Positions 1 to 64,000 of a DNA stretch of 64,000 nt are shown one piece after another. The stretch lies in contig CACMUL010000001.1 of NCBI GenBank assembly GCA_902616855.1, positions 1 to 64,000 of the forward strand, given 5' to 3'. The notes beneath the pieces were generated by a model. That model was not told the origin of the DNA. It ran no database searches and saw only the letters and a list, made by a program, of their open reading frames with translations. Each line of letters starts with the position of its first letter. Within the stretch, counting starts at the first letter, position 1. Source of the stretch: an uncultured Alphaproteobacteria bacterium (GTDB lineage: Bacteria; Pseudomonadota; Alphaproteobacteria; HIMB59). The translations under genes were made by a program, and so were the position numbers.

Positions 1-782
1 CAGTTATCACCGCTTATAGAGATCATGGACATATACTAGCTCGTGGAGTAGATCCTAAACTAGTAATGTCTGAATTAACTGGAAGGAAAGATGGAATTTC
101 AAAAGGTAAGGGTGGATCAATGCACATGTTCTCTAAAGCTAATAGATTTTATGGTGGACACGGTATCGTTGGAGCACAAGTACCCTTAGGAGTTGGTATA
201 GGTTTCGCACATAAATACAGAAACGAAAAAAAGATTTCAAGAGTCTATTTAGGGGATGGAGCTATGAGTAACGGTCAAGTTTTTGAAGCATTTAATTTAG
301 CATCACTTTGGGAGTTACCAGTATTATTTATTATCGAAAACAATAAATATGGAATGGGTACATCTATTGGAAGGTCAGCAGCAGGAGGTGAGTTGTACGA
401 ACGAGCAACTGTTTTCGGCATTAAAGGCGAAAAAGTAGACGGTATGAATTTTTTTAATGTAAGTGAGTCAGCTATAAGGGCAAGAAATTATATCGAAAAA
501 AATTCTAAGCCCTACATTATTGAAATGGATACATATAGATTTAGAGGCCATTCAATGTCTGATCCTGGTCTATACAGAACTAAAGATGAAGTAAATAAAA
601 TGAAAGAGATAGACCCTGTATTAATGATGAAAGAAACTTTATTAAATGATTATAAAATTCAAGAGGACACGATTATAAAAGTTGAAAGTGATATTAAGAA
701 ACAAATTAAAGATGTAGAAAAATTTTCACTTGAGTCTCCACTTCCAGATTTAAAAGAATTATACACCGAGGTATATTTATGA
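1..782 (+). CDS. pdhA: Pyruvate dehydrogenase E1 alpha subunit (5' end outside window)
   Basis: Thiamine-diphosphate-dependent decarboxylase subunit of the pyruvate dehydrogenase complex, forming E1 with PdhB. The reading frame is open to the left edge: codons from base 3 encode ITAYRDHGH, typical of the family, so the ATG at 66 is internal and the true start lies upstream. The ThDP motif is clear: GDGAMSNG, then IIENN about 25 residues later. The later RFRGHSMSDPGLYRTKDE segment matches the E1-alpha phosphorylation-loop region. The stop overlaps the pdhB start by 4 bases (ATGA), so the two are translationally coupled. Confidence 0.95.
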   Translation, partial: VITAYRDHGHILARGVDPKLVMSELTGRKDGISKGKGGSMHMFSKANRFYGGHGIVGAQVPLGVGIGFAHKYRNEKKISRVYLGDGAMSNGQVFEAFNLASLWELPVLFIIENNKYGMGTSIGRSAAGGELYERATVFGIKGEKVDGMNFFNVSESAIRARNYIEKNSKPYIIEMDTYRFRGHSMSDPGLYRTKDEVNKMKEIDPVLMMKETLLNDYKIQEDTIIKVESDIKKQIKDVEKFSLESPLPDLKELYTEVYL

Positions 783-2149
783 AAATACTTCTACCAGCTT
801 TATCTCCAACAATGGAAACAGGTAATTTAGTAAAATGGTTAGTTAAAGAGGGAGATAGTGTAGTTTCAGGAGATATTTTAGCAGAAATTGAGACTGATAA
901 AGCTACTATGGAATTAGAGTCACCCGATGATGGTAAAGTTGAGAAAATACTAGTTAAAGAGGGCACTGAAAATATAAGTGTTAATACTGAGATAGCTCTA
1001 CTTAAAGTTGATGGTGAGGAAATAGAGGAGATACCAGAAAAACCTATTGAAAAATTACCACAAGTCTCCTCCAACGGTTCTGAACCACCTACAACAGAAG
1101 TAAAAATTTCTATGAATTCTCTTTTCAATCAAACAAAAGAAAATTCAGATGAAAAGAATTGGTCTGAAAAAGAAATATCTATGAGAGAGGCATTGAATAA
1201 AGCTATTGAAGAAGAAATGGAATTAGACAATGATGTTTTTCTTTTAGGAGAAGAGGTAGCTGAATACGATGGTGCTTATAAAGTAACCCAAGGACTTCTT
1301 GATAAATTTGGATCAAAAAGGGTTTTAGATACTCCTATTTCTGAGCACGGTTTTACAGGTTTAGCTATTGGAGCAGCCATGGCAGGACTTAAGCCTATAT
1401 GTGAATTTATGACTTTTAATTTTTCTATGCAAGCAATTGATCAAATAGTTAATTCTGCTGCTAAATCTTTATATATGTCAGGTGGAGAAATAAATGTTCC
1501 TATAGTTTTTCGAGGCCCAAATGGTGCTGCGGCTAGAGTTGGAGCACAACATAGCCAATGTTTTATATCTTGGTTCTCACATATTCCTGGCTTGATAGTA
1601 ATTGCTCCTTCAAATGCAAGAGATGCAAAAGGTTTATTAAAATCATCTATTCGAAATCCCAATCCTGTTGTTTTTTTAGAACATGAATTACTTTATAAAG
1701 AAAAAACGAACGTTCCAGAAGAGAAAGATTTTTTAATTCCTATTGGCAAAGGTAATCTAATTAAAGAAGGTAATGATGTAACTATTATTGGTTTTTCAAT
1801 GTCTGTTCAGAGAATATTAAACGCTCTTCCATCAATTGAAAAACTGGGTATTAGTCCTGATATTATAGATCTAAGATCAATTAAACCTCTAGATGAAGAA
1901 TTGATATATAAATCCGTTAAGAAAACCAATAGAGTTGTAATTATTGAGGATGGCTTTGGTAGTACAAGTTTTGGATCACACTTATCTTATTTAATACAAT
2001 CAAATTGCTTTGACTTCCTTGACTCAGAGATAATTAAAGTTAGTGGAAAAGATGTCCCAATGCCATATGCAGAAAATTTAGAAAAATTGGCATTACCAAA
2101 CACTGATGAAATTTTATCTGCCGTAAAAAAAGTGTCATATAAAAATTAA
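779..2149 (+). CDS. pdhB: Pyruvate dehydrogenase E1 beta subunit with N-terminal lipoyl domain
   Basis: Second E1 subunit. Residues 1-80 form a biotinyl/lipoyl domain with the modified lysine in ETDKATME (about K41). An acidic linker follows, then the transketolase-like E1 beta body from about residue 130 (MREALNKAIEEEM, LGEEVAEYDGAYKVTQGL, DTPISEHGFTGLAIGAAMAG). Fusion of a lipoyl domain to E1 beta is a known alphaproteobacterial arrangement. At 456 residues the length fits. The start overlaps pdhA by ATGA, and the stop overlaps the pdhC start by one base. Confidence 0.95.
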   Translation: MKILLPALSPTMETGNLVKWLVKEGDSVVSGDILAEIETDKATMELESPDDGKVEKILVKEGTENISVNTEIALLKVDGEEIEEIPEKPIEKLPQVSSNGSEPPTTEVKISMNSLFNQTKENSDEKNWSEKEISMREALNKAIEEEMELDNDVFLLGEEVAEYDGAYKVTQGLLDKFGSKRVLDTPISEHGFTGLAIGAAMAGLKPICEFMTFNFSMQAIDQIVNSAAKSLYMSGGEINVPIVFRGPNGAAARVGAQHSQCFISWFSHIPGLIVIAPSNARDAKGLLKSSIRNPNPVVFLEHELLYKEKTNVPEEKDFLIPIGKGNLIKEGNDVTIIGFSMSVQRILNALPSIEKLGISPDIIDLRSIKPLDEELIYKSVKKTNRVVIIEDGFGSTSFGSHLSYLIQSNCFDFLDSEIIKVSGKDVPMPYAENLEKLALPNTDEILSAVKKVSYKN

Positions 2150-3432
2150 TGTTATATGAAGTTAATTTACCATCTTTATCTCCCACAATGGAGGAGGGTA
2201 AAATTGTTAAGTGGATTAAAAAAGAAAAAGATCCAATATTAAGTGGTGAGGTTTTATTCGAAGTTGAAACAGATAAAGCCACAATGGAATACGAGTCACC
2301 AGAAGATGGGTATATTGCTAAAATAATATCAAAGGAGGGTGAAACAGCAAATGTTAATCAATTAGTTGCAATAATTTCTGATGATTTGACTTTTACACAA
2401 GAGGATATAAATAATTTTCTAAAAAATAATAATTCAGATAATAAAATACAAACCTTAGAAATAAAACTTTCTGAAAATGATAAAGATTTGATTTCAGATA
2501 AAATATTAATTACTCCCTTAGCTAAAAAACTAGCTCAAAAAAAAAATATAGACATTTCAAAAATAAAATCGATTTCAAGAAGAATACGTACTGATGATCT
2601 TAATATAAATGAAACTTTTGATAATGGGGCTATAAGAGTATTTATATCTCCACTTGCCAAAAAAATATCAAATGAAAAATCTATAGATTTGTCAAAATTA
2701 AAAGGCACAGGTCCAAATAATAGAATTATTTTAAGAGATCTATCAGACTCAAACTATTTGTCTGAAAGTTCAAATATTAACAGATTAAGACAGGCCATTG
2801 CAAAAGCAACAATACATTCAAAAAATAACATTCCACATTTTTATTTAAATACTAGAGTTAATATGGCTACTCTATTAAAATTTAGAAAAGATCAAAAATT
2901 AAAAGGCAATAAGTACTCTTTAAACGCAATATTAATGCAATCTATATCAAATGCATTCAAAGCATTTCCAGACTCAAATTGTACATATAAGGATAATGGT
3001 GAATTTATTATTAATAAAGATCATAATATTGGTATTGCCGTTGACTCTAAGTTTGGCTTAAAAATGCCTGTAATTAAAAAGATAAATAATTTTAGTTTAA
3101 ATGAAATCAACTCCAATCTTAATGAAAAGATAAATTTAACAAGAGATAATAAACTTTCTCCCTCTGATCTGTCAGATGGTGTCATAAGTATATCTAATTT
3201 GGGTTCATTTAATATCCGTAGTTTTGATGCTATTATTTTACCAGGACAAACTTATATATTAGCAGTAGGGCAGATTTTTGAGGATGTTTATGTGGACAAA
3301 GGTAAGATTGAAATAGGGAGTTTTATAAATTTGACATTATCTTGTGATCATAGAGCTGTTGATGGAGTTTTAGCATCACAATTTTTTTCTAGTATTGTAC
3401 AAAATTTAGAAAATATTTCAGATGACAATTAA
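2149..3432 (+). CDS. pdhC: Dihydrolipoamide acetyltransferase (E2)
   Basis: Core acetyltransferase of the pyruvate dehydrogenase complex. Residues 1-79 are a lipoyl domain (ETDKATME, K43). Two E3/E1-binding-domain-like segments follow: about 120-152 (ITPLAKKLAQKKNIDISKIK) and about 166-198 (ISPLAKKISNEKSIDLSKLK, then GTGPNNRIILRDL). The first lacks the GTG..GRI part and looks like a degenerate copy. The catalytic domain from about 205 ends with the active-site motif SCDHRAVDGV. One base overlaps pdhB; the 3' end overlaps lpd by 11 bases. The duplicated binding domain is unusual. Confidence 0.93.
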   Translation: MLYEVNLPSLSPTMEEGKIVKWIKKEKDPILSGEVLFEVETDKATMEYESPEDGYIAKIISKEGETANVNQLVAIISDDLTFTQEDINNFLKNNNSDNKIQTLEIKLSENDKDLISDKILITPLAKKLAQKKNIDISKIKSISRRIRTDDLNINETFDNGAIRVFISPLAKKISNEKSIDLSKLKGTGPNNRIILRDLSDSNYLSESSNINRLRQAIAKATIHSKNNIPHFYLNTRVNMATLLKFRKDQKLKGNKYSLNAILMQSISNAFKAFPDSNCTYKDNGEFIINKDHNIGIAVDSKFGLKMPVIKKINNFSLNEINSNLNEKINLTRDNKLSPSDLSDGVISISNLGSFNIRSFDAIILPGQTYILAVGQIFEDVYVDKGKIEIGSFINLTLSCDHRAVDGVLASQFFSSIVQNLENISDDN

Positions 3433-4795
3433 GTATGATTTAACAATAATTGGCGGTGGTCCGGGTGGTTATGTTGCTGCTATAAAAGCTGCACAACTTG
3501 GTATAAAGGTTGCTTTGTTTGAAGAGGACAAACTTGGAGGTGTATGTCTTAATTGGGGATGTATTCCAACTAAATCATTATTACATTCAGCAGAATTTAT
3601 GGAAGAGGCTAATCATTTTGGGCTTGATAAGAAAGATCTTTCTAAAATTGCTCTAGATAAAGTTGTAAAGATGTCAAGAACAGCATCTGATAATTTATCA
3701 AAAGGCGTTTACTCACTAATGAAAAAAAATAAAATAGATATTTATAAACATCGAGCATATCCAAAAAAAATTGATAATGAATTTTTTGTAAATACAACTT
3801 CAGATGAAATTTCCTCTAAGAATATGATTATTGCTACGGGATGCAAACCTAGAACAATTGGTGACATTAAATTTTCTAATTTAATTTGGAGTTCTAAAGA
3901 AGCAATGATACCTAAATTTCTTCCAAAAAAATTATGTATTATCGGATCAGGAGCTATTGGAATAGAATTTGCGAGTATTTATAATGCTTTAGGTTCGGAC
4001 GTTACAGTGTTTGAGTCTCAAAATAAGATTTTACCTCAGTTTGATATCGACATCTCAAATGAAGCAAAAAAAATATTTGAAAAAAAGGGTATTAAATTTG
4101 AGTTAAATGCAAAAATTGAGAAAATCGTTGAAGATAAAAATAATGTAAGCTTTAAAAATATTGACCAAAATGTAGTATGTGATGCATTAATACTGTCTGT
4201 AGGTGTGATACCTAATTTAGATAAAGACTTTATAAGTTCTCTTAACTTAAATCTATCTGATACTGGTTACGTGAGTACAAACCATAATTATGAGACAAAT
4301 ATTAACGGTTTATATGCAATTGGTGATATTATTGGTGCCCCATGGCTAGCACACAAAGCCATGCACGATGCTATAAATTGTGTCACTCATATTTTAACAG
4401 GTAATGATACTCATAAACCAAAAGAAAATCATATTCCTGGTTGTATCTATAGCTTACCACAAATAGCTACTGTTGGTTTCACTGAACAACAACTTAAAGA
4501 CAATAACATTCCCTACAAGACGGGTAATTTTCCATTTTTAGCAAATGGTAAATCACAAACTATGTCTAACTCATATGGTTTTGTTAAAACACTCTTTAAT
4601 TCTGAAACCGGAGAGGTATTGGGCGCACATCTTATTGGACCTGATGTTACAGAAATGATAGCCACATTTGGCCTAGCTATTTCATCAGAGTCAACAGAAG
4701 ATGAATTTATTAATACTGTTTTTGCACATCCAACTTTATCAGAATCTATTCACGAAAGCGTCTTATCAGCTTTTGAAAAACCTTTACATTTTTAA
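3422..4795 (+). CDS. lpdA: Dihydrolipoyl dehydrogenase (E3)
   Basis: FAD/NAD disulfide oxidoreductase that reoxidises dihydrolipoyl groups of E2. Visible motifs: FAD-binding [17 protein letters not shown] at the N terminus; redox-active pair C42/C47 in [17 protein letters not shown]-binding [17 protein letters not shown]; the second FAD motif ending in [16 protein letters not shown]; and the C-terminal catalytic His-Glu segment [10 protein letters not shown]. Length 457 is normal. It overlaps pdhC by 11 bases and is followed 2 bases later by lipA, so it is the complex-specific E3 within one operon. Confidence 0.95.
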
Positions 4796-4797
4796 AC

Positions 4798-5706
4798 ATG
4801 ATCAGACATCCAGAAAAAATTAAAAAATTTAATCCTACGACAATCAAAAAACCTAATTGGCTTAAAGTAAAAGCACCAACATCAAAAAAATATTTTGAAA
4901 CACTAGACATAGTTAAATCTCATAACTTAGTTACTGTGTGTCAAGAAGCTGCATGTCCAAATATTGGAGAATGTTGGGAAAAAAAACATGCAACCTTTAT
5001 GATATTAGGAGATACCTGTACTAGAGCATGTGCATTCTGTAATGTAAAAACAGGTAAACCCTCAGAGCCACCTGATCCTATGGAGCCTCTTAACGTTGCT
5101 AAATCAGTTTTAAAATTAGGTCTTAGGCATGTTGTAGTAACAAGCGTAGACAGAGATGACTTACCTGACGGTGGTGCTCAGCACTTTATTGATACGATTA
5201 AGTACATAAGAGAATTATCTAATAATACAACAATAGAAATTTTAACACCCGATTTCTTAAGAAAAAATAGAAACTACATTGATATTGCAAAAGTGAAGCC
5301 CGATGTTTTTAATCACAACTTAGAGACAGTTCCAAGAATCTATAAACAAATTAGACCTGGTTCTAATTATATTGAGAGTTTAAAGCTTTTAAGAGAAGTT
5401 AAGGAATTCGACAGATCAATATTTACAAAGTCTGGTATTATGGTTGGGTTAGGTGAGGATTATTCAGAAATAATAGAAGTGCTAAAAGATATGAAAGATT
5501 CTAATATTGATTTTGTTACTATAGGACAATACCTTCAGCCATCTATACATCATGAAAAAGTTCATAAGTTTTACTCTCCCGACGAGTTTAAAAGTTTTTA
5601 TAATGTTTGCTTAAAATTGGGATTTAAAATGATTTCCTCCACACCGATGACAAGATCAAGTTATCACGCAGATGAAGACTTTGAAAAACTAAAAAAAGTA
5701 GTTTAG
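4798..5706 (+). CDS. lipA: Lipoyl synthase
   Basis: Radical-SAM enzyme inserting two sulfurs into protein-bound octanoyl groups, making the lipoyl cofactor of the preceding E2 and E1-beta subunits. Both cluster motifs are present: auxiliary cysteines 48, 53 and 59 ([12 protein letters not shown]) and the radical-SAM CTRACAFC (cysteines 74, 78, 81). The C-terminal TRSSYHADE segment carries the conserved serine that ligates the auxiliary cluster. 302 residues, slightly short but complete. It ends the pdh operon, and its last 4 bases overlap the convergent ispDF stop. Confidence 0.95.
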
Positions 5707-6842
5707 TTTTCTCTCAGAGAAACATTTGACCAACAAGCTATAAAATTTCCTTTACCGATTAATCCAGACTTTTCATTTGTAGTTGCTTTGATAGAAATAC
5801 TATTTTTACTGATATTAAGGTTCTTTGAAATACTCTCTAAAATCTTTTTAAAATGTGGATTTATTTTAGGTTCTTCTGAAACAATCATTATATCAATATT
5901 ATTAATCATCTTTTTCTTTAAATTCATTTTGTCCAAAGCATAATTTAAAAATTCTACTGAATTTCTATTATAGTTTTCTTTATTATTTGGAAAATAGGTA
6001 CCTATATCTCTATGAGATAATGCTCCTAGAATAGAATCTGTGATAGCATGCAGTATTACATCTCCATCTGAGTGAGAAATAACTTTTACTTTTGATTTTA
6101 TTTTTACACCACCAAGTTTTATTAAATTATTTTTATTAGTTTTTATAGTTCTGTGAATATCATATCCAATTCCTACTAAGATATTCTTTTCAACTAATTT
6201 ATTTAATGAAACTAATTCATCTTTGTATGTAATTTTTAAATTTATTTCATTTTGTAATAAATATTTGATTTTAAATTTATTTTTTTCATTTCTGAAAAGT
6301 TGACTGTCGTCAGTTAATAACTTTTTTTCATTTTTATTATGTAATAGTGTAATTTTATTTTTAATAAATCCTTGTGGTGTCTTAATTAGTTTAAGTCTTT
6401 CTCTGTCAATATTATGGTGACCAATAATAGCAGTATCAGAACACTTGGTATATGGAACTACACAATCATAATTTCTTTCTAACAAGTTCTTTATTATGTT
6501 TTTGATTAATTTATGAGAATTTAACGGTCTTGCTGCATCATGTATGATTATATATTTTGATTTAAATTTGGATTTGTTTAAAGCGTTCTTAACACTTTCT
6601 GATCTTGTTTTTCCTCCTTTTATTACTTCTAAATCATCAAAAATGTTAATATTAGTGTTTTTTAGATTATTAATTATAAGGGTTATCTTTTTAAATTTAA
6701 GTTCTTTAAGAAATTCAATATTATGTATTAGCAAATTTTTATTTTTAAATTTTGCTAAAAGCTTATTTGTATTAGATGAAAATCGTAAACTATTACCCCC
6801 TGCAAGAAGTACAAAATGAATTTTAGAGTTATTTAATGTCAA
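5703..6842 (-). CDS. ispDF: Bifunctional IspD/IspF (MEP isoprenoid pathway)
   Basis: Fusion of 2-C-methyl-D-erythritol 4-phosphate cytidylyltransferase (about residues 1-215) and MECDP synthase (about 222-379), the two non-adjacent steps of the MEP pathway. IspD shows [12 protein letters not shown] and HDAARPL. IspF shows GIGYDIHR with metal-binding Asp/His, [14 protein letters not shown], and [12 protein letters not shown] near the end. The fusion is common in alphaproteobacteria. No ATG lies near the N terminus; translation must begin at TTG 6842, which overlaps the divergent ntrY ATG by 7 bases. The stop overlaps the lipA stop. Confidence 0.92.
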
Positions 6843-8860
6843 ATTATTTTAATAAATTTTCTGCATTTATATTGATTTCTATTTTTATAACGCTTTTTTC
6901 TTTAACTGTATATTCACTTATTTCATCAAATGAGATTGTTCGTAATGCTGAGCTTATTCAATATATATTAATTGCTGATTTTGTATTTTTATTGATACTT
7001 CTTTTATACTTATCAATTTTTCTTATTAATTACTTAAAATATAAAAATCGAGAGGTAGTAGGTCTAAGACTTTTTAATAAATTTTTTCTTTTTTTTGGTC
7101 TTTTTTCAATTATTCCAAGTGGAATAATACTGCTAGCATCTGCTATTTTTTTTAATATTGAAGTAAGCACTTGGTTAGGTCCTGCTTTTAAATCTACAGT
7201 AAATAACTCTTATCAATTGGCACAGAAATACATTAATCAAACTGAAAGAGATCTAATAACAGACTCAAAGTTTATAAGAAATTATGTTCTAGCTGAAAGG
7301 TTAATCGATAGAGATATTATACAGAGATTTAATATTACTACCGTTTACAATTATAATAATGGTAATCAATTTATAGAACATATTTCAGATGAAAAAATAT
7401 TTTTATCAGACCAAAATTTAAAGGATGCAAGTTCTAAAAGTGAAAATGATATTACTATTTTTTTTTCAAATGATCAGCTTTTTTCCAAAGTAAATTTAAA
7501 TAACTCAAATTATTTATTGCTTCTTAAGAATATCGATTTAGAAACATTAAATTATTATCAGAATATTATACAATCATACGAAGCTATAAATTCTATAGAT
7601 AATAATAAAAGAAATATTCAAATAACCTTTTTTACTATCTATATAATTCTTTCTACGAGTTTAATTTTTATATTCATCATAATAGGAACAAATTTCAGTT
7701 TTAGATTGGCTAAACCAATAAGAGATTTGAATAACTCAATTATAGACCTCAGAAAAGGAAAATATAAACAATTGGAATTTGAAAAATTGAGTAATAAAGA
7801 TGATATCTCTGTATTAACAAACTCTTTTCATGAGATGAGTAAAACTATAATCAATCAAAAAAATAATCTACAGGAGGTAAATGCAACTATTAATGATCAA
7901 CTGAGTTTTATAAACAATATTATAGAAAATTCACCTTATGGTATTTTTGTTTTAAATAATAAATCAATGATTTTCGAAAATTCAGCATCCTCAATATTTA
8001 ATAATAAAAAAAATACATCATTTGAAAACTTTACTAAATTACTTTCAAATCATTTTGATAACAGTCAAAATTTTTATAAAAAATCCTATGAAATAAATTT
8101 AGAAGTTAAAATAGAAAATATTCAAAAGTTTTTTTTTGTGAAATCTATCTTTATTGATAATAACTCTCTATTTGATCAAATTATAATATTTAATGACTAT
8201 ACCGACCTAATATTTGCTGAAAAAAATAATGCTATTGCAGATCTTGCTAGAAAAATTTCTCATGAGATAAAAAATCCATTGACACCTATGCTTTTATCGA
8301 CAGAATTTATTGAAAGTCAACTTAAAGACGAAGAATTAATTAACTCAATTAAATCTATTAAGAGACAAATTTTTTTAATTCAAAACCTTGTAAATGAATT
8401 TTCCACTTATGCAAGATTGCCTAAAGCAAATATTACTAAATTAAATTTATCAGAAATTTGTTTAGTTTACATAGAGGAATACAAAAGAAATTATGATAAA
8501 ATTGAAATAATTCATAATATTGAAGCAAATCTATATGTTAATTTTGATCATTCATATTTGGATATAATTTTTAATAATCTTTTTAAAAATTCTATTGAAG
8601 CTTTAATATCAACAAATAATCCTACAATTGAATTATCTTTAAAAAAAATAGATAAAAAGTTAATTTTAACCTTTTTCGATAATGGTCCTGGATACGACGG
8701 TGATATTGATGATCTAATTAAACCATATTTTTCAACAAAAAATTCGTCTGGATTAGGATTATCATTAATAAATAAAATAATTACTGACAACTCCCATAAG
8801 ATGAATATAACAACGAACAGTTATTCAGGATTTAAAATTGAAATAATTTTTTATGACTAA
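6836..8860 (+). CDS. ntrY: NtrY-type sensor histidine kinase
   Basis: Membrane sensor kinase of the NtrYX nitrogen/redox two-component system. Three hydrophobic segments lie within residues 8-110. A periplasmic stretch and a fourth transmembrane segment near 262-285 follow, then a HAMP-like region, a PAS-like region (about 360-460), the H-box around 475 (ISHEIKNPLTPMLL), and an ATPase domain (NLFKNSIEAL, FFDNGPGYDG, SSGLGLSLIN). 674 residues, close to family size. It overlaps ntrX by 8 bases. NtrB and NtrC, often adjacent in relatives, are not in this window. Confidence 0.92.
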   Translation: MSNYFNKFSAFILISIFITLFSLTVYSLISSNEIVRNAELIQYILIADFVFLLILLLYLSIFLINYLKYKNREVVGLRLFNKFFLFFGLFSIIPSGIILLASAIFFNIEVSTWLGPAFKSTVNNSYQLAQKYINQTERDLITDSKFIRNYVLAERLIDRDIIQRFNITTVYNYNNGNQFIEHISDEKIFLSDQNLKDASSKSENDITIFFSNDQLFSKVNLNNSNYLLLLKNIDLETLNYYQNIIQSYEAINSIDNNKRNIQITFFTIYIILSTSLIFIFIIIGTNFSFRLAKPIRDLNNSIIDLRKGKYKQLEFEKLSNKDDISVLTNSFHEMSKTIINQKNNLQEVNATINDQLSFINNIIENSPYGIFVLNNKSMIFENSASSIFNNKKNTSFENFTKLLSNHFDNSQNFYKKSYEINLEVKIENIQKFFFVKSIFIDNNSLFDQIIIFNDYTDLIFAEKNNAIADLARKISHEIKNPLTPMLLSTEFIESQLKDEELINSIKSIKRQIFLIQNLVNEFSTYARLPKANITKLNLSEICLVYIEEYKRNYDKIEIIHNIEANLYVNFDHSYLDIIFNNLFKNSIEALISTNNPTIELSLKKIDKKLILTFFDNGPGYDGDIDDLIKPYFSTKNSSGLGLSLINKIITDNSHKMNITTNSYSGFKIEIIFYD

Positions 8861-10100
8861 AATACTAGTAATTGATGATGAACTAGAAATTTGCAAACAA
8901 ATTTCACTTATACTCACTAAACAAGGTTATGAGGTTACATATGCTAACTCATATAAAGAATTTGTAGATCTTGAACTGAGAAATTTTGATTATGATGTTG
9001 TATTAGTTGATTTATGGCTTAAAAATAGCACAAAACAAGGAATAGATATAATTGAATATTTAAAGAATAAATATGAAAATTTAGTAATTGTTTCCTTTAG
9101 CGGTCACGCCAATATAGATAATGCAATTGAGTCTGTTAAAGCAGGAGCAAACGACTTTATTGAAAAGCCATTTGAAACAAAAAAACTTATTCATATAATT
9201 CAAAAAAATTTACTAGAATTAAAACAACGTGTTACGATTAATAATTATAGAAACAAAATTTCATTTCATTCTAAGATAGACTCTATTGGTTATGGTAATT
9301 ATATAGATAGCGTGTTTAAAACACTCTCCAAGATAAAAAATAATTCTTCTATTTTAGTAATAGGACCTAATGGTATTGGAAAAAACTTTCTTGCAAATAC
9401 TATCCACATGAATTTATCATTAAATAACCCTGATACATTTATTAACTTAAATGAAAATTTAATGAATGAGTCTGATTTATTAAAATTAAGTTCATTACAC
9501 AATTATTTCACTATTTATTTAAATGATTATGAAAATTTTAATCAAATTGAATTATTAAATTATTTAAATTTAGTAAAAAGTAAAAAAATAAATGCATCTA
9601 TAATATTTGATAGTAAAAAAATAGATATGAAAGATCCATTTGTAAATAATATTGATCACAAAGTTATATTAAATCCATTGACTATAAGAAAAGATGAAAT
9701 TTTTCCACTTTTTGAACATTATTTAAATATCTTCGCACAAAAGAAATTTGATAACAAAATTAAAATTGATGGAGAAGTAAAGAAATTATTATTAAATCAT
9801 ACTTGGCCTGGAAACATATTTGAAATAATGAATCTTTCTGAAAATATTATAGGACTATTAACAGATAATAGTTTATTTGTATCAAAAAACTTAATTGAGG
9901 ATTTAATGAATAACTCTATAGACAGCACTGATCTATATGATTTAAATTTTAGAGAGGCGAAAGATAAATTTGAAAAAGATTATCTGCTCCAAAAATTAAA
10001 AATAAATAATTTCAATATGACTTTGACTGCTAAAATGCTTAAATTAGATAGAGTTTCTTTGTATCGTAAAGTTAAATCTCTAAACATTAAAATAGATTAA
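8853..10100 (+). CDS. ntrX: NtrX-type response regulator with degenerate AAA+ domain
   Basis: Partner regulator of NtrY. Receiver domain residues 1-120 with phosphoacceptor D53 (VVLVDLWL) and the conserved lysine in IEKPFE. The central domain keeps a Walker-A-like GPNGIGKN but has a corrupted Walker B (IYLNDYE), is shortened, and lacks any recognisable GAFTGA sigma-54 contact motif. A WPGN remnant remains. The C terminus is a Fis-type helix-turn-helix (MTLTAKMLKLDRVSLYRKVK). It probably acts independently of sigma-54 (inference). The stop shares a base with the trkA ATG. Confidence 0.9.
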   Translation: MTKILVIDDELEICKQISLILTKQGYEVTYANSYKEFVDLELRNFDYDVVLVDLWLKNSTKQGIDIIEYLKNKYENLVIVSFSGHANIDNAIESVKAGANDFIEKPFETKKLIHIIQKNLLELKQRVTINNYRNKISFHSKIDSIGYGNYIDSVFKTLSKIKNNSSILVIGPNGIGKNFLANTIHMNLSLNNPDTFINLNENLMNESDLLKLSSLHNYFTIYLNDYENFNQIELLNYLNLVKSKKINASIIFDSKKIDMKDPFVNNIDHKVILNPLTIRKDEIFPLFEHYLNIFAQKKFDNKIKIDGEVKKLLLNHTWPGNIFEIMNLSENIIGLLTDNSLFVSKNLIEDLMNNSIDSTDLYDLNFREAKDKFEKDYLLQKLKINNFNMTLTAKMLKLDRVSLYRKVKSLNIKID

Positions 10101-11429
10101 TGAATATACTTATTCTTGGTTCAGGAATTGTTGGTGCAAATCTTGCAAAAAAATTATCAGAGCAAGGGAAAAAATGTATTTCTATTAGATGATGATATCA
10201 ATGAATTAAAAAATCTAGCTGAAAGATTTGATATTAAAACACTTTATGATGATCCTCTAAATCCCTCATTCTATAAAAATTTTGAGTCTAAAATTGACTG
10301 TTTTATTGCTGTTACTCGAAGTGATGAAAAAAATATTATAACAAGTAAATTTGCAAAAGAATTTCTAAACGTTGATAAATCAATAGCAAGGGTTAGAAAT
10401 CAAAATTTAATTTTAGATGAAAATAAATCATTACTGATTGAGTCAAATAGCTTTCTTGATCATATTATATCTCCCGAATGGGAGGTCTCAAATAATATAT
10501 TTGAAAAAATTCATTTGCCTGGTGCTTTTTTTAGTGAGTCCTTAATAACCCAAGATTATTTATTAATTGGAATGCAATCATCTAATTTATTTAAAAATCA
10601 CACATTCGAAGAAATAAAATTTTTCTTCAAAACAAATAATCTTTGTTATTTAGGGCATAGTAAAGATGATAGTATAAACTTTGACTTTAAAAATATATCT
10701 ATCTCTGACCAACTCTACCTATTAATTAAGAAAAAATATCTTAATAAACTTATAAAGTTCTTTGGTTTCAAAGATTATGTATTGGATGTACTCATTGTTG
10801 GTGGGGGTAATATTGGCCAAAACTTATCAACTCTTATTGAACAAGATGATCAAGAAATAAACTTAAAAATTTTAGAACTTGATAAAGAAAGATGTAATTT
10901 TCTGGCAGGCTTGCTTAAAAATACGACAATTTTTCATGGCGATGCTCTCGATCAAACTCTGTACGAAGAAATCAAATTGAATAATTCTGATTTGGTAATT
11001 ACCGTCACAGATAATGATCAAATTAATACGATATTGTCAATAATTGCTAAAAAAAGAGGATCAAAATCAGTTATATCAGTAATAAATAATGAGTCATACT
11101 CATCATTTGCAAATGATTTGGGCATAGATGTTATAATTAATCCAAGAGAGTTAACAACATCTAGAATTATTGAAAAAATTTCTAAAGGCTCTCTTTTATC
11201 TTATCATTCTATTTTTAAAGATGAGTATGTAATTTATGAAATTAAATATAAAAATGATATATATGAAAATATTAAAAAATCTAAAGCAATCAATCACATA
11301 TGCACCTTAACAAATGAGTCATTAGAGTTAAAAAATAATGATCATATCCCTTTAAATAACGATATATTAATCTTGTGTGTTTCTCGAAAAGACTCTCATA
11401 TTCTAGAAAAAATAATTAATGATGATTGA
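10100..11429 (+). CDS. trkA: TrkA potassium-uptake regulatory protein (single-base frameshift)
   Basis: Cytoplasmic NAD-binding gating subunit of Trk potassium channels, in the usual place after ntrX. The true start is ATG 10100, giving MNILILGSGIVGANLAKKL (first Rossmann motif). The frame breaks in the A-run 10169-10174: six A where five restore GKNVFLLDDD. After correction the protein has 442 residues with two RCK modules, the second with VLIVGGGNIGQNLSTLIEQ. The only long uninterrupted frame begins downstream and lacks the first nucleotide-binding motif. The extra A is probably a sequence error. The 3' end overlaps the next gene by 11 bases. Confidence 0.88.
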
Positions 11430-12135
11430 TAATAATTTTTTTTTAGACACACATACCTTTTTAAAGAAAATTGCTAAAGACATAATTATACCAAATATAG
11501 GAAAATTAAGTGAAAATGAAGTTTCAACTAAAGAGGATAATTCTAAAGTTACTAGTTATGATGTAATTATAGAAAATGAACTAATCGAATATTTTAAAAA
11601 TATGGGATTTTCTAATATCATATCTGAAGAGGGTAATTCTGAATTAATAAAAAAAAATGAATATTTGACAGTAGACCCGATTGATGGAACAAGAAATTTT
11701 ATCAATGGTATTAATAAAGTTGCAATAATGTTGTCATTTATAAAATCTACCCAATGCGAATTTGCTATAATATATGATCCTATTGGTGATGTCTTTTATC
11801 ATACTTATAACAATTCAATATTTAAAAATCATAAGCAAATAAAAGCCCAAAATTATAGTAATCAAATTGGATTTTTGGGTGAGCACGCCAAGATTTATTT
11901 TAAGGATATTATTTCTTCTTACACAGAAAAATTAAGATCTAGGTCAATTGGTTATGATGTTATTGAAGCTATAGAAGGAGAAAGATCTTTTTTAACTGTC
12001 TACGGATCAAAAATTTGGGATTTATTTCCTGCTATGAGTTTTTTAAAGCTATTAAATTTTGAAACAAATCTTCCAAATATGGAATTTGATTATTCAAAAT
12101 TAGAAAAAAAAATAATTTTTTATGCCAACCTATAA
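11419..12135 (+). CDS. Inositol-monophosphatase-family phosphatase (CysQ/HisN-like)
   Basis: Lithium-sensitive, magnesium-dependent phosphatase fold. Family metal-site motifs are visible: ISEEGN (Glu pair) and TVDPIDGTRNFINGI around residue 82, with a degenerate second motif IWDLFPAMSFLKL instead of the usual WDxAAG. Substrate cannot be assigned; inositol phosphate, 3'-phosphoadenosine-5'-phosphate and histidinol phosphate are all used by relatives. 238 residues, on the short side. It overlaps trkA by 11 bases and the next gene by 14, so it is part of the ntrYX-trkA transcription unit. Confidence 0.75.
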   Translation: MMIDNNFFLDTHTFLKKIAKDIIIPNIGKLSENEVSTKEDNSKVTSYDVIIENELIEYFKNMGFSNIISEEGNSELIKKNEYLTVDPIDGTRNFINGINKVAIMLSFIKSTQCEFAIIYDPIGDVFYHTYNNSIFKNHKQIKAQNYSNQIGFLGEHAKIYFKDIISSYTEKLRSRSIGYDVIEAIEGERSFLTVYGSKIWDLFPAMSFLKLLNFETNLPNMEFDYSKLEKKIIFYANL

Positions 12136-12992
12136 GATTTTGTTTGTAGGTCTTGGGAAAATGGGCTTCCATATGGCAGGATATTTGTCTAAAAATAAAA
12201 ATTTTAAACTTTTTGTATTTAATAGAACTAAATCAGTTGAACATAAATGGAAAAAAAAATTTATAGCTGAAAGTTATAATTTTAAAAATGATATCAAATT
12301 TGACTTTATTATTTCTTGCTTAAAAGATGATCATGCTGTTAATTCTTTTTTTTAATAAGTTTGTAAAAACTTCAAATTTTCACAAAAAGTCAATTATTAT
12401 TGATCACTCAACTATATCATTAAAACAAATAGATTTACTTTCTAGGTTATTTAAAAATAGAAAAATAAAATTTTTAGATGCCCCTATTACAGGTGGGGAA
12501 GAGGGTGCCAAAAAAGCTTCTTTATCAGTAATGGTTGGTGGAAATAAACCAAACTTTAATCAATCAAAAAGAATAATTTCCTCTTACTCTAAAAGTTTAA
12601 CGCATATGGGTAAATTAGGCTCAGGTCAATTAACAAAATTTACCAACCAAATTTTAATTTGTGGTATTTTATACTCTATATCTGAGGCTTATCTTTTTAG
12701 TAAAAAAAATAATCTTGATCAAAAAAAAATTTTTAATGCTATTAAAAACGGTGCTGCTAGTTCTTGGCAATTCAATAATAGGTATTTAACACTTACCAAA
12801 AATAAATTTAATTTTGGTTTTTCTACAGAATTAATGACTAAAGATTTAAAATATGTTTTACAACAAGCAGAAAAATCTAAATTAAACTTAAATCTTACAA
12901 AAAGTGTTTTTAAAAAGTATAAAAGTTTACAAAATACAATTTATAAAAAATATGACACTTCGAGTTTAGTTAAGTCATTTAATGATCAATGA
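12122..12992 (+). CDS. 3-hydroxyisobutyrate-dehydrogenase-family oxidoreductase (single-base frameshift)
   Basis: NAD(P)-dependent beta-hydroxyacid dehydrogenase. N-terminal dinucleotide motif FVGLGKMGFHMAGYL, then IIDHSTIS, the substrate motif LDAPITGGEEGAKKASLSVM, and GSGQLTKFTNQIL, where the lysine is the expected catalytic base. The frame is broken in the T-run 12346-12353 (eight T; seven give NSFFNKFVK). Corrected length is 289 residues, normal for the family. The substrate could be 3-hydroxyisobutyrate, tartronate semialdehyde or succinic semialdehyde; context does not decide. It overlaps both neighbours slightly. Confidence 0.8.
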
Positions 12993-13576
12993 ATTATTGG
13001 AAAAAAGGGTGTACTTATTTATTAGAGAATGACCCTGTTTTTAAGCGTTACTATAATCCAAATCATCAATTAAAAACAAATAAAAATAAATTTGATGTTT
13101 TATTTAAATCTATCTGTTCCCAGCAAATATCTGTTTCTGCAGCTATGTCTATTTATAAAAATTCAAAGAGTATAATTGGTCCTATAAATTTTAAAAATTT
13201 TAACATAAATAAAAGTAAAATAAAAAAGTTACCTTTAAGTAAAAATAAGAAAAAGTGTTTAAATTCACTTCTAAATAATTATCACTTAGTAACTGATATA
13301 AAGTTAAGCAACAGTAATTTTGAAAAAGTTAATAATAATTTAACTCAAATTTTTGGCATTGGTAAATGGACTGCTGAAATGTTTTCAATATTTTATTTAG
13401 GTTTGCCTGACATAATACCATTTGGAGACCTTGGTTTCATTAATGCCTATAAGAAATATTACAGAGATGAAAATTTAACTAAATTATCTTTTCATTCTAA
13501 CAAATGGCGAAAATATTCAACTATTGTAACATGGTATCTTTGGTCATCTTACGACTCAGAACCCTTATATTTATAA
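12989..13576 (+). CDS. HhH-GPD DNA glycosylase, AlkA-like
   Basis: Probable DNA-3-methyladenine glycosylase II excising alkylated bases. SICSQQISVSAAMSI matches the family entry helix. The helix-hairpin-helix is at QIFGIGKWTAEMFSIF, followed by the catalytic aspartate in IPFGDLGFINAY. There is no C-terminal iron-sulfur cysteine cluster, which argues against Nth/MutY. At 195 residues it is a short form lacking the N-terminal domain of E. coli AlkA. It overlaps the preceding gene by 4 bases and is followed by a 59-base gap with no clear terminator. Confidence 0.8.
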   Translation: MNYWKKGCTYLLENDPVFKRYYNPNHQLKTNKNKFDVLFKSICSQQISVSAAMSIYKNSKSIIGPINFKNFNINKSKIKKLPLSKNKKKCLNSLLNNYHLVTDIKLSNSNFEKVNNNLTQIFGIGKWTAEMFSIFYLGLPDIIPFGDLGFINAYKKYYRDENLTKLSFHSNKWRKYSTIVTWYLWSSYDSEPLYL

Positions 13577-13635
13577 TTTTATCCTAAAATAAAAAAAACA
13601 ATTTAATCTTTAAAAAAAGGAATCTATTAATATTT

Positions 13636-15138
13636 ATGCAATCCATAGTTGAATTTAAAAATATTTATAAATCTTATCCTGGAGTTATAGCAAATGATGA
13701 TGTGTCCTTTAATATTAAAGAGCAATCTATTCATGCTATTCTAGGTGAAAATGGGGCTGGAAAGTCAACATTAGTAAAAATTTTATATGGTCATGTAAAA
13801 CCTGATAGTGGTGAAATTTTAATTAATTCTGATTTAGCAATAATTAATTCTCCATCTATTGCGAAGAACTTAGGTATAAATATGGTTTTTCAGCATTTCA
13901 GTTTATTTGAGTCACTTACTGTTGCAGAAAATTTAATTCTGGGTATGAATGAAAATATATCTTTAAGTAAATTAAAAGATAAGTCTAAGACAATATGTGA
14001 TAAGTACGGTTTTAACTTAAATTTAAATTCTCCTATAAGTTCTCTATCAGTTGGTCAGAGGCAATCCGTAGAAATTGTTAGATCATTATTGAATAATCCA
14101 AAAATTCTAATCATGGACGAACCAACTTCTGTTCTTACACCAGACGAAATTAGTAAATTATTTAAAATTATAAAAAATTTAGTCAAAGATGGACTAACAG
14201 TTATCTTCATATCTCATAAATTAGAAGAAATTATAAATCTGTCTGATTATGTAACAATTATGAGAAATGGAAAAGTAGTAAGCACAATTTCAACACAAAA
14301 TGAAGATCCTGAAACTTTAGGATATAAAATGTTGGGTTATAAGGTATCTAAAGCAAAACAGGTTAGCGACATTGATTTTTCTATGGATATTTTTAATATT
14401 AAAAATTTATCAACTCAATCTAAAGATCCATTTACAATTAATTTAAACACAATTGATTTAAATTTAAAAAAAGGACAAATTTTTGGCATAGCTGGAGTAG
14501 CAGGAAATGGCCAGAAAGAATTAATGGAAATTCTACTTAATGAAAACGATTATGAATTTACTGGAGACATTATTTTTAAAGGGTTAAACATTAATAATCT
14601 ATCAACATTTCAAAGAAAATCTCTTTCTATTTCATATGTTACAGAAGAGAGATTAGGCCACAGTGCAGTACCTGAAATGTCTTTATCTGAAAATATATTT
14701 TTAAGTATGAACCATAAAAGTGAATTTAAGAAAGGTGATTTTATAAACTTTGAAAAGATTAATTCTTATGCAAGTGATGTAATAAAAAATTTTAATGTTG
14801 ATACTCCCTCTTATAATGTCAAAGCTGGTAAACTCTCTGGAGGAAATCTTCAAAAATTTATTATTGGAAGAGAAATTATGTCAAATCCTGAGCTATTAAT
14901 TTTATCTCAACCTACATGGGGCATAGATGCAGGTTCTGAAGCATTTATTAAAAATACAATAGTAGAATTATCACAAAAGGGAGTATCTATTATTATTATC
15001 TCACACGATTTAGATGAATTACTTGAAGTATGTCACCTAATATCGGTATTATATGAGGGGTCTTTATCAAATCCCTTAAATGTAGAGGACATAAATATCA
15101 GCAAATTAGGCAAGTATATGGGTGGTCTTTTTGATTAG
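13636..15138 (+). CDS. BMP-type (nucleoside-like) ABC importer, tandem ATPase
   Basis: ATP-binding protein with two fused ATPase halves, as in RbsA/NupO-like importers. First half: Walker A GENGAGKST, signature LSVGQRQS, Walker B ILIMDEPTSVL. Second half: degenerate Walker A (GVAGNGQKEL), signature LSGGNLQKFI and altered Walker B (LLILSQPTWGID). Degeneracy of the second site is normal in this family. 500 residues. It forms an operon with two permeases (15122, 16180) and a BMP-family binding protein (17201). Purine nucleoside uptake is inferred from the adjacent phosphoribosyltransferase. Confidence 0.87.
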   Translation: MQSIVEFKNIYKSYPGVIANDDVSFNIKEQSIHAILGENGAGKSTLVKILYGHVKPDSGEILINSDLAIINSPSIAKNLGINMVFQHFSLFESLTVAENLILGMNENISLSKLKDKSKTICDKYGFNLNLNSPISSLSVGQRQSVEIVRSLLNNPKILIMDEPTSVLTPDEISKLFKIIKNLVKDGLTVIFISHKLEEIINLSDYVTIMRNGKVVSTISTQNEDPETLGYKMLGYKVSKAKQVSDIDFSMDIFNIKNLSTQSKDPFTINLNTIDLNLKKGQIFGIAGVAGNGQKELMEILLNENDYEFTGDIIFKGLNINNLSTFQRKSLSISYVTEERLGHSAVPEMSLSENIFLSMNHKSEFKKGDFINFEKINSYASDVIKNFNVDTPSYNVKAGKLSGGNLQKFIIGREIMSNPELLILSQPTWGIDAGSEAFIKNTIVELSQKGVSIIIISHDLDELLEVCHLISVLYEGSLSNPLNVEDINISKLGKYMGGLFD

Positions 15139-16183
15139 AGTGCAATTAAGAGAGGATTACTCAAATTTAATATTTTATTTGTCACCATTAGTTGCAGTTG
15201 CTTTAACTTTATTTTTTGGCTCATTTATTTTTTTAATTTTGGACTTAAGTCCGATTGAGTCTTTTAAAATTTTTTTTATTAGTCCTATTTCAAATTCTTA
15301 CGGTATTTCAGAATTATTTGTAAAAGCTACACCGCTTGCAATTATAGCTTTAGGATTATCTTATTGTTTCAAAAACAATATTTACAATATAGGAGCTGAG
15401 GGGCAATTAACAATGGGGGCAATATTTGGCGGTGGTATCGGACTATTATTAAATGACTCGACAAGTTTTTTTTTACTTCCAACAATGATTTTATTTGGTG
15501 CTTTAGGAGGAGCATTTTGGGCAACTATACCTGCTATTCTTAAAACAAAATTTAATACAAATGAAATTTTAACTAGTTTGATGTTAACCTATGTGGCTCT
15601 TTTTATTCTGGATTATTTTGTTGTTGGTCCGTGGAAAGACCCTGCAGGATATGGTTTGCCTAAATCGATGCCTTTTCCTGATGCTGGAAGACTACCTGTA
15701 TTAATTGATGGCCTTCGTGTTCACATTGGTGTCTATTTTGCATTAATAATTTGTTTGATAACTTATATTATCTACAACAAAACATTATTTGGATTTAAAC
15801 TTAAAGTTACTGGCTTAAGTTCTAAAGCATCTCAATATGCTGGTTTTAAATACAAAAATTTAATTTTTTATACGTTTATTATAAGTGGAGCATGCGCAGG
15901 ATTAGCTGGGCTATTTGAGGTTTCAGGACCAATAGGTTTATTGTACAGAGATATTTCACCTAATTATGGTTTTACTGCAATTATTGTTGCATTTTTAGGT
16001 AGATTGAATCCTTTTGGAATAATTTTATCCTCTTTACTAATTGCATTAACATATTTAGGAGCTGAGGATGCACAATTATTTCTTAAGATACCCTCTGCAG
16101 TAGGTTTTGTATTCCAGGGTTTAGTTCTATTCTTTTTGTTAGGCACAGATTTTTTAAATAAATATAAGGTATTTATTAAATGA
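15122..16183 (+). CDS. BMP-type ABC importer permease 1
   Basis: Integral membrane permease of the RbsC/NupP-like class. Multiple hydrophobic segments are spread over 353 residues, with the family-typical stretch FKNNIYNIGAEGQLTMGAIF and later SGACAGLAGLFEVSG. Translation probably starts at GTG 15122, inside the end of the ATPase gene (17-base overlap); GTG 15140 is an alternative. The stop overlaps the second permease start by 4 bases. It pairs with the next gene to form the transmembrane channel. Confidence 0.87.
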   Translation: MVFLIRVQLREDYSNLIFYLSPLVAVALTLFFGSFIFLILDLSPIESFKIFFISPISNSYGISELFVKATPLAIIALGLSYCFKNNIYNIGAEGQLTMGAIFGGGIGLLLNDSTSFFLLPTMILFGALGGAFWATIPAILKTKFNTNEILTSLMLTYVALFILDYFVVGPWKDPAGYGLPKSMPFPDAGRLPVLIDGLRVHIGVYFALIICLITYIIYNKTLFGFKLKVTGLSSKASQYAGFKYKNLIFYTFIISGACAGLAGLFEVSGPIGLLYRDISPNYGFTAIIVAFLGRLNPFGIILSSLLIALTYLGAEDAQLFLKIPSAVGFVFQGLVLFFLLGTDFLNKYKVFIK

Positions 16184-17049
16184 GTATCGAGCTAATTATA
16201 GGCATCTTAAATATAGTTTTAATATCTACAACACCGCTTGTTTTTGCTGGAATTGGTGAGTTGGTTACTGAAAAAAGTGGCGTCCTCAATCTCGGATTAG
16301 AAGGTTTAATGTTAGTGGGAGCGGTAACTGGATTTATCACTTTAGTTATAACTGGTAATTATTTTTATTCCTTATTTTTATCTATAATATCTGGAGTAAT
16401 TTTATCAGGAATATTTGCGTTTCTTGTTTTAAATCTTATGACTAATCAAATAGCCACTGGATTAGCATTAACTATTTTTGGTATTGGCTTGAGTGCAATG
16501 CTTGGTAAAAAATTTGGTGGAACACCCATAGATGGATTAAATCCTTACTATTTCATAGTGATTTCTTTTTTGTTAGTTTTTTTTGTTGCTTATTTTTTGT
16601 CAAAAACAAAAACTGGCCTCATAGTCAGAGCTGTTGGTGAAAATCATAACTCAGCATACTCCTTGGGATATAATGTTATAAAAACAAGATATTTAACTAT
16701 TATTTTTGGTGGTGTTATGAGTTCTTTAGCAGGTTATTATATTTCAATATGTTATGCCCCAATGTGGCAAGAGGGTATGACTGCTGGTAGGGGTTGGATA
16801 GCTCTTGCTTTAGTTGTTTTTGCGACTTGGAAGCCCTGGAGACTTTTAGTTGGTGCTTATATCTTTGGAGGTGTTGCAATTATGCAAATGAACTTACAAG
16901 CCATAGGTGTTAAATTACCTGGTCAATTTTTTAACATGATGCCATATTTGGCAACTATTATTGTATTAGTTTTTATTTCATCCAATAAACTTAGACTTAA
17001 ACTTAGTGCACCATCATCCTTAAATATACCTTTTGAAAAAAATCAATAG
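16180..17049 (+). CDS. BMP-type ABC importer permease 2
   Basis: Second permease (NupQ/YufQ-like), 289 residues. The N-terminal TPLVFAGIGELVTEKSGVLN is characteristic of this partner family, and LGLEGLMLVGAV follows. Hydrophobic segments run through to about residue 270. The start ATG overlaps the previous stop. About 150 bases separate it from the binding-protein gene; that gap is very AT-rich and I see no clear hairpin, only a weak SD-like AGGA before 17201. Confidence 0.87.
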   Translation: MSIELIIGILNIVLISTTPLVFAGIGELVTEKSGVLNLGLEGLMLVGAVTGFITLVITGNYFYSLFLSIISGVILSGIFAFLVLNLMTNQIATGLALTIFGIGLSAMLGKKFGGTPIDGLNPYYFIVISFLLVFFVAYFLSKTKTGLIVRAVGENHNSAYSLGYNVIKTRYLTIIFGGVMSSLAGYYISICYAPMWQEGMTAGRGWIALALVVFATWKPWRLLVGAYIFGGVAIMQMNLQAIGVKLPGQFFNMMPYLATIIVLVFISSNKLRLKLSAPSSLNIPFEKNQ

Positions 17050-17200
17050 GTTATCCACTTATTTTTTTTCATATAAAGGGCATCCATTTCTTTTTTGTTA
17101 TAAATTAATCACATATTTATTATTAACTAGATTCATTATTTATTAATGAAATTAGCTCTATAATAAATTTTATTAATTTTTTAAAAGATAGGATTTAAAT

Positions 17201-18271
17201 ATGTTAAGAAAAATACTTACTTTATTCTCATTTTTAGCTGTAATTTCTGTATCTGCAGTTCATGCTGATCAAAAGAAAATTGGCTTTATATATATTGGAC
17301 CTCCAGGTGATCACGGATGGACATACATGCATGATCAAGGCAGAATTTACATGGAAAATGCTTTAGGAGACTCAATTTCAACAACTTATATAGAAAATGT
17401 TCCAGAAAATGCAGATGCAGTTCGAGCTATAAGAAAACTAGCTGCATCAGGTCATGATCTAATTTTCACAACGTCTTTCAATTACATGGATCAAACTCTT
17501 GAGGTAGCTAAAGAGTTTCCAGATGTAAAATTTGAGCACGCTACTGGGTTTAAGAGAATGGATAATGTTTCAACATATTCTGCAAGATTTTACGAGGGTA
17601 GAACTATTATCGGGCACATTGCTGGTAAAATGACTAAGACTAATACCATTGGGTATATAGTTTCTTTTCCAATTCCTGAGGTTATAAGAGGAATAAATGC
17701 ATTTTATTTAGCTGCCTCTAAAGTCAATCCTGATGTAAAAATTAAAATTATTTGGAATTACTCTTGGTATGATCCTGGAAAAGAGGCTGATGCAGCTAAC
17801 ACTTTGATAAACCAAGGTGCAGATATAATAGTTCAACATACTGACTCATATGCCCCTTGCCAAGCCGCTGAGAAAGCTGGTGTTCTCGCTTTTGGTCAAG
17901 CTTCAAATCAAGAAGCTTTCTGCCCAAACTCTCATATGACTTCGATTGAGGATATCTGGGGACCTTACTATGCTGCAAAAGCACAAGCGGTTGTTGATGG
18001 CACGTGGTCTTCCGAAGATACATGGCAGGGGTTTAAGGACGGTATGGTAGAAATGTCACCTTATAACACAAAACTCTTACCATTAGACTTAATCTTGGAG
18101 GCAAAAAATATGGAGACAGCAATTGAAAATGGAACTCTTCATTCATTCGAAGGGCCAATTTATAATCAAGCTGGCGAGCTAGTTGTTAAAGAGGGAGAAG
18201 TTGCTGACGATGGTATGTTGGCCTCTATGATGTTCTATGTTCAAGGTATAGACGGAGAGGTGCCTCAATAA
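17201..18271 (+). CDS. BMP-family substrate-binding lipoprotein-like protein
   Basis: Periplasmic binding component of the BMP/PnrA family. A signal peptide is evident (MLRKILTLFSFLAVISVSAV, cleavage near AHA-DQ), with no lipobox cysteine. The mature protein begins IGFIYIGPPGDHGWTYMHDQG, the family entry motif. The family binds purine nucleosides or related ligands (established for PnrA and BmpA-type proteins). 356 residues. It has its own 150-base upstream gap, so it may be expressed more than the permeases. Convergent with the phosphoribosyltransferase 14 bases downstream. Confidence 0.87.
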   Translation: MLRKILTLFSFLAVISVSAVHADQKKIGFIYIGPPGDHGWTYMHDQGRIYMENALGDSISTTYIENVPENADAVRAIRKLAASGHDLIFTTSFNYMDQTLEVAKEFPDVKFEHATGFKRMDNVSTYSARFYEGRTIIGHIAGKMTKTNTIGYIVSFPIPEVIRGINAFYLAASKVNPDVKIKIIWNYSWYDPGKEADAANTLINQGADIIVQHTDSYAPCQAAEKAGVLAFGQASNQEAFCPNSHMTSIEDIWGPYYAAKAQAVVDGTWSSEDTWQGFKDGMVEMSPYNTKLLPLDLILEAKNMETAIENGTLHSFEGPIYNQAGELVVKEGEVADDGMLASMMFYVQGIDGEVPQ

Positions 18272-18285
18272 AATAAAAAAAATAT

Positions 18286-18711
18286 TTAATCCTGTTCCCA
18301 AGGAAAAACAAGCCAATCTTTATCTTTAAAATCATATAAATGAAGATCGGCTTGTTTTTTTCCTGAAGTCTTAGCATACAAAACAACAAACTTTGAATTT
18401 GGCATCATATCTTTAACTATTTTTGCTGTGTCACCACTGTCAACTAAATCATCAATTACAATAAGTTTTTTTTCAGATTTAATTCTTTTAAAAATCTTAA
18501 TATCAGTATTTTTTTTCCTGTCTGAGTAAGTTTTAAGAGCAATAACATCAATATCCTGAATTCCTAAATAATTAGCAATAATAGATCCTGGTATGAGGCC
18601 ACCCCTAGATATGAGAATTAGTTTTTTAGGTTTATATTTTTTTTTTATTAATTTTGCTAATTTTATACAATCAGTATGTATATCGTGATAGCTTAAAAAA
18701 ACCTGTTTCAT
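18286..18711 (-). CDS. gpt: Purine phosphoribosyltransferase, Gpt-like
   Basis: Type I phosphoribosyltransferase, probably xanthine-guanine PRTase, salvaging nucleobases with PRPP. The PRPP motif is LIVIDDLVDSGDTAKIV and the pyrophosphate-loop region is ILISRGGLIPGSIIANYLG. The C-terminal KDKDWLVFPWEQD resembles the Gpt end. 141 residues. It is convergent with the BMP importer binding protein, which supports a shared role in purine acquisition (inference). Divergent from the oxidoreductase-like gene, with a 23-base gap. Confidence 0.8.
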   Translation of the reverse strand: MKQVFLSYHDIHTDCIKLAKLIKKKYKPKKLILISRGGLIPGSIIANYLGIQDIDVIALKTYSDRKKNTDIKIFKRIKSEKKLIVIDDLVDSGDTAKIVKDMMPNSKFVVLYAKTSGKKQADLHLYDFKDKDWLVFPWEQD

Positions 18712-18734
18712 TCAAGGATTATAATAAAATTAAA

Positions 18735-19562
18735 ATGAAAAGCAATTTAGCTATATTGAGTTCAGACCAAAAATCAATTGACTTTATAAAAAAAAATAAA
18801 CTATCAAGTACACTTAATCTATATGCTAATAGTTCAAGGAATATTGAAATAGCACAGATATTTGCTGAGACACATAATTTTAAAAAATATTACGGTGCTT
18901 ATGAAGATCTTATTAATGATAAAAGCGTAGATTTTGTTTTAAATTTTTTACCTTCCGGCATAAAGTTTGAATATATTTATCTTTGTCTTAAAAATAATAT
19001 TAAAGTTATAACTGATTATCCAATTGTAAGTAATTCAAATGATTTAAAATATTATAACAAATTGATCAACTCAAAATTAATTGATAACCTTTTTTTAATT
19101 GACGAAACAAATATAAAAAAACTTTACGCGGAATCTTTAAAACAAAATATTATTAATTATGCAAAATATTTTAAGGATCTTAATAAATTTGAGAATAGTC
19201 TATATAGTAAAGATGTTTTGTTTGAATTATGCCCAGAGCTTTTTTACTTAATTTATCAATATCGTGAAAAAAAAATATCAATTCTTAAAAATGACAAAAT
19301 TCTTGATAAGATTACTAACAAATTAACTAACTTTAATTGCAGTATTGAGATTAATGGTAATTTAAAAATTAATGTTACTTTAAGTAGTAATTCAGATAAT
19401 AATTTAAGCAATTTAGACAAACAAAAGCAATTTATGCCCGATATGCTGATATATAACCTCAAAGATCTAAATTCTTTTGTAAATTCAAAAAATTCTTTTG
19501 AAAATTTATCTATTTTTACATATTATCCGTACAAATTATTTCAAGAGGTTCTTTATGAGTGA
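18735..19562 (+). CDS. Degenerate Gfo/Idh/MocA-like protein
   Basis: Weak but recognisable resemblance to the Gfo/Idh/MocA dehydrogenase N-terminal domain: a segment like AQIFAETHNFKKYYGAYEDL, then VDFVLNFLPSGIKFEYIYLC. The GxGxxG dinucleotide motif is absent (it starts SNLAILSSDQKS), and the usual EKP signature reads TDYPIV. Dehydrogenase activity is therefore doubtful. I chose ATG 18735 rather than an upstream in-frame start because the latter would run into the divergent gpt gene. 275 residues. It overlaps the next gene by 8 bases. Confidence 0.55.
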   Translation: MKSNLAILSSDQKSIDFIKKNKLSSTLNLYANSSRNIEIAQIFAETHNFKKYYGAYEDLINDKSVDFVLNFLPSGIKFEYIYLCLKNNIKVITDYPIVSNSNDLKYYNKLINSKLIDNLFLIDETNIKKLYAESLKQNIINYAKYFKDLNKFENSLYSKDVLFELCPELFYLIYQYREKKISILKNDKILDKITNKLTNFNCSIEINGNLKINVTLSSNSDNNLSNLDKQKQFMPDMLIYNLKDLNSFVNSKNSFENLSIFTYYPYKLFQEVLYE

Positions 19563-19857
19563 AAATATTACATTCGCAGTATCAGGTTCTGAAACTTATT
19601 ATCACAAGGATTGGTTAAAATCTAAAGGTTTCAAATGGGTTGCATCCTCAAAAAAATGGGAAAAACTAAATATATTAGAGATTGAGGCAGATCAATTATC
19701 AGAATATTGCAGAGAGTTCGGACTTTATTACGAAAGATCAGATAAAGGTATGCCAAAATTTGATTATGAGAATTATTTATGGGATGGCAACATTCCAGAC
19801 AAATCTATTTGGTACGAAGAGAAGAGTCTTCCAAATTCAACAAACAAAAAAGATTAG
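19555..19857 (+). CDS. Small protein with DUF5710-like segment, unknown function
   Basis: 100 residues from ATG 19555, preceded by AGAGGT. The segment KDWLKSKGFKWVASSKKWEK resembles the short DUF5710-type pattern (residue change to GA/GF-K/R-W-D...KKW), but the match is by eye only. The rest is acidic and aromatic-rich, with no membrane segment. Coupled by an 8-base overlap to the Gfo/Idh-like gene. Its 3' end overlaps a tiny membrane-protein frame on the opposite strand by 4 bases. Function unknown. Confidence 0.55.
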   Translation: MSENITFAVSGSETYYHKDWLKSKGFKWVASSKKWEKLNILEIEADQLSEYCREFGLYYERSDKGMPKFDYENYLWDGNIPDKSIWYEEKSLPNSTNKKD

Positions 19858-19943
19858 TGAATTAAAACTGAAAATATTCCATAAAAAAAGAATATCAAAG
19901 CTACTAGTAAAGCAAAGTAATAAGGTGCTTTCTTTCTGTTCAT
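19854..19943 (-). CDS. Candidate 29-residue single-pass membrane protein
   Basis: A short frame reading MNRKKAPYYFALLVALIFFF followed by YGIFSVLIH and a TAA stop. It has a basic N terminus (RKK), one hydrophobic span of about 20 residues, and an aromatic-rich interior: the layout of a genuine small membrane protein with its N terminus inside. It exactly fills the gap between two flanking genes, overlapping the 3' end of one by 4 bases and starting 2 bases from the other. There is no strong Shine-Dalgarno. Function unknown. Confidence 0.5.
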   Translation of the reverse strand: MNRKKAPYYFALLVALIFFFYGIFSVLIH

Positions 19944-19945
19944 AA

Positions 19946-21088
19946 ATGAAGCCATTATTACCAAATACTTATGTACTTAACAATAGATATCTACAATCAA
20001 TCATTTCACCTAGTACTGATATTATTGACTATAATTTTAGCTCTGATCAGATACACAAGCTTAATCTTTTACAAATTCTAAGGCCAGATATTTATTTTAA
20101 TAAGAAACTTTCTGATAATGATTTTTTTGATTTATCAAAAAAGTATTATCAAAGACTCATCGATGAAAAAATTATATATAAGTCTGAAAATGATTATTTT
20201 TTATATAGAATAGACTCTGACAGTCATTCGCAAACAGGATTAATTTCTTTGTTAAATATACAAGACTACATAAATAGGAATATAAAGCCCCACGAAAAAA
20301 TTTTAGTCAGTAAAGGCAAAGAAAGAGCTGATCAATTATCTAAAGTAAAATTTCAATTGTGTCCCATATATCTTTTTTACGATGATGAAAATATAGATTT
20401 AAACCTTGATATTCATCATGATAAAAAACCACTAATAAAGTTTAAATCTGGCAAGTACACTCATTCAATATATAAAACTAACACGGATTTCACTGGTATT
20501 AATTTTAAGGAACTTTTTGTTGCAGATGGTCATCATAGAATAGAGGGTTTTGCTCAATTAGACGTTAATAAAGATACTAAATTTCTATCTATTGTTTTTC
20601 CAAAATCTAAATGCTTAAATTTACCTTACAATAGAAGTGTTAAATTTCCAGATGTCTACAATAAAGATTCGTTCATATCTGATTTAAAAACATATTTCCA
20701 TGTTGAAGAGCTAAAATATCATGAGAAGATAGATCGTTTTTTTGTTATCTACTATCAGGGTAAATATTTTAAAATAGATTTGAAAAACGATTACTCATCA
20801 AATGGCGCAGATTGTATTGATTTTGGTGAGTTTGTCTTGAAAGAAATATTAAATATTCAAGACGAAACTACTGATCAAAGGGTCGAATTCGTCCCACCCT
20901 CATTAGGTACTGATTATTTGATTAATCAAGTTGATACGGGTATAACAGATTTATCGACTTTAATGAGACCAGTTAGTATGGATTTAGTAATAGAATACTC
21001 TAAAAATTTAAAATTTATGCCACCTAAAGCTACTTGGTTCGAACCTAAACCATTAGATGGTTTATTTTTTTACAAAATTATTGAATAG
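19946..21088 (+). CDS. DUF1015 family protein
   Basis: 380 residues of the DUF1015 (SpoU-independent, HTH-like-annotated) family, recognised by [14 protein letters not shown], the N-terminal RPDIYF region and [10 protein letters not shown]. The family is frequently located beside serA/serC in alphaproteobacteria, as here; its biochemical role is not established. It ends 29 bases before serC, whose ribosome-binding site (GAGGAG) lies in that gap, so the three genes probably form one serine-related operon. Confidence 0.72.
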
Positions 21089-21117
21089 TTCATAAACGTA
21101 GAGGAGAAATATTAATT

Positions 21118-22278
21118 ATGCAAAAACCTACCATTAAACCAAATCATCCATTCTTTTCATCGGGACCGTGTTCTAAAAGACCTGGATGGAAATTAGAGGC
21201 TTTAAAAGATGCCGTTTTAGGTAGATCGCATAGAGCAAAAAGCGGTAAGGCAAAACTTAATGAAGTAATTGTTAAATCGAAGCAAGTTTTAGAGTTACCA
21301 GATGATTATTTAGTAGGTATCGTCCCTGCCTCTGATACTGGTGCTATTGAAATGGCTATGTGGAGCCTTTTAGGTTTAAAAGATGTAGAAGTATGTGGTT
21401 GGGAAACTTTTGGATTAACTTGGGTAAAGGATATTACAAAACAATTAAAATTAGAGAATGTGATAGTTCATAAAACTGATAATTATGGAGAACTCCCTGA
21501 TTTGTCAAAAGTAAATTGTGATAATGATGTTGTATTTACATGGAATGGTACCACTTCAGGTGTATGCATTCCCAATGCAGATTGGATACCTGACAATAGA
21601 TTAGGTTTATCTATTTGTGATGCTACTTCAGCAGTTTTTGCCATGGATATGGACTTTAAAAAATTAGATGTTGTGACCTGGTCATGGCAAAAAGTTTTGG
21701 GTGGAGAGGCTGCACACGGTATGATTGCTCTATCACCAAGAGCAGTTGAAAGACTTGAAACTTATGAGCCATCTTGGCCAATGCCTAAAATTTTTCAATT
21801 AGCTAAAAACAAGAAGTTTTCCAAAGAAATTTTTGAAGGAGCTACTATAAACACTCCTTCCTTGCTCGCTGCAGAAGATGCATTGGATGCATTGAATTGG
21901 TGTATTGAAATAGGTGGGCAAAAAGAATTAATATCTAGATCAAAAAAAAATCTTGAAGTCATTAAGGACTGGATTGATCAGAGAGATTGGGTAGAGTTTT
22001 TAGCTGTTGACCCAAATACATATTCCTCAACAAGTATATGTTTTAAATTTACACATCCTGACTTTGTAGCTTTAGATAGTGATAATCAAAAAAAACTTGT
22101 GAAAGAAATATGTTCTACATTAGAGAAAGAGGACGCTGGGTACGATATTAATGCATATAAAGATGCACCTGCAGGCATAAGAATTTGGGGAGGCGCAACT
22201 GTTGAAGCCTCTGACATAGAAAAAGTTTTACCATGGATTGAATGGTCTTTTTTTGAAACAATGGGAAGGTATAAATAA
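21118..22278 (+). CDS. serC: Phosphoserine aminotransferase
   Basis: PLP enzyme converting 3-phosphohydroxypyruvate to phosphoserine. It is the alphaproteobacterial variant: N-terminal [13 protein letters not shown] and [14 protein letters not shown], with the PLP lysine in [18 protein letters not shown]. 386 residues. GAGGAG sits 8 bases upstream of the ATG. The stop overlaps the serA start by one base (TAATG), so synthesis of the two pathway enzymes is coupled. Confidence 0.93.
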
Positions 22279-23219
22279 TGAAGATTTTAATTTCTGATAA
22301 AATGAGCGATAAGGTAGAAGACGTCTTAAAATCAAAACAAATTGATTATGATATCAAAACTGGAATGTCTCCTGAGGAGCTAAAAAGTGTAATTGATCAA
22401 TATGATGGAATTTTAATCAGATCTGCAACTAAACTAACATCAGATATTCTTGCTAATTGTAACAACCTTAAAGTTATAGGTAGGGCAGGAGTTGGAGTTG
22501 ATAATGTTGACCTAGATCAAGCAACAAAAAATCGAATACTAGTAATGAATACGCCTCTAGGAAACTTAGAGGCAACTGCTGAGTTAAGTGTCGGTTTAAT
22601 GTTTTCAATTATGAGAAATATTCATCTTGCTAACGACTCAACTCATCAAGGTAAATGGGAAAAACCTAAGTTTCTTGGTACTGAGCTTAAAGGAAAAGTA
22701 CTTGGAATAGTGGGCTACGGCAACATAGGTCAAAGAGTTGCAGAAATTTGCTCAACAATTGGAATGATAATTATTACTAATTCTAAATCAGCAAGCGATG
22801 ACGATTTATCAAAATTTGATGTTAAAAAGGTCTCTACTGAAGATTTAATTAAGGGAGCTGATATTATTTCTCTTCATACAAAATTGAATGATGAAACAAA
22901 ATATATGATTAATAAAGAAACCTTATCAACAATGAAACCCTCATCAGTGATTATAAATTGTGCTAGAGGCGGTCTGATTAATGAAACTGATTTAAAAGAT
23001 GCACTCAATAATGAAATTATTGCAGGTGCTGCAATTGATGTTTATGAAAATGAACCTGCTACAGACAATGTAATGTTTGGAACTAAAAATTTACTTCTTA
23101 CTCCTCACTTAGGAGCTTCTTCAAAAGAAGCTCAATCTAATGTAGCAATTGATGTAGCAAATCAAGTTGCTGATTTCTTAAAAGACAACAAGATTGTAAA
23201 TAACGTCAACTCTTTTTAA
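22278..23219 (+). CDS. serA: D-3-phosphoglycerate dehydrogenase, short form
   Basis: First enzyme of serine synthesis, oxidising 3-phosphoglycerate. NAD-binding GIVGYGNIGQRVAEI, then the catalytic residues: Arg in NCARGGLINE, Glu in YENEPA, His in LTPHLGASS. At 313 residues it lacks the ACT and intervening domains of the approximately 530-residue form, so ACT-mediated serine feedback is not expected (inference). Its substrate 3-phosphoglycerate is also used by the GpgS encoded at 46639. The 3' end overlaps a convergent Nudix gene by 14 bases. Confidence 0.9.
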   Translation: MKILISDKMSDKVEDVLKSKQIDYDIKTGMSPEELKSVIDQYDGILIRSATKLTSDILANCNNLKVIGRAGVGVDNVDLDQATKNRILVMNTPLGNLEATAELSVGLMFSIMRNIHLANDSTHQGKWEKPKFLGTELKGKVLGIVGYGNIGQRVAEICSTIGMIIITNSKSASDDDLSKFDVKKVSTEDLIKGADIISLHTKLNDETKYMINKETLSTMKPSSVIINCARGGLINETDLKDALNNEIIAGAAIDVYENEPATDNVMFGTKNLLLTPHLGASSKEAQSNVAIDVANQVADFLKDNKIVNNVNSF

Positions 23220-23781
23220 TTTTTTTTAGATATTCATAAATTGAAATTTTTGTTAGGACGTTTTGTATAGATTTGCTCTCATTAATTTTTTTTAACTCAG
23301 CAAGACTCAATTTAAAAATTTTAATTTCTTCATTTTCATTTCTGTTATAAAGAGTTTTTAACTTAATTTTTTCAACTTCTGCATAATAAACATGAACTAT
23401 TTCATCAGAGTATCCTGGTACAGGGCAATAAGTTGTTAATTTGATAATTTTTTTTGTATTAACTCCTATTTCTTCTTTGATTTCTCTTTTTAAGGCATTA
23501 ATCAAAGACTCACCTTTGTCAACTAATCCCCCTACAATTTCATATTTTAATGTTTTATCTCTTAAAAAGTAAAATGGTCTGAACTGTTTTATCAAATAAA
23601 ATTTTTTTTCTTCGGGGCTAAAACAAAGAGCAAAAACAACATCCCCGACATTTAAAATTTCTCTGAAAATCTTATAAGGTTTTATTTTCCTATTATAACT
23701 ACGAACTAAAAATTGATATTTCCAAAATTTGAAGAAACCGTTTGATAGAAGTAATTTTTTTATTTTAGTTACTTTTTGCAT
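23206..23781 (-). CDS. Nudix hydrolase, ADP-sugar-pyrophosphatase-like
   Basis: 191 residues with a full Nudix box: GGLVDKGESLINALKREIKE then EIGV. The flanking layout (KQFRP upstream, YCPVPGYSDEIVHVY downstream) resembles NudF-type ADP-ribose/ADP-sugar pyrophosphatases. The exact substrate is not determinable. It reads toward serA with a 14-base 3' overlap. Its start lies just upstream of the tRNA-Pro promoter on the other strand. Confidence 0.82.
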   Translation of the reverse strand: MQKVTKIKKLLLSNGFFKFWKYQFLVRSYNRKIKPYKIFREILNVGDVVFALCFSPEEKKFYLIKQFRPFYFLRDKTLKYEIVGGLVDKGESLINALKREIKEEIGVNTKKIIKLTTYCPVPGYSDEIVHVYYAEVEKIKLKTLYNRNENEEIKIFKLSLAELKKINESKSIQNVLTKISIYEYLKKIKKS

Positions 23782-23794
23782 ATGATTTAACTGT

Positions 23795-23822
23795 TTGACT
23801 ATTTATAAGACAAAAGTATATA
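23795..23822 (+). promoter_or_regulatory. Sigma-70-like promoter for tRNA-Pro
   Basis: TTGACT at 23795-23800 and TATATA at 23817-23822 with a 16-base spacer (TATATA also reads 18 bases away). Initiation would fall a few bases before the tRNA at 23834. A good consensus match for an otherwise featureless AT-rich genome. Confidence 0.55.
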
Positions 23823-23833
23823 TATTCAATACT

Positions 23834-23910
<77 letters not shown>

Positions 23911-23919
23911 AAAAAAAAA

Positions 23920-24228
23920 ATGAAAAAAGTAACAATTAAACTTCCTTCAAAAACCAATATGCAATCTGGCCTCAAAAAAACAAAAATGTGGATTATTGAC
24001 TTTGAGTTTGATCCTAGTCTTCAAAAGGATGTGTTAATGGGCTGGAATAGCTCAAAAAACACGACTAAACAATTAAAACTAAATTTTGACAATTTAGATG
24101 ATGCTATCTTGTGGTGTCAAAAGAACTCATATCAGTATAGGATTGTTGACCAAACCTATAAACCAGTAAAACCAAAGAGTTATGCCAGTAATTTCTCAAA
24201 TAATAGAAAAACTTCCTGGACACATTAG
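23920..24228 (+). CDS. NDUFS4-like complex I accessory subunit
   Basis: 102-residue protein of the ETC complex I (NDUFS4/18 kDa) family, an accessory subunit of NADH:quinone oxidoreductase in alphaproteobacteria and mitochondria. Family features: KTNMQSGLKKTKMWIIDFE, LMGWNSSKNTTKQLKL, KPKSYASNF and the terminal SWTH. Only nine A separate the tRNA-Pro CCA from the ATG, with no Shine-Dalgarno. It is probably co-transcribed with the tRNA and freed by tRNA 3' processing, leaving a very short leader (inference). Confidence 0.85.
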   Translation: MKKVTIKLPSKTNMQSGLKKTKMWIIDFEFDPSLQKDVLMGWNSSKNTTKQLKLNFDNLDDAILWCQKNSYQYRIVDQTYKPVKPKSYASNFSNNRKTSWTH

Positions 24229-24301
24229 TAATTAAATATTCATTTTTTTAAATATAATACTATTATCACTTCATAATTATTAATTAATAAGGGGGAAAGA
24301 A

Positions 24302-25477
24302 ATGATTAAGTTCATTACTACTCTGCTTGCTTTATTTATGTTTAGCACGTCATACGCTAAAGAAGTTAAAGTTGGCATTATTTTAGGTTTTACTGGACCT
24401 ATTGAATCATTAACGCCAGGTATGGCTGCAGGAGCTGAGTTAGCTTTTAATGAAGCTTCAGACTCTGGTAAACTATTAGGTGGTTCAACTGTTAGCTCTA
24501 TAAGAGCTGACTCAACATGTATCGATTCAGCAGCAGCAGCATCTGCAGCCGAATTTTTAATTTCACAAGGTGTTACAGCAATCATGGGAGCAGACTGTTC
24601 TGGTGTTACAGGTGCAGTACTTTCAAATGTAGCTGTTCCTAACGGTGTACCTATGATTTCACCATCTGCGACTTCACCTGCTTTAACTACTGCAGAGGAC
24701 AATGGTTTATTTTTCAGAACTGCTCCTTCTGACGCAAGAGGTGGAGAGGTATTAGCAGACATTACAAGTGACAGAGGTATTTCAAGTGTTGCAATTACTT
24801 ACGTTAATACTGACTATGGTGTTGGTTTAGCCGATGTATACGAAGCAGCAGCAATAGCAAGAGGTATTGATGTGACAGCTAAAACTGCTCACGAAGGTGA
24901 CAAAGCTGATTACAGCGCTGAAGTAGGTGTTCTTTCATCTGCTGGTGGTGATGCTTTAGTTGTTATAGGCTACCTAGACCAAGGTGGAAATCAAATTATT
25001 CAAGGTTCCTTAGATACTGGCGCTTTTGATACATTTGTTTTATCTGATGGTATGATAGGCGACTCATTAACAGATACGTTTGGTTCAGATCTTGATGGTT
25101 CATTTGGTTCAATGCCTGGTTCTTTAGGTGCTGGTGCAATGAAGTTTAAAGCATACGCTGAGGCTAATGGAGTTGACCCATCAGTTTATGTTGGTGAGTC
25201 ATATGACGCTGCTGCACTAATTATGTTAGCAATGTGTAAAGGCGGTTCTGATGATAGTGCAACTGTAGCTGCAAATATTATGAGTGTAGCTAATGGCCCG
25301 GGTACAAAGATTTATGCTGGTGAAATTGGTAAAGGTCTTGATCTTGCCTGTGCAGGCTTCGCAGTTGACTATGACGGAGCAACAGATGTTAATTTTACTG
25401 ATGTAGGAGAAGCATTTGGTGCATTCCTTGAGAAAGGAATTGAAGGCGGTAAATTTACTGACGTAGCACAAAGATAA
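24302..25477 (+). CDS. livJ: Branched-chain-amino-acid-type ABC substrate-binding protein
   Basis: Periplasmic type I binding protein (LivJ/Leu-Ile-Val family). Signal peptide MIKFITTLLALFMFSTSYA, mature start KEVKVGIILGFTGPIESL. AADSTCIDSA- and CSGVTGA-like segments match the family ligand pocket region. 391 residues with unusually alanine- and glycine-rich, acidic composition, as expected for a highly expressed secreted protein. A strong site (AAGGGGG) precedes the start. Convergent with the livMHFG cluster. The ligand (amino acid, amide or other) is not determinable. Confidence 0.88.
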   Translation: MIKFITTLLALFMFSTSYAKEVKVGIILGFTGPIESLTPGMAAGAELAFNEASDSGKLLGGSTVSSIRADSTCIDSAAAASAAEFLISQGVTAIMGADCSGVTGAVLSNVAVPNGVPMISPSATSPALTTAEDNGLFFRTAPSDARGGEVLADITSDRGISSVAITYVNTDYGVGLADVYEAAAIARGIDVTAKTAHEGDKADYSAEVGVLSSAGGDALVVIGYLDQGGNQIIQGSLDTGAFDTFVLSDGMIGDSLTDTFGSDLDGSFGSMPGSLGAGAMKFKAYAEANGVDPSVYVGESYDAAALIMLAMCKGGSDDSATVAANIMSVANGPGTKIYAGEIGKGLDLACAGFAVDYDGATDVNFTDVGEAFGAFLEKGIEGGKFTDVAQR

Positions 25478-25489
25478 TTACTAATTTAT

Positions 25490-25512
25490 AGCCCCATCAT
25501 AATGGTGGGGCT
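25490..25512. terminator. Hairpin between convergent livJ and livM
   Basis: AGCCCCATCA and TGGTGGGGCT form a 10-pair stem (one T-G pair) around a 3-base loop. It lies 12 bases after livJ and 8 bases from the convergent livM end. No strong T-run follows immediately on either strand, so it may be a weak bidirectional terminator or a 3'-end stabiliser. Confidence 0.6.
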
Positions 25513-25519
25513 AATAATA

Positions 25520-26890
25520 TTAGTTCTTAATAATTTTTTCTGGAAGTAAGCCCCTTGGTCGGTACCTCATAACTAATAAAAGTCCAAGACCCATCATTAA
25601 ATATCGAAAGTAGGGAACACTATTCAATAGATGTTCTTTAATATAGTTTGTTTCCTCTAAATGATTTGTGAATATATTGATCACTAAAAGTGCAAATGGA
25701 GCAGATTGTATCCAAATAAACCAAACAACAAATCCACCTAATATTGCACCATAATTGTTACCTGTTCCTCCTAGTAGGACCATTACCCATATGAGAAAGG
25801 TATATCTTAATGGTTGATAGCTGGAGGGTGTAAATAGACCGTCATATGTTACAAGCATGGCACCCGCAAATCCGATAATTGCTGAACCTAACATAAAAAT
25901 AAATAGGTGTTGCTTGACAACATTTTTACCCATAGCTTTTGCTGCCTCTTCGTTGTCTCTTATTGCCCTCATCATTCTACCCCAAGGAGAATTCAAGGCT
26001 TTTTCTGAAAAATAAAGTATTGTAATTACAACTACTAAAAATAAAAGACTAAAACAAAGCTTTACAAAAACACCAGAAGAGGTGATAACTAATTGATTAA
26101 GGAGAGAAATTTTTTCATCAGGATCTAATATATTTGATAGTTTGGAAGAGTTAAAAAACTCTACAAGCTTAATAAACCACTCAGAGTTTTGTAAATCCAC
26201 TTCATATGGAACTGGTCTCTTTAAACCAATAACATTCTTAACTCCCCTTGATAGCCACTCCTCATGTTTTACAATTGTTATTATTATTCCAGAGACTAGT
26301 AAAGTTGATATTGCTAAATAGTCAGACCTTAATCCTAAACAAACTTTTCCTACGACAAATGCTACGAGTGCACACAAAATTGCACCAACAAACCATGAAA
26401 ATATAATTGGCAAATTGGCTCCACCTAAGAAACCTGAAGTGGCCGCATTTATTGACTCAATTTTACTTATTGATGGACCAGCTATAAATTTAAGTAAGGG
26501 TATAGATAAAATTATGATAACAAATATAAAATAATTTTTATATTTATGATTTGGAAATTTTTTATTAATAGTTAAAACACTTAAAACAACTGCAACTAAA
26601 AATAAACCAGAAATTAAAATTCCTAATCCACCAGCACTCCAAGCTTCAGGAACAGGTGGAACTGAAACTAAAATTGTAGCTAGACCACCTATGGCCAAAA
26701 AGCCCATTACACCAAAATTAATTAAACCTGCAAAACCCCATTGAATATTTACTCCCATCGCCATAACAGCAGAGATAAGACAGAGATTTAACATTGATAA
26801 TGCAATACCCCATGATTGAAATAAACCTACTAAAATTGTTAAAACAGTCATTACTGAGAAACAAATTTTAAAGTCAGAATTTTTGATCAT
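25520..26890 (-). CDS. livM: Branched-chain-amino-acid-type ABC permease LivM
   Basis: Inner-membrane permease, 456 residues, with many hydrophobic segments. WGFAGLINFGVMGFLAIGG and the loop GRMMRAIRDNEEAAKAMGKN followed by KQHLFIFMLG are hallmarks of LivM. It is longer than typical LivM because of a central polar insertion (about residues 205-270) between transmembrane blocks. It overlaps livH by 4 bases (ATGA). Last gene of the livGFHM operon. Confidence 0.88.
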   Translation of the reverse strand: MIKNSDFKICFSVMTVLTILVGLFQSWGIALSMLNLCLISAVMAMGVNIQWGFAGLINFGVMGFLAIGGLATILVSVPPVPEAWSAGGLGILISGLFLVAVVLSVLTINKKFPNHKYKNYFIFVIIILSIPLLKFIAGPSISKIESINAATSGFLGGANLPIIFSWFVGAILCALVAFVVGKVCLGLRSDYLAISTLLVSGIIITIVKHEEWLSRGVKNVIGLKRPVPYEVDLQNSEWFIKLVEFFNSSKLSNILDPDEKISLLNQLVITSSGVFVKLCFSLLFLVVVITILYFSEKALNSPWGRMMRAIRDNEEAAKAMGKNVVKQHLFIFMLGSAIIGFAGAMLVTYDGLFTPSSYQPLRYTFLIWVMVLLGGTGNNYGAILGGFVVWFIWIQSAPFALLVINIFTNHLEETNYIKEHLLNSVPYFRYLMMGLGLLLVMRYRPRGLLPEKIIKN

Positions 26891-27897
26891 ATGACTTTTC
26901 CTTTAAAGATACCATTTGGCCTAAAAATAAGAACGACTATTAATATCGCAAAAGAGATCGCAAATTTATAATCAGTAGAGATAAATTGTATTAGTGTGCT
27001 TGGTTCTAAACCTTCAGGCATAATGTACTTAAAAAATTTTTTATAAGCATAGGTAAGGCCTATTTCAGAGAAAGCAATTAGAAACCCCCCATAAAATGCA
27101 CCTAAAGGATTCCCAATACCACCAACAATTGTTGCTGCGAAAATAGGAAGAAGGTTATTAAAATAAGTAAATGGCTTAAAACTTTTATCCAATCCATACA
27201 AAGTTCCAGCGACAGTTGCTAAAATTGAAACGATTATCCATGTTAGTAAAACAATTTTTTTTGGATCAATACCTGATAACAAAGCTAAATCCTCATTATT
27301 TGAATAAGCTCTCATAGATTTACCTGTTTTTGTTTTATTTAAAAAATAAAAAAGTATGGAGCAAGTAATAATTGTTGTAATTAATGTTATTACTTGAGTT
27401 GATTTTAATGCTAGTCCCTCATTTAACCCTGTCATTTTTTTAAATTCTCTGGCTTTCATGATAAACTTGTGACCATCCATAAAGTTAATATCGTTTGGTC
27501 CAATAATAATTCTAACAACTGCGTTTAATACAAACATAATACCAAGACTAACAACTATAAAAGTTACAGGGTCACTTTTTTTATTTCTGTAATATTCAAA
27601 TACTGTTTTGTCAAAAAATAAACTCACTGCAATTGTCAATAGGATACCAACTGGTAACGCTAGCAAAGCAGTTGGAAGTAAGCCAAACGTAATTCCTTTT
27701 GATTGTAAAAACCATGTAACAAGGATTACAATCATCGTTCCAAAAGCCATCAAGTCTCCATAAGCAAAGTTAGCAAATCTTAAAACACCATAAATAAGAG
27801 TTACTCCAATTGCACCCAAAGCCAGCTGAGATCCATAAGTAATTCCTGGTATAATAATAAAGTTTGTAAGAAGTGTGATTGAGTTTAAAAAATCCAT
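26887..27897 (-). CDS. livH: Branched-chain-amino-acid-type ABC permease LivH
   Basis: 336-residue inner-membrane permease. ALGAIGVTLIYGVLRFANFA and GDLMAFG near the N terminus are the LivH signature, and GKSMRAYSNNEDLALLSGID is the cytoplasmic loop that contacts the ATPase. AATIVGGIGNPLGAFYGGFL closes the domain. Directly abuts livF and overlaps livM by 4 bases. Confidence 0.9.
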   Translation of the reverse strand: MDFLNSITLLTNFIIIPGITYGSQLALGAIGVTLIYGVLRFANFAYGDLMAFGTMIVILVTWFLQSKGITFGLLPTALLALPVGILLTIAVSLFFDKTVFEYYRNKKSDPVTFIVVSLGIMFVLNAVVRIIIGPNDINFMDGHKFIMKAREFKKMTGLNEGLALKSTQVITLITTIITCSILFYFLNKTKTGKSMRAYSNNEDLALLSGIDPKKIVLLTWIIVSILATVAGTLYGLDKSFKPFTYFNNLLPIFAATIVGGIGNPLGAFYGGFLIAFSEIGLTYAYKKFFKYIMPEGLEPSTLIQFISTDYKFAISFAILIVVLIFRPNGIFKGKVI

Positions 27898-28599
27898 TTA
27901 ACCACCTAGAAAAGCCTTCCTTATCTCTTTATCGTTTAGAAGATAATCACCTTTCCCTTCGTAAGCATTTTTTCCTGTCACTAAAATATAACCTCGATCA
28001 GATATTTCTAAAGCTTGGCGGGCATTTTGCTCAACCATTAGTATAGCTATGTTTTGTTTTTTTATATTTAGTATATGTTCAAATAGTTCTGTCATAATTA
28101 CAGGTGAAACACCTGCAGTTGGTTCGTCTAACATTAAAACATCTGGTTCAGTCATTAAAGCTCTGGCGATTGCAACCTGTTGTCTTTGACCACCTGATAA
28201 TTCGCCTGCAAATTGATCCTTTTTCTCTTTAATTATAGGAAATAAATCATACATCTCCTCTAATCTCGTTGATAAATTTGTATCGTTTAAAAAGGCCCCC
28301 ATCTCTAAGTTCTCTTTTACTGTTAATTCAGTGAATATATTCTTAATTTGAGGCACAAAGGAGATACCAAGTTTTATTCTGTCTTGTGTTTTAAGTTTTG
28401 TGATATCTTTCCCGTCAAGTACAACATTTCCATTTTTTAAGTCAAGTATACCAAGCATCGCTTTCATAGCTGTCGATTTACCAGCACCATTAGGACCTAG
28501 TATCGACACAATTTCACCTCTGTTAACACTAAAAGAACACTCTTCGATAATATTTACACCTCCATAACCACCTGTTAAATTTGAAGCAGAAAAAAACAT
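27898..28599 (-). CDS. livF: ABC ATPase LivF
   Basis: 233-residue ATPase: Walker A GPNGAGKST, signature LSGGQRQQVAIARAL, Walker B VLMLDEPTAGVSP, H-loop region ILMVEQNARQAL. The MVEQN segment separates LivF from LivG. Its start codon shares a base with the livG stop. Forms the nucleotide-binding heterodimer with LivG. Confidence 0.92.
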   Translation of the reverse strand: MFFSASNLTGGYGGVNIIEECSFSVNRGEIVSILGPNGAGKSTAMKAMLGILDLKNGNVVLDGKDITKLKTQDRIKLGISFVPQIKNIFTELTVKENLEMGAFLNDTNLSTRLEEMYDLFPIIKEKKDQFAGELSGGQRQQVAIARALMTEPDVLMLDEPTAGVSPVIMTELFEHILNIKKQNIAILMVEQNARQALEISDRGYILVTGKNAYEGKGDYLLNDKEIRKAFLGG

Positions 28600-29375
28600 T
28601 ATTTTTTTAATCCCTTACCTAAATAAGACTCAATAACCTGTTCATTTGACTTAACATCCTCAGCAGAACCTTTAAAAAGAACTGATCCCTCAGCTAAAAC
28701 TATTACAGGGTCACACAACTCACTTATAAAGTTAAAATCATGCTCAATCATACAAAATGTGTAACCTTTATCTTGATTAAGTTTTAAAATTGAGTCACTT
28801 ATATCTCTTAGGAGTGTCTTATTAACTCCTGCACCGACTTCATCTAAAAAAACTATTTTAGCATCTACCATCATTGTTCTTGCCAATTCTAAAAGTTTTT
28901 TTTGACCTCCAGATAAATTTCCAGCTCTCTCATTTTTAAGGTGTTCAATTTTTAAAAATTTTAAAACTTCCATGGCTTTATCTTTTATTAATTCATCCTC
29001 TTTTTTTATTTTTTGACTATTCATCAATGAATATAGAAGCTTTTCACCTTTTTGATTACCTGGCACTACCATTAAATTCTCAATAACTGTCATATTTGAA
29101 AATTCATGCGCTATTTGAAATGTTCTTAATACTCCTAAATGAAATAAGTCGTGCGACTCTTCATTTGTTATTTCAACACCATTATAGAAAACTTTACCTG
29201 TATCTGGCTTCAGATTACCAGTAATTACATTAAATAACGTAGTTTTACCAGAACCATTGGGTCCAATAATTCCTGTTATAGCTTTATCCTTAATTTCTAA
29301 GGAGCAATCATTTAGTGCAACTAATCCACCAAATGTTTTCACCAAATTTTCGACTTTTATTAAAATATCGTTCAT
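28599..29375 (-). CDS. livG: ABC ATPase LivG
   Basis: 258-residue ATPase: Walker A GPNGSGKTT, LRTFQIAHEF after the Q-loop, signature NLSGGQKKLLELARTM, Walker B KIVFLDEVGAGVN (Glu-Val in place of the more common Glu-Pro), and H-loop CMIEHDFNFI. First gene of the livGFHM operon. Its start is about 63 bases from the divergent tRNA-Arg. I see no good Shine-Dalgarno. Confidence 0.92.
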   Translation of the reverse strand: MNDILIKVENLVKTFGGLVALNDCSLEIKDKAITGIIGPNGSGKTTLFNVITGNLKPDTGKVFYNGVEITNEESHDLFHLGVLRTFQIAHEFSNMTVIENLMVVPGNQKGEKLLYSLMNSQKIKKEDELIKDKAMEVLKFLKIEHLKNERAGNLSGGQKKLLELARTMMVDAKIVFLDEVGAGVNKTLLRDISDSILKLNQDKGYTFCMIEHDFNFISELCDPVIVLAEGSVLFKGSAEDVKSNEQVIESYLGKGLKK

Positions 29376-29438
29376 TTAAAAATTAATGCATATTAAAGTA
29401 GAAAATATAAAGTTGAAGTGGTAAATATTCCAATAAAT

Positions 29439-29515
29439 GCGCTCTTAGCTCAGCTGGATAGAGCATCTGCCTTCTAAGCAGAGGGTCGCAGGTTCGAATC
29501 CTGCAGAGCGCGCCA
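29439..29515 (+). tRNA. tRNA-Arg (anticodon TCT)
   Basis: A 77-base cloverleaf. Acceptor GCGCTCT pairs with AGAGCGC, discriminator G, encoded CCA. The anticodon stem TCTGC/GCAGA encloses CTTCTAA with anticodon TCT, reading AGA, the arginine codon dominant in this AT-rich genome. The T-arm GGTTCGAATCC is intact. Confidence 0.96.
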
Positions 29516-29596
29516 TCTGCTTCCTAAGATTTTTAAATAAAAAATTTTTAAAATAATAATTTTTAGAAAATGTCAGATATACAATATTGAAAAATC

Positions 29597-29881
29597 TTAA
29601 CCCATGAAGTAATTACTTATTTGTGCTATAGGTGTTGTTGATGAAACATCTGCCCCTGCAGTCTCTCTGATCTTCACTATATCCTCTCTTTCTCCAAAAG
29701 ACTTGATGAAAGATGGATCTTTCATTTCCACTAATACATAAACAGAACTCTCGTCAGCATTACAGCCAGCCCATATGATTTTAGAACCAACTTCATTCAT
29801 TTTTGGCTCTAAACTTTTGGCCATTTCAGACCAAGTTTCCCATCCTTTTGAAATATTTATTGTTACAAGCATATTGACCAT
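29597..29881 (-). CDS. Small DUF3764-like / dimeric ferredoxin-like-fold protein
   Basis: 94 residues. ISKGWETWSEMAKSLEPKM, then IIWAGCNADESSVYVLVEM and a C-terminal TPIAQISNYF, resemble the small DUF3764-type proteins of marine bacteria that probably share the stress-responsive/antibiotic-monooxygenase ferredoxin-like fold. This is by-eye similarity only. AAGGAG lies 8 bases before ATG 29881. Function unknown. Monocistronic-looking; flanked by tRNA-Arg and the HAD-like gene. Confidence 0.6.
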   Translation of the reverse strand: MVNMLVTINISKGWETWSEMAKSLEPKMNEVGSKIIWAGCNADESSVYVLVEMKDPSFIKSFGEREDIVKIRETAGADVSSTTPIAQISNYFMG

Positions 29882-29987
29882 TCATTATCTCCTTACTTAA
29901 AAATTTTTTTTAATTTTAGATAAAATTTTCGATAAAATAAAATTAAATATACTAACCAATATTATTTAAAGATTTAAAGTTAATTTA

Positions 29988-30644
29988 TTAATTTTCAAAA
30001 ATTGAAATATCTAATTTATTTAAATATTTTTTACAAAAACTGAAATCATTGTCCAAATGAAATAATCCTGGAAATGCAACACATTCTATTTTAGCATTGA
30101 AAGCTGAAAGTGCACTATCAACAGAGTCCTCGATTGCTATACAAGCATCTCGGTTTACGCCTAAATCATTAAGAGCCTCTATATAGATATCTGGATGAGG
30201 TTTTACATTTTTTATTAATTTATTGTTTCCAATAAAATCAAAATCTTTCTTTTTTATTTTTTTATTAAGAGTTGTAAAAATAGCATCAATATTTTCAATA
30301 GAGGTTGTTGAGGCTAGACCAATTTTAATATTATTAAATTTAGCGTATTTAATTACCTCTAAAACTCCATCACGAGGATTAATAAAATTATTTTTTAAAT
30401 AATTATTGAAAATGAGAGTTTTAATTTCTCTAACTTTTTTTGAGTCAACAAATTTTTTATTTAAATTAGAAAAATAATTAACCCTATTAGCTCCACCTGA
30501 TTTTTTTAGTAATTTTTTATAATTGTCTTTATCCCAATACCAATCTATACCTAATGTTTTGAAAGCTTGATTAAAAGATTGCCTTTGAATATCTGATGTT
30601 TCAAGTAAGGTCCCAATTGAACCAAATATGACTGCTTTAATCAA
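29988..30644 (-). CDS. HAD-like (phosphoglucomutase-type) protein lacking the nucleophile
   Basis: 218 residues with a haloacid-dehalogenase fold of the beta-phosphoglucomutase/CbbY type. Motif II (GLASTTS), motif III (KNVKPHPDIYIEAL) and motif IV (CIAIEDSVDSALSA) are intact. Motif I reads IFGSIGTLLET instead of FDxDGTL, so both catalytic aspartates are replaced. Either the family uses another chemistry or this is a binding/regulatory paralogue. Last gene of the minus-strand operon starting at 34998, 30 bases after the SDR. Confidence 0.78.
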   Translation of the reverse strand: MIKAVIFGSIGTLLETSDIQRQSFNQAFKTLGIDWYWDKDNYKKLLKKSGGANRVNYFSNLNKKFVDSKKVREIKTLIFNNYLKNNFINPRDGVLEVIKYAKFNNIKIGLASTTSIENIDAIFTTLNKKIKKKDFDFIGNNKLIKNVKPHPDIYIEALNDLGVNRDACIAIEDSVDSALSAFNAKIECVAFPGLFHLDNDFSFCKKYLNKLDISIFEN

Positions 30645-30674
30645 ATTATTTATAAAATTTATTTAAAATAATTT

Positions 30675-31442
30675 TTATTGTGCTGTCCAACCCCCGTCAA
30701 TCACTAAAGATGTCCCTGTAATCATTGAAGATGCATTAGAAGCTAAATAGACTGTTGCAGTAGCAATATCACTTTCTTTAGCTAATCGACCAAGAGGTAT
30801 ATTTTTTAATACCGTATCTTTGAATTTTTTATCTTTAAAAAATTTTTTAACCATTGGTGTTTCTACAAAGGTTGGGCAAATAGAGTTCACACGAATATTT
30901 TTTGCGGCTAAATCTAAAGCCATACCCTTTGTTAATCCTTCTATTCCAAATTTTGACATATTATAAATGCTTCTGTTAGGCGCGCCAACTTTTCCTAATT
31001 GAGAAGACATATTAATTATGCTTCCTCCTATAGATTTTCTATTTTTGTTAACCATCATTTTCTTGATTGATAATTGGGCAACATGAAAAGCTATTTTTAA
31101 ATTAAGATCTATCATATAATCCATATCTTCTCTTTTGATTTTAGTAAAATGCGCTGGACGATTTGTTCCTGCATTATTGACAAGAATATCAATTTTTCTA
31201 ATTTTTTTAAAAACAGTATCTAATTTTTCTATATCAAATAAATCACATTCAAAAAATGTACATTTTCTTTTGTAAGAAATAATTTTTTTTTGCACACCCA
31301 ATAGATCTTTTTTAGTTCTACTTATGATTATTAAATTTGCACCTGCTTGTGCCAAAGCAATAGCACATGCTTTTCCAATACCTTTACCAGCTCCAGTGAC
31401 AAGTGCTGTTTTATTTTTTAAATTAAAATTTTTTAAATACAT
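30675..31442 (-). CDS. Short-chain dehydrogenase/reductase (SDR)
   Basis: Classical SDR, 255 residues: cofactor motif TGAGKGIGKACAIALA, NNAG in ILVNNAGTNRPA, catalytic Ser in INMSSQLGK, YNMSK tetrad (Tyr/Lys), and C-terminal GTSLVIDGGWTAQ. Probably oxidises or reduces a hydroxyl on the substrate of the surrounding catabolic locus (inference); it resembles 2-deoxygluconate- or gluconate-type 3- or 5-dehydrogenases in layout. Fourth gene of the minus-strand operon. Confidence 0.85.
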   Translation of the reverse strand: MYLKNFNLKNKTALVTGAGKGIGKACAIALAQAGANLIIISRTKKDLLGVQKKIISYKRKCTFFECDLFDIEKLDTVFKKIRKIDILVNNAGTNRPAHFTKIKREDMDYMIDLNLKIAFHVAQLSIKKMMVNKNRKSIGGSIINMSSQLGKVGAPNRSIYNMSKFGIEGLTKGMALDLAAKNIRVNSICPTFVETPMVKKFFKDKKFKDTVLKNIPLGRLAKESDIATATVYLASNASSMITGTSLVIDGGWTAQ

Positions 31443-31469
31443 CTATTCATTTACAATTATTAGTTTTAT

Positions 31470-32529
31470 TCATTCATTAAAAAGAATAATTTTTTCAAAA
31501 TTAAATTTAACATTTATAATATCACCAGTTTTAACTGAAATATCACCATCACACTCAACTACCACAGGTTCAATTTGACTATCTAAGTAGATAAAAGTAC
31601 TTGAGCCAAGTTTTTCAACAACAAAAGCATTGCTGCGCCAGTGGTGATTATTGTCAAAACACACGTGGATATTTTCAGGCCTTATACCAACAATAAGTTC
31701 CTCTTTTTTAAAATTTATATCATTTTCATAATTAAATATAAATTTGGAATTTAAAAATTCTATTTCAATATCATTTTTGTTTTTTGAAATAAATTTAGCT
31801 GGAATAAAATTCATTTTGGGTGAACCTATAAAACCAGCAACAAATAAGTTATTTGGTTTATTATATAATTCCAAAGGTTTGCCTAATTGAGAAATCTTGC
31901 CCTCATCCAGTACGACTATTTCATCTGATAGAGTCATAGCCTCAGTTTGATCATGAGTTACATATATCATTGTTGCATCAAGTTGTTCATGTAATTTTGC
32001 CAACTCAACTCTCATTTGAACTCTTAAAGCAGCATCTAAGTTCGAAAGAGGTTCATCGAATAAAAAAAACTTTTGGTTTTCTTGTTATAGCTCTTCCTAT
32101 TGCAACCCGTTGTCGTTGCCCACCTGATAATTGTTTTGGTTTTCTACCTAACAATTCTTCGATTTGTAATATTTTAGCTGCCTCTTTGACTCTGCTATTT
32201 ATCTCATCCTTTGATTTCTTTTCTATCTTTAATCCAAAAGCCATATTTTCAAATACAGTCATATGTGGATACAGAGCGTAAGATTGGAAAACCATAGCTA
32301 TCCCTCTATCCCTTGGTGGTAAGTCATTAACAGATTTATTATTTATAAGAATTCTTCCTGAATTAATTTCCTCTAGACCAGCTATCATTCTTAAGAGTGT
32401 TGATTTTCCACAACCAGAAGGACCAACGAGCGTTGTAAAAGACTGGTCTTTAATTTTTAGAGAGAAATCTTTGATAACATGTGTTTTACCGTAATACTTA
32501 TTAATTGTTTTTAATTCTATATCAGCCAT
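31470..32529 (-). CDS. UgpC/MsmK-type ABC ATPase (single-base frameshift)
   Basis: ATPase for CUT1-type sugar importers. N-terminal part: Walker [10 protein letters not shown], signature [15 protein letters not shown]. After the frame break: [17 protein letters not shown] (H-loop) and the TOBE regulatory domain ([22 protein letters not shown]). The frame breaks in the run 32062-32069 (eight A; seven restore the Walker [17 protein letters not shown]). Corrected length 352 residues, normal. It is the only UgpC-type ATPase in the window and presumably powers the binding protein and permeases at 41633-44849, which lack their own. Confidence 0.87.
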
Positions 32530-32560
32530 TTTGTTAATCTAAATAAACTCTAAAACATAA

Positions 32561-33886
32561 TTATTGATCTTTTAACTTAGATATTGGTTTTCCATATTCT
32601 ACATTTACACCACCAAATCTTCTTGCACGAACGTTACATTGTTCTGCGTGACCAATAAAACCCTCTAAATATGACAATCTTGATCCATATTCTGCAATTT
32701 TTGTAGCTGCTTCATCAGTTGTAATTTTTTGATAGGTATGAGTTTTTATAAATTTTCCAACCCATAAACCACCAGTGTATCTTCCAGCTTTTTTTGTCGG
32801 TAATGTATGGTTTGTTCCTATTACTTTATCTCCATTCGCAACATTTGTTCTTGCACCCAAAAAAAGTGCTCCATAAGATGTCATATTTTTTAAAAACCAT
32901 TCATCTCTATCTGTCATCACTTGAACATGCTCTGAAGCTATCTCATTAGCTTTCATTAACATTTCATCATAACTTTCACATAAAATTATTTCACCATAAT
33001 CTTTCCAGCTAACACCAGCAGTATCTTTTGTTGGTAAAATTTTGAGCAGTCTATCTATTTCTTTTATTGTTTCTGTTGCTAAATCTCTTGAATTAGTAAT
33101 CATTACTGCAGGGGAATTATAACCGTGCTCTGCTTGTCCAAGAAGATCAGTAGCACATATCTCTGCGTCTACAGTATCATCGCAAATAATCATTGTTTCG
33201 GTAGGACCGGCAAATAAATCGATCCCAACCTTACCGAATAATTGCCTTTTTGCTTCTGCAACATATGCGTTTCCAGGACCAACAATCATATCTACTGGTT
33301 CTATGGTTTCAGTTCCAATAGCCATAGCTCCAACACCTTGCATTCCACCTAAAACGTATATTTCATGTGCTCCTCCCATTTTCATAGCTGTAACCACAGC
33401 AGCATTTGGTTTTCCTTGATAGGGTGGTGTTGTTGCTATTATTCTAGGAACTCCAGCAACTGAAGCAGTGACTACAGACATATGAGCTGATGCCACCATT
33501 GGAAATTTTCCAGCAGGAACATAACAGCCAACTGATTGAACAGGTATATTTTTATGTCCAAGAATTACACCTGGTTGAGTTTCCACTTCAATTTCACTTA
33601 AACTTTTTAATTGTACCTCAGCAAACGTTCGAACTTGTTTTTGTGCAAATCTAATATCCTCTTTGTCATTATCAGAAACTTCATCCACTAATTTACTTAT
33701 TTCATCTTCAGATAATCTAAATGAACTAGGTGAGTATTTATCAAATTTCTTTGATAATTCTCTTACATAGTTATCTCCCTTTAATTCTATCTCTTTTAAA
33801 GTATTTTCAACTATCGTCTTAACTTTGTTATTTTCTTCGGTCCTCTGTGCTTCATTTATACTTTTTTTTATAAATTCTACTGTCAT
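32561..33886 (-). CDS. HisD-family dehydrogenase, sulfopropanediol-dehydrogenase (HpsN)-like
   Basis: 441-residue paralogue of histidinol dehydrogenase, a Zn- and NAD-dependent alcohol-to-acid oxidoreductase. Zn-site motif GQAEHG, catalytic pair in ASEHVQ, and [17 protein letters not shown] and DLFAGPTET are family features. The motif [20 protein letters not shown] and the C terminus [15 protein letters not shown] fit the HpsN-type branch rather than biosynthetic HisD (judged by eye), and there are no his genes nearby. It likely oxidises a hydroxymethyl group in the local catabolic pathway (inference). It starts 2 bases after the SnoaL gene. Confidence 0.8.
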
Positions 33887-33888
33887 GT

Positions 33889-34998
33889 TTATTTCTTATG
33901 AACTAATTTGAGCACATCTATTCCTAATTGAAATAAAATATGGACAATATCTATTGGTACCCAATTTTCCCTAATTAGACCCTCATTATGTAAATAAAAA
34001 TCCATTACTCTCATAGTAACTAATTTATTAGTAGGTTCATATCCAAGCCAATCACTTGAACCGTGCGTTGCTTGAATACTGTGCCAACCACCTGTCATAG
34101 AATAATTACCATCACCTATTTCAATGTAATGACCAATTTTCCAATAATTTCTCTCTTTAAATGTTAATCTGAATGGTAGCTGATGATGTTCAATAAAACC
34201 TTTTAATCCTCTAGCAGTGCCTATACCACATGGTCCGTACCACATCATTTTCGGATGCCAAAAATCTTTTTGAGGATGGTTAATTAATTTCTGTCTAACA
34301 CTATCTTTAGTAGCTCCAGTCTCAGTTTCTGGTTTTATATCTAAACTTCTCTGCATCGTTAGACCCTGATCAAGAGTTCTAGCTGATAAATTAGAGTCTA
34401 GGTTTTCAAAGGTTGTTCCGTCTCCAGTAATGGGTCCTGGCCACATTTCTTCTATACCCAAAGATGGATTAATTGGCCAAAAACCTGCTTGCCTTATAAA
34501 ATCCATTATATCAATTAACACATGAGAATTGATTATTTTTTCATTTTCTATTTGATGAACTTCACATATTCGTAAATGAATAGTTTTACCATTGGATGGA
34601 ACTTCTAACCATGGATTGACAAAAGTGCCAGTCAAATGACCAACAGTTGAGACATAAACTCTATCTTGAAAACTCCCTCCAATTATTAAATTATCTCTTC
34701 TCTCTAAATCTGGAAAAGAATTCAGTAAAGGTTTCCATAGGGTATTAATAATTTCATCAATGCCTTTTATATGATTTACAGGATGGAATGCATAGATTTC
34801 AGCATTTTCATGATATGCATTTTTTATATTTTGACTTAAATCACTATCTTTGGACTCAGAAATTTTTTTGAGTAGATTTCTAATTTTTTTTTTATTTAAT
34901 ATATTTTCTTTAGGGTCCAAATTTATAATTTTTGCCCCACTTTTAATTGGGATACCGGTATCAAAATTTTTAATTTCGCTCAAGTTATATTGCCTCAC
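33889..34998 (-). CDS. SnoaL/NTF2-fold protein, double domain (type A)
   Basis: 369 residues with two SnoaL-like halves. The first has [20 protein letters not shown] and [16 protein letters not shown]. The second starts near [20 protein letters not shown] and ends [20 protein letters not shown]. Family members catalyse cyclisation, isomerisation, hydrolysis or hydration with pocket acid/base residues; the reaction here is unknown. Clearly related to 38866-39870 (shared KGI-E, FP-RR, WH--M-W-GP-GIG, MRV-D-Y, I-ENW-PID). It heads the minus-strand operon with the HisD paralogue and is divergent from the bicupin across 85 bases. Confidence 0.75.
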
Positions 34999-35083
34999 CT
35001 ATCTAATATAAATAAATATTACTTTGATTAACCTTATAATTTAAATAATATTTAACAAAATGAGTAAATTTAAAATCTAATTA

Positions 35084-36058
35084 ATGACGCAGGATATTAA
35101 CAGTCGTTTGGTAAAGTTTAATGAGCTAGTTCCAAGTAAAGTTCCATTTGTAGAAGGAAAGCTCAAAGGACATCAAGATAGACTGAATTATTCTATAGTT
35201 GGTCCTGGAGTGAGTGAGGATACCAAGCAAAACGTTAAGATAGCTGAAGAACATGGTTTCAATATCGGTGCAGTAAGTGCAGCTCCAATGAACGGATCGG
35301 GACTTCATAGCCACACTACCGCAGAAGTATTTTTGATATTTTCAGGCTCTTGGCGTTTTTATTGGGGCACAGATGGTAAAGAGGGTGAAGTAGTTTTAAA
35401 CAAAGGAGATGTTGCCTCATTTCCCACTAACATGTTTCGAGGATTTCAAAATGTTAGTGATGAAAACGCATTAATATTTGTTGTTCTAGGAGAAAATGAT
35501 CCGGGCGTGATAACATGGACACCAAAAGTTTTACAAAAAGCAAAAGAGTCTGGAATGGTCTTATTAAATGATAATACCTTAATTGATCTCGATAAAAATA
35601 AAATTCCAGATGGAAAAGTTGCTCTCGAACCTATTAAAGAAAATGATCTAGAGTCTTTCGATCATTACACTTCTGAAGAAATTGAAAAATATGTAATACG
35701 TTATGAAAATAAGGATAAATATCTAAAAGATGATGAGCATTATGACTCAAATTCAATTTTAAATTACCTCGACCATTTTAATGTTCATAACAAAGATTTT
35801 GAGCCAAACATAGACCATAATACAGGTTTTGGTTTGACGATGTTAAAAGGTAAAAATGCTCACATTCACCCGTACACATTAAAAGAGTCTGAAGTTTATT
35901 TATGTTTAGAAGGCGAATGGGAAGTAACTTGCAATGATCAAAAAACTACAATTGGACCAAACGACTCTTTCTCTTCTCCCAGAGGATCAAATAGAAGTTT
36001 AAAAAATATTAGCAATCAAGAAGGAAGTATCTTTATTATACGACAAAAAAACCTCTAA
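35084..36058 (+). CDS. Bicupin (two cupin domains)
   Basis: 324 residues with two cupin barrels. First: GLHSHTTAEVFLIFSGSWRF, with GDVASFPTNMFRGFQNVS. Second: HIHPYTLKESEVYLCLEGEW, with GPNDSFSSPRGSNRSLKNIS. The His and Glu metal ligands are present in both. Bicupins include gentisate-type dioxygenases, oxalate decarboxylases and isomerases; no specific reaction can be assigned. First gene of the plus-strand operon 35084-38873, 3 bases before the next SnoaL gene. There is no obvious Shine-Dalgarno. Confidence 0.75.
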   Translation: MTQDINSRLVKFNELVPSKVPFVEGKLKGHQDRLNYSIVGPGVSEDTKQNVKIAEEHGFNIGAVSAAPMNGSGLHSHTTAEVFLIFSGSWRFYWGTDGKEGEVVLNKGDVASFPTNMFRGFQNVSDENALIFVVLGENDPGVITWTPKVLQKAKESGMVLLNDNTLIDLDKNKIPDGKVALEPIKENDLESFDHYTSEEIEKYVIRYENKDKYLKDDEHYDSNSILNYLDHFNVHNKDFEPNIDHNTGFGLTMLKGKNAHIHPYTLKESEVYLCLEGEWEVTCNDQKTTIGPNDSFSSPRGSNRSLKNISNQEGSIFIIRQKNL

Positions 36059-36060
36059 TA

Positions 36061-37032
36061 ATGAAAGGTTTTGATAATAAATTTTTAGATCTACCAGATT
36101 ATATATTTAAAATAACATATCAAATTTGGGAAAATAAAGATGTTGAGTCAATTAGAGACTATTATGCTGAGGGTATCCCAGTTAGGTCTCCTGACGGTGT
36201 AATATATGGTCCTGATGCTGTAGTGAAAGCTACTTATGCCACTTTGAAGGAATTTCCAGACCGACAGTTATTAGGCGAAGATGTTATTTGGATTGGCAAT
36301 GAAGAACATGGATATTTATCATCACATAGAATTTTATCAAAGGCGACGCATTTAAATGATGGTATTTATGGAAAAGCTACTGGTAAAACTCTCAAGTATC
36401 GAGTAATAGCTGATTGTGCTTGCAAGAATAACCAGGTGTACGATGAATGGCTTGTAAGAGACCAGGGTGCTATTGTGCGACAGTTAAACATTGACCCTAA
36501 AAAACACGCAGCAAAAGTAATTGAATATCAAGGCGGTAAAGATAAATGCCCAGCTCCCTTTAATAACAAAACTTCTCATGAAGTAAAATATATACAAATA
36601 CCGATCTCAACAAATAATACTGGAACAGATTATGCTAACATTTTAAAGGAAATATTTAATAATAATTTTAACATAATAGATAAAGTTTATGATCGATCAG
36701 TTAATCAAGAACAGCCTGGAGGCACGAAAGCATTAGGGGTAGATGAGGTAAAGAGTTTTTGGTCATCAATAAGATCAATGTTTCCGAATTCAATTTTTAA
36801 AGTTGAACATGTAAGCTATTTAGAGGAAAAAAATGAGTATAAAAAGGCATCCATTAGATGGTCACTAGAGGGAATTCATTCGGGGCCTGGTTTATTTTCT
36901 GATCCTAGTAATGCAAATGTTCATATAATGGGAATATCTCAGGCTGAATTTGGTCCAAGAGGGATTAAAAATGAGTGGGTTCTATTTGATGAAACAATAA
37001 TTTGGAAACAAATTTTATTAAAAACTGGATAA
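36061..37032 (+). CDS. SnoaL/NTF2-fold protein, double domain (type B)
   Basis: 323 residues, two SnoaL-like halves: about 1-165 (FKITYQIWENKDVESIRDYY, EDVIWIGNEEHGYLSSHRI, VYDEWLVRDQGAIVRQL) and about 195-323 (IFNNNFNIIDKVYDRSV, GIHSGPGLFSDPSNANVHIM, IKNEWVLFDETI). It is a paralogue of 39966-41105, with matching segments in the same order, and distinct from the type A proteins. It probably acts on an intermediate of the locus (inference). It lies between the bicupin and an RraA-like gene with gaps of 2-3 bases. Confidence 0.72.
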   Translation: MKGFDNKFLDLPDYIFKITYQIWENKDVESIRDYYAEGIPVRSPDGVIYGPDAVVKATYATLKEFPDRQLLGEDVIWIGNEEHGYLSSHRILSKATHLNDGIYGKATGKTLKYRVIADCACKNNQVYDEWLVRDQGAIVRQLNIDPKKHAAKVIEYQGGKDKCPAPFNNKTSHEVKYIQIPISTNNTGTDYANILKEIFNNNFNIIDKVYDRSVNQEQPGGTKALGVDEVKSFWSSIRSMFPNSIFKVEHVSYLEEKNEYKKASIRWSLEGIHSGPGLFSDPSNANVHIMGISQAEFGPRGIKNEWVLFDETIIWKQILLKTG

Positions 37033-37035
37033 CAA

Positions 37036-37737
37036 TTGAAACCACTAACAAAAAGAGAAAAGAAAATTATTGAATACATAAGAAATTATGACACCCCAAC
37101 TATTTCAAATTCACTAGAAATGTTAGACCCAACTCTACGATCAAAAGGACACACACAAAAAACAATGCATTGTCTAAATCCGAGATTAAAGCCAATTATT
37201 GGTTTTGCCAAAACAGCTGTTATTACATCCAGAAAAAAGAAAAATACAAATATAATAAAAAATAGAGATAAATATTACGAGTATATGTTCGAAGGGAACT
37301 ATCCTAAGATTTGTGTTATCGAGGATAAGGATAAGACTAATACAATTGGTGCATGGTGGGGTGAACTTAATGCATCTATACATTTAAATTTTGGATTTGT
37401 AGGAGCAATAACAAACGGAGCAATGAGAGATTTACAGGAGATAAATAAAAAGTTTCAAATATTAAGTGGTGAAATAAGAGTAGGGCATGGATACAATCAA
37501 ATTCATAAAATTAATTGCAATGTTAATATTTTTAATATGAAAGTAAGACCTGATGACCTTATTCATGCAGATATACACGGTGCTGTTATAATAAAAAGAG
37601 ACTTTTTAATTGAATTACCATCGGCAATTAAAAAGATGATAAAAAAAGAAAAAATAATTTTTGATTTCTTAAGAAAAAATAAAAAATTTTCGAAAAAACA
37701 ATTTTTAGATAAGTATAAAAAATTTATCAATTCATAA
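37036..37737 (+). CDS. RraA-family protein (HMG/CHA-aldolase or RraA-like)
   Basis: 233 residues of the RraA/MenG-like fold: AWWGELNASIHLNFGFVGAI, TNGAMRDLQEI with the Arg-Asp pair that binds substrate and metal in 4-hydroxy-4-methyl-2-oxoglutarate-type aldolases, and VRPDDLIHADIHGAVII. In catabolic operons such proteins cleave 2-oxo acids to pyruvate (known for the aldolase branch); here that is inference. It starts at TTG 37036, 3 bases after the SnoaL gene. The C terminus is lysine-rich. Confidence 0.78.
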   Translation: MKPLTKREKKIIEYIRNYDTPTISNSLEMLDPTLRSKGHTQKTMHCLNPRLKPIIGFAKTAVITSRKKKNTNIIKNRDKYYEYMFEGNYPKICVIEDKDKTNTIGAWWGELNASIHLNFGFVGAITNGAMRDLQEINKKFQILSGEIRVGHGYNQIHKINCNVNIFNMKVRPDDLIHADIHGAVIIKRDFLIELPSAIKKMIKKEKIIFDFLRKNKKFSKKQFLDKYKKFINS

Positions 37738-37742
37738 TTATC

Positions 37743-38873
37743 ATGGCATCTAAAATTTTGACAACACACGTTGGGAGCTTACCAAGATCCAAAGAACTAT
37801 CAGAATATCTCTTTGCCAAGGATAAGGGTGAAGAATACAACAAAAAATTATTTGGAAATATTTTAAGCTCAAATGTTGAACAAATTGTAAAAAGACAACT
37901 AGAAGTTGGGTTAGATTTCATAAGTGACGGTGAGATGAGCAAGATTAGTTATGCTACTTATATTAAAGATAGAATTGATGGTTTTTCAGGAGAAAGTGAA
38001 CGAAGAGCACCTGCCGATTTAGACGATTTTCCAGATTATAAGGAAAAGCTGGCTATTAGTGGCGGAACACCTACTTATTCAAGACCATGTTGCACCAATG
38101 AACTAAAAATAAAAGATAATTTTTCTTTGTTAAATGATATTGAAAACTTTAGCAACGCCTTAAAAAAGTATGATCATGCAAAAGCATTTATGAATGCGGC
38201 ATCACCGGGTGTTATTAATGTTTTTATGCCAAATAAATTTTATGCTAGTGATGATGAATACTTAAATAAACTCTCTAGTATTATGGCAAATGAATATGAA
38301 CAAATTACTAATGCAAATATTCATGTTCAATTAGACTGTCCAGATTTAGCCCTTGCAAGGCATATGAATTTTAAAGATTTATCTGAGGAGGAATTTTTAA
38401 AAAAAGCTGAAATGCAAATTGAGTGTTTAAATTACGCTTTAATAAACGTTGATATTGAAAAAACTAGAATGCATATTTGTTGGGGAAATTATGAGGGACC
38501 ACATACTCATGATATAGCTCTTAAAAAAATATTACCTATAATTTTAAAATCAAAAATTAAATATTTTTTAATTGAGTCATCTAATCCTCGTCACGCACAT
38601 GAGTGGAAAGTCTTTGAAGAAATAAAATTACCAAAAGATAAAGTGTTAGTACCTGGCGTAATTGACTCTACATCAAATTTTGTAGAACATCCTGAAGTAG
38701 TGGCTGAAAGATTAATAAAGTATTCAACAGTGGTACCTAAAGAACAATTAATGGCTGGAACTGATTGTGGCTTTAGTACTTTTGCGGGCTTTGGAAAAAT
38801 TGATGAAAATATTTGTTATGAAAAACTTATTGCATTAGTGGAGGGTACTAAACTCGCTTCAAAATTTATTTAG
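37743..38873 (+). CDS. MetE C-terminal-domain-like methyltransferase family protein
   Basis: 376 residues homologous to the C-terminal catalytic barrel of cobalamin-independent methionine synthase. THVGSLPRSKEL and DGEMSKISYATYI start the domain; zinc ligands are visible as His and Cys in MHICWGNYEG, Glu in FLIESSNPRHAHEW and Cys in GTDCGFST. The approximately 370-residue N-terminal half of MetE is missing. Stand-alone forms include methyl transfer or thiol-group transfer enzymes. In this operon it may demethylate the substrate or move a thiol-linked group (inference). It overlaps the convergent type D SnoaL gene by 8 bases. Confidence 0.78.
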   Translation: MASKILTTHVGSLPRSKELSEYLFAKDKGEEYNKKLFGNILSSNVEQIVKRQLEVGLDFISDGEMSKISYATYIKDRIDGFSGESERRAPADLDDFPDYKEKLAISGGTPTYSRPCCTNELKIKDNFSLLNDIENFSNALKKYDHAKAFMNAASPGVINVFMPNKFYASDDEYLNKLSSIMANEYEQITNANIHVQLDCPDLALARHMNFKDLSEEEFLKKAEMQIECLNYALINVDIEKTRMHICWGNYEGPHTHDIALKKILPIILKSKIKYFLIESSNPRHAHEWKVFEEIKLPKDKVLVPGVIDSTSNFVEHPEVVAERLIKYSTVVPKEQLMAGTDCGFSTFAGFGKIDENICYEKLIALVEGTKLASKFI

Positions 38874-39870
38874 TGGCTTCGTTTTTATTTCTCTCAAGTA
38901 AATCAATACCCACACAATTTAAAAAATGAAGATGATCAATTAATATCCAATTTTCTGCTATTTTATCTCCATCTCTTCTATAAAGGTCAACAACTCTCAT
39001 TTCCCCAATAAGATTTGTGTTTTGTTTAAATCCCATGTAATTACCTTTTGGTTTCATTTTTAAATTTGGCCAACCAAACCATCCACCATAATTACCCTCT
39101 GAGTTTTCAAGTATATGCCCGGAGAAATCAATAAAATCTAAATTATCTTCAAAAGGACCCGTGTGGCCTTTTAAATAACCTTCATACGTATATGATGCAC
39201 CAATACCCCCAGGTCCCCACCATATCATGTCCTCATGCCAATCTTTTTGTAAATCAGGAATTGTTGTCCTCATTCCCTCACCAATTAAACGATTTGCCAT
39301 TCTCGTTATAAGTTCAAGAGTTTTCTTTCCTTCTATTTCACTTTGTTTTTCAAAGCATAAACCCTGATGTGTTTTAGGTCCTGGATTAAAGCCAATCATT
39401 CCTGTTGACTCTGGGATAACTGATAAATTTAAATATTGCATAAATTTTAAAATATCTAAAAAAAAAGCACCTTCTTGTATTTTGTTATCCTCTACTTTAT
39501 AAAACTCACAATACCATAACATAACAGTCTTAAAATTTGGTTTAATGTCAAAAAAAGGAAAATTAAAATTTCCAAGCAGATGTCCCATATTCACAACCCA
39601 TTTTGAAGAATGATTATCAACTAAATTTGTGCCAGCATAAAAGATATCCATTCTTCTTTGGATAGGCTTAAATGATTTTTTTATAGGAAACCAAAATTTT
39701 GTAGCAAATTCTTCAATGCCTTTTATCTCGTTAAAAGGATGTGTACATTTCATATTAAAATTATTAGATGTGTACTTAGAAAGTATTTTAATTAAGTTAT
39801 CTTCACTAGCTTTATCAACTTCATTTATAAAGTTTAATACTAATGATTTTTCTTTCTGAAAATCAGACAT
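38866..39870 (-). CDS. SnoaL/NTF2-fold protein, double domain (type A-like, second copy)
   Basis: 334 residues, related over its length to the protein at 33889-34998: CTHPFNEIKGIEEF, KSFKPIQRRMDIFYAG, WHEDMIWWGPGGIGASYT, EMRVVDLYRRDGDKIAENWI and LIDHLHFLNCVGIDLLE. Two NTF2-like halves. Again it is divergent from a type B-like gene (39966), across 95 bases. The two copies differ clearly in sequence, so the duplication is old. Reaction unknown. Confidence 0.75.
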   Translation of the reverse strand: MSDFQKEKSLVLNFINEVDKASEDNLIKILSKYTSNNFNMKCTHPFNEIKGIEEFATKFWFPIKKSFKPIQRRMDIFYAGTNLVDNHSSKWVVNMGHLLGNFNFPFFDIKPNFKTVMLWYCEFYKVEDNKIQEGAFFLDILKFMQYLNLSVIPESTGMIGFNPGPKTHQGLCFEKQSEIEGKKTLELITRMANRLIGEGMRTTIPDLQKDWHEDMIWWGPGGIGASYTYEGYLKGHTGPFEDNLDFIDFSGHILENSEGNYGGWFGWPNLKMKPKGNYMGFKQNTNLIGEMRVVDLYRRDGDKIAENWILIDHLHFLNCVGIDLLERNKNEATK

Positions 39871-39965
39871 TAGTTTATTTATAATACAAAAGAAAAAATA
39901 ATAATATTCATTTTATATAAAATTATTGCTTTGAATTTTATTTAATAGTATTAGTAAATTTATTC

Positions 39966-41105
39966 ATGAAAAAAATTCTAATTAAAGATTTAAAACCAAC
40001 CCCTTTAAAAGATCATCATATGCCAAAAAATTTTGATATCTCTCTTAAATCTTATGGCGGAGGTGGTAATGTTAAATCTTTAAACCCAAATCCTAAAAAT
40101 TTACCATTTCAGTCAATGCAGGGATTTGAAAAACAATATAAAAATATAATTGATTATATTGTCAGAATTACGTACAGCATATGGGAAGAAAAAAATATTG
40201 GTTATATATACGATACTTATAGCCCAAAATGTCGTGTTTGGGATGAACTTGGATTACAATTCGGATCTGAAAAAATTGTCTCTGATACAGTTCATACTAA
40301 TAACGCCTTCCCGAATATTCGATTATATGCTGATGAGGTGATATGGGCAGGAGACGACAAAACTAGTTTTCATACTTCACACAGAACTATAATTACAGGT
40401 ACTAACACTGGTTATAGTAATTTTGCTAAACCTACAGGTAAATCAGTTAGGTTGTTCTGTATTGCAAACTGTGTAGCAAAAAATAACGAAATATATTATG
40501 AAAATGTTGTTTATGATACTGCAGGTTTAATAAAACAATTAGGCTTAGACTTAAATGAAGTAGCAAAACAAATTGCTAATAAAGGAAATATTGGTCCATT
40601 TGCTCCTGATTTCAGAAATTCAAAACCCAAAAGAAATATTAAAAAGTTAAAGCCAATAAGTTTCGCAATACCAGATAAAATCAAAAACATTAGAGAATTT
40701 GTGCATGCGGTTTTTGATACTATTTGGAATAGAAGAAATTTTTCTGCTATTGATAGTGTTTATACAAAAAATATAAAATTTGAAGGATCAACTAGTCGAA
40801 AATTTGTTGGAATACCTAAGCTGAAACATTTTATAATTTCATTAATTGCATCATTTCCTGATCTTGCACTAAGTATTGAAGATCTATATTGGATGGGAAA
40901 TAGTAAAGACGGTTATTTAGTATCAATTCGTTGGGGTGCTGTGGGAACTCACAAAGGAAATGGAATTTATGGGAAACCATCTAACAAAGAGTGTTATCTT
41001 TGGGGCATTACACAATGGGAAATTAAAAATAATAAAATCACAAAAGAATGGACTGGTTTTAATGAATTAGCAATTTTAATACAAATTTTAGGAGAAAAAA
41101 AATGA
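39966..41105 (+). CDS. SnoaL/NTF2-fold protein, double domain (type B-like, second copy)
   Basis: 379 residues. After an N-terminal extension of about 60 residues (glycine-rich YGGGGN), two SnoaL-like halves follow the type B order: YIVRITYSIWEEKNIGYIYD, DEVIWAGDDKTSFHTSHRTI, YENVVYDTAGLIKQLGLDL, then FDTIWNRRNFSAIDSVYT, GTHKGNGIYGKPSNKECYLW and ITKEWTGFNELAIL. It overlaps the next SnoaL gene by 4 bases. A paired action with the divergent type A copy is inferred from the arrangement. Confidence 0.73.
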   Translation: MKKILIKDLKPTPLKDHHMPKNFDISLKSYGGGGNVKSLNPNPKNLPFQSMQGFEKQYKNIIDYIVRITYSIWEEKNIGYIYDTYSPKCRVWDELGLQFGSEKIVSDTVHTNNAFPNIRLYADEVIWAGDDKTSFHTSHRTIITGTNTGYSNFAKPTGKSVRLFCIANCVAKNNEIYYENVVYDTAGLIKQLGLDLNEVAKQIANKGNIGPFAPDFRNSKPKRNIKKLKPISFAIPDKIKNIREFVHAVFDTIWNRRNFSAIDSVYTKNIKFEGSTSRKFVGIPKLKHFIISLIASFPDLALSIEDLYWMGNSKDGYLVSIRWGAVGTHKGNGIYGKPSNKECYLWGITQWEIKNNKITKEWTGFNELAILIQILGEKK

Positions 41106-41521
41106 ATATAAATGAAAGTAAAATACTACTGCAAAATATGTATGATGCCTTGAATGCACAAGATTTAGAGGCACAGCATAAATATTGGAATGATGATATG
41201 ATTTGGCATGGACCTCCAGGTTTTGGTGATATACACGGAATTGAAAATTTTAAATATAAGGTTCTTAAACCTTTTTATGAAGCGTTTCCAGACTATCATG
41301 TAAAAAATGATATTGTTGTCGCAGAAGGTAATTGGATAAGTGCGACAGGTTATTTAACTGGCACTCACAGCGGAACCTATCTAGGAGTAGAACCAACTGG
41401 AAAGGCAATTAAAATGCAATTTTCTGATTTTTGGACAATAGAAAATGGCAAATTTATGGATAATTATGTGATGGTCGATAATCATGGTGTTTTCGAACAA
41501 ATGGGCCTTAGTTTTAAATAA
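41102..41521 (+). CDS. SnoaL-like polyketide-cyclase-family protein, single domain
   Basis: 139 residues, a standard-size SnoaL-like domain: YDALNAQDLEAQHKYWNDDM, IWHGPPGFGDIHGIENF, PFYEAFPDYHVKNDIVV, GTHSGTYLGVEPTGKAIKM and VDNHGVFEQMGL. It resembles classic SnoaL/ester-cyclase proteins most closely of the five in this locus. Coupled to the previous gene by ATGA. It is followed by a 111-base gap before the ABC binding protein, which has a good site (GAAGAGGAAA). Confidence 0.85.
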   Translation: MNINESKILLQNMYDALNAQDLEAQHKYWNDDMIWHGPPGFGDIHGIENFKYKVLKPFYEAFPDYHVKNDIVVAEGNWISATGYLTGTHSGTYLGVEPTGKAIKMQFSDFWTIENGKFMDNYVMVDNHGVFEQMGLSFK

Positions 41522-41632
41522 AAAAAGAATATCATAGTAATTTCCGCGACCATTTCTCTTACATTTAAATTTTATTTTATTTAGTATAGTTTTTTTAATT
41601 AACTTTTAATTATTACAAAGAAGAGGAAATAA

Positions 41633-42868
41633 ATGAAAAAACTAATAATATCTCTATTGATCTCTTTTGCATCTACTAGTGTTTTTGCAGGCAGCCATTC
41701 TCCCTGTGGTGTAACAAGTGGTTCAATTAATATTTTAGCTAACGAATTTACTACATACAGAATTTTTATGGATGAAGTAAAAAGTTGCGCTGGACCAGAT
41801 GCAGATTTTAATGTCACGCATTCTGTTGACCATAATAAATTACAAGTAGCTGCTTTATCAGCAAACCCTGCTGAATTTTCAGCGAAATTAGTTACTAATG
41901 GTTCAATTACGCCTTTGATGAATGATGGTTTAATACGCCCATTAGATGATTTGGTTGCAAAATATGGATCAAACTTAAATGATAACCAAAAGATTACAAT
42001 TGATGGTAAGATTTATGCTGTGGCTTTTATGGCTAACGCACAACATCTATGGTACAGAGAGAGTATTCTTAATGATTTAGGTATAGCTGTCCCTTCTACT
42101 TATGAAGAAGTAATTGCTGCTGCTGAAAAAATTAAAGCAGCTGGAGTAATGGAAAATCCATATGCAGGAGCTTTCAAATCAGGATGGAATCTTGGTCAAG
42201 AGTTTGTAAATATGTATCTTGGTCATGGTGGTGAATTTTTTAAATCAGGTTCCGCACAACCTAATGTGAATAATGAAAAAGGTGTTGCAGCACTGAATAT
42301 GATTAAAAAATTAACTGAGTTAAGTAATCCTGACTTTTTAACACAAGATACAAACGCTGTTAAAGAAGAATGGGAGTCTGGTAATGTTGCATTAATGCAT
42401 GTTTGGAACTCAGGTGCAGCTTCTTTACTTGATGACGAAGGTGATCAAAATATCAAAGCTGACACACGATTAGCGCCTTCACCAACTGTGGGTGGTGGAG
42501 ACAAGCCAGCAACCACTCTGTGGTGGGATGGAATTGCAATTGCAACAAATACATCTGATGAAAACGCAGAAGCCTCATTTAGAGCTTTGGTTGGAGCTGC
42601 TTCATCAACTGATTTAGCTAATAACAACCCAAATGCAACTGTTTGGTTAATTAAAGGTTACACACCTGGCGATACAGCAGGGCCTGTTGTTGATGCAGCA
42701 AGTAGAGGCACAACACCTTACCCTAGTTTTCCACACATGAGCTTAATGCACGGCGCTTTAAGTACAGAACTTGTGGAATTTCTTCAAGGTAATGAGTCAG
42801 CCGAAAAAGCATTAGCTGATGTTGAAGCTGCTTACATAGCTAAGGCTACTGAGCAGGGTTTTTTATAA
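41633..42868 (+). CDS. CUT1-type sugar ABC substrate-binding protein
   Basis: Extracellular solute-binding protein family 1, 411 residues. Signal peptide MKKLIISLLISFASTSVFA, mature start GSHSPCGVTSGSINILANEF. The internal VAFMANAQHLWYRESILNDL and VWNSGAASLLDDEG belong to the maltose/sugar-binding clade. The ligand could be a substrate of the SnoaL locus upstream or glucosylglycerate (operon downstream); position alone does not settle it. A hairpin follows the gene. Confidence 0.85.
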   Translation: MKKLIISLLISFASTSVFAGSHSPCGVTSGSINILANEFTTYRIFMDEVKSCAGPDADFNVTHSVDHNKLQVAALSANPAEFSAKLVTNGSITPLMNDGLIRPLDDLVAKYGSNLNDNQKITIDGKIYAVAFMANAQHLWYRESILNDLGIAVPSTYEEVIAAAEKIKAAGVMENPYAGAFKSGWNLGQEFVNMYLGHGGEFFKSGSAQPNVNNEKGVAALNMIKKLTELSNPDFLTQDTNAVKEEWESGNVALMHVWNSGAASLLDDEGDQNIKADTRLAPSPTVGGGDKPATTLWWDGIAIATNTSDENAEASFRALVGAASSTDLANNNPNATVWLIKGYTPGDTAGPVVDAASRGTTPYPSFPHMSLMHGALSTELVEFLQGNESAEKALADVEAAYIAKATEQGFL

Positions 42869-42890
42869 ACCAAAGCTAATTAAATCTATT

Positions 42891-42920
42891 AAGTGTGGAT
42901 CTTATTAAAGTTCCACACTT
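42891..42920 (+). terminator. Hairpin between binding-protein and permease genes
   Basis: Perfect 9-pair stem AAGTGTGGA / TCCACACTT with a 12-base loop, 22 bases after the binding-protein stop and 19 before the permease start. It is not followed by a T-run. Such intercistronic hairpins commonly stabilise the binding-protein message or attenuate readthrough; that role is inferred. Confidence 0.5.
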
Positions 42921-42938
42921 TCTTACAAAAAAAATATA

Positions 42939-43967
42939 ATGCCTCATAGAACTTTCTTTTGGTTTATTTTACCTACAGCTTTGGCAATGATTTTGTTTAT
43001 AGGTTTACCAATTGTTTCTAGTTTCTTTCAATCTCTTCATATTGAAAATGAACAGGTTCTTATGGAGGTGGAAAATTGCGATCCATTTGGGTGTACTACA
43101 AATGTTAGAGTAGATGTAGAGGCTACAGAAAAAATAGAGGCTGAAAATCCTTTAGGAAGATTTAATGGCTTTGGCACTTATATTGATAGAAATCACTTAG
43201 CTTTTGATGAAATAAGAGAGGCATGGGATAACACGTCAACAGTAGGTGAATTCAAAGATATTGTTTTAAACCTCCCTTTTTATAAAGCATTATTGTTTAC
43301 ATTAACATTTTGTTTTGCTGTAACTCCACCAGTGATAGTTTTAGGTTTCATAGTAGCTTTAAGCGTTAATACTTTAGCAAAGAAGTTAAAAGGATTTATT
43401 GTTTTTGGTACAATTTTACCAATGATAGTTACGCCTTTAATTGGTTCTTTAGTACTATTCTGGATGATTGACTCCCAAGGAATAATTGGAGCAAGCATTC
43501 AAATTCTTTTTGATGACCCAAATCTTTCCCTAAAGGCCTCGAGTAATTTAACTTGGATAACTTTGATCATTTATGGAATATGGCATAATACACCCTTTGC
43601 ATTTGTTGTTTTTTATGCAGCTTTACAGACAGTCCCACAAGATCCGCTAGAGGCTGCTTTCATTGATGGGGCGTCGAGGTTTGAACGTGTTCGCTTTATT
43701 GTTATACCGCATTTATACCCTGTAGCTACGTTCATAATGTTGATTTGCTTGATGGATAATTTTAGAGTTTTTGAACCAATAATTGGTTTTTCTGCTGAGG
43801 GTGTAGCTCAATCATTATCATGGATGATTTATCAAGACTTAAGAAATGAAAATAAAATGCTTTTTGGTTCTGCTGGAGCTACGTCAATGTTAACTATATT
43901 AGGGATAGCTTTTTTACTAACCCCAGTACTAATTAGAACTTGGAAAGAATTCAAAACTGAAAGATAA
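42939..43967 (+). CDS. CUT1-type ABC permease 1 (MalF/UgpA-like)
   Basis: 342-residue permease. A first hydrophobic segment (residues 5-28) precedes an extended external loop of about 85 residues containing two cysteines five apart (CDPFGC). The permease domain carries the coupling EAA motif EAAFIDGASRFERVRFIVIP. The long charged loop (EVEATEKIEAENPLGRF region) is uncommon. It directly abuts permease 2. The cognate ATPase is probably the UgpC-type protein at 31470-32529. Confidence 0.85.
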   Translation: MPHRTFFWFILPTALAMILFIGLPIVSSFFQSLHIENEQVLMEVENCDPFGCTTNVRVDVEATEKIEAENPLGRFNGFGTYIDRNHLAFDEIREAWDNTSTVGEFKDIVLNLPFYKALLFTLTFCFAVTPPVIVLGFIVALSVNTLAKKLKGFIVFGTILPMIVTPLIGSLVLFWMIDSQGIIGASIQILFDDPNLSLKASSNLTWITLIIYGIWHNTPFAFVVFYAALQTVPQDPLEAAFIDGASRFERVRFIVIPHLYPVATFIMLICLMDNFRVFEPIIGFSAEGVAQSLSWMIYQDLRNENKMLFGSAGATSMLTILGIAFLLTPVLIRTWKEFKTER

Positions 43968-44849
43968 ATGAATCAAACAATTAATAAATATTCAAAACAG
44001 ATAATAATTGTAAACAGTATCTTTATATTGTTTTGGCTTACTATATCAATTTTTCCCTTTATTTGGACACTTTGGGGTTCTTTTAAAGTAAAAGCAGATT
44101 TTTTCTCGAGAGCTGATTGGACATATGCTTTAAGTGGTTTTAATACTTTGATTGAAACAGGCGCCACCACAACAATAAAAGCATATTTAGAGTCATGGAC
44201 AGAAGGCGAATTTGGAAGAGCCACTATGAATACAATGATTGTAACTGTATCAGTAGTATCAATTTCATTGTTTCTTGGAACTTTAGGTGCATATGCTTTG
44301 TCTAGATCAACATTTAAATATACTTTTTATATTCTAATTATAGCTTTGGTTTTCAGAGCTATGCCACACATTACTTTAGTATCGGGCTACTTATTTCCTT
44401 TTTTCCAATTAAATATATGGGGAATACTTCCTACTACAATAATTGTTTTGGTAGCCATAAACCAACCATTTACTCTTTGGTTGCTGTACTCTTTTTTTAA
44501 AACTGTACCAAAAGAATTAGATGAAAGTGCTTTGATTGATGGTTGCTCATATTTTCAAGCATTTAGATATATTATTATGCCAGTAATGTGGCCTGGAGTG
44601 GTTACCGCAGGTTTATTTAGTATGATGTTGGCTTATAACGATTTTACAGTCACCGCGTTGTTACTTAATCAACATAATTATACAATGGTTCCTAAAATTA
44701 ATGCTTATCTCGGCACAGTAGAGTATGGCGGAAATTATATGTGGGCTGTATCAAGTGTTGTTTCTGCGACAGCTCCTTTATTTATGATCATATGGTTTTT
44801 TCAAAGGCAATTAATCAGCGGTCTCACAGCTGGAGCTGTAAAAGGTTAA
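43968..44849 (+). CDS. CUT1-type ABC permease 2 (MalG/UgpE-like)
   Basis: 293-residue permease: N-terminal ISIFPFIWTLWGSFK, LGTLGAYALSRSTFKYTF, and the EAA loop DESALIDGCSYFQAFRYIIM. C-terminal FQRQLISGLTAGAVKG is the classic MalG-type ending. It starts immediately after the permease 1 stop. The following 102 bases before the glycerate kinase are AT-rich without a clear hairpin. Confidence 0.9.
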   Translation: MNQTINKYSKQIIIVNSIFILFWLTISIFPFIWTLWGSFKVKADFFSRADWTYALSGFNTLIETGATTTIKAYLESWTEGEFGRATMNTMIVTVSVVSISLFLGTLGAYALSRSTFKYTFYILIIALVFRAMPHITLVSGYLFPFFQLNIWGILPTTIIVLVAINQPFTLWLLYSFFKTVPKELDESALIDGCSYFQAFRYIIMPVMWPGVVTAGLFSMMLAYNDFTVTALLLNQHNYTMVPKINAYLGTVEYGGNYMWAVSSVVSATAPLFMIIWFFQRQLISGLTAGAVKG

Positions 44850-44951
44850 TTAAAGTTACATAAAATTTTAAATCTAAATATCAAATTATTTTTACGTTAT
44901 CTGATACATGTAATTTTAGTTAAAAATCATCTAAAATAATATTAATTATAA

Positions 44952-45806
44952 ATGTCAGAAATTACAAATAAACTGAAATTTACTCAGGATACGCTTAAAA
45001 CGTTAACAGGAGAGAAAATTAGTTATAATGAAATTAAGGATAATTACCTTAATTTATTATCTCACTTGCAATATAAGAAGACAATTATGATTGCAGGTTC
45101 CCAGGGTTCTGGCAAGTCTACTTTATCAGTTCTTATTAAAAAATATTTTTTAAAATTTTACTCAAAAAATGTTGTTGTATTAAGCATTGATGATTTTTAT
45201 TTATCATCAAATCAAAGAAAACGATTAGCAAGAAAATCCAACTCAAATTTATTTGAAACTAGAGGTGTACCTGGCACTCACAATTTAAAATTACTATACA
45301 AAGTAACAAATAATTTAATTAAAAAGAAATTCCCAGTTTATATTCCTGTTTTTGATAAAGTAACTGACAACAAGAAAAGTTATAAAAGAAAAATTAATAA
45401 AGCAGATTTGATAATTCTTGAGGGTTGGTGTGTTGGCTCAAAACCTATCGATATGAAATATTTAAAAAAGAATATTAATGATTTAGAAAAGAGGAGTGAT
45501 TCTAATTTAATTTGGAGAAATGCTTATAATAACGCCTTAACTAATTACCAAAAACTTTTTAAAAAATATAATTATTATATATTTATAAAATTACCAAATT
45601 GGGATTATGTTATTAATTGGAAATATAAACAAGAATTAAGACTTCGATCATTAAAAAGTGATAATCGTCTTAAAAAGAGTCTCTATCAATTCATTAAATA
45701 TTATGAAAAATTGTCTAAATGGATGTCATTAACCACGCCAAGTTATTGTAACATTTTAATAACATTAGATAAAAACCAATCAATAAAAAAAATTACATAT
45801 AAATGA
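44952..45806 (+). CDS. D-glycerate 3-kinase (GLYK-like)
   Basis: 284-residue P-loop kinase of the plant GLYK/YggC type: Walker A AGSQGSGKST near residue 47, SIDDFYLSS, TRGVPGTHNLKLL, IPVFDKVTD and ILEGWCVGSKP. The family phosphorylates D-glycerate to 3-phosphoglycerate. In this operon it would recycle glycerate released by glucosylglycerate phosphorolysis. Overlaps the next gene by 4 bases. Confidence 0.85.
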   Translation: MSEITNKLKFTQDTLKTLTGEKISYNEIKDNYLNLLSHLQYKKTIMIAGSQGSGKSTLSVLIKKYFLKFYSKNVVVLSIDDFYLSSNQRKRLARKSNSNLFETRGVPGTHNLKLLYKVTNNLIKKKFPVYIPVFDKVTDNKKSYKRKINKADLIILEGWCVGSKPIDMKYLKKNINDLEKRSDSNLIWRNAYNNALTNYQKLFKKYNYYIFIKLPNWDYVINWKYKQELRLRSLKSDNRLKKSLYQFIKYYEKLSKWMSLTTPSYCNILITLDKNQSIKKITYK

Positions 45807-46637
45807 AAAGATATCTTATTTTTACTGATCTTGATGGATCTCTACTTGATCATGAAAATTATTCTTATGGTAGTAATAAGAAAATAATATCCAAAATTAT
45901 AAATAATAAAAATGAGATTATTTTTAATACTAGTAAAACATTTAGTGAATGTAAAAAATTACTCAAAGAATTAAAATTAAGTAATATGCCTTTTAGTTGT
46001 GAAAATGGAGCAGTCTTATATTTTCCTAAAATTAGATTTAATAAAATTAAAAACTCATCTTCTTTTGAAAAATATTGGAAAGTTAGAACCGCAAAATTAT
46101 CTTCAAAGAATTGGCATCAATTTTTATTAAAAAAACAAAAAAAATTTAATTTTTTAATAGCCCAAGATCTTTCCCCTAAGATTTTAAAAAAATACACAAA
46201 CTTAGATAATACAAGTAAGATGCTAAATAGAGAGGCTAGTCAAATTATTCTTTGGAAAGATAGCTTGGTAAATTTAAAAAAATTTAAAAATGTGCTTAAA
46301 TCTGAAAAAAAAAGGAGTATTAATACAAGGTAGTAGATTCATGCAAGTTTCATCTGTATGCAACAAAAGAATAGCTAAAAAGTTAATATCTCATGCATAT
46401 GATTATCAATTTTATGGTACATACTCTAAAAATACTATTGCTCTTGGCGACAGTAAAAATGATATTGATATGTTAAATTCTGCTAATTACCCTTGTCTTA
46501 TAAAAAACCGATCTGGATATTTTCTTAAATTGCGTACAAATAAAAAAAATATAATAAAATCATCAAAGTTTGCACCTGACGGTTGGAGTCAAGTCCTATA
46601 TAAATTAAATAAAACATTGGATAATAAAATTTTTTAA
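45803..46637 (+). CDS. Mannosyl/glucosyl-3-phosphoglycerate phosphatase (single-base frameshift)
   Basis: HAD type IIB phosphatase: TDLDGSLLDHENYSY at the N terminus, FSCENGAVLYFP, and the acid cluster LGDSKNDIDMLNSANYPC. The ENGA motif and neighbours identify the MpgP/YedP branch, which dephosphorylates glucosyl- or mannosyl-3-phosphoglycerate. The frame breaks in the A-run 46305-46313 (nine A; eight restore KGVLIQGSRFMQV). Corrected length 277 residues. With GpgS it makes glucosylglycerate. Confidence 0.83.
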
Positions 46638-46638
46638 C

Positions 46639-47850
46639 ATGCCTGATTTTCATCAAAATGGTGTCATAGCAACCCTTCATAATTTTAATACAAAAAAAAT
46701 TGTAGAGATTGAAAAAGATCTTTTATCATTTTCAAAAACATCTCCTATGACTTTAATTTTACCCTCTCTTTATTCAGAGTTAGAAAAACCAGCATTGACT
46801 TATATTGTTAATACTTTAAAAAAAGTAAAGTATATCAAAAATGTAGTTATTGGCCTAGATCAAGCAAATAAAAATGAATTTTTAAAAGCTAAAAAGTTTT
46901 TTTCAGTCTTACCACAAAAAACTTATATTCTTTGGAACGACGGTCCAAGATTAAAAAAAATAGATCAAGTTTTATCTAATTTAGATTTATCTCCATTGCA
47001 AAAAGGTAAGGGTAGAAATATTTGGTACTGCATGGGTTTTGTAATTTCTTTGAAAGACTCTGGAACAGTAGCTATGCACGATTGTGATATTGTAACTTAT
47101 GATAAAAATTTATTAGCAAAATTATTTTATCCTATCGCAAATCCAAAGTTTTCTTTCGATTTTTGTAAAGGTTTTTATCCACGCGTAGCACAGGGAAGAA
47201 TGAACGGAAGAGTTACAAGATTACTAGTAACACCTTTAGTGAAATCTCTACAAAAAATGGTTGGCTATAATGAATATCTTAATTTTTTAGATATATTTAA
47301 GTATCCTTTAGCTGGTGAATTTTCATTCAAGTATGATTTATTAAATGACATCAGAGTTCCTCATGATTGGGGCTTGGAGGTTGGTATACTGTCTGAAATG
47401 TATAGAAATTTTGCTAATAACCGTATTTGCCAAGTTGATTTAGCTGAAACCTATGAGCATAAACACCAGGAAGTTTCAAAAAATAATAGACAAAAAGGTC
47501 TTTCTAAAATGACTATCGATATTTCTAAAGCTATTTTTAGAAAATTAGCCACACAAGGTCAGGTATTTTCTCATGAGAAATTTCGTTCATTAAAAGCAAC
47601 TTATTTTCGTATGGCTCTTGATATGGTTCAAATCTATAAAACTGACGCTGAAATGAATGGTTTGGATTTTGATGTACATAAAGAAGAGGAAATGGTTGAG
47701 CTTTTTGCACAAAATATTATTGAAGCAGGTAAGATATTTTTAGAGTCTCCAAGTGAAAATCCTAATATCCCAACCTGGAGAAGAATTGAAAGTGCAGATC
47801 CAACTATCCTAGATAGCTTTAATAAAGCTGTAAAAGAAGATAACTCATAA
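46639..47850 (+). CDS. gpgS: Glucosyl-3-phosphoglycerate synthase (GT81-like)
   Basis: 403-residue retaining glycosyltransferase. LPSLYSELEKPAL precedes the acceptor region; KGKGRNIWYCMGFV and the metal/nucleotide motif MHDCDIVTYD lie around residue 147. LAGEFSFKYDL and VPHDWGLEVGILSE follow, typical of GpgS. It transfers glucose from an NDP-glucose to 3-phosphoglycerate. Specificity for glucose rather than mannose is inferred from similarity and from the GH13 partner. It begins 1 base after the phosphatase stop. Confidence 0.83.
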   Translation: MPDFHQNGVIATLHNFNTKKIVEIEKDLLSFSKTSPMTLILPSLYSELEKPALTYIVNTLKKVKYIKNVVIGLDQANKNEFLKAKKFFSVLPQKTYILWNDGPRLKKIDQVLSNLDLSPLQKGKGRNIWYCMGFVISLKDSGTVAMHDCDIVTYDKNLLAKLFYPIANPKFSFDFCKGFYPRVAQGRMNGRVTRLLVTPLVKSLQKMVGYNEYLNFLDIFKYPLAGEFSFKYDLLNDIRVPHDWGLEVGILSEMYRNFANNRICQVDLAETYEHKHQEVSKNNRQKGLSKMTIDISKAIFRKLATQGQVFSHEKFRSLKATYFRMALDMVQIYKTDAEMNGLDFDVHKEEEMVELFAQNIIEAGKIFLESPSENPNIPTWRRIESADPTILDSFNKAVKEDNS

Positions 47851-47851
47851 G

Positions 47852-49579
47852 TTGAGAGAAGAATTAAAAAATAATTTAAATATTCACTTTCAAATAATTT
47901 ATAAAGATATTTTAGATCAAAATGAGATCTTAAAGCTAATTAATAAAGTTTTAGATCTATTTGAAAATAAAGATCAGGGTATTACTGAGCCTAATTGGTC
48001 ACAAAAAGATATTTTTTTAATAACATACGGTGACTCAATTGTAAAAACTTCAGATAACAAATTAAAAGCACTTTCTAAATTTTTAAATAAATATTGTAAG
48101 AACCACTTTAATAATGTTCATATTTTACCATTTTTTCCATTTAGTTCTGATGACGGATTTTCAATAACAGATTATGAAATAGTAAGACCCGATTTAGGTA
48201 ATTGGCAAGATATAAAATTATTGTCAAAAGATTTTAGAGTAATGAGTGATATAGTTATAAATCATGCATCTATAAAAAGTAAATATTTTAAAAACTTTAT
48301 TGAAAACAAAGAAGATACTAAAAATTTCTTTATTAAACTAAAAAATGTGCAAGAAGGATATGAGAGTGTGGTGCGTCCAAGAAGTTCAGATCTATTTAAA
48401 GAGTATGCAATCAATGACGAAACTTTTTATTTATGGTGCACATTTAGTCATGATCAGGTTGATTTTAATTTTAAAAACCCCAATGTTCTTTTTTTCTTTA
48501 TTAAATTAATTCATTTATATTTGAAAAATGGTATCAGAGTATTTCGATTAGATGCCATTGCTTTTTTGTGGAAAGAGTATGGAACTAATTGTTTAAATTT
48601 ACCTCAAACACATGAAGTTGTTAAACTCATAAGAACTCTTTTAAATGCTTATAGTAAGAATACTCTTCTTATTACGGAAACAAATTTACCTAATTTAGAA
48701 AATCTTAGTTATTTTGGAGAAAACGATGAAGCTAATGCAATATATAATTTTGCTCTACCACCTTTATTGTTGTGGACATTAGTAATGGGTGACAGTACAG
48801 CTATCAGAAAATGGTCAATGAGCATGCCCCCTGCAAAAGATAATACCTCTTATTTTAATTTTATAGCTTCTCATGATGGAATTGGTCTTAGACCTACTGA
48901 AGGTATTTTGACTGATAAAGAAAGAGACACATTGGTAGATATCATGACTGATTTTGGTGGTCAAACCACCAAAAGAAAAAAAGTAGATAACACTGAGTCA
49001 GTGTATGAAATTAATATTTCTTTATTGGACGCACTTAAAGGTACCTTTTTTGGTGCAGACCACATGCAATTAGAGAGATTTATATGTTGTCACTCCATAA
49101 TGTTAGGCATCGAGGGGATACCTGCAATTTATATTCACAGTCTTGTTGGATCAACAAATGATTATAAACAAGTTGAAAAAACAAACAATAAGAGATCTAT
49201 CAATAGAAGATCATGGAATTATGATGTAATCGATAAATTACTTATTGATAATGATACTCTAAATAATCAAATCTATAATGAGTTATCAAAACTTATTGAC
49301 ATTAGAAAAAACCAATCAGCTTTTCACCCAAATGCCACTCAATTTACATTTAATTTGGGAAAAAACTTTTTCGGTTTTTGGAGGCAAAGTCATGACAAAA
49401 GGCAATCAATATTTTGTGTAAGCAATGTAACTAATGTGTTCCAATATTTAGATTTGTCAGAATTAAATTTAATAGCGTCAAATGAATGGTGGGATTTAAT
49501 TTCTAATGAGATAATTATTGACATTAAATCAACAATTACTCTAAAGGCCTATCAAACCATGTGGATTACAAATTATTAA
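47852..49579 (+). CDS. GH13 subfamily 18 phosphorylase, probably glucosylglycerate phosphorylase
   Basis: 575-residue sucrose-phosphorylase-like alpha-amylase-family enzyme. LPFFPFSSDDGFSITDY at the N terminus; nucleophile Asp in VFRLDAIAFLW (about residue 231); acid/base Glu in LITETNLPN (about 273); transition-state Asp in ASHDGIGLRPTEG (about 338). With glycerate kinase, GpgS and the phosphatase alongside, phosphorolysis of glucosylglycerate to glucose-1-phosphate and glycerate is the best call; sucrose or glucosylglycerol phosphorolysis are alternatives. It starts at TTG 47852. Confidence 0.83.
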   Translation: MREELKNNLNIHFQIIYKDILDQNEILKLINKVLDLFENKDQGITEPNWSQKDIFLITYGDSIVKTSDNKLKALSKFLNKYCKNHFNNVHILPFFPFSSDDGFSITDYEIVRPDLGNWQDIKLLSKDFRVMSDIVINHASIKSKYFKNFIENKEDTKNFFIKLKNVQEGYESVVRPRSSDLFKEYAINDETFYLWCTFSHDQVDFNFKNPNVLFFFIKLIHLYLKNGIRVFRLDAIAFLWKEYGTNCLNLPQTHEVVKLIRTLLNAYSKNTLLITETNLPNLENLSYFGENDEANAIYNFALPPLLLWTLVMGDSTAIRKWSMSMPPAKDNTSYFNFIASHDGIGLRPTEGILTDKERDTLVDIMTDFGGQTTKRKKVDNTESVYEINISLLDALKGTFFGADHMQLERFICCHSIMLGIEGIPAIYIHSLVGSTNDYKQVEKTNNKRSINRRSWNYDVIDKLLIDNDTLNNQIYNELSKLIDIRKNQSAFHPNATQFTFNLGKNFFGFWRQSHDKRQSIFCVSNVTNVFQYLDLSELNLIASNEWWDLISNEIIIDIKSTITLKAYQTMWITNY

Positions 49580-49586
49580 TTAAAGA

Positions 49587-49605
49587 TTATGTCTTTTCGA
49601 CATAA
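49587..49605 (+). other. Short hairpin downstream of the GH13 gene
   Basis: TTATGTC and GACATAA form a perfect 7-pair stem around a 5-base loop, 8 bases after the GH13 stop. A run of seven T starts about 16 bases farther on, so it is a poor fit to a classical terminator. It could serve as a 3' end for the operon or a leader element of metY. Confidence 0.35.
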
Positions 49606-49666
49606 ACCTTAAAACTGAGACTTTTTTTCTATTACTTTCATTAAAAAATCTATGTTATATTTTGAT

Positions 49667-50980
49667 ATGACCGATCCAAAAACATATAAATTTAACACTA
49701 AAACCTTACATAGTGGGCATCAGCCAGATAAAAATTTTGGCTCACGTGCTGTTCCAATTTATCAAACAACATCATACTTATTCCAAGATGCAGATCACGC
49801 AGCTGCTTTATTTAATCTAGAGGAGGGTGGACATATCTATAGCAGAATATCCAACCCAACTATATCTGTCCTTGAAGAGAGAGTTGCAGCTTTAGAAGGG
49901 GGCTCTGCTGCTTTAGCTACTGCCTCTGGTATGAGTGCAATGATGCTAGCTCTTCTAAATATTTGTAGTGCAGGTGATCATATTGTTTCCTCATCACAAT
50001 TGTATGGTGGCTCTTTTAACTTACTGAGACTTACTTTAAAAAGATTTGGTATTGAAACAACTTTTGTCAAGCCTAGAGACACAGAGGGTTTTAAAAAAGC
50101 AATTCAACCAAACACAAAATGTATATGGGGTGAGTTGATTGGTAATCCTGGAATAGAGATTATGGATTTACCTGAAATTTCCAAAATAGCAAAAGACGCA
50201 GGTATTCCTTTAATGGTCGATGGAACATTTAACACACCATATTTGTGTAATCTCTTTGAATTAGGTGCAGATATAATCACACACTCTCTAACAAAATGGA
50301 TGGCAGGTCATGGTACTTCTATGGGTGGTATAATTGTTGAAAAGGGTGACTTTGATTGGACTAAGGGAGATAAGTTTCCAACAATGACTGAACCATATGA
50401 TGGTTATCATGGTCTTTCTTTTGCAGAAGAATTTGGTCCAGCAGCATTTACTATGAGAGCAAGGGCAGAGGGCATGAGAGACTTTGGTCCATGTATGAGT
50501 CCAACAAACGCATTTAATATTTTAATAGGAATAGAAACTCTTTCAGTGAGAATGGAAAAGCATTTATCCAATACTAAAATAATGGTTGATTACTTAAGTA
50601 ACAACCCAAGTGTTTCTTGGGTAAATCATCCAAGCTTACCGGATCACCCTGATCATAAAGTTGCGGCAAAATTAATGCCTAAGGGCGCTGGCTCAATGAT
50701 AGCGTTTGGAATTAAGGGGGGCAAAGAAGCTGGTCACGCGTTTATAAACTCTTTAAAACTAACATCACATTTAGCTAACGTTGGCGACGCAAAATCACTA
50801 GTTATTCATCCAGCATCTGCAACTCACTCTCAAATGGACAAAAAATCATTAGAGTTGGCAGGTTTAACAGAAGATATGATACGTTTTTCTGTTGGCTTGG
50901 AAGACATGGATGACATTATTAATGACTTTGAAAATGGTTTCAGAGCATCTCAAAAGCCAAGACTTGTAGCTTCTAAATGA
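49667..50980 (+). CDS. metY: O-acetylhomoserine sulfhydrylase (MetY-like)
   Basis: PLP-dependent Cys/Met-metabolism enzyme, 437 residues from ATG 49667. TKTLHSGHQPDKNFGSRAVP, YSRISNPTISVLEERVAAL, and the PLP lysine in ITHSLTKWMAGHGTSMGG. The length and the LSFAEEFGPAAF stretch fit O-acetylhomoserine aminocarboxypropyltransferase, which makes homocysteine from sulfide, rather than the shorter cystathionine lyases. I prefer ATG 49667 to the one 15 bases upstream, which adds a non-family MLYFD. Overlaps the hydrolase by ATGA. Confidence 0.88.
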   Translation: MTDPKTYKFNTKTLHSGHQPDKNFGSRAVPIYQTTSYLFQDADHAAALFNLEEGGHIYSRISNPTISVLEERVAALEGGSAALATASGMSAMMLALLNICSAGDHIVSSSQLYGGSFNLLRLTLKRFGIETTFVKPRDTEGFKKAIQPNTKCIWGELIGNPGIEIMDLPEISKIAKDAGIPLMVDGTFNTPYLCNLFELGADIITHSLTKWMAGHGTSMGGIIVEKGDFDWTKGDKFPTMTEPYDGYHGLSFAEEFGPAAFTMRARAEGMRDFGPCMSPTNAFNILIGIETLSVRMEKHLSNTKIMVDYLSNNPSVSWVNHPSLPDHPDHKVAAKLMPKGAGSMIAFGIKGGKEAGHAFINSLKLTSHLANVGDAKSLVIHPASATHSQMDKKSLELAGLTEDMIRFSVGLEDMDDIINDFENGFRASQKPRLVASK

Positions 50981-51786
50981 AGCTTAAAGTTAATGGAAAA
51001 GAGGCATATTACACATCTAGTGGAAGAGAAATAGATAAAATTCAACCCTCGATTGTATTTGTACACGGTAGTGGTTTGAGCCATGTCACATGGGTGCTTC
51101 AAACAAGATATTTTGCATTTCATGGTTACAATACAATTGCAGTAGATTTACCCGGCCATGGTGACTCCGAAGGACCACCATTAAAAACTATTGAGGAGAT
51201 GGCTGATTGGGTTGCACACCTGTTAACAGCTTTGGGCATTGAGAAAGCCTCATATGTTGGTCATTCTCAAGGATGTTTGGTGGGATTAGAATTTGCACAA
51301 AGACATCCTGAGAAATTAGATTTACTGGCACTAATCAACGGATCTATGTCAATGAAAATGAACACTGAACTTTTAGACTTAGCATTAAATAAAGATCAAA
51401 AAGCAGTTGATCTTATGATGGATTGGGTGCATGGGCCTTTAGGTCATAAAGGTGGCCATCCTGTTCCAGGATTGAGTCATTTAGGTATGGGCGGTCAGTT
51501 GGTATCTTCAAATAATGACGGCACGCTTGGTGCCGACTTCAATGCTTGTGATAAATACACAAATGGTGAAACTGCTGCTAAAAGTATTAAACACCCAACT
51601 TTATGTATCGTTGGCAAACATGATAAGATGACTCCTAAAAAAGTGGGTCTAGAATTAGCTTCAAATATAGAGGGATCAAAAACAGTCATTTTAGAAGAGT
51701 CTGGTCATATGTCAATTTTAGAAACGGCGAGTGAAACTAAAAATATTTTAAAAAATTTCTTTAAAGAAAATAGTAGTGCTTCATAA
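50977..51786 (+). CDS. Alpha/beta hydrolase
   Basis: 269 residues: oxyanion segment VFVHGSGLSHVTW, nucleophile elbow GHSQGC (Ser near residue 95) and C-terminal His in LEESGHMSILE. Substrate unknown; the fold includes esterases, haloperoxidase-like proteins and homoserine acetyltransferase-type enzymes. Coupling to metY suggests, but does not prove, a sulfur or homoserine-ester role. Overlaps the following GFA-like gene by 11 bases. Confidence 0.8.
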   Translation: MKLKVNGKEAYYTSSGREIDKIQPSIVFVHGSGLSHVTWVLQTRYFAFHGYNTIAVDLPGHGDSEGPPLKTIEEMADWVAHLLTALGIEKASYVGHSQGCLVGLEFAQRHPEKLDLLALINGSMSMKMNTELLDLALNKDQKAVDLMMDWVHGPLGHKGGHPVPGLSHLGMGGQLVSSNNDGTLGADFNACDKYTNGETAAKSIKHPTLCIVGKHDKMTPKKVGLELASNIEGSKTVILEESGHMSILETASETKNILKNFFKENSSAS

Positions 51787-52120
51787 AGGATCTTGTCACT
51801 GTAAAGCTATTGAGTTTGAGATTAACTCAAATCTTGAAAAAATAATGCAATGCAATTGCTCCATTTGTATTAGAAAAAATGCAAAAATGATAATGGTTCC
51901 TAAATCTAATTTTAAACTTTTAAAGGGAAAAGAAGACCTATCTCTTTATCAATTTAATCTAAACTTAGCTGAACATTTTTTTTGCAAGCACTGCGGGATA
52001 TATACCCACCACAATAGAAGAACTGATCCAAACGGTATGGGTATTAATCTAGGGTGCTTAGAAGATGTAGATCCATTAGACTATGAAGCTGGTCTTAATG
52101 ACGGAAGAAAACTATCCTAG
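51776..52120 (+). CDS. GFA/CENP-V-type zinc protein
   Basis: 114 residues with the GFA (glutathione-dependent formaldehyde-activating-like) cysteine layout: SCHCKAIEFEI, then CNCSICIRKNA and FFCKHCGIYTHH. These are two structural/catalytic zinc sites. Many family members are not formaldehyde enzymes, so no reaction is assigned. Starts at GTG 51776 within the hydrolase gene. Confidence 0.8.
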   Translation: MLHKGSCHCKAIEFEINSNLEKIMQCNCSICIRKNAKMIMVPKSNFKLLKGKEDLSLYQFNLNLAEHFFCKHCGIYTHHNRRTDPNGMGINLGCLEDVDPLDYEAGLNDGRKLS

Positions 52121-52142
52121 TCAGATCTTGATTTTAATATAA

Positions 52143-55162
<3,020 letters not shown>

Positions 55163-55166
<4 letters not shown>

Positions 55167-55591
55167 ATTTAGATATTTCAAAATTATCAATTGAAGAATT
55201 AAAAACATTTAAAAAATTTAATAGAGAATTTTTACCAAAAATTAAAAAATTAGATTTTGATTTTGCTGATATGAAAAAAGGAGAATTAATGCTCATATCA
55301 ACCCCAAAAGATATTATAAAATTTATTAAAAAAACTCCCTCTACCAAAAAGTATAACTTTAAGGATATTAGGCTAAAGTTAGCTAAAAAAAGAAAAGCGG
55401 ATAACACTTGTCCAGTAACTTTTGGTATATTTTTAAGATTGGCAATAGAATATTCACTTATAGAAACAAAATATTTAAAACTTGAATACCCAAATTTTCC
55501 TTTTTGGAAAGTTGAATATGATAAAAAAAGTAATGTTTATAAAAAAATAAAAAATTTTAAAAATCTACTAAAGAAATATGATGGTCATTAA
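55163..55591 (+). CDS. Hypothetical protein inside the putative guaA mini-island
   Basis: 142 residues from ATG 55163, overlapping the guaA stop as ATGA. Lysine-rich and basic, with no signal peptide or membrane segment. Recognisable local features are only FADMKKGELMLISTPKDIIK, a KKRKADNTCPVTFGIFLRLA stretch with a single Cys-Pro, and a C-terminal aromatic YPNFPFWKVEYD. I do not recognise the family. It is the only gene between the two guaA-end repeats, so it is either cargo of a small element or a remnant after loss of the integrase. Confidence 0.6.
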
Positions 55592-55611
55592 ACTTACACA
55601 AAACTTACACA
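55591..55611 (+). repeat. Tandem 10-base direct repeats near the right att copy
   Basis: AACTTACACA occurs at 55591-55600 and again at 55602-55611, an 11-base period close to one helical turn. They sit directly after the hypothetical gene and 48 bases before the right guaA-end repeat. Spacing and position resemble arm-type recombinase or excisionase sites (inference). Confidence 0.5.
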
Positions 55612-55623
55612 CTTTTAAAAGTG
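55610..55623. repeat. 14-base perfect palindrome
   Basis: CACTTTTAAAAGTG reads identically on both strands. It overlaps the end of the second AACTTACACA repeat by two bases and lies inside the putative mini-island. It could be an operator, a recombinase site or a small terminator stem with no loop to speak of. Confidence 0.5.
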
Positions 55624-55658
55624 GCTTCGGAATGGTTGATATACAATGACTCTACAAA

Positions 55659-55682
55659 CATCTACTATTGAGTGGGAATGAA
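55659..55682 (+). repeat. Direct repeat, right copy of guaA 3' end (putative attR)
   Basis: Exact 24-base copy of 55144-55167, including the guaA stop region, but not preceded by guaA-like sequence. The ATG inside this copy opens only a six-codon frame. It marks the right limit of the putative integrated element; the YdhR-like gene begins 50 bases further. Confidence 0.75.
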
Positions 55683-55731
55683 AAAAGAAATATTGTAATT
55701 AAACATTTAATTTTTAGTATTGTTGGAACCT

Positions 55732-56037
55732 ATGATTACAGTTCTAGTTAAATTTAAAATATCTGATAATCTTAATTTAAAAGCTCTTAAAGAAAAATTT
55801 ATTGAAACTTCTGAAATATATATCGATGTAGAGGGACTTCTGAGAAAAAATTATATTGCAGATATTGAAAATGGATATGCTGGAGGAGTCTACACTTTTT
55901 TAAAAATAGAAAATGCTAAAACATGGTTTAGTGAAGATAGAATTAAGTGGATTACAGAACGTTACTCTGAACCAGAAATTACATATTATGAGAGTCCAGT
56001 AATAGTTGATAATGAAAAAAATAAAATAATATTCTAA
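55732..56037 (+). CDS. YdhR-like putative monooxygenase-fold protein
   Basis: 101 residues from ATG 55732. MITVLVKFKISDNLNLKALK, GLLRKNYIADIENGYAGGVY, TFLKIENAKTWFSEDRIKW and an EPEITYYESPVIVDN end are the pattern of YdhR-type proteins with a dimeric ferredoxin-like fold. Enzymatic activity is unproven for the family. The in-frame TTG 12 bases upstream is less likely. Lies just outside the right guaA-end repeat. Confidence 0.7.
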   Translation: MITVLVKFKISDNLNLKALKEKFIETSEIYIDVEGLLRKNYIADIENGYAGGVYTFLKIENAKTWFSEDRIKWITERYSEPEITYYESPVIVDNEKNKIIF

Positions 56038-56049
56038 ATTAATGAATAT

Positions 56050-57597
56050 ATGAATAAAACAAAAAATCCTAATTTCCCATCTAAAAATATATTAGATAGT
56101 CTTTTAAAGAATTATAAGAATAAGGAGTTTAATTACGTAGAGAGTCAGGCAATATTAATCACTAATGATTATCCAAATTTTTCTTTCGGATGGAAAATTC
56201 TTGGTTCAGTATTAAAATTAAATGGCAAAATCAATGAGTCTTTAGCTGCTACTTTAAAATCAGTTGAATTATCCCCTAATGATTTTGAAGTGCATTATAA
56301 TCTTGCAAATATTTATAAAGAAATTGGAAATCTAAGTGATGCAGTAAATTGTTATAAAAAATCGATTTCTCTAAAATCAAATTATTTTCAAGCCTTTTTC
56401 AATCTTGCTAATACTTATAAAGAATTAGAAATTCTTGATGAATCTATAAAAAGTTACCAAAAGGCCATATCAATTAAACCTGATTATGCAAAAGCCTACT
56501 ACAATTTAGCTACTGTCTTTCAAGAGTTAGGTAAATTAGATGACGCAAAAAAAAATTATGAAAATGCTATCTTTTTTAATCCAAACTTTGTTGAAGCTCA
56601 CAGACACTTGGCATCAATTAAAGTTTTCTATAAAAAAGATGAGCAGTTTTCAAAAATTATCCAAATTTATAACGATAATAAAACATCTAAAGAGGAGCTC
56701 TGTCACATTAATTTTACTTTAGCTAAAATTTATGAAGATCTAAAGGATTACAAAAGTGCTTTTTTTCATTATACCGAAGGTAATATGTTAAAAAGTAAAC
56801 AAATAAATTACAATATAGAAAATGATCAATTAATTTTTAAACAAATAAAATCTAATTATTCAAAAATTAAAGAATTTACCATAAATATCTCTGATAATAT
56901 AAGTATAGTTCCAATATTCATTGTTGGAATGCCTCGATCTGGTACTTCTCTCATTGAACAAATTATCTCATCACACTCTAGTGTCACAGGAGGAGGAGAA
57001 TTATCTTTTGCTGCAAAATTTGGAGCATCTATTGCTCGTGGTGTTGATTTAATAAATTCACAAAAATTAATAGACTTTAGAAATTATTATTTAAATAACA
57101 TAAAAAGGTTATCCAAAGGTAATTACATGGTTACTGATAAAGCGCCTTTAAATTTTTTTTATATTGGTCTTATTTATTGCTCTATTCCAGAGGCAAAAAT
57201 AATAAATGTAAACAGAAATCCAGCAGCATTATGCTGGGCTAATTACAAACAATTTTTTCTCTCAAAAAATCTTGGGTATAGCTATAATATTGAAGATATT
57301 AAAATATATTTGTCTTTATACTCAGACCTTATGAGATATTGGAATAGCATATTTAAAGACAAAATTTACAACTTAGATTATGATAAACTTACTATGAATC
57401 AGGAAAAAGAAACTTATAAATTGATTAAATACCTAGATTTAAAATGGGAAGATAGCTGTTTGAAACCCCAATATAATGATCGAATAGTATCTACAGCCTC
57501 TAATTTACAAATAAGAAAAGAAATTTATAAATATAGCTCAAATGACTGGCACAAATATAAACCATTCTTAAATGGTCTCCTAGATAAAATAAATTAA
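56050..57597 (+). CDS. TPR-repeat sulfotransferase
   Basis: 515 residues. N-terminal tetratricopeptide repeats (about 65-195), e.g. VHYNLANIYKEIGNLSDAVN and AYYNLATVFQELGKLDDAKK, are followed by a sulfotransferase domain. The 5'-phosphosulfate loop is GMPRSGTSLIEQIISSH (about residue 295) and the 3'-phosphate motif is INVNRNPAALCWANYKQFF. It would use PAPS to sulfate an unknown acceptor, with TPRs for protein contact. Such fusions are frequent in marine bacteria and phages. There is a 12-base gap after the YdhR-like gene. Confidence 0.85.
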   Translation: MNKTKNPNFPSKNILDSLLKNYKNKEFNYVESQAILITNDYPNFSFGWKILGSVLKLNGKINESLAATLKSVELSPNDFEVHYNLANIYKEIGNLSDAVNCYKKSISLKSNYFQAFFNLANTYKELEILDESIKSYQKAISIKPDYAKAYYNLATVFQELGKLDDAKKNYENAIFFNPNFVEAHRHLASIKVFYKKDEQFSKIIQIYNDNKTSKEELCHINFTLAKIYEDLKDYKSAFFHYTEGNMLKSKQINYNIENDQLIFKQIKSNYSKIKEFTINISDNISIVPIFIVGMPRSGTSLIEQIISSHSSVTGGGELSFAAKFGASIARGVDLINSQKLIDFRNYYLNNIKRLSKGNYMVTDKAPLNFFYIGLIYCSIPEAKIINVNRNPAALCWANYKQFFLSKNLGYSYNIEDIKIYLSLYSDLMRYWNSIFKDKIYNLDYDKLTMNQEKETYKLIKYLDLKWEDSCLKPQYNDRIVSTASNLQIRKEIYKYSSNDWHKYKPFLNGLLDKIN

Positions 57598-57643
57598 TTA
57601 ACTTTTTTCTTCAGAAATAATCAAAAATAACTATTTTAAAACT

Positions 57644-58831
57644 GTGAAAGATGAATTCAATAGAATAGATCGCTTACCACCCTATATATTTGGTGAGATT
57701 AATAAACTAAAAGCCAAATTAAGAAAGAATGGCAAAGATATAATTGATTTTGGTATGGGTAACCCAGATATGCCCACACCAAAACATATTAGGGATAAAT
57801 TAAAAGAGGTTACAGATAAACCTGGTACAGGGAGATATTCAGTCAGTAAAGGCATACCTGGATTAAGAAAAGCTCAAGCAAAGTATTATAAAAAGAGATT
57901 TGGAGTGAATTTAAATCCTGATAGTGAAGTTATAGTAACATTGGGTTCCAAGGAGGGTTTAGCTAATCTAGCGCAAGCAATTTCTACACCTGGAGACATT
58001 ATAATTTCTCCCAATCCATCATATCCTATTCATCCTTATGGATTTATTATTGCAGGAGCTTCTTTGAGACATTTACAGACAATGAAAGATGGAGTTTTTG
58101 ATCCTGAAATTTATCTTGAAAGATTAGATCGATCTATAAGAAATAGCACTCCATCTCCAGTAGCTCTAATTGTATCCTTTCCATCTAATCCAACAGCTCA
58201 AGTTGTTGACTTAAATTTTTATAAAGAAATAGTTAAGATGGCCTTGAAGTATAATGTTTATGTTTTATCAGATCTTGCTTATGCAGAGATATATTTTGAT
58301 AAGAAACCACCACCATCAATTCTCCAAGTAAATAAAGCTAAAGAGATTGCTGTTGAGTTTACTTCTATGTCAAAAACTTACGCTATGGCCGGTTGGAGAA
58401 TAGGATTTGCTGTTGGAAATAAAAAACTAATTGAAGCTCTTACTAAAATTAAATCTTACTTAGACTATGGTGCTTACACGCCAGTGCAAGTAGCAGCAGC
58501 AACAGCACTTAATGGACCTCAAACTTGTGTCTCAAGTATTAGAGCAACATACGAGAGTAGAAGAGATGTTTTAGTAGAGTCTATGTCAAGATCTGGCTGG
58601 GATATACCTAGTCCTGCGGCTAGTATGTTTGCATGGGCACCAATCCCTAAAAAATACCAAAATAAAGGCTCTTTAAAATTTGCTAAAGATTTAATGGTCA
58701 AAGCAGATGTAGCTGTTTCTCCTGGTATTGCTTTTGGCGAATATGGCGAAGGTTTTGTTCGTATAGGACTGGTTGAAAATGAGCAAAGAATTCGTCAGGC
58801 AGCTAAAAATGTACGTAATCTAAAGCTTTAG
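57644..58831 (+). CDS. AlaC-type aminotransferase (class I/II)
   Basis: 395 residues: IIDFGMGNPDMPTPKHIRDK, GRYSVSKGIPGLRKAQAKYY, LGSKEGLANLAQA, PNPSYPIHPYG and PLP lysine in SMSKTYAMAGWRIGFAVG. It belongs to the AlaC/YfdZ and LL-diaminopimelate-aminotransferase-like group; alanine:2-oxoglutarate transamination is the usual annotation. It starts at GTG 57644. The following 76-base gap contains TTGATA and TATATAA-like sequences but no strong promoter. Confidence 0.85.
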   Translation: MKDEFNRIDRLPPYIFGEINKLKAKLRKNGKDIIDFGMGNPDMPTPKHIRDKLKEVTDKPGTGRYSVSKGIPGLRKAQAKYYKKRFGVNLNPDSEVIVTLGSKEGLANLAQAISTPGDIIISPNPSYPIHPYGFIIAGASLRHLQTMKDGVFDPEIYLERLDRSIRNSTPSPVALIVSFPSNPTAQVVDLNFYKEIVKMALKYNVYVLSDLAYAEIYFDKKPPPSILQVNKAKEIAVEFTSMSKTYAMAGWRIGFAVGNKKLIEALTKIKSYLDYGAYTPVQVAAATALNGPQTCVSSIRATYESRRDVLVESMSRSGWDIPSPAASMFAWAPIPKKYQNKGSLKFAKDLMVKADVAVSPGIAFGEYGEGFVRIGLVENEQRIRQAAKNVRNLKL

Positions 58832-58907
58832 TCTAATTTTTAATCATATCTCAAATTAAATAAAATATTGCTTATATTCTTGATAATTATATAAAACCAA
58901 CCTTAAG

Positions 58908-59954
58908 ATGATTAACACAAAAAAAATAGGCTCTGTTCTCAAAAACATCAAGAATATTGATGAATTGAGCATTTCAGATGTAATTGATTGTAATCAAGGT
59001 CAATTAATTGCTGTTAAAGTAATTTCAGTCAATCCGAATTATAATAAATTGGAGTTAGTCTCTGGAAGAATTACTGAATTAACTGAGGGAGATATTATCG
59101 TTGGTGCCTTGGGTTATAGAATTGCTTCCTCAGGAATGACAGGTTCTGTTCCTATTGATTTAAATAAACACGACAAAATTCATATTTTAAATTTAGGAGG
59201 AGTTATTGGCAATTGTAAAGATTTTAATATTCTTTTAGGACCAGCTACAGAATGTGAAGTTCTTGGATCGATTGTAGATAAAAGTAACAAACAATTGAAT
59301 CTAGTTGATTATTCAAAAATAAAAGAAATGAAAATTAACAATAAAGTTCCATCTATTGCAGTCATCGGAACAGGTATAGACTCTGGTAAAACTACTGTCA
59401 CATCCTTTATAATAAAAACTCTAAGTAATTATTTTAAGAAAATTAATGCATGCAAATTAGCAGGCACCGCTTCACAAAAAGACTTATATTCTTATGAGGA
59501 TAATGGTGCTTATAAAACATCAGATTTTGTAGACTACGGTCTGCCTAGTACCTGCATGAACGATAAAAAAACCATACAAAGTTGTTCAACATCAATTATT
59601 AGTAATATGTCTGAGGACGCTGAAATAATTCTAATGGAATTAGGTGATGGTTATCATGGCGATTATGGAACTAAAGAAATAATTCAAAATACTGATATTA
59701 CAGAGTCAATCGAAGTTATTGTAATTTGTGCTTATGACGTATCAGGAGCAGTAAATATTATAGATAATTTAAAATCAAATAATTTAGATAATAAATTACT
59801 AATAATAAGTGGCCCTGTAACTAATAATGTATCTGCTTATAAGCAATCAATTGATAAGTTTTCTATACCTAATTCAGACTTTTTAAATATTTATAATTCA
59901 ACTAACCATGTCAATGTTTTTGCTAAGATAATTAATAGGATTAATAATGATTAA
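58908..59954 (+). CDS. P-loop ATPase of unknown function, DUF1611-like layout
   Basis: 348 residues. N-terminal beta-rich region (about 1-145), then a P-loop at IAVIGTGIDSGKTTVTSFII, KLAGTASQKDLYSYE, SDFVDYGLPSTC, and ILMELGDGYHGDYGTKEI. The arrangement resembles DUF1611/DgcN-type and dethiobiotin-synthetase-like proteins, by eye only. It overlaps an ArgC-like gene by 8 bases, and an ArgB-like kinase follows, so it may attach or remove an amino-group protecting moiety, or activate a carboxylate (inference). Confidence 0.6.
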   Translation: MINTKKIGSVLKNIKNIDELSISDVIDCNQGQLIAVKVISVNPNYNKLELVSGRITELTEGDIIVGALGYRIASSGMTGSVPIDLNKHDKIHILNLGGVIGNCKDFNILLGPATECEVLGSIVDKSNKQLNLVDYSKIKEMKINNKVPSIAVIGTGIDSGKTTVTSFIIKTLSNYFKKINACKLAGTASQKDLYSYEDNGAYKTSDFVDYGLPSTCMNDKKTIQSCSTSIISNMSEDAEIILMELGDGYHGDYGTKEIIQNTDITESIEVIVICAYDVSGAVNIIDNLKSNNLDNKLLIISGPVTNNVSAYKQSIDKFSIPNSDFLNIYNSTNHVNVFAKIINRINND

Positions 59955-60939
59955 AGTAGGCATAATTGGAGCAAATGGTTATTTAGGTGTTGAGTTAATA
60001 CGAATTCTCTCTGTACATCCTGAAGTAAAATTATCAAAAATCTTTCAAAGAGAAATGGAAATAGATGATGAATTTCCACATTTACAGTCATTAAATTTAA
60101 AAGATTTACAGACATCTAATCTTGATGATTTTAAAAATCTCGATTGTGTTTTTTTATCATTACCTCATGGTTCAGCCCATGAATATGTCAAAGAATTATT
60201 ATCAAAAGTTAAAATTATAGATCTAAGTTCTGATTTTAGGATTTCTATTCAAGAGGATTATAATAAATATTACAAATCAAATTTTGATGCTGACATTCAA
60301 AGCAAGTTTCAATACGGATTTATTGAAAATTCAATCGATGACATAAAAAAATCTTCCAACATATCCAATCCTGGTTGCTTTGCACTTACGGCTCAACTAT
60401 CTATATTGCCATTTCAATCTATAATTAAAAAAGTATCTATTACTGCTATTACTGGATCAAGTGGTGGTGGTAAAAATCCCTCTATGAAAAATCATCATTC
60501 TACAAGGTCTAAAGATATTTTTTCATATAATATTAATTCACATCGACATTTAGCAGAAATTTATCAATCTTTTCCTAATTTAAAGGAGACTCTATCATTT
60601 GTGCCTCTGTCTGGCCCTTTCTCTCGAGGTATATATCTAACAAGTCACATTGAAACATATGAAGATGCAACTTATGAGTCCTTAAATTCTAGTTTAATAG
60701 ATTGTTTTAAATTATCTCCTTTCATTAGAGTACAAAATAATACTAAGCTCTCTAATGTAGTAGGTTCAAATTATTGTGATATTTCACTTTCTTATAAAGA
60801 TCAGAGGCACTTCGTTGTAGAGGCTTGTTTAGATAATTTAGTAAAGGGTGCTTCAGGTAACGCTGTTGAGTGTATGAATATAATTTTTGATCTTGATCAA
60901 TCATTAGGATTGAAACAAATGATACCTTTATATCTATAA
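59947..60939 (+). CDS. ArgC-like N-acyl-aminoacyl-phosphate reductase
   Basis: 330 residues. NADP-binding GIIGANGYLGVELIRIL, catalytic Cys in NPGCFALTAQL, SSGGGKNPSMKNHHSTRS and NSHRHLAEIYQSF (ArgC-type His), NLVKGASGNAVECMNIIF at the end. It reduces an acyl phosphate to an aldehyde. The segment FVPLSGPFSRGIYLTSHIE and the TGSSGGGKNP loop differ from typical ArgC wording, so N-acetylglutamyl phosphate may not be the substrate. It overlaps the P-loop gene by 8 bases and the kinase by 1. Confidence 0.82.
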   Translation: MIKVGIIGANGYLGVELIRILSVHPEVKLSKIFQREMEIDDEFPHLQSLNLKDLQTSNLDDFKNLDCVFLSLPHGSAHEYVKELLSKVKIIDLSSDFRISIQEDYNKYYKSNFDADIQSKFQYGFIENSIDDIKKSSNISNPGCFALTAQLSILPFQSIIKKVSITAITGSSGGGKNPSMKNHHSTRSKDIFSYNINSHRHLAEIYQSFPNLKETLSFVPLSGPFSRGIYLTSHIETYEDATYESLNSSLIDCFKLSPFIRVQNNTKLSNVVGSNYCDISLSYKDQRHFVVEACLDNLVKGASGNAVECMNIIFDLDQSLGLKQMIPLYL

Positions 60940-61787
60940 TGAAAAATCAAAGTTTTTACCAATCAATATTACAAAATTCCATACTTGTCATTAAAGTTAG
61001 TGGTAAAATTTGTGATAATGAAGGTAGTATAGATAATGTTATAAACGACATTAAAGAATTATTAAACTCTATTTCGAAGTTAAAAGTTGTTTTAGTCTTT
61101 GGATTTGGACGACAGCTAGATAACTATATGATCAATGTACATGGTATTGAGCCAAAAAAAATAAATGGTAGAAGAGTAACATCTCCCACAGACATAGAGG
61201 CAGCCAAAAAAATATCTGGTCAAATTTTAATAGATATTTTTAGCTTAAGTTCACGATATAATATCAGAAATTTTCCAATTCCTATTTCAAAGAAGGACTT
61301 TATAGCGGCAAAGAGAAGAGAAGTAGTTGATAACATTGATTATGGTCAAGTTGGGGACGTCGTTTCAGTTGATGCTTTACAAATTAAAAACTTATTCAAG
61401 GAACATGATATGATAATTATGCCAAGTTTAGTTTTAGATAAAAATTCATCTGAGGTATTAAATGTTAATGCTGACACCATTGCTACTGAATTAGCAATAA
61501 ATCTCTCAGCTAGTAAACTAATTTTTATCTCCGACGTTCCTTTTATCAAAGATACTCAAGGAGAAAGAATTTCTACAGTTGATGAAAATGTAGCAAGAAA
61601 ACTTTATGATGAGAAAATTATATCTAATGGAATGATTGTAAAGGTAGAAAACTCATTAAAAGCTTTAAATATGGGTGTTCAAAAAATCCACATTATTAGC
61701 GGTGAAATTAAAAATGCACTCCTCAATGAATTAGAGACAGAAGAGGGTATAGGTACAGTTTTTCAAAAACAATCTCTTGACTATTAA
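60939..61787 (+). CDS. ArgB-like amino-acid kinase family protein
   Basis: 282 residues of the amino acid kinase fold resembling N-acetylglutamate kinase: ILVIKVSGKI, VLVFGFGRQLDNYM, NGRRVTSPTDIEAAKKI, VLNVNADTIATELAINLSAS, KLIFISDVPFIKD, NGMIVKVENSLKALNMG. The glycine-rich loop normally reading HGGG is GFGRQ, and GGM is NGM, so it is a divergent paralogue. It supplies the acyl phosphate for the ArgC-like reductase. Followed by two palindromes and a DsrE-like gene. Confidence 0.78.
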   Translation: MKNQSFYQSILQNSILVIKVSGKICDNEGSIDNVINDIKELLNSISKLKVVLVFGFGRQLDNYMINVHGIEPKKINGRRVTSPTDIEAAKKISGQILIDIFSLSSRYNIRNFPIPISKKDFIAAKRREVVDNIDYGQVGDVVSVDALQIKNLFKEHDMIIMPSLVLDKNSSEVLNVNADTIATELAINLSASKLIFISDVPFIKDTQGERISTVDENVARKLYDEKIISNGMIVKVENSLKALNMGVQKIHIISGEIKNALLNELETEEGIGTVFQKQSLDY

Positions 61788-61790
61788 TAA

Positions 61791-61828
61791 ATGTAATAAT
61801 ATTACATCCATATGTAATAATATTACAT
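61791..61828. promoter_or_regulatory. Two identical tandem palindromes (operator)
   Basis: ATGTAATAATATTACAT occurs at 61791-61807 and 61812-61828. Each has 7-base inverted arms (ATGTAAT/ATTACAT) around AAT, and centres are 21 bases apart, two helical turns. They lie between the kinase stop (61787) and the DsrE-like start (61860), 31 bases upstream of it. The arrangement fits a pair of dimeric repressor sites. I do not know the regulator. Confidence 0.7.
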
Positions 61829-61859
61829 CTAATTAAAAATATAAAAATAAGGAGATATT

Positions 61860-62237
61860 ATGAAAATTGCTTATGTTTTTAAAACAAGTATGTCGAGCAC
61901 ATTTCAACTAGGTACGATGATTTTACCACAATTGCAGAGAAATTCTCATGGTGTTGATGTTGCAGGTATGTTTTTTTTCGATGACAACATATTTTGTCTA
62001 AAAAAGGGTGATCCCATTGGTGAAAAACTGTCAAAAATTGCTATTGAAAAAAATATGTTATTAATGGTTTGCGATGCCTGTGCAGTTAGAAGAAATTTAG
62101 CTGAAGGAACACTTGAACAATGCGGAAGTGGTGATGTAAAAGCTAGGGGTTTGGTTGATGGTGTAGTGGCAGGATGTTTTCCTCAATTATACAATGCACT
62201 TGGTGGTAATCCTCCAGATCAAGTAATCACTTTATAA
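61860..62237 (+). CDS. DsrE/DsrF-family-like protein
   Basis: 125 residues. IAYVFKTSMSSTFQLGTMIL and FFFDDNIFCLKKGDPIGEKL match the DsrE-fold. Cysteines are clustered: VCDACAVRRNLAEG, EQCGSG and VAGCFPQLYN, giving a CxxC plus two more. The C-terminal NPPDQVITL is distinctive. The family includes sulfur carriers and sulfur-transfer subunits; the role here is unknown. AAGGAG sits just upstream. Twin palindromes precede it, so it is probably regulated separately from the ArgC/ArgB-like operon. Confidence 0.72.
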   Translation: MKIAYVFKTSMSSTFQLGTMILPQLQRNSHGVDVAGMFFFDDNIFCLKKGDPIGEKLSKIAIEKNMLLMVCDACAVRRNLAEGTLEQCGSGDVKARGLVDGVVAGCFPQLYNALGGNPPDQVITL

Positions 62238-62250
62238 ACTAAAAAAATAT

Positions 62251-62274
62251 AAGGGTGATCATAAAATCACCCTT
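62251..62274. terminator. Bidirectional terminator between DsrE-like and ArgD-like genes
   Basis: AAGGGTGAT and ATCACCCTT form a perfect 9-pair stem with a 6-base loop. On the minus strand it is followed by ATATTTTTTT, a good intrinsic terminator for the aminotransferase, which ends 21 bases before. On the plus strand no T-run follows, so termination of the DsrE-like gene is weaker. Confidence 0.75.
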
Positions 62275-62294
62275 GTTAAGATAAGTTAATATTC

Positions 62295-63449
62295 CTAAAG
62301 TGACTCTGAAATTATATTTATAGCTTTATTTATTTCCTTTTTAGAAACTATTAATGGAGGTGTAAGACGGATTATATTTCCCTGTATTAAAGTAGAAATA
62401 AGGCCTTTTTTTGACATTTTTTCATATATTTTCGATGCTATTTGACTATTTTTAAACTCAACACCTGCCATAAGACCTAAACATCTTGTATCAACTATTT
62501 TATCTTTATGTAGGTGGTGCATTTTCTTAATTAGACTAGATAGTAAATTACCATTAATCAGTACTTTATTTAAAAATCTTTTAGTATTTATAGTTTTAAA
62601 TACATTATAGGAAACTCTTGTTTGTAGCATACCACCACCAAAAGTTGAGCCATGAAAACCAGTAGAAATAATTTTGGATATATATTTTTTTACTATTGTA
62701 GCACCTATGGGAATGCCTGAACCCAGGCCTTTTGCAGAGGTTATAATATCTGGATTGACACCGTAATGTTTGTAAGCAAATATTTTACCAGTTCGACCTA
62801 TACCACCTTGTATTTCATCCCCAATAAGCAAAATTTTCTTATTTTTACATATTCCTTTTATAGCTTTTGCAAAATTCTTACTGCAAATATTTATACCTCC
62901 GTCCCCTTGAACAAATTCAATTATGATTGCTACCGTTTTTTTATTTACTAATTTTTTGAGATGAGAGACATCATTAAACTTGCAAAACTTTACTTTCCCA
63001 GGAACAGGACCAATATTAGATCTATATTTTTTATTACTACCCACGGATAAAGCACCAATTGTTCTCCCGTGAAAAGAGGAGGTCATTGCGATGATTTCAT
63101 CTCTACCATATTTACTACCATAATTTCTCGCAATTTTTAGAGCAGCCTCAATACTCTCGGCACCAGAGTTAGAAAAGAATACATCTCCTTTATTGGAATT
63201 ATCAGATAGTAACTTAGATAATTTAGTTTTAAATTCATGTATTTGTGATCCTGACAGATGAGTAATTCCTGTTTTAAGTTGAGCTTTAAGGCTATTTTTA
63301 ATTACTGGATGATTATATCCAAGAGAATTTACAGCAACCCCTGCTGAGAAATCTAATAATTTTCTTTTATCAGAGGTGTATAAATAACATCCATTACCCT
63401 TTACCACTCTAAAATTACTAAATTTGTATGTTTTTAATAAGTTATTCAT
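62295..63449 (-). CDS. argD: Acetylornithine-aminotransferase-like (ArgD-type) class III aminotransferase
   Basis: 384 residues: LDFSAGVAVNSLGYNHPVIK, FFSNSGAESIEAALKIAR, FHGRTIGALSVG, and PLP-lysine region SAKGLGSGIPIGA, with STFGGGMLQTRV. Transaminates N-acyl-glutamate-semialdehyde to N-acyl-ornithine or related compounds. It is convergent with the P-loop/ArgC-like/ArgB-like unit rather than in the same operon, yet could act with it. The GDEIQGGIGRTG segment resembles the ornithine-type clade. The ATG follows an AT-rich 45-base gap from the LysR end. Confidence 0.84.
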   Translation of the reverse strand: MNNLLKTYKFSNFRVVKGNGCYLYTSDKRKLLDFSAGVAVNSLGYNHPVIKNSLKAQLKTGITHLSGSQIHEFKTKLSKLLSDNSNKGDVFFSNSGAESIEAALKIARNYGSKYGRDEIIAMTSSFHGRTIGALSVGSNKKYRSNIGPVPGKVKFCKFNDVSHLKKLVNKKTVAIIIEFVQGDGGINICSKNFAKAIKGICKNKKILLIGDEIQGGIGRTGKIFAYKHYGVNPDIITSAKGLGSGIPIGATIVKKYISKIISTGFHGSTFGGGMLQTRVSYNVFKTINTKRFLNKVLINGNLLSSLIKKMHHLHKDKIVDTRCLGLMAGVEFKNSQIASKIYEKMSKKGLISTLIQGNIIRLTPPLIVSKKEINKAINIISESL

Positions 63450-63494
63450 GTTTTTTTTATGTATATTTTTAATAAAAAAAGAAAATTTTGATAG

Positions 63495-64000
63495 TCAAAA
63501 TCTCCATTGGCTTATTTTATTCATAAGAAAATCTCTAAAAGCTATAAGTTTTAAACTCCCTTTTAGATTTTCATGATAAACCATATGAACATCGTAACTT
63601 GGTCCTTCTATATCTGGTAATACTTTAACAAGATGGGCTTTATGTTGAGCCATATAGTCAGGTAATGCAGCTAATCCTGCACCAGTTTCAACAGCTACTA
63701 ATAAACCATATAGATTATTGATTGTAATATGAGGTCTTCTATTTTTTTGGTTTTTTTTAACACCAGTTTTCAGTATCCAATTGGTGTCAGAAAGTGGGGA
63801 TGGTTTTCCTATTCCATATGTAATTAATCTATGGCTATTAAGCTCTGATCTTCTCAAAGGCATACTCATTTCATTTATGTAATTCGCTGATCCATAAATA
63901 TGGTATTTGATTGTTGCTATGTGCTTTGAAACTAAATCTAAATGTCTTGGTTTTCTCATCCATAAACCAATATCATAATCTTGGCGAAGCATATCTTGCT
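63495..64000 (-). CDS. LysR-type regulator, C-terminal part (5' end outside window)
   Basis: Frame open to the right edge; the ATG at 63992 is internal. Visible is only the effector-binding domain: DIGLWMRKPRHLDLVSK, YHIYGSANYINE, NNLYGLLVAVETGAGLAALP and VHMVYHENLKGSLKLIAFRD. No helix-turn-helix is in the window. At least 168 residues are present. Its stop is 45 bases from the ArgD-like start, in the same orientation, so it may be upstream in the same transcription unit and control that gene (inference). Confidence 0.82.
   Translation of the reverse strand, partial: QDMLRQDYDIGLWMRKPRHLDLVSKHIATIKYHIYGSANYINEMSMPLRRSELNSHRLITYGIGKPSPLSDTNWILKTGVKKNQKNRRPHITINNLYGLLVAVETGAGLAALPDYMAQHKAHLVKVLPDIEGPSYDVHMVYHENLKGSLKLIAFRDFLMNKISQWRF

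Follow-up and report, generated by a model that had tools for sequence, protein, structure and literature searches.

A predicted double Zur operator in front of a DsrE-fold gene in an uncultured alphaproteobacterium

The window, as we call the whole 64,000-nucleotide stretch of DNA analysed here, carries a small gene for a protein of the DsrE/YchN fold. Upstream of it lies a cluster (57644-61787) encoding an LL-diaminopimelate-type aminotransferase, a 348-aa protein with a weak AAA_26 match, ArgC and an ArgB-like kinase, whereas an argD-like gene (62295-63449) converges on it from the other side. The gene immediately upstream is the amino-acid kinase, with its stop codon at 61785-61787, which falls below the argB cut-off and is matched slightly better by an ArgA-type model than by ArgB. 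Between this stop codon and the ribosome-binding site of the DsrE-like gene, an initial annotation had described a pair of identical 17-base palindromes with centres 21 bases apart, and the coordinates agree with that description. The features of the region are the following:

61777-61782, plus strand: −35-like hexamer TTGACT of a putative promoter, inside the 3'-terminal codons of the upstream kinase gene
61791-61807, no strand: box 1, ATGTAATAATATTACAT, a predicted Zur (zinc uptake regulator) site, based on shuffles, matrix score and conservation
61800-61805: possible −10 element TATTAC, separated from TTGACT by a 17-nt spacer, inside box 1 and non-consensus
61812-61828, no strand: box 2, an exact copy of box 1 placed 21 bp downstream and likewise a predicted Zur site, based on shuffles and kept spacing
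61849-61854, plus strand: ribosome-binding site AAGGAG, read from the sequence and conserved in four relatives (L005-L008)
61860-62237, plus strand: gene for a DsrE/YchN-fold protein of 125 aa (NF040913), from family match and fold
62251-62274, no strand: 10-bp stem in the gap where the DsrE-like and argD-like genes converge, resembling a terminator on the minus strand

Each copy of ATGTAATAATATTACAT is an 8-1-8 palindrome in which the sole unpaired base is the central one, and the centre-to-centre distance is 21 bp. A chance origin had been considered unlikely, and exact matches to ATGTAATNNNATTACAT number two in the window and zero in 100 dinucleotide shuffles. The possibility that the same sequence recurs at many non-promoter sites had also been raised; however, copies with up to three mismatches amount to 20 in the window against 19.9 expected, so that we are dealing with an isolated element, and a dispersed repeat is ruled out by this count together with the scarcity of the motif genome-wide. 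Equally, the twin boxes are kept in relatives: across the window and four aligned relatives the boxes differ at the central base only, while the 4-bp spacer and the neighbouring columns vary. The probability of a chance occurrence or a functionless local duplication is therefore virtually nil, in spite of the AT-rich DNA, given the empty shuffles, the invariance of the boxes amid varying columns, and the presence of the same motif ahead of orthologues in other lineages.

The hexamer TTGACT precedes the core of the first box by 16 nt, and a TTGAC at 15-16 nt before this core is unchanged in the same four relatives (L005-L008) despite a different upstream gene. A generic promoter scan of the window did not list this promoter, because the −10 element is non-consensus. 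As the possible −10 falls inside box 1, occupation of either box by a protein should prevent initiation. In L005, G017, G024 and G083, whose gene orders were read, the kinase is replaced upstream of DsrE by an unrelated 506-aa gene on the opposite strand, and close relatives with this gene between kinase and DsrE retain the −35, both boxes and the ribosome-binding site. The 506-aa gene, absent from the window, was also seen between kinase and DsrE in L103 (8823-10343, with a Polysacc_lyase match), L104 (3764-5284) and L176 (3373-4893).

These gene orders bear on the idea that the palindromes act as RNA, the two copies pairing in the transcript into a long AU stem that would serve the upstream argC/argB-like operon as a hairpin or terminator. 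The chances of this reading are very slight, even if the predicted folding (-12.7 kcal/mol, z -3.5) and the location directly after the kinase stop codon would suit it: any two identical palindromes fold in this manner, the stem consists almost entirely of A-U pairs and lacks a T run, relatives have a gene other than the kinase next to DsrE, and in other lineages a lone box or overlapping registers invariably lie immediately ahead of DsrE or zinc genes.

A genome-wide search for the motif, suggested by the initial annotation, was run on the assembly (1.13 Mb, about 76% complete). The pattern TGTWATRNYATWACA occurs in it at three sites, two before the DsrE gene and one between the divergent znuA and znuC-znuB-zur. 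Among the assembly matches with up to two mismatches, the only single-mismatch relative is ATGTAATAGTATAACAT (G000:C15:6492-6508), which sits in this same intergenic region, between znuC-znuB-zur and znuA on opposite strands, with a degenerate second box, CTGTTATATTATTACGT, 17 bp away. A further candidate found with a wider pattern, ATGTTTTAATATAACAT at G000:C2:78209 (1 mismatch), was discarded for its location inside a coding gene. Zinc ABC transporter models are the best matches for ZnuA, ZnuB and ZnuC alike. The gene downstream of znuB encodes a 137-aa Fur-family protein. Among NCBIfam models it scores highest against Zur PRK11639, with 79 bits and below the 167-bit cut-off; among solved chains it is closest to 7dh7, which is a Fur-family regulator, and to E. 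coli Zur 4mtd.

The same association emerges from the genus. In 52 genomes there are 76 exact matches to TGTWATRNYATWACA, compared with 2 for the reversed pattern, and the 30 sites that were fetched correspond to znu (23), Fur/Zur-like genes (4), COG0523 GTPases (2) and DsrE (1). Five of the 52 genomes (G000, G017, G024, G062 and G083) encode the DsrE protein, and the twin box with its 21-bp spacing is found in exactly these. In 16 genomes carrying DsrE, including that of the window, 36 exact sites were detected; the annotated ones lie at DsrE, znuA/znuC-zur, zur and COG0523, and unannotated sites were assigned by position. The operator motif is thus shared with the znu promoter, restricted to zinc genes and DsrE, and conserved across lineages. 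A dimeric regulator sensing sulfur or metal status had been proposed initially, and the metal half of this proposal holds up, since the Zur motif and the zinc genes point to a Fur-family regulator with two dimer sites; its sulfur half is unsupported, and a sulfur regulator was rejected in view of the absence of sulfur genes from the fetched motif sites.

In order to avoid circularity, a scoring matrix was built solely from five Paracoccus denitrificans sites for which Zur binding has been reported from EMSA (PMC5387054). We fetched 80 loci encoding DsrE relatives and scored 79 DsrE upstream regions: 45 of them reach a score of at least 12, against 19 of 773 upstream regions of other genes in the same loci, counts that do not represent independent events because about half of the homologue loci come from closely related marine single cells. 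Nearly all of the 19 belong to a divergent gene sharing the DsrE promoter, or to znu/zur genes. The box of the window scores 13.1 of a possible 16.5 (shuffle p about 0.0015), and its half-site, GTAATA, is one base off the GTTATA common in relatives and occurs as such in P. denitrificans.

Altogether, the palindromes are very likely Zur boxes, as judged from their sequence and company. Boxes of the Fur family resemble one another, and the genome holds one further Fur-family gene (G000:C15:7907-8323, an Irr match adjoining an iron-transporter-like binding protein), which makes an operator of some other member of the family, such as this Irr-like protein, conceivable; it is nonetheless highly unlikely, as the fetched sites fall at zinc uptake, zur-like and COG0523 genes and none at iron genes, and a matrix made of sites shown to bind Zur recovers the boxes.

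The predicted Zur boxes reach well beyond the genus, in diverse arrangements. In marine alphaproteobacterial records, ATGTTATANTATAACAT or a near variant is almost universal upstream of DsrE, whereas other lineages have a single box, or a pair offset by 5, 15 or 22 bp; overlapping boxes with the 5-bp offset occur in several SAR11-type relatives (L009, L010, L023-L025). A palindrome scan of the homologues scored as box-less revealed a Zur-type box 334 bp upstream of DsrE in a Nitrosomonas record (L053), shared with a divergent zur, and a AATGATAAT-GA-ATTATCATT palindrome upstream of DsrE in L056. Palindromes of the type TTGCAA-spacer-TTGCAA, which resemble a different Fur-family box, precede DsrE in Verrucomicrobia/Planctomycetes records (L034, L039, L040 and L057); a genome-wide search for the Nur-type TTGCAA-N5-TTGCAA in six genomes gave few matches and no readable pattern. 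Exact Zur-type boxes also abut a second, 124-aa Zur-like gene (L162, L168 and L173, each at 1501-1515, and L179 at 1679-1693), directly after its stop codon in L168 and L173, and 0.4-0.5 kb before a conserved secreted-protein-like gene.

A complementary line of evidence comes from the gene neighbourhoods. Genes for zur, znu, COG0523, hisI2 or thrS are found nearby in about 20 of 79 DsrE loci, and DsrE genes devoid of a box often adjoin COG0523, hisI2, thrS or zur. The DsrE gene directly follows znuC-znuB-zur in two loci (L044 and L045), the full order in L044 being znuA, then znuC-znuB-zur-DsrE; it accompanies a COG0523 GTPase and/or a hisI paralogue in Verrucomicrobia, Gemmatimonadetes, Nitrospinaceae and several alphaproteobacterial records; and in Leptolyngbyaceae it comes after thrS, with znuB and COG0523 nearby in two cases. 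Regulation by Zur is established for the accessory genes encoding HisI, ThrRS and COG0523 (PMC2770081, PMC6103462), which the DsrE-like gene thereby adjoins in several phyla, but unlike the HisI2 and ThrS2 paralogues its product has no known zinc enzyme as a paralogue. In the most distant homologues, short proteins of 109-112 aa (L075-L084), both the box and the zinc neighbours were missing. The zinc link therefore does not extend to the DsrE-like family as a whole and belongs to the group of 125-133-aa homologues with an extra loop bearing C88.

Other small genes recur in these surroundings. DUF1636 or DUF1636-like small cysteine proteins are encoded near DsrE or Zur boxes (L132 1579-1992 and L042 2053-2454). 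The gene in L132 is closely preceded by three exact box matches, and this protein is a probable additional member of the zinc regulon. A 146-147-aa protein lies between hisI2 and COG0523 (L034 7113-7553, with equivalents in L039 and L040), and a His-rich 380-aa protein (EEGHEGHDHGAHGGEG; L026 6410-7552) is encoded directly downstream of DsrE; both are without a Pfam or NCBIfam match, and the latter is possibly a zinc-related envelope protein.

Regarding the product itself, it matches the SaoD/DsrE family NF040913 (DsrE_rel_ELSE) with 194 bits, over a cut-off of 152 and along residues 1-125, and scores 114.8 bits against SaoD NF040732, below the 169 cut-off for membership. The predicted structure is confident (pLDDT 95.5, pTM 0.89) and resembles chains of YchN, TusBCD and DsrEFH (Z 11.2-11.3); a DsrE-profile sequence search of solved structures returned weak matches only. 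C71 aligns with Cys78 of Allochromatium vinosum DsrE, the TusD/DsrE sulfurtransferase cysteine, a sulfur-binding residue needed in vivo (PMC3397948). Model and alignment therefore predict both the fold and the active-site cysteine of TusD/DsrE sulfurtransferases, the fold being also that of YchN. The invariant residues are C71, C74, C106, H30, D42 and D72; in contrast to TusD/DsrE, C74 and C106 are extra invariant cysteines (in 41 aligned sequences), and the gene stands alone under a predicted zinc operator. Partners of the tusBC/dsrFH or dsrC/TusE types were not recognised among the adjacent genes in the listed loci. Less firmly than for the operator, we consider that the protein is most likely a small cysteine-based carrier for zinc or sulfane sulfur under zinc limitation.

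The reading that we favour, with high confidence, is that a double Zur operator overlaps the promoter of the DsrE-fold gene, which is monocistronic and would be repressed in the presence of zinc and induced together with ZnuABC under scarcity. Zur binding, repression, zinc as the signal and cooperativity are what we infer from the comparisons described. When zinc is sufficient, zinc-loaded Zur dimers would occupy both boxes, 21 bp apart on the same helix face, and block RNA polymerase; when zinc becomes scarce, Zur would release the DNA, and the DsrE-like protein would be made together with ZnuABC. Cooperative binding by two Zur dimers is plausible, because 21 bp correspond to two helical turns and because the linker residues Asp49/Arg52 of E. 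coli Zur, which act between overlapping dimers (PMC4219657), align with Asp39/Lys42 here, the Asp being conserved and the Arg replaced by Lys.

The operator itself is of a standard, already known kind. With the P. denitrificans Zur operators of the znuA/zur, aztA and COG0523 promoters (PMC5387054) it shares the 13-bp core geometry GTWAYR-N-YRTWAC, and the two systems have in common the GTAATA half-site, two boxes at the znuA/zur promoter and COG0523 targets; what differs is the target, here a DsrE-fold gene, and the presence of two identical boxes exactly 21 bp apart. The E. coli znuABC operator likewise receives two cooperative dimers, and the purine-NNN-pyrimidine contacts of its regulator fit GTAAT/ATTAC, but those dimers share one overlapping element (PMC4219657), whereas the boxes described here are separate and two turns apart.

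In the literature searched, we found no DsrE-family protein tied to Zur or zinc. A broader proposal, which to us is evenly poised between right and wrong, is that the NF040913 DsrE-fold protein would be an unrecognised component of the low-zinc response in several phyla, a cysteine carrier (C71, C74, C106 and often C88) that may move zinc or sulfur between proteins beside COG0523 GTPases, with an operator rebuilt in various two-dimer layouts in different lineages (offsets of 5, 15, 21 and 22 bp). Work on E. coli Zur indicates that the zinc response is tuned by operator sequence and cooperativity (PMC4219657), and the varied box layouts across lineages offer a natural comparison for such operator tuning. 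Comparative genomics suggests that high-affinity zinc uptake is a rare trace-metal trait kept by streamlined SAR11 genomes (PMC4771312), and an extra low-zinc gene in marine Alphaproteobacteria would therefore be ecologically relevant. A conserved protein so far described only as “SaoD/DsrE family” is in this way given a regulatory context, its predicted production under zinc starvation, and the DsrE-like gene could act as a marker of zinc stress in metatranscriptomes.
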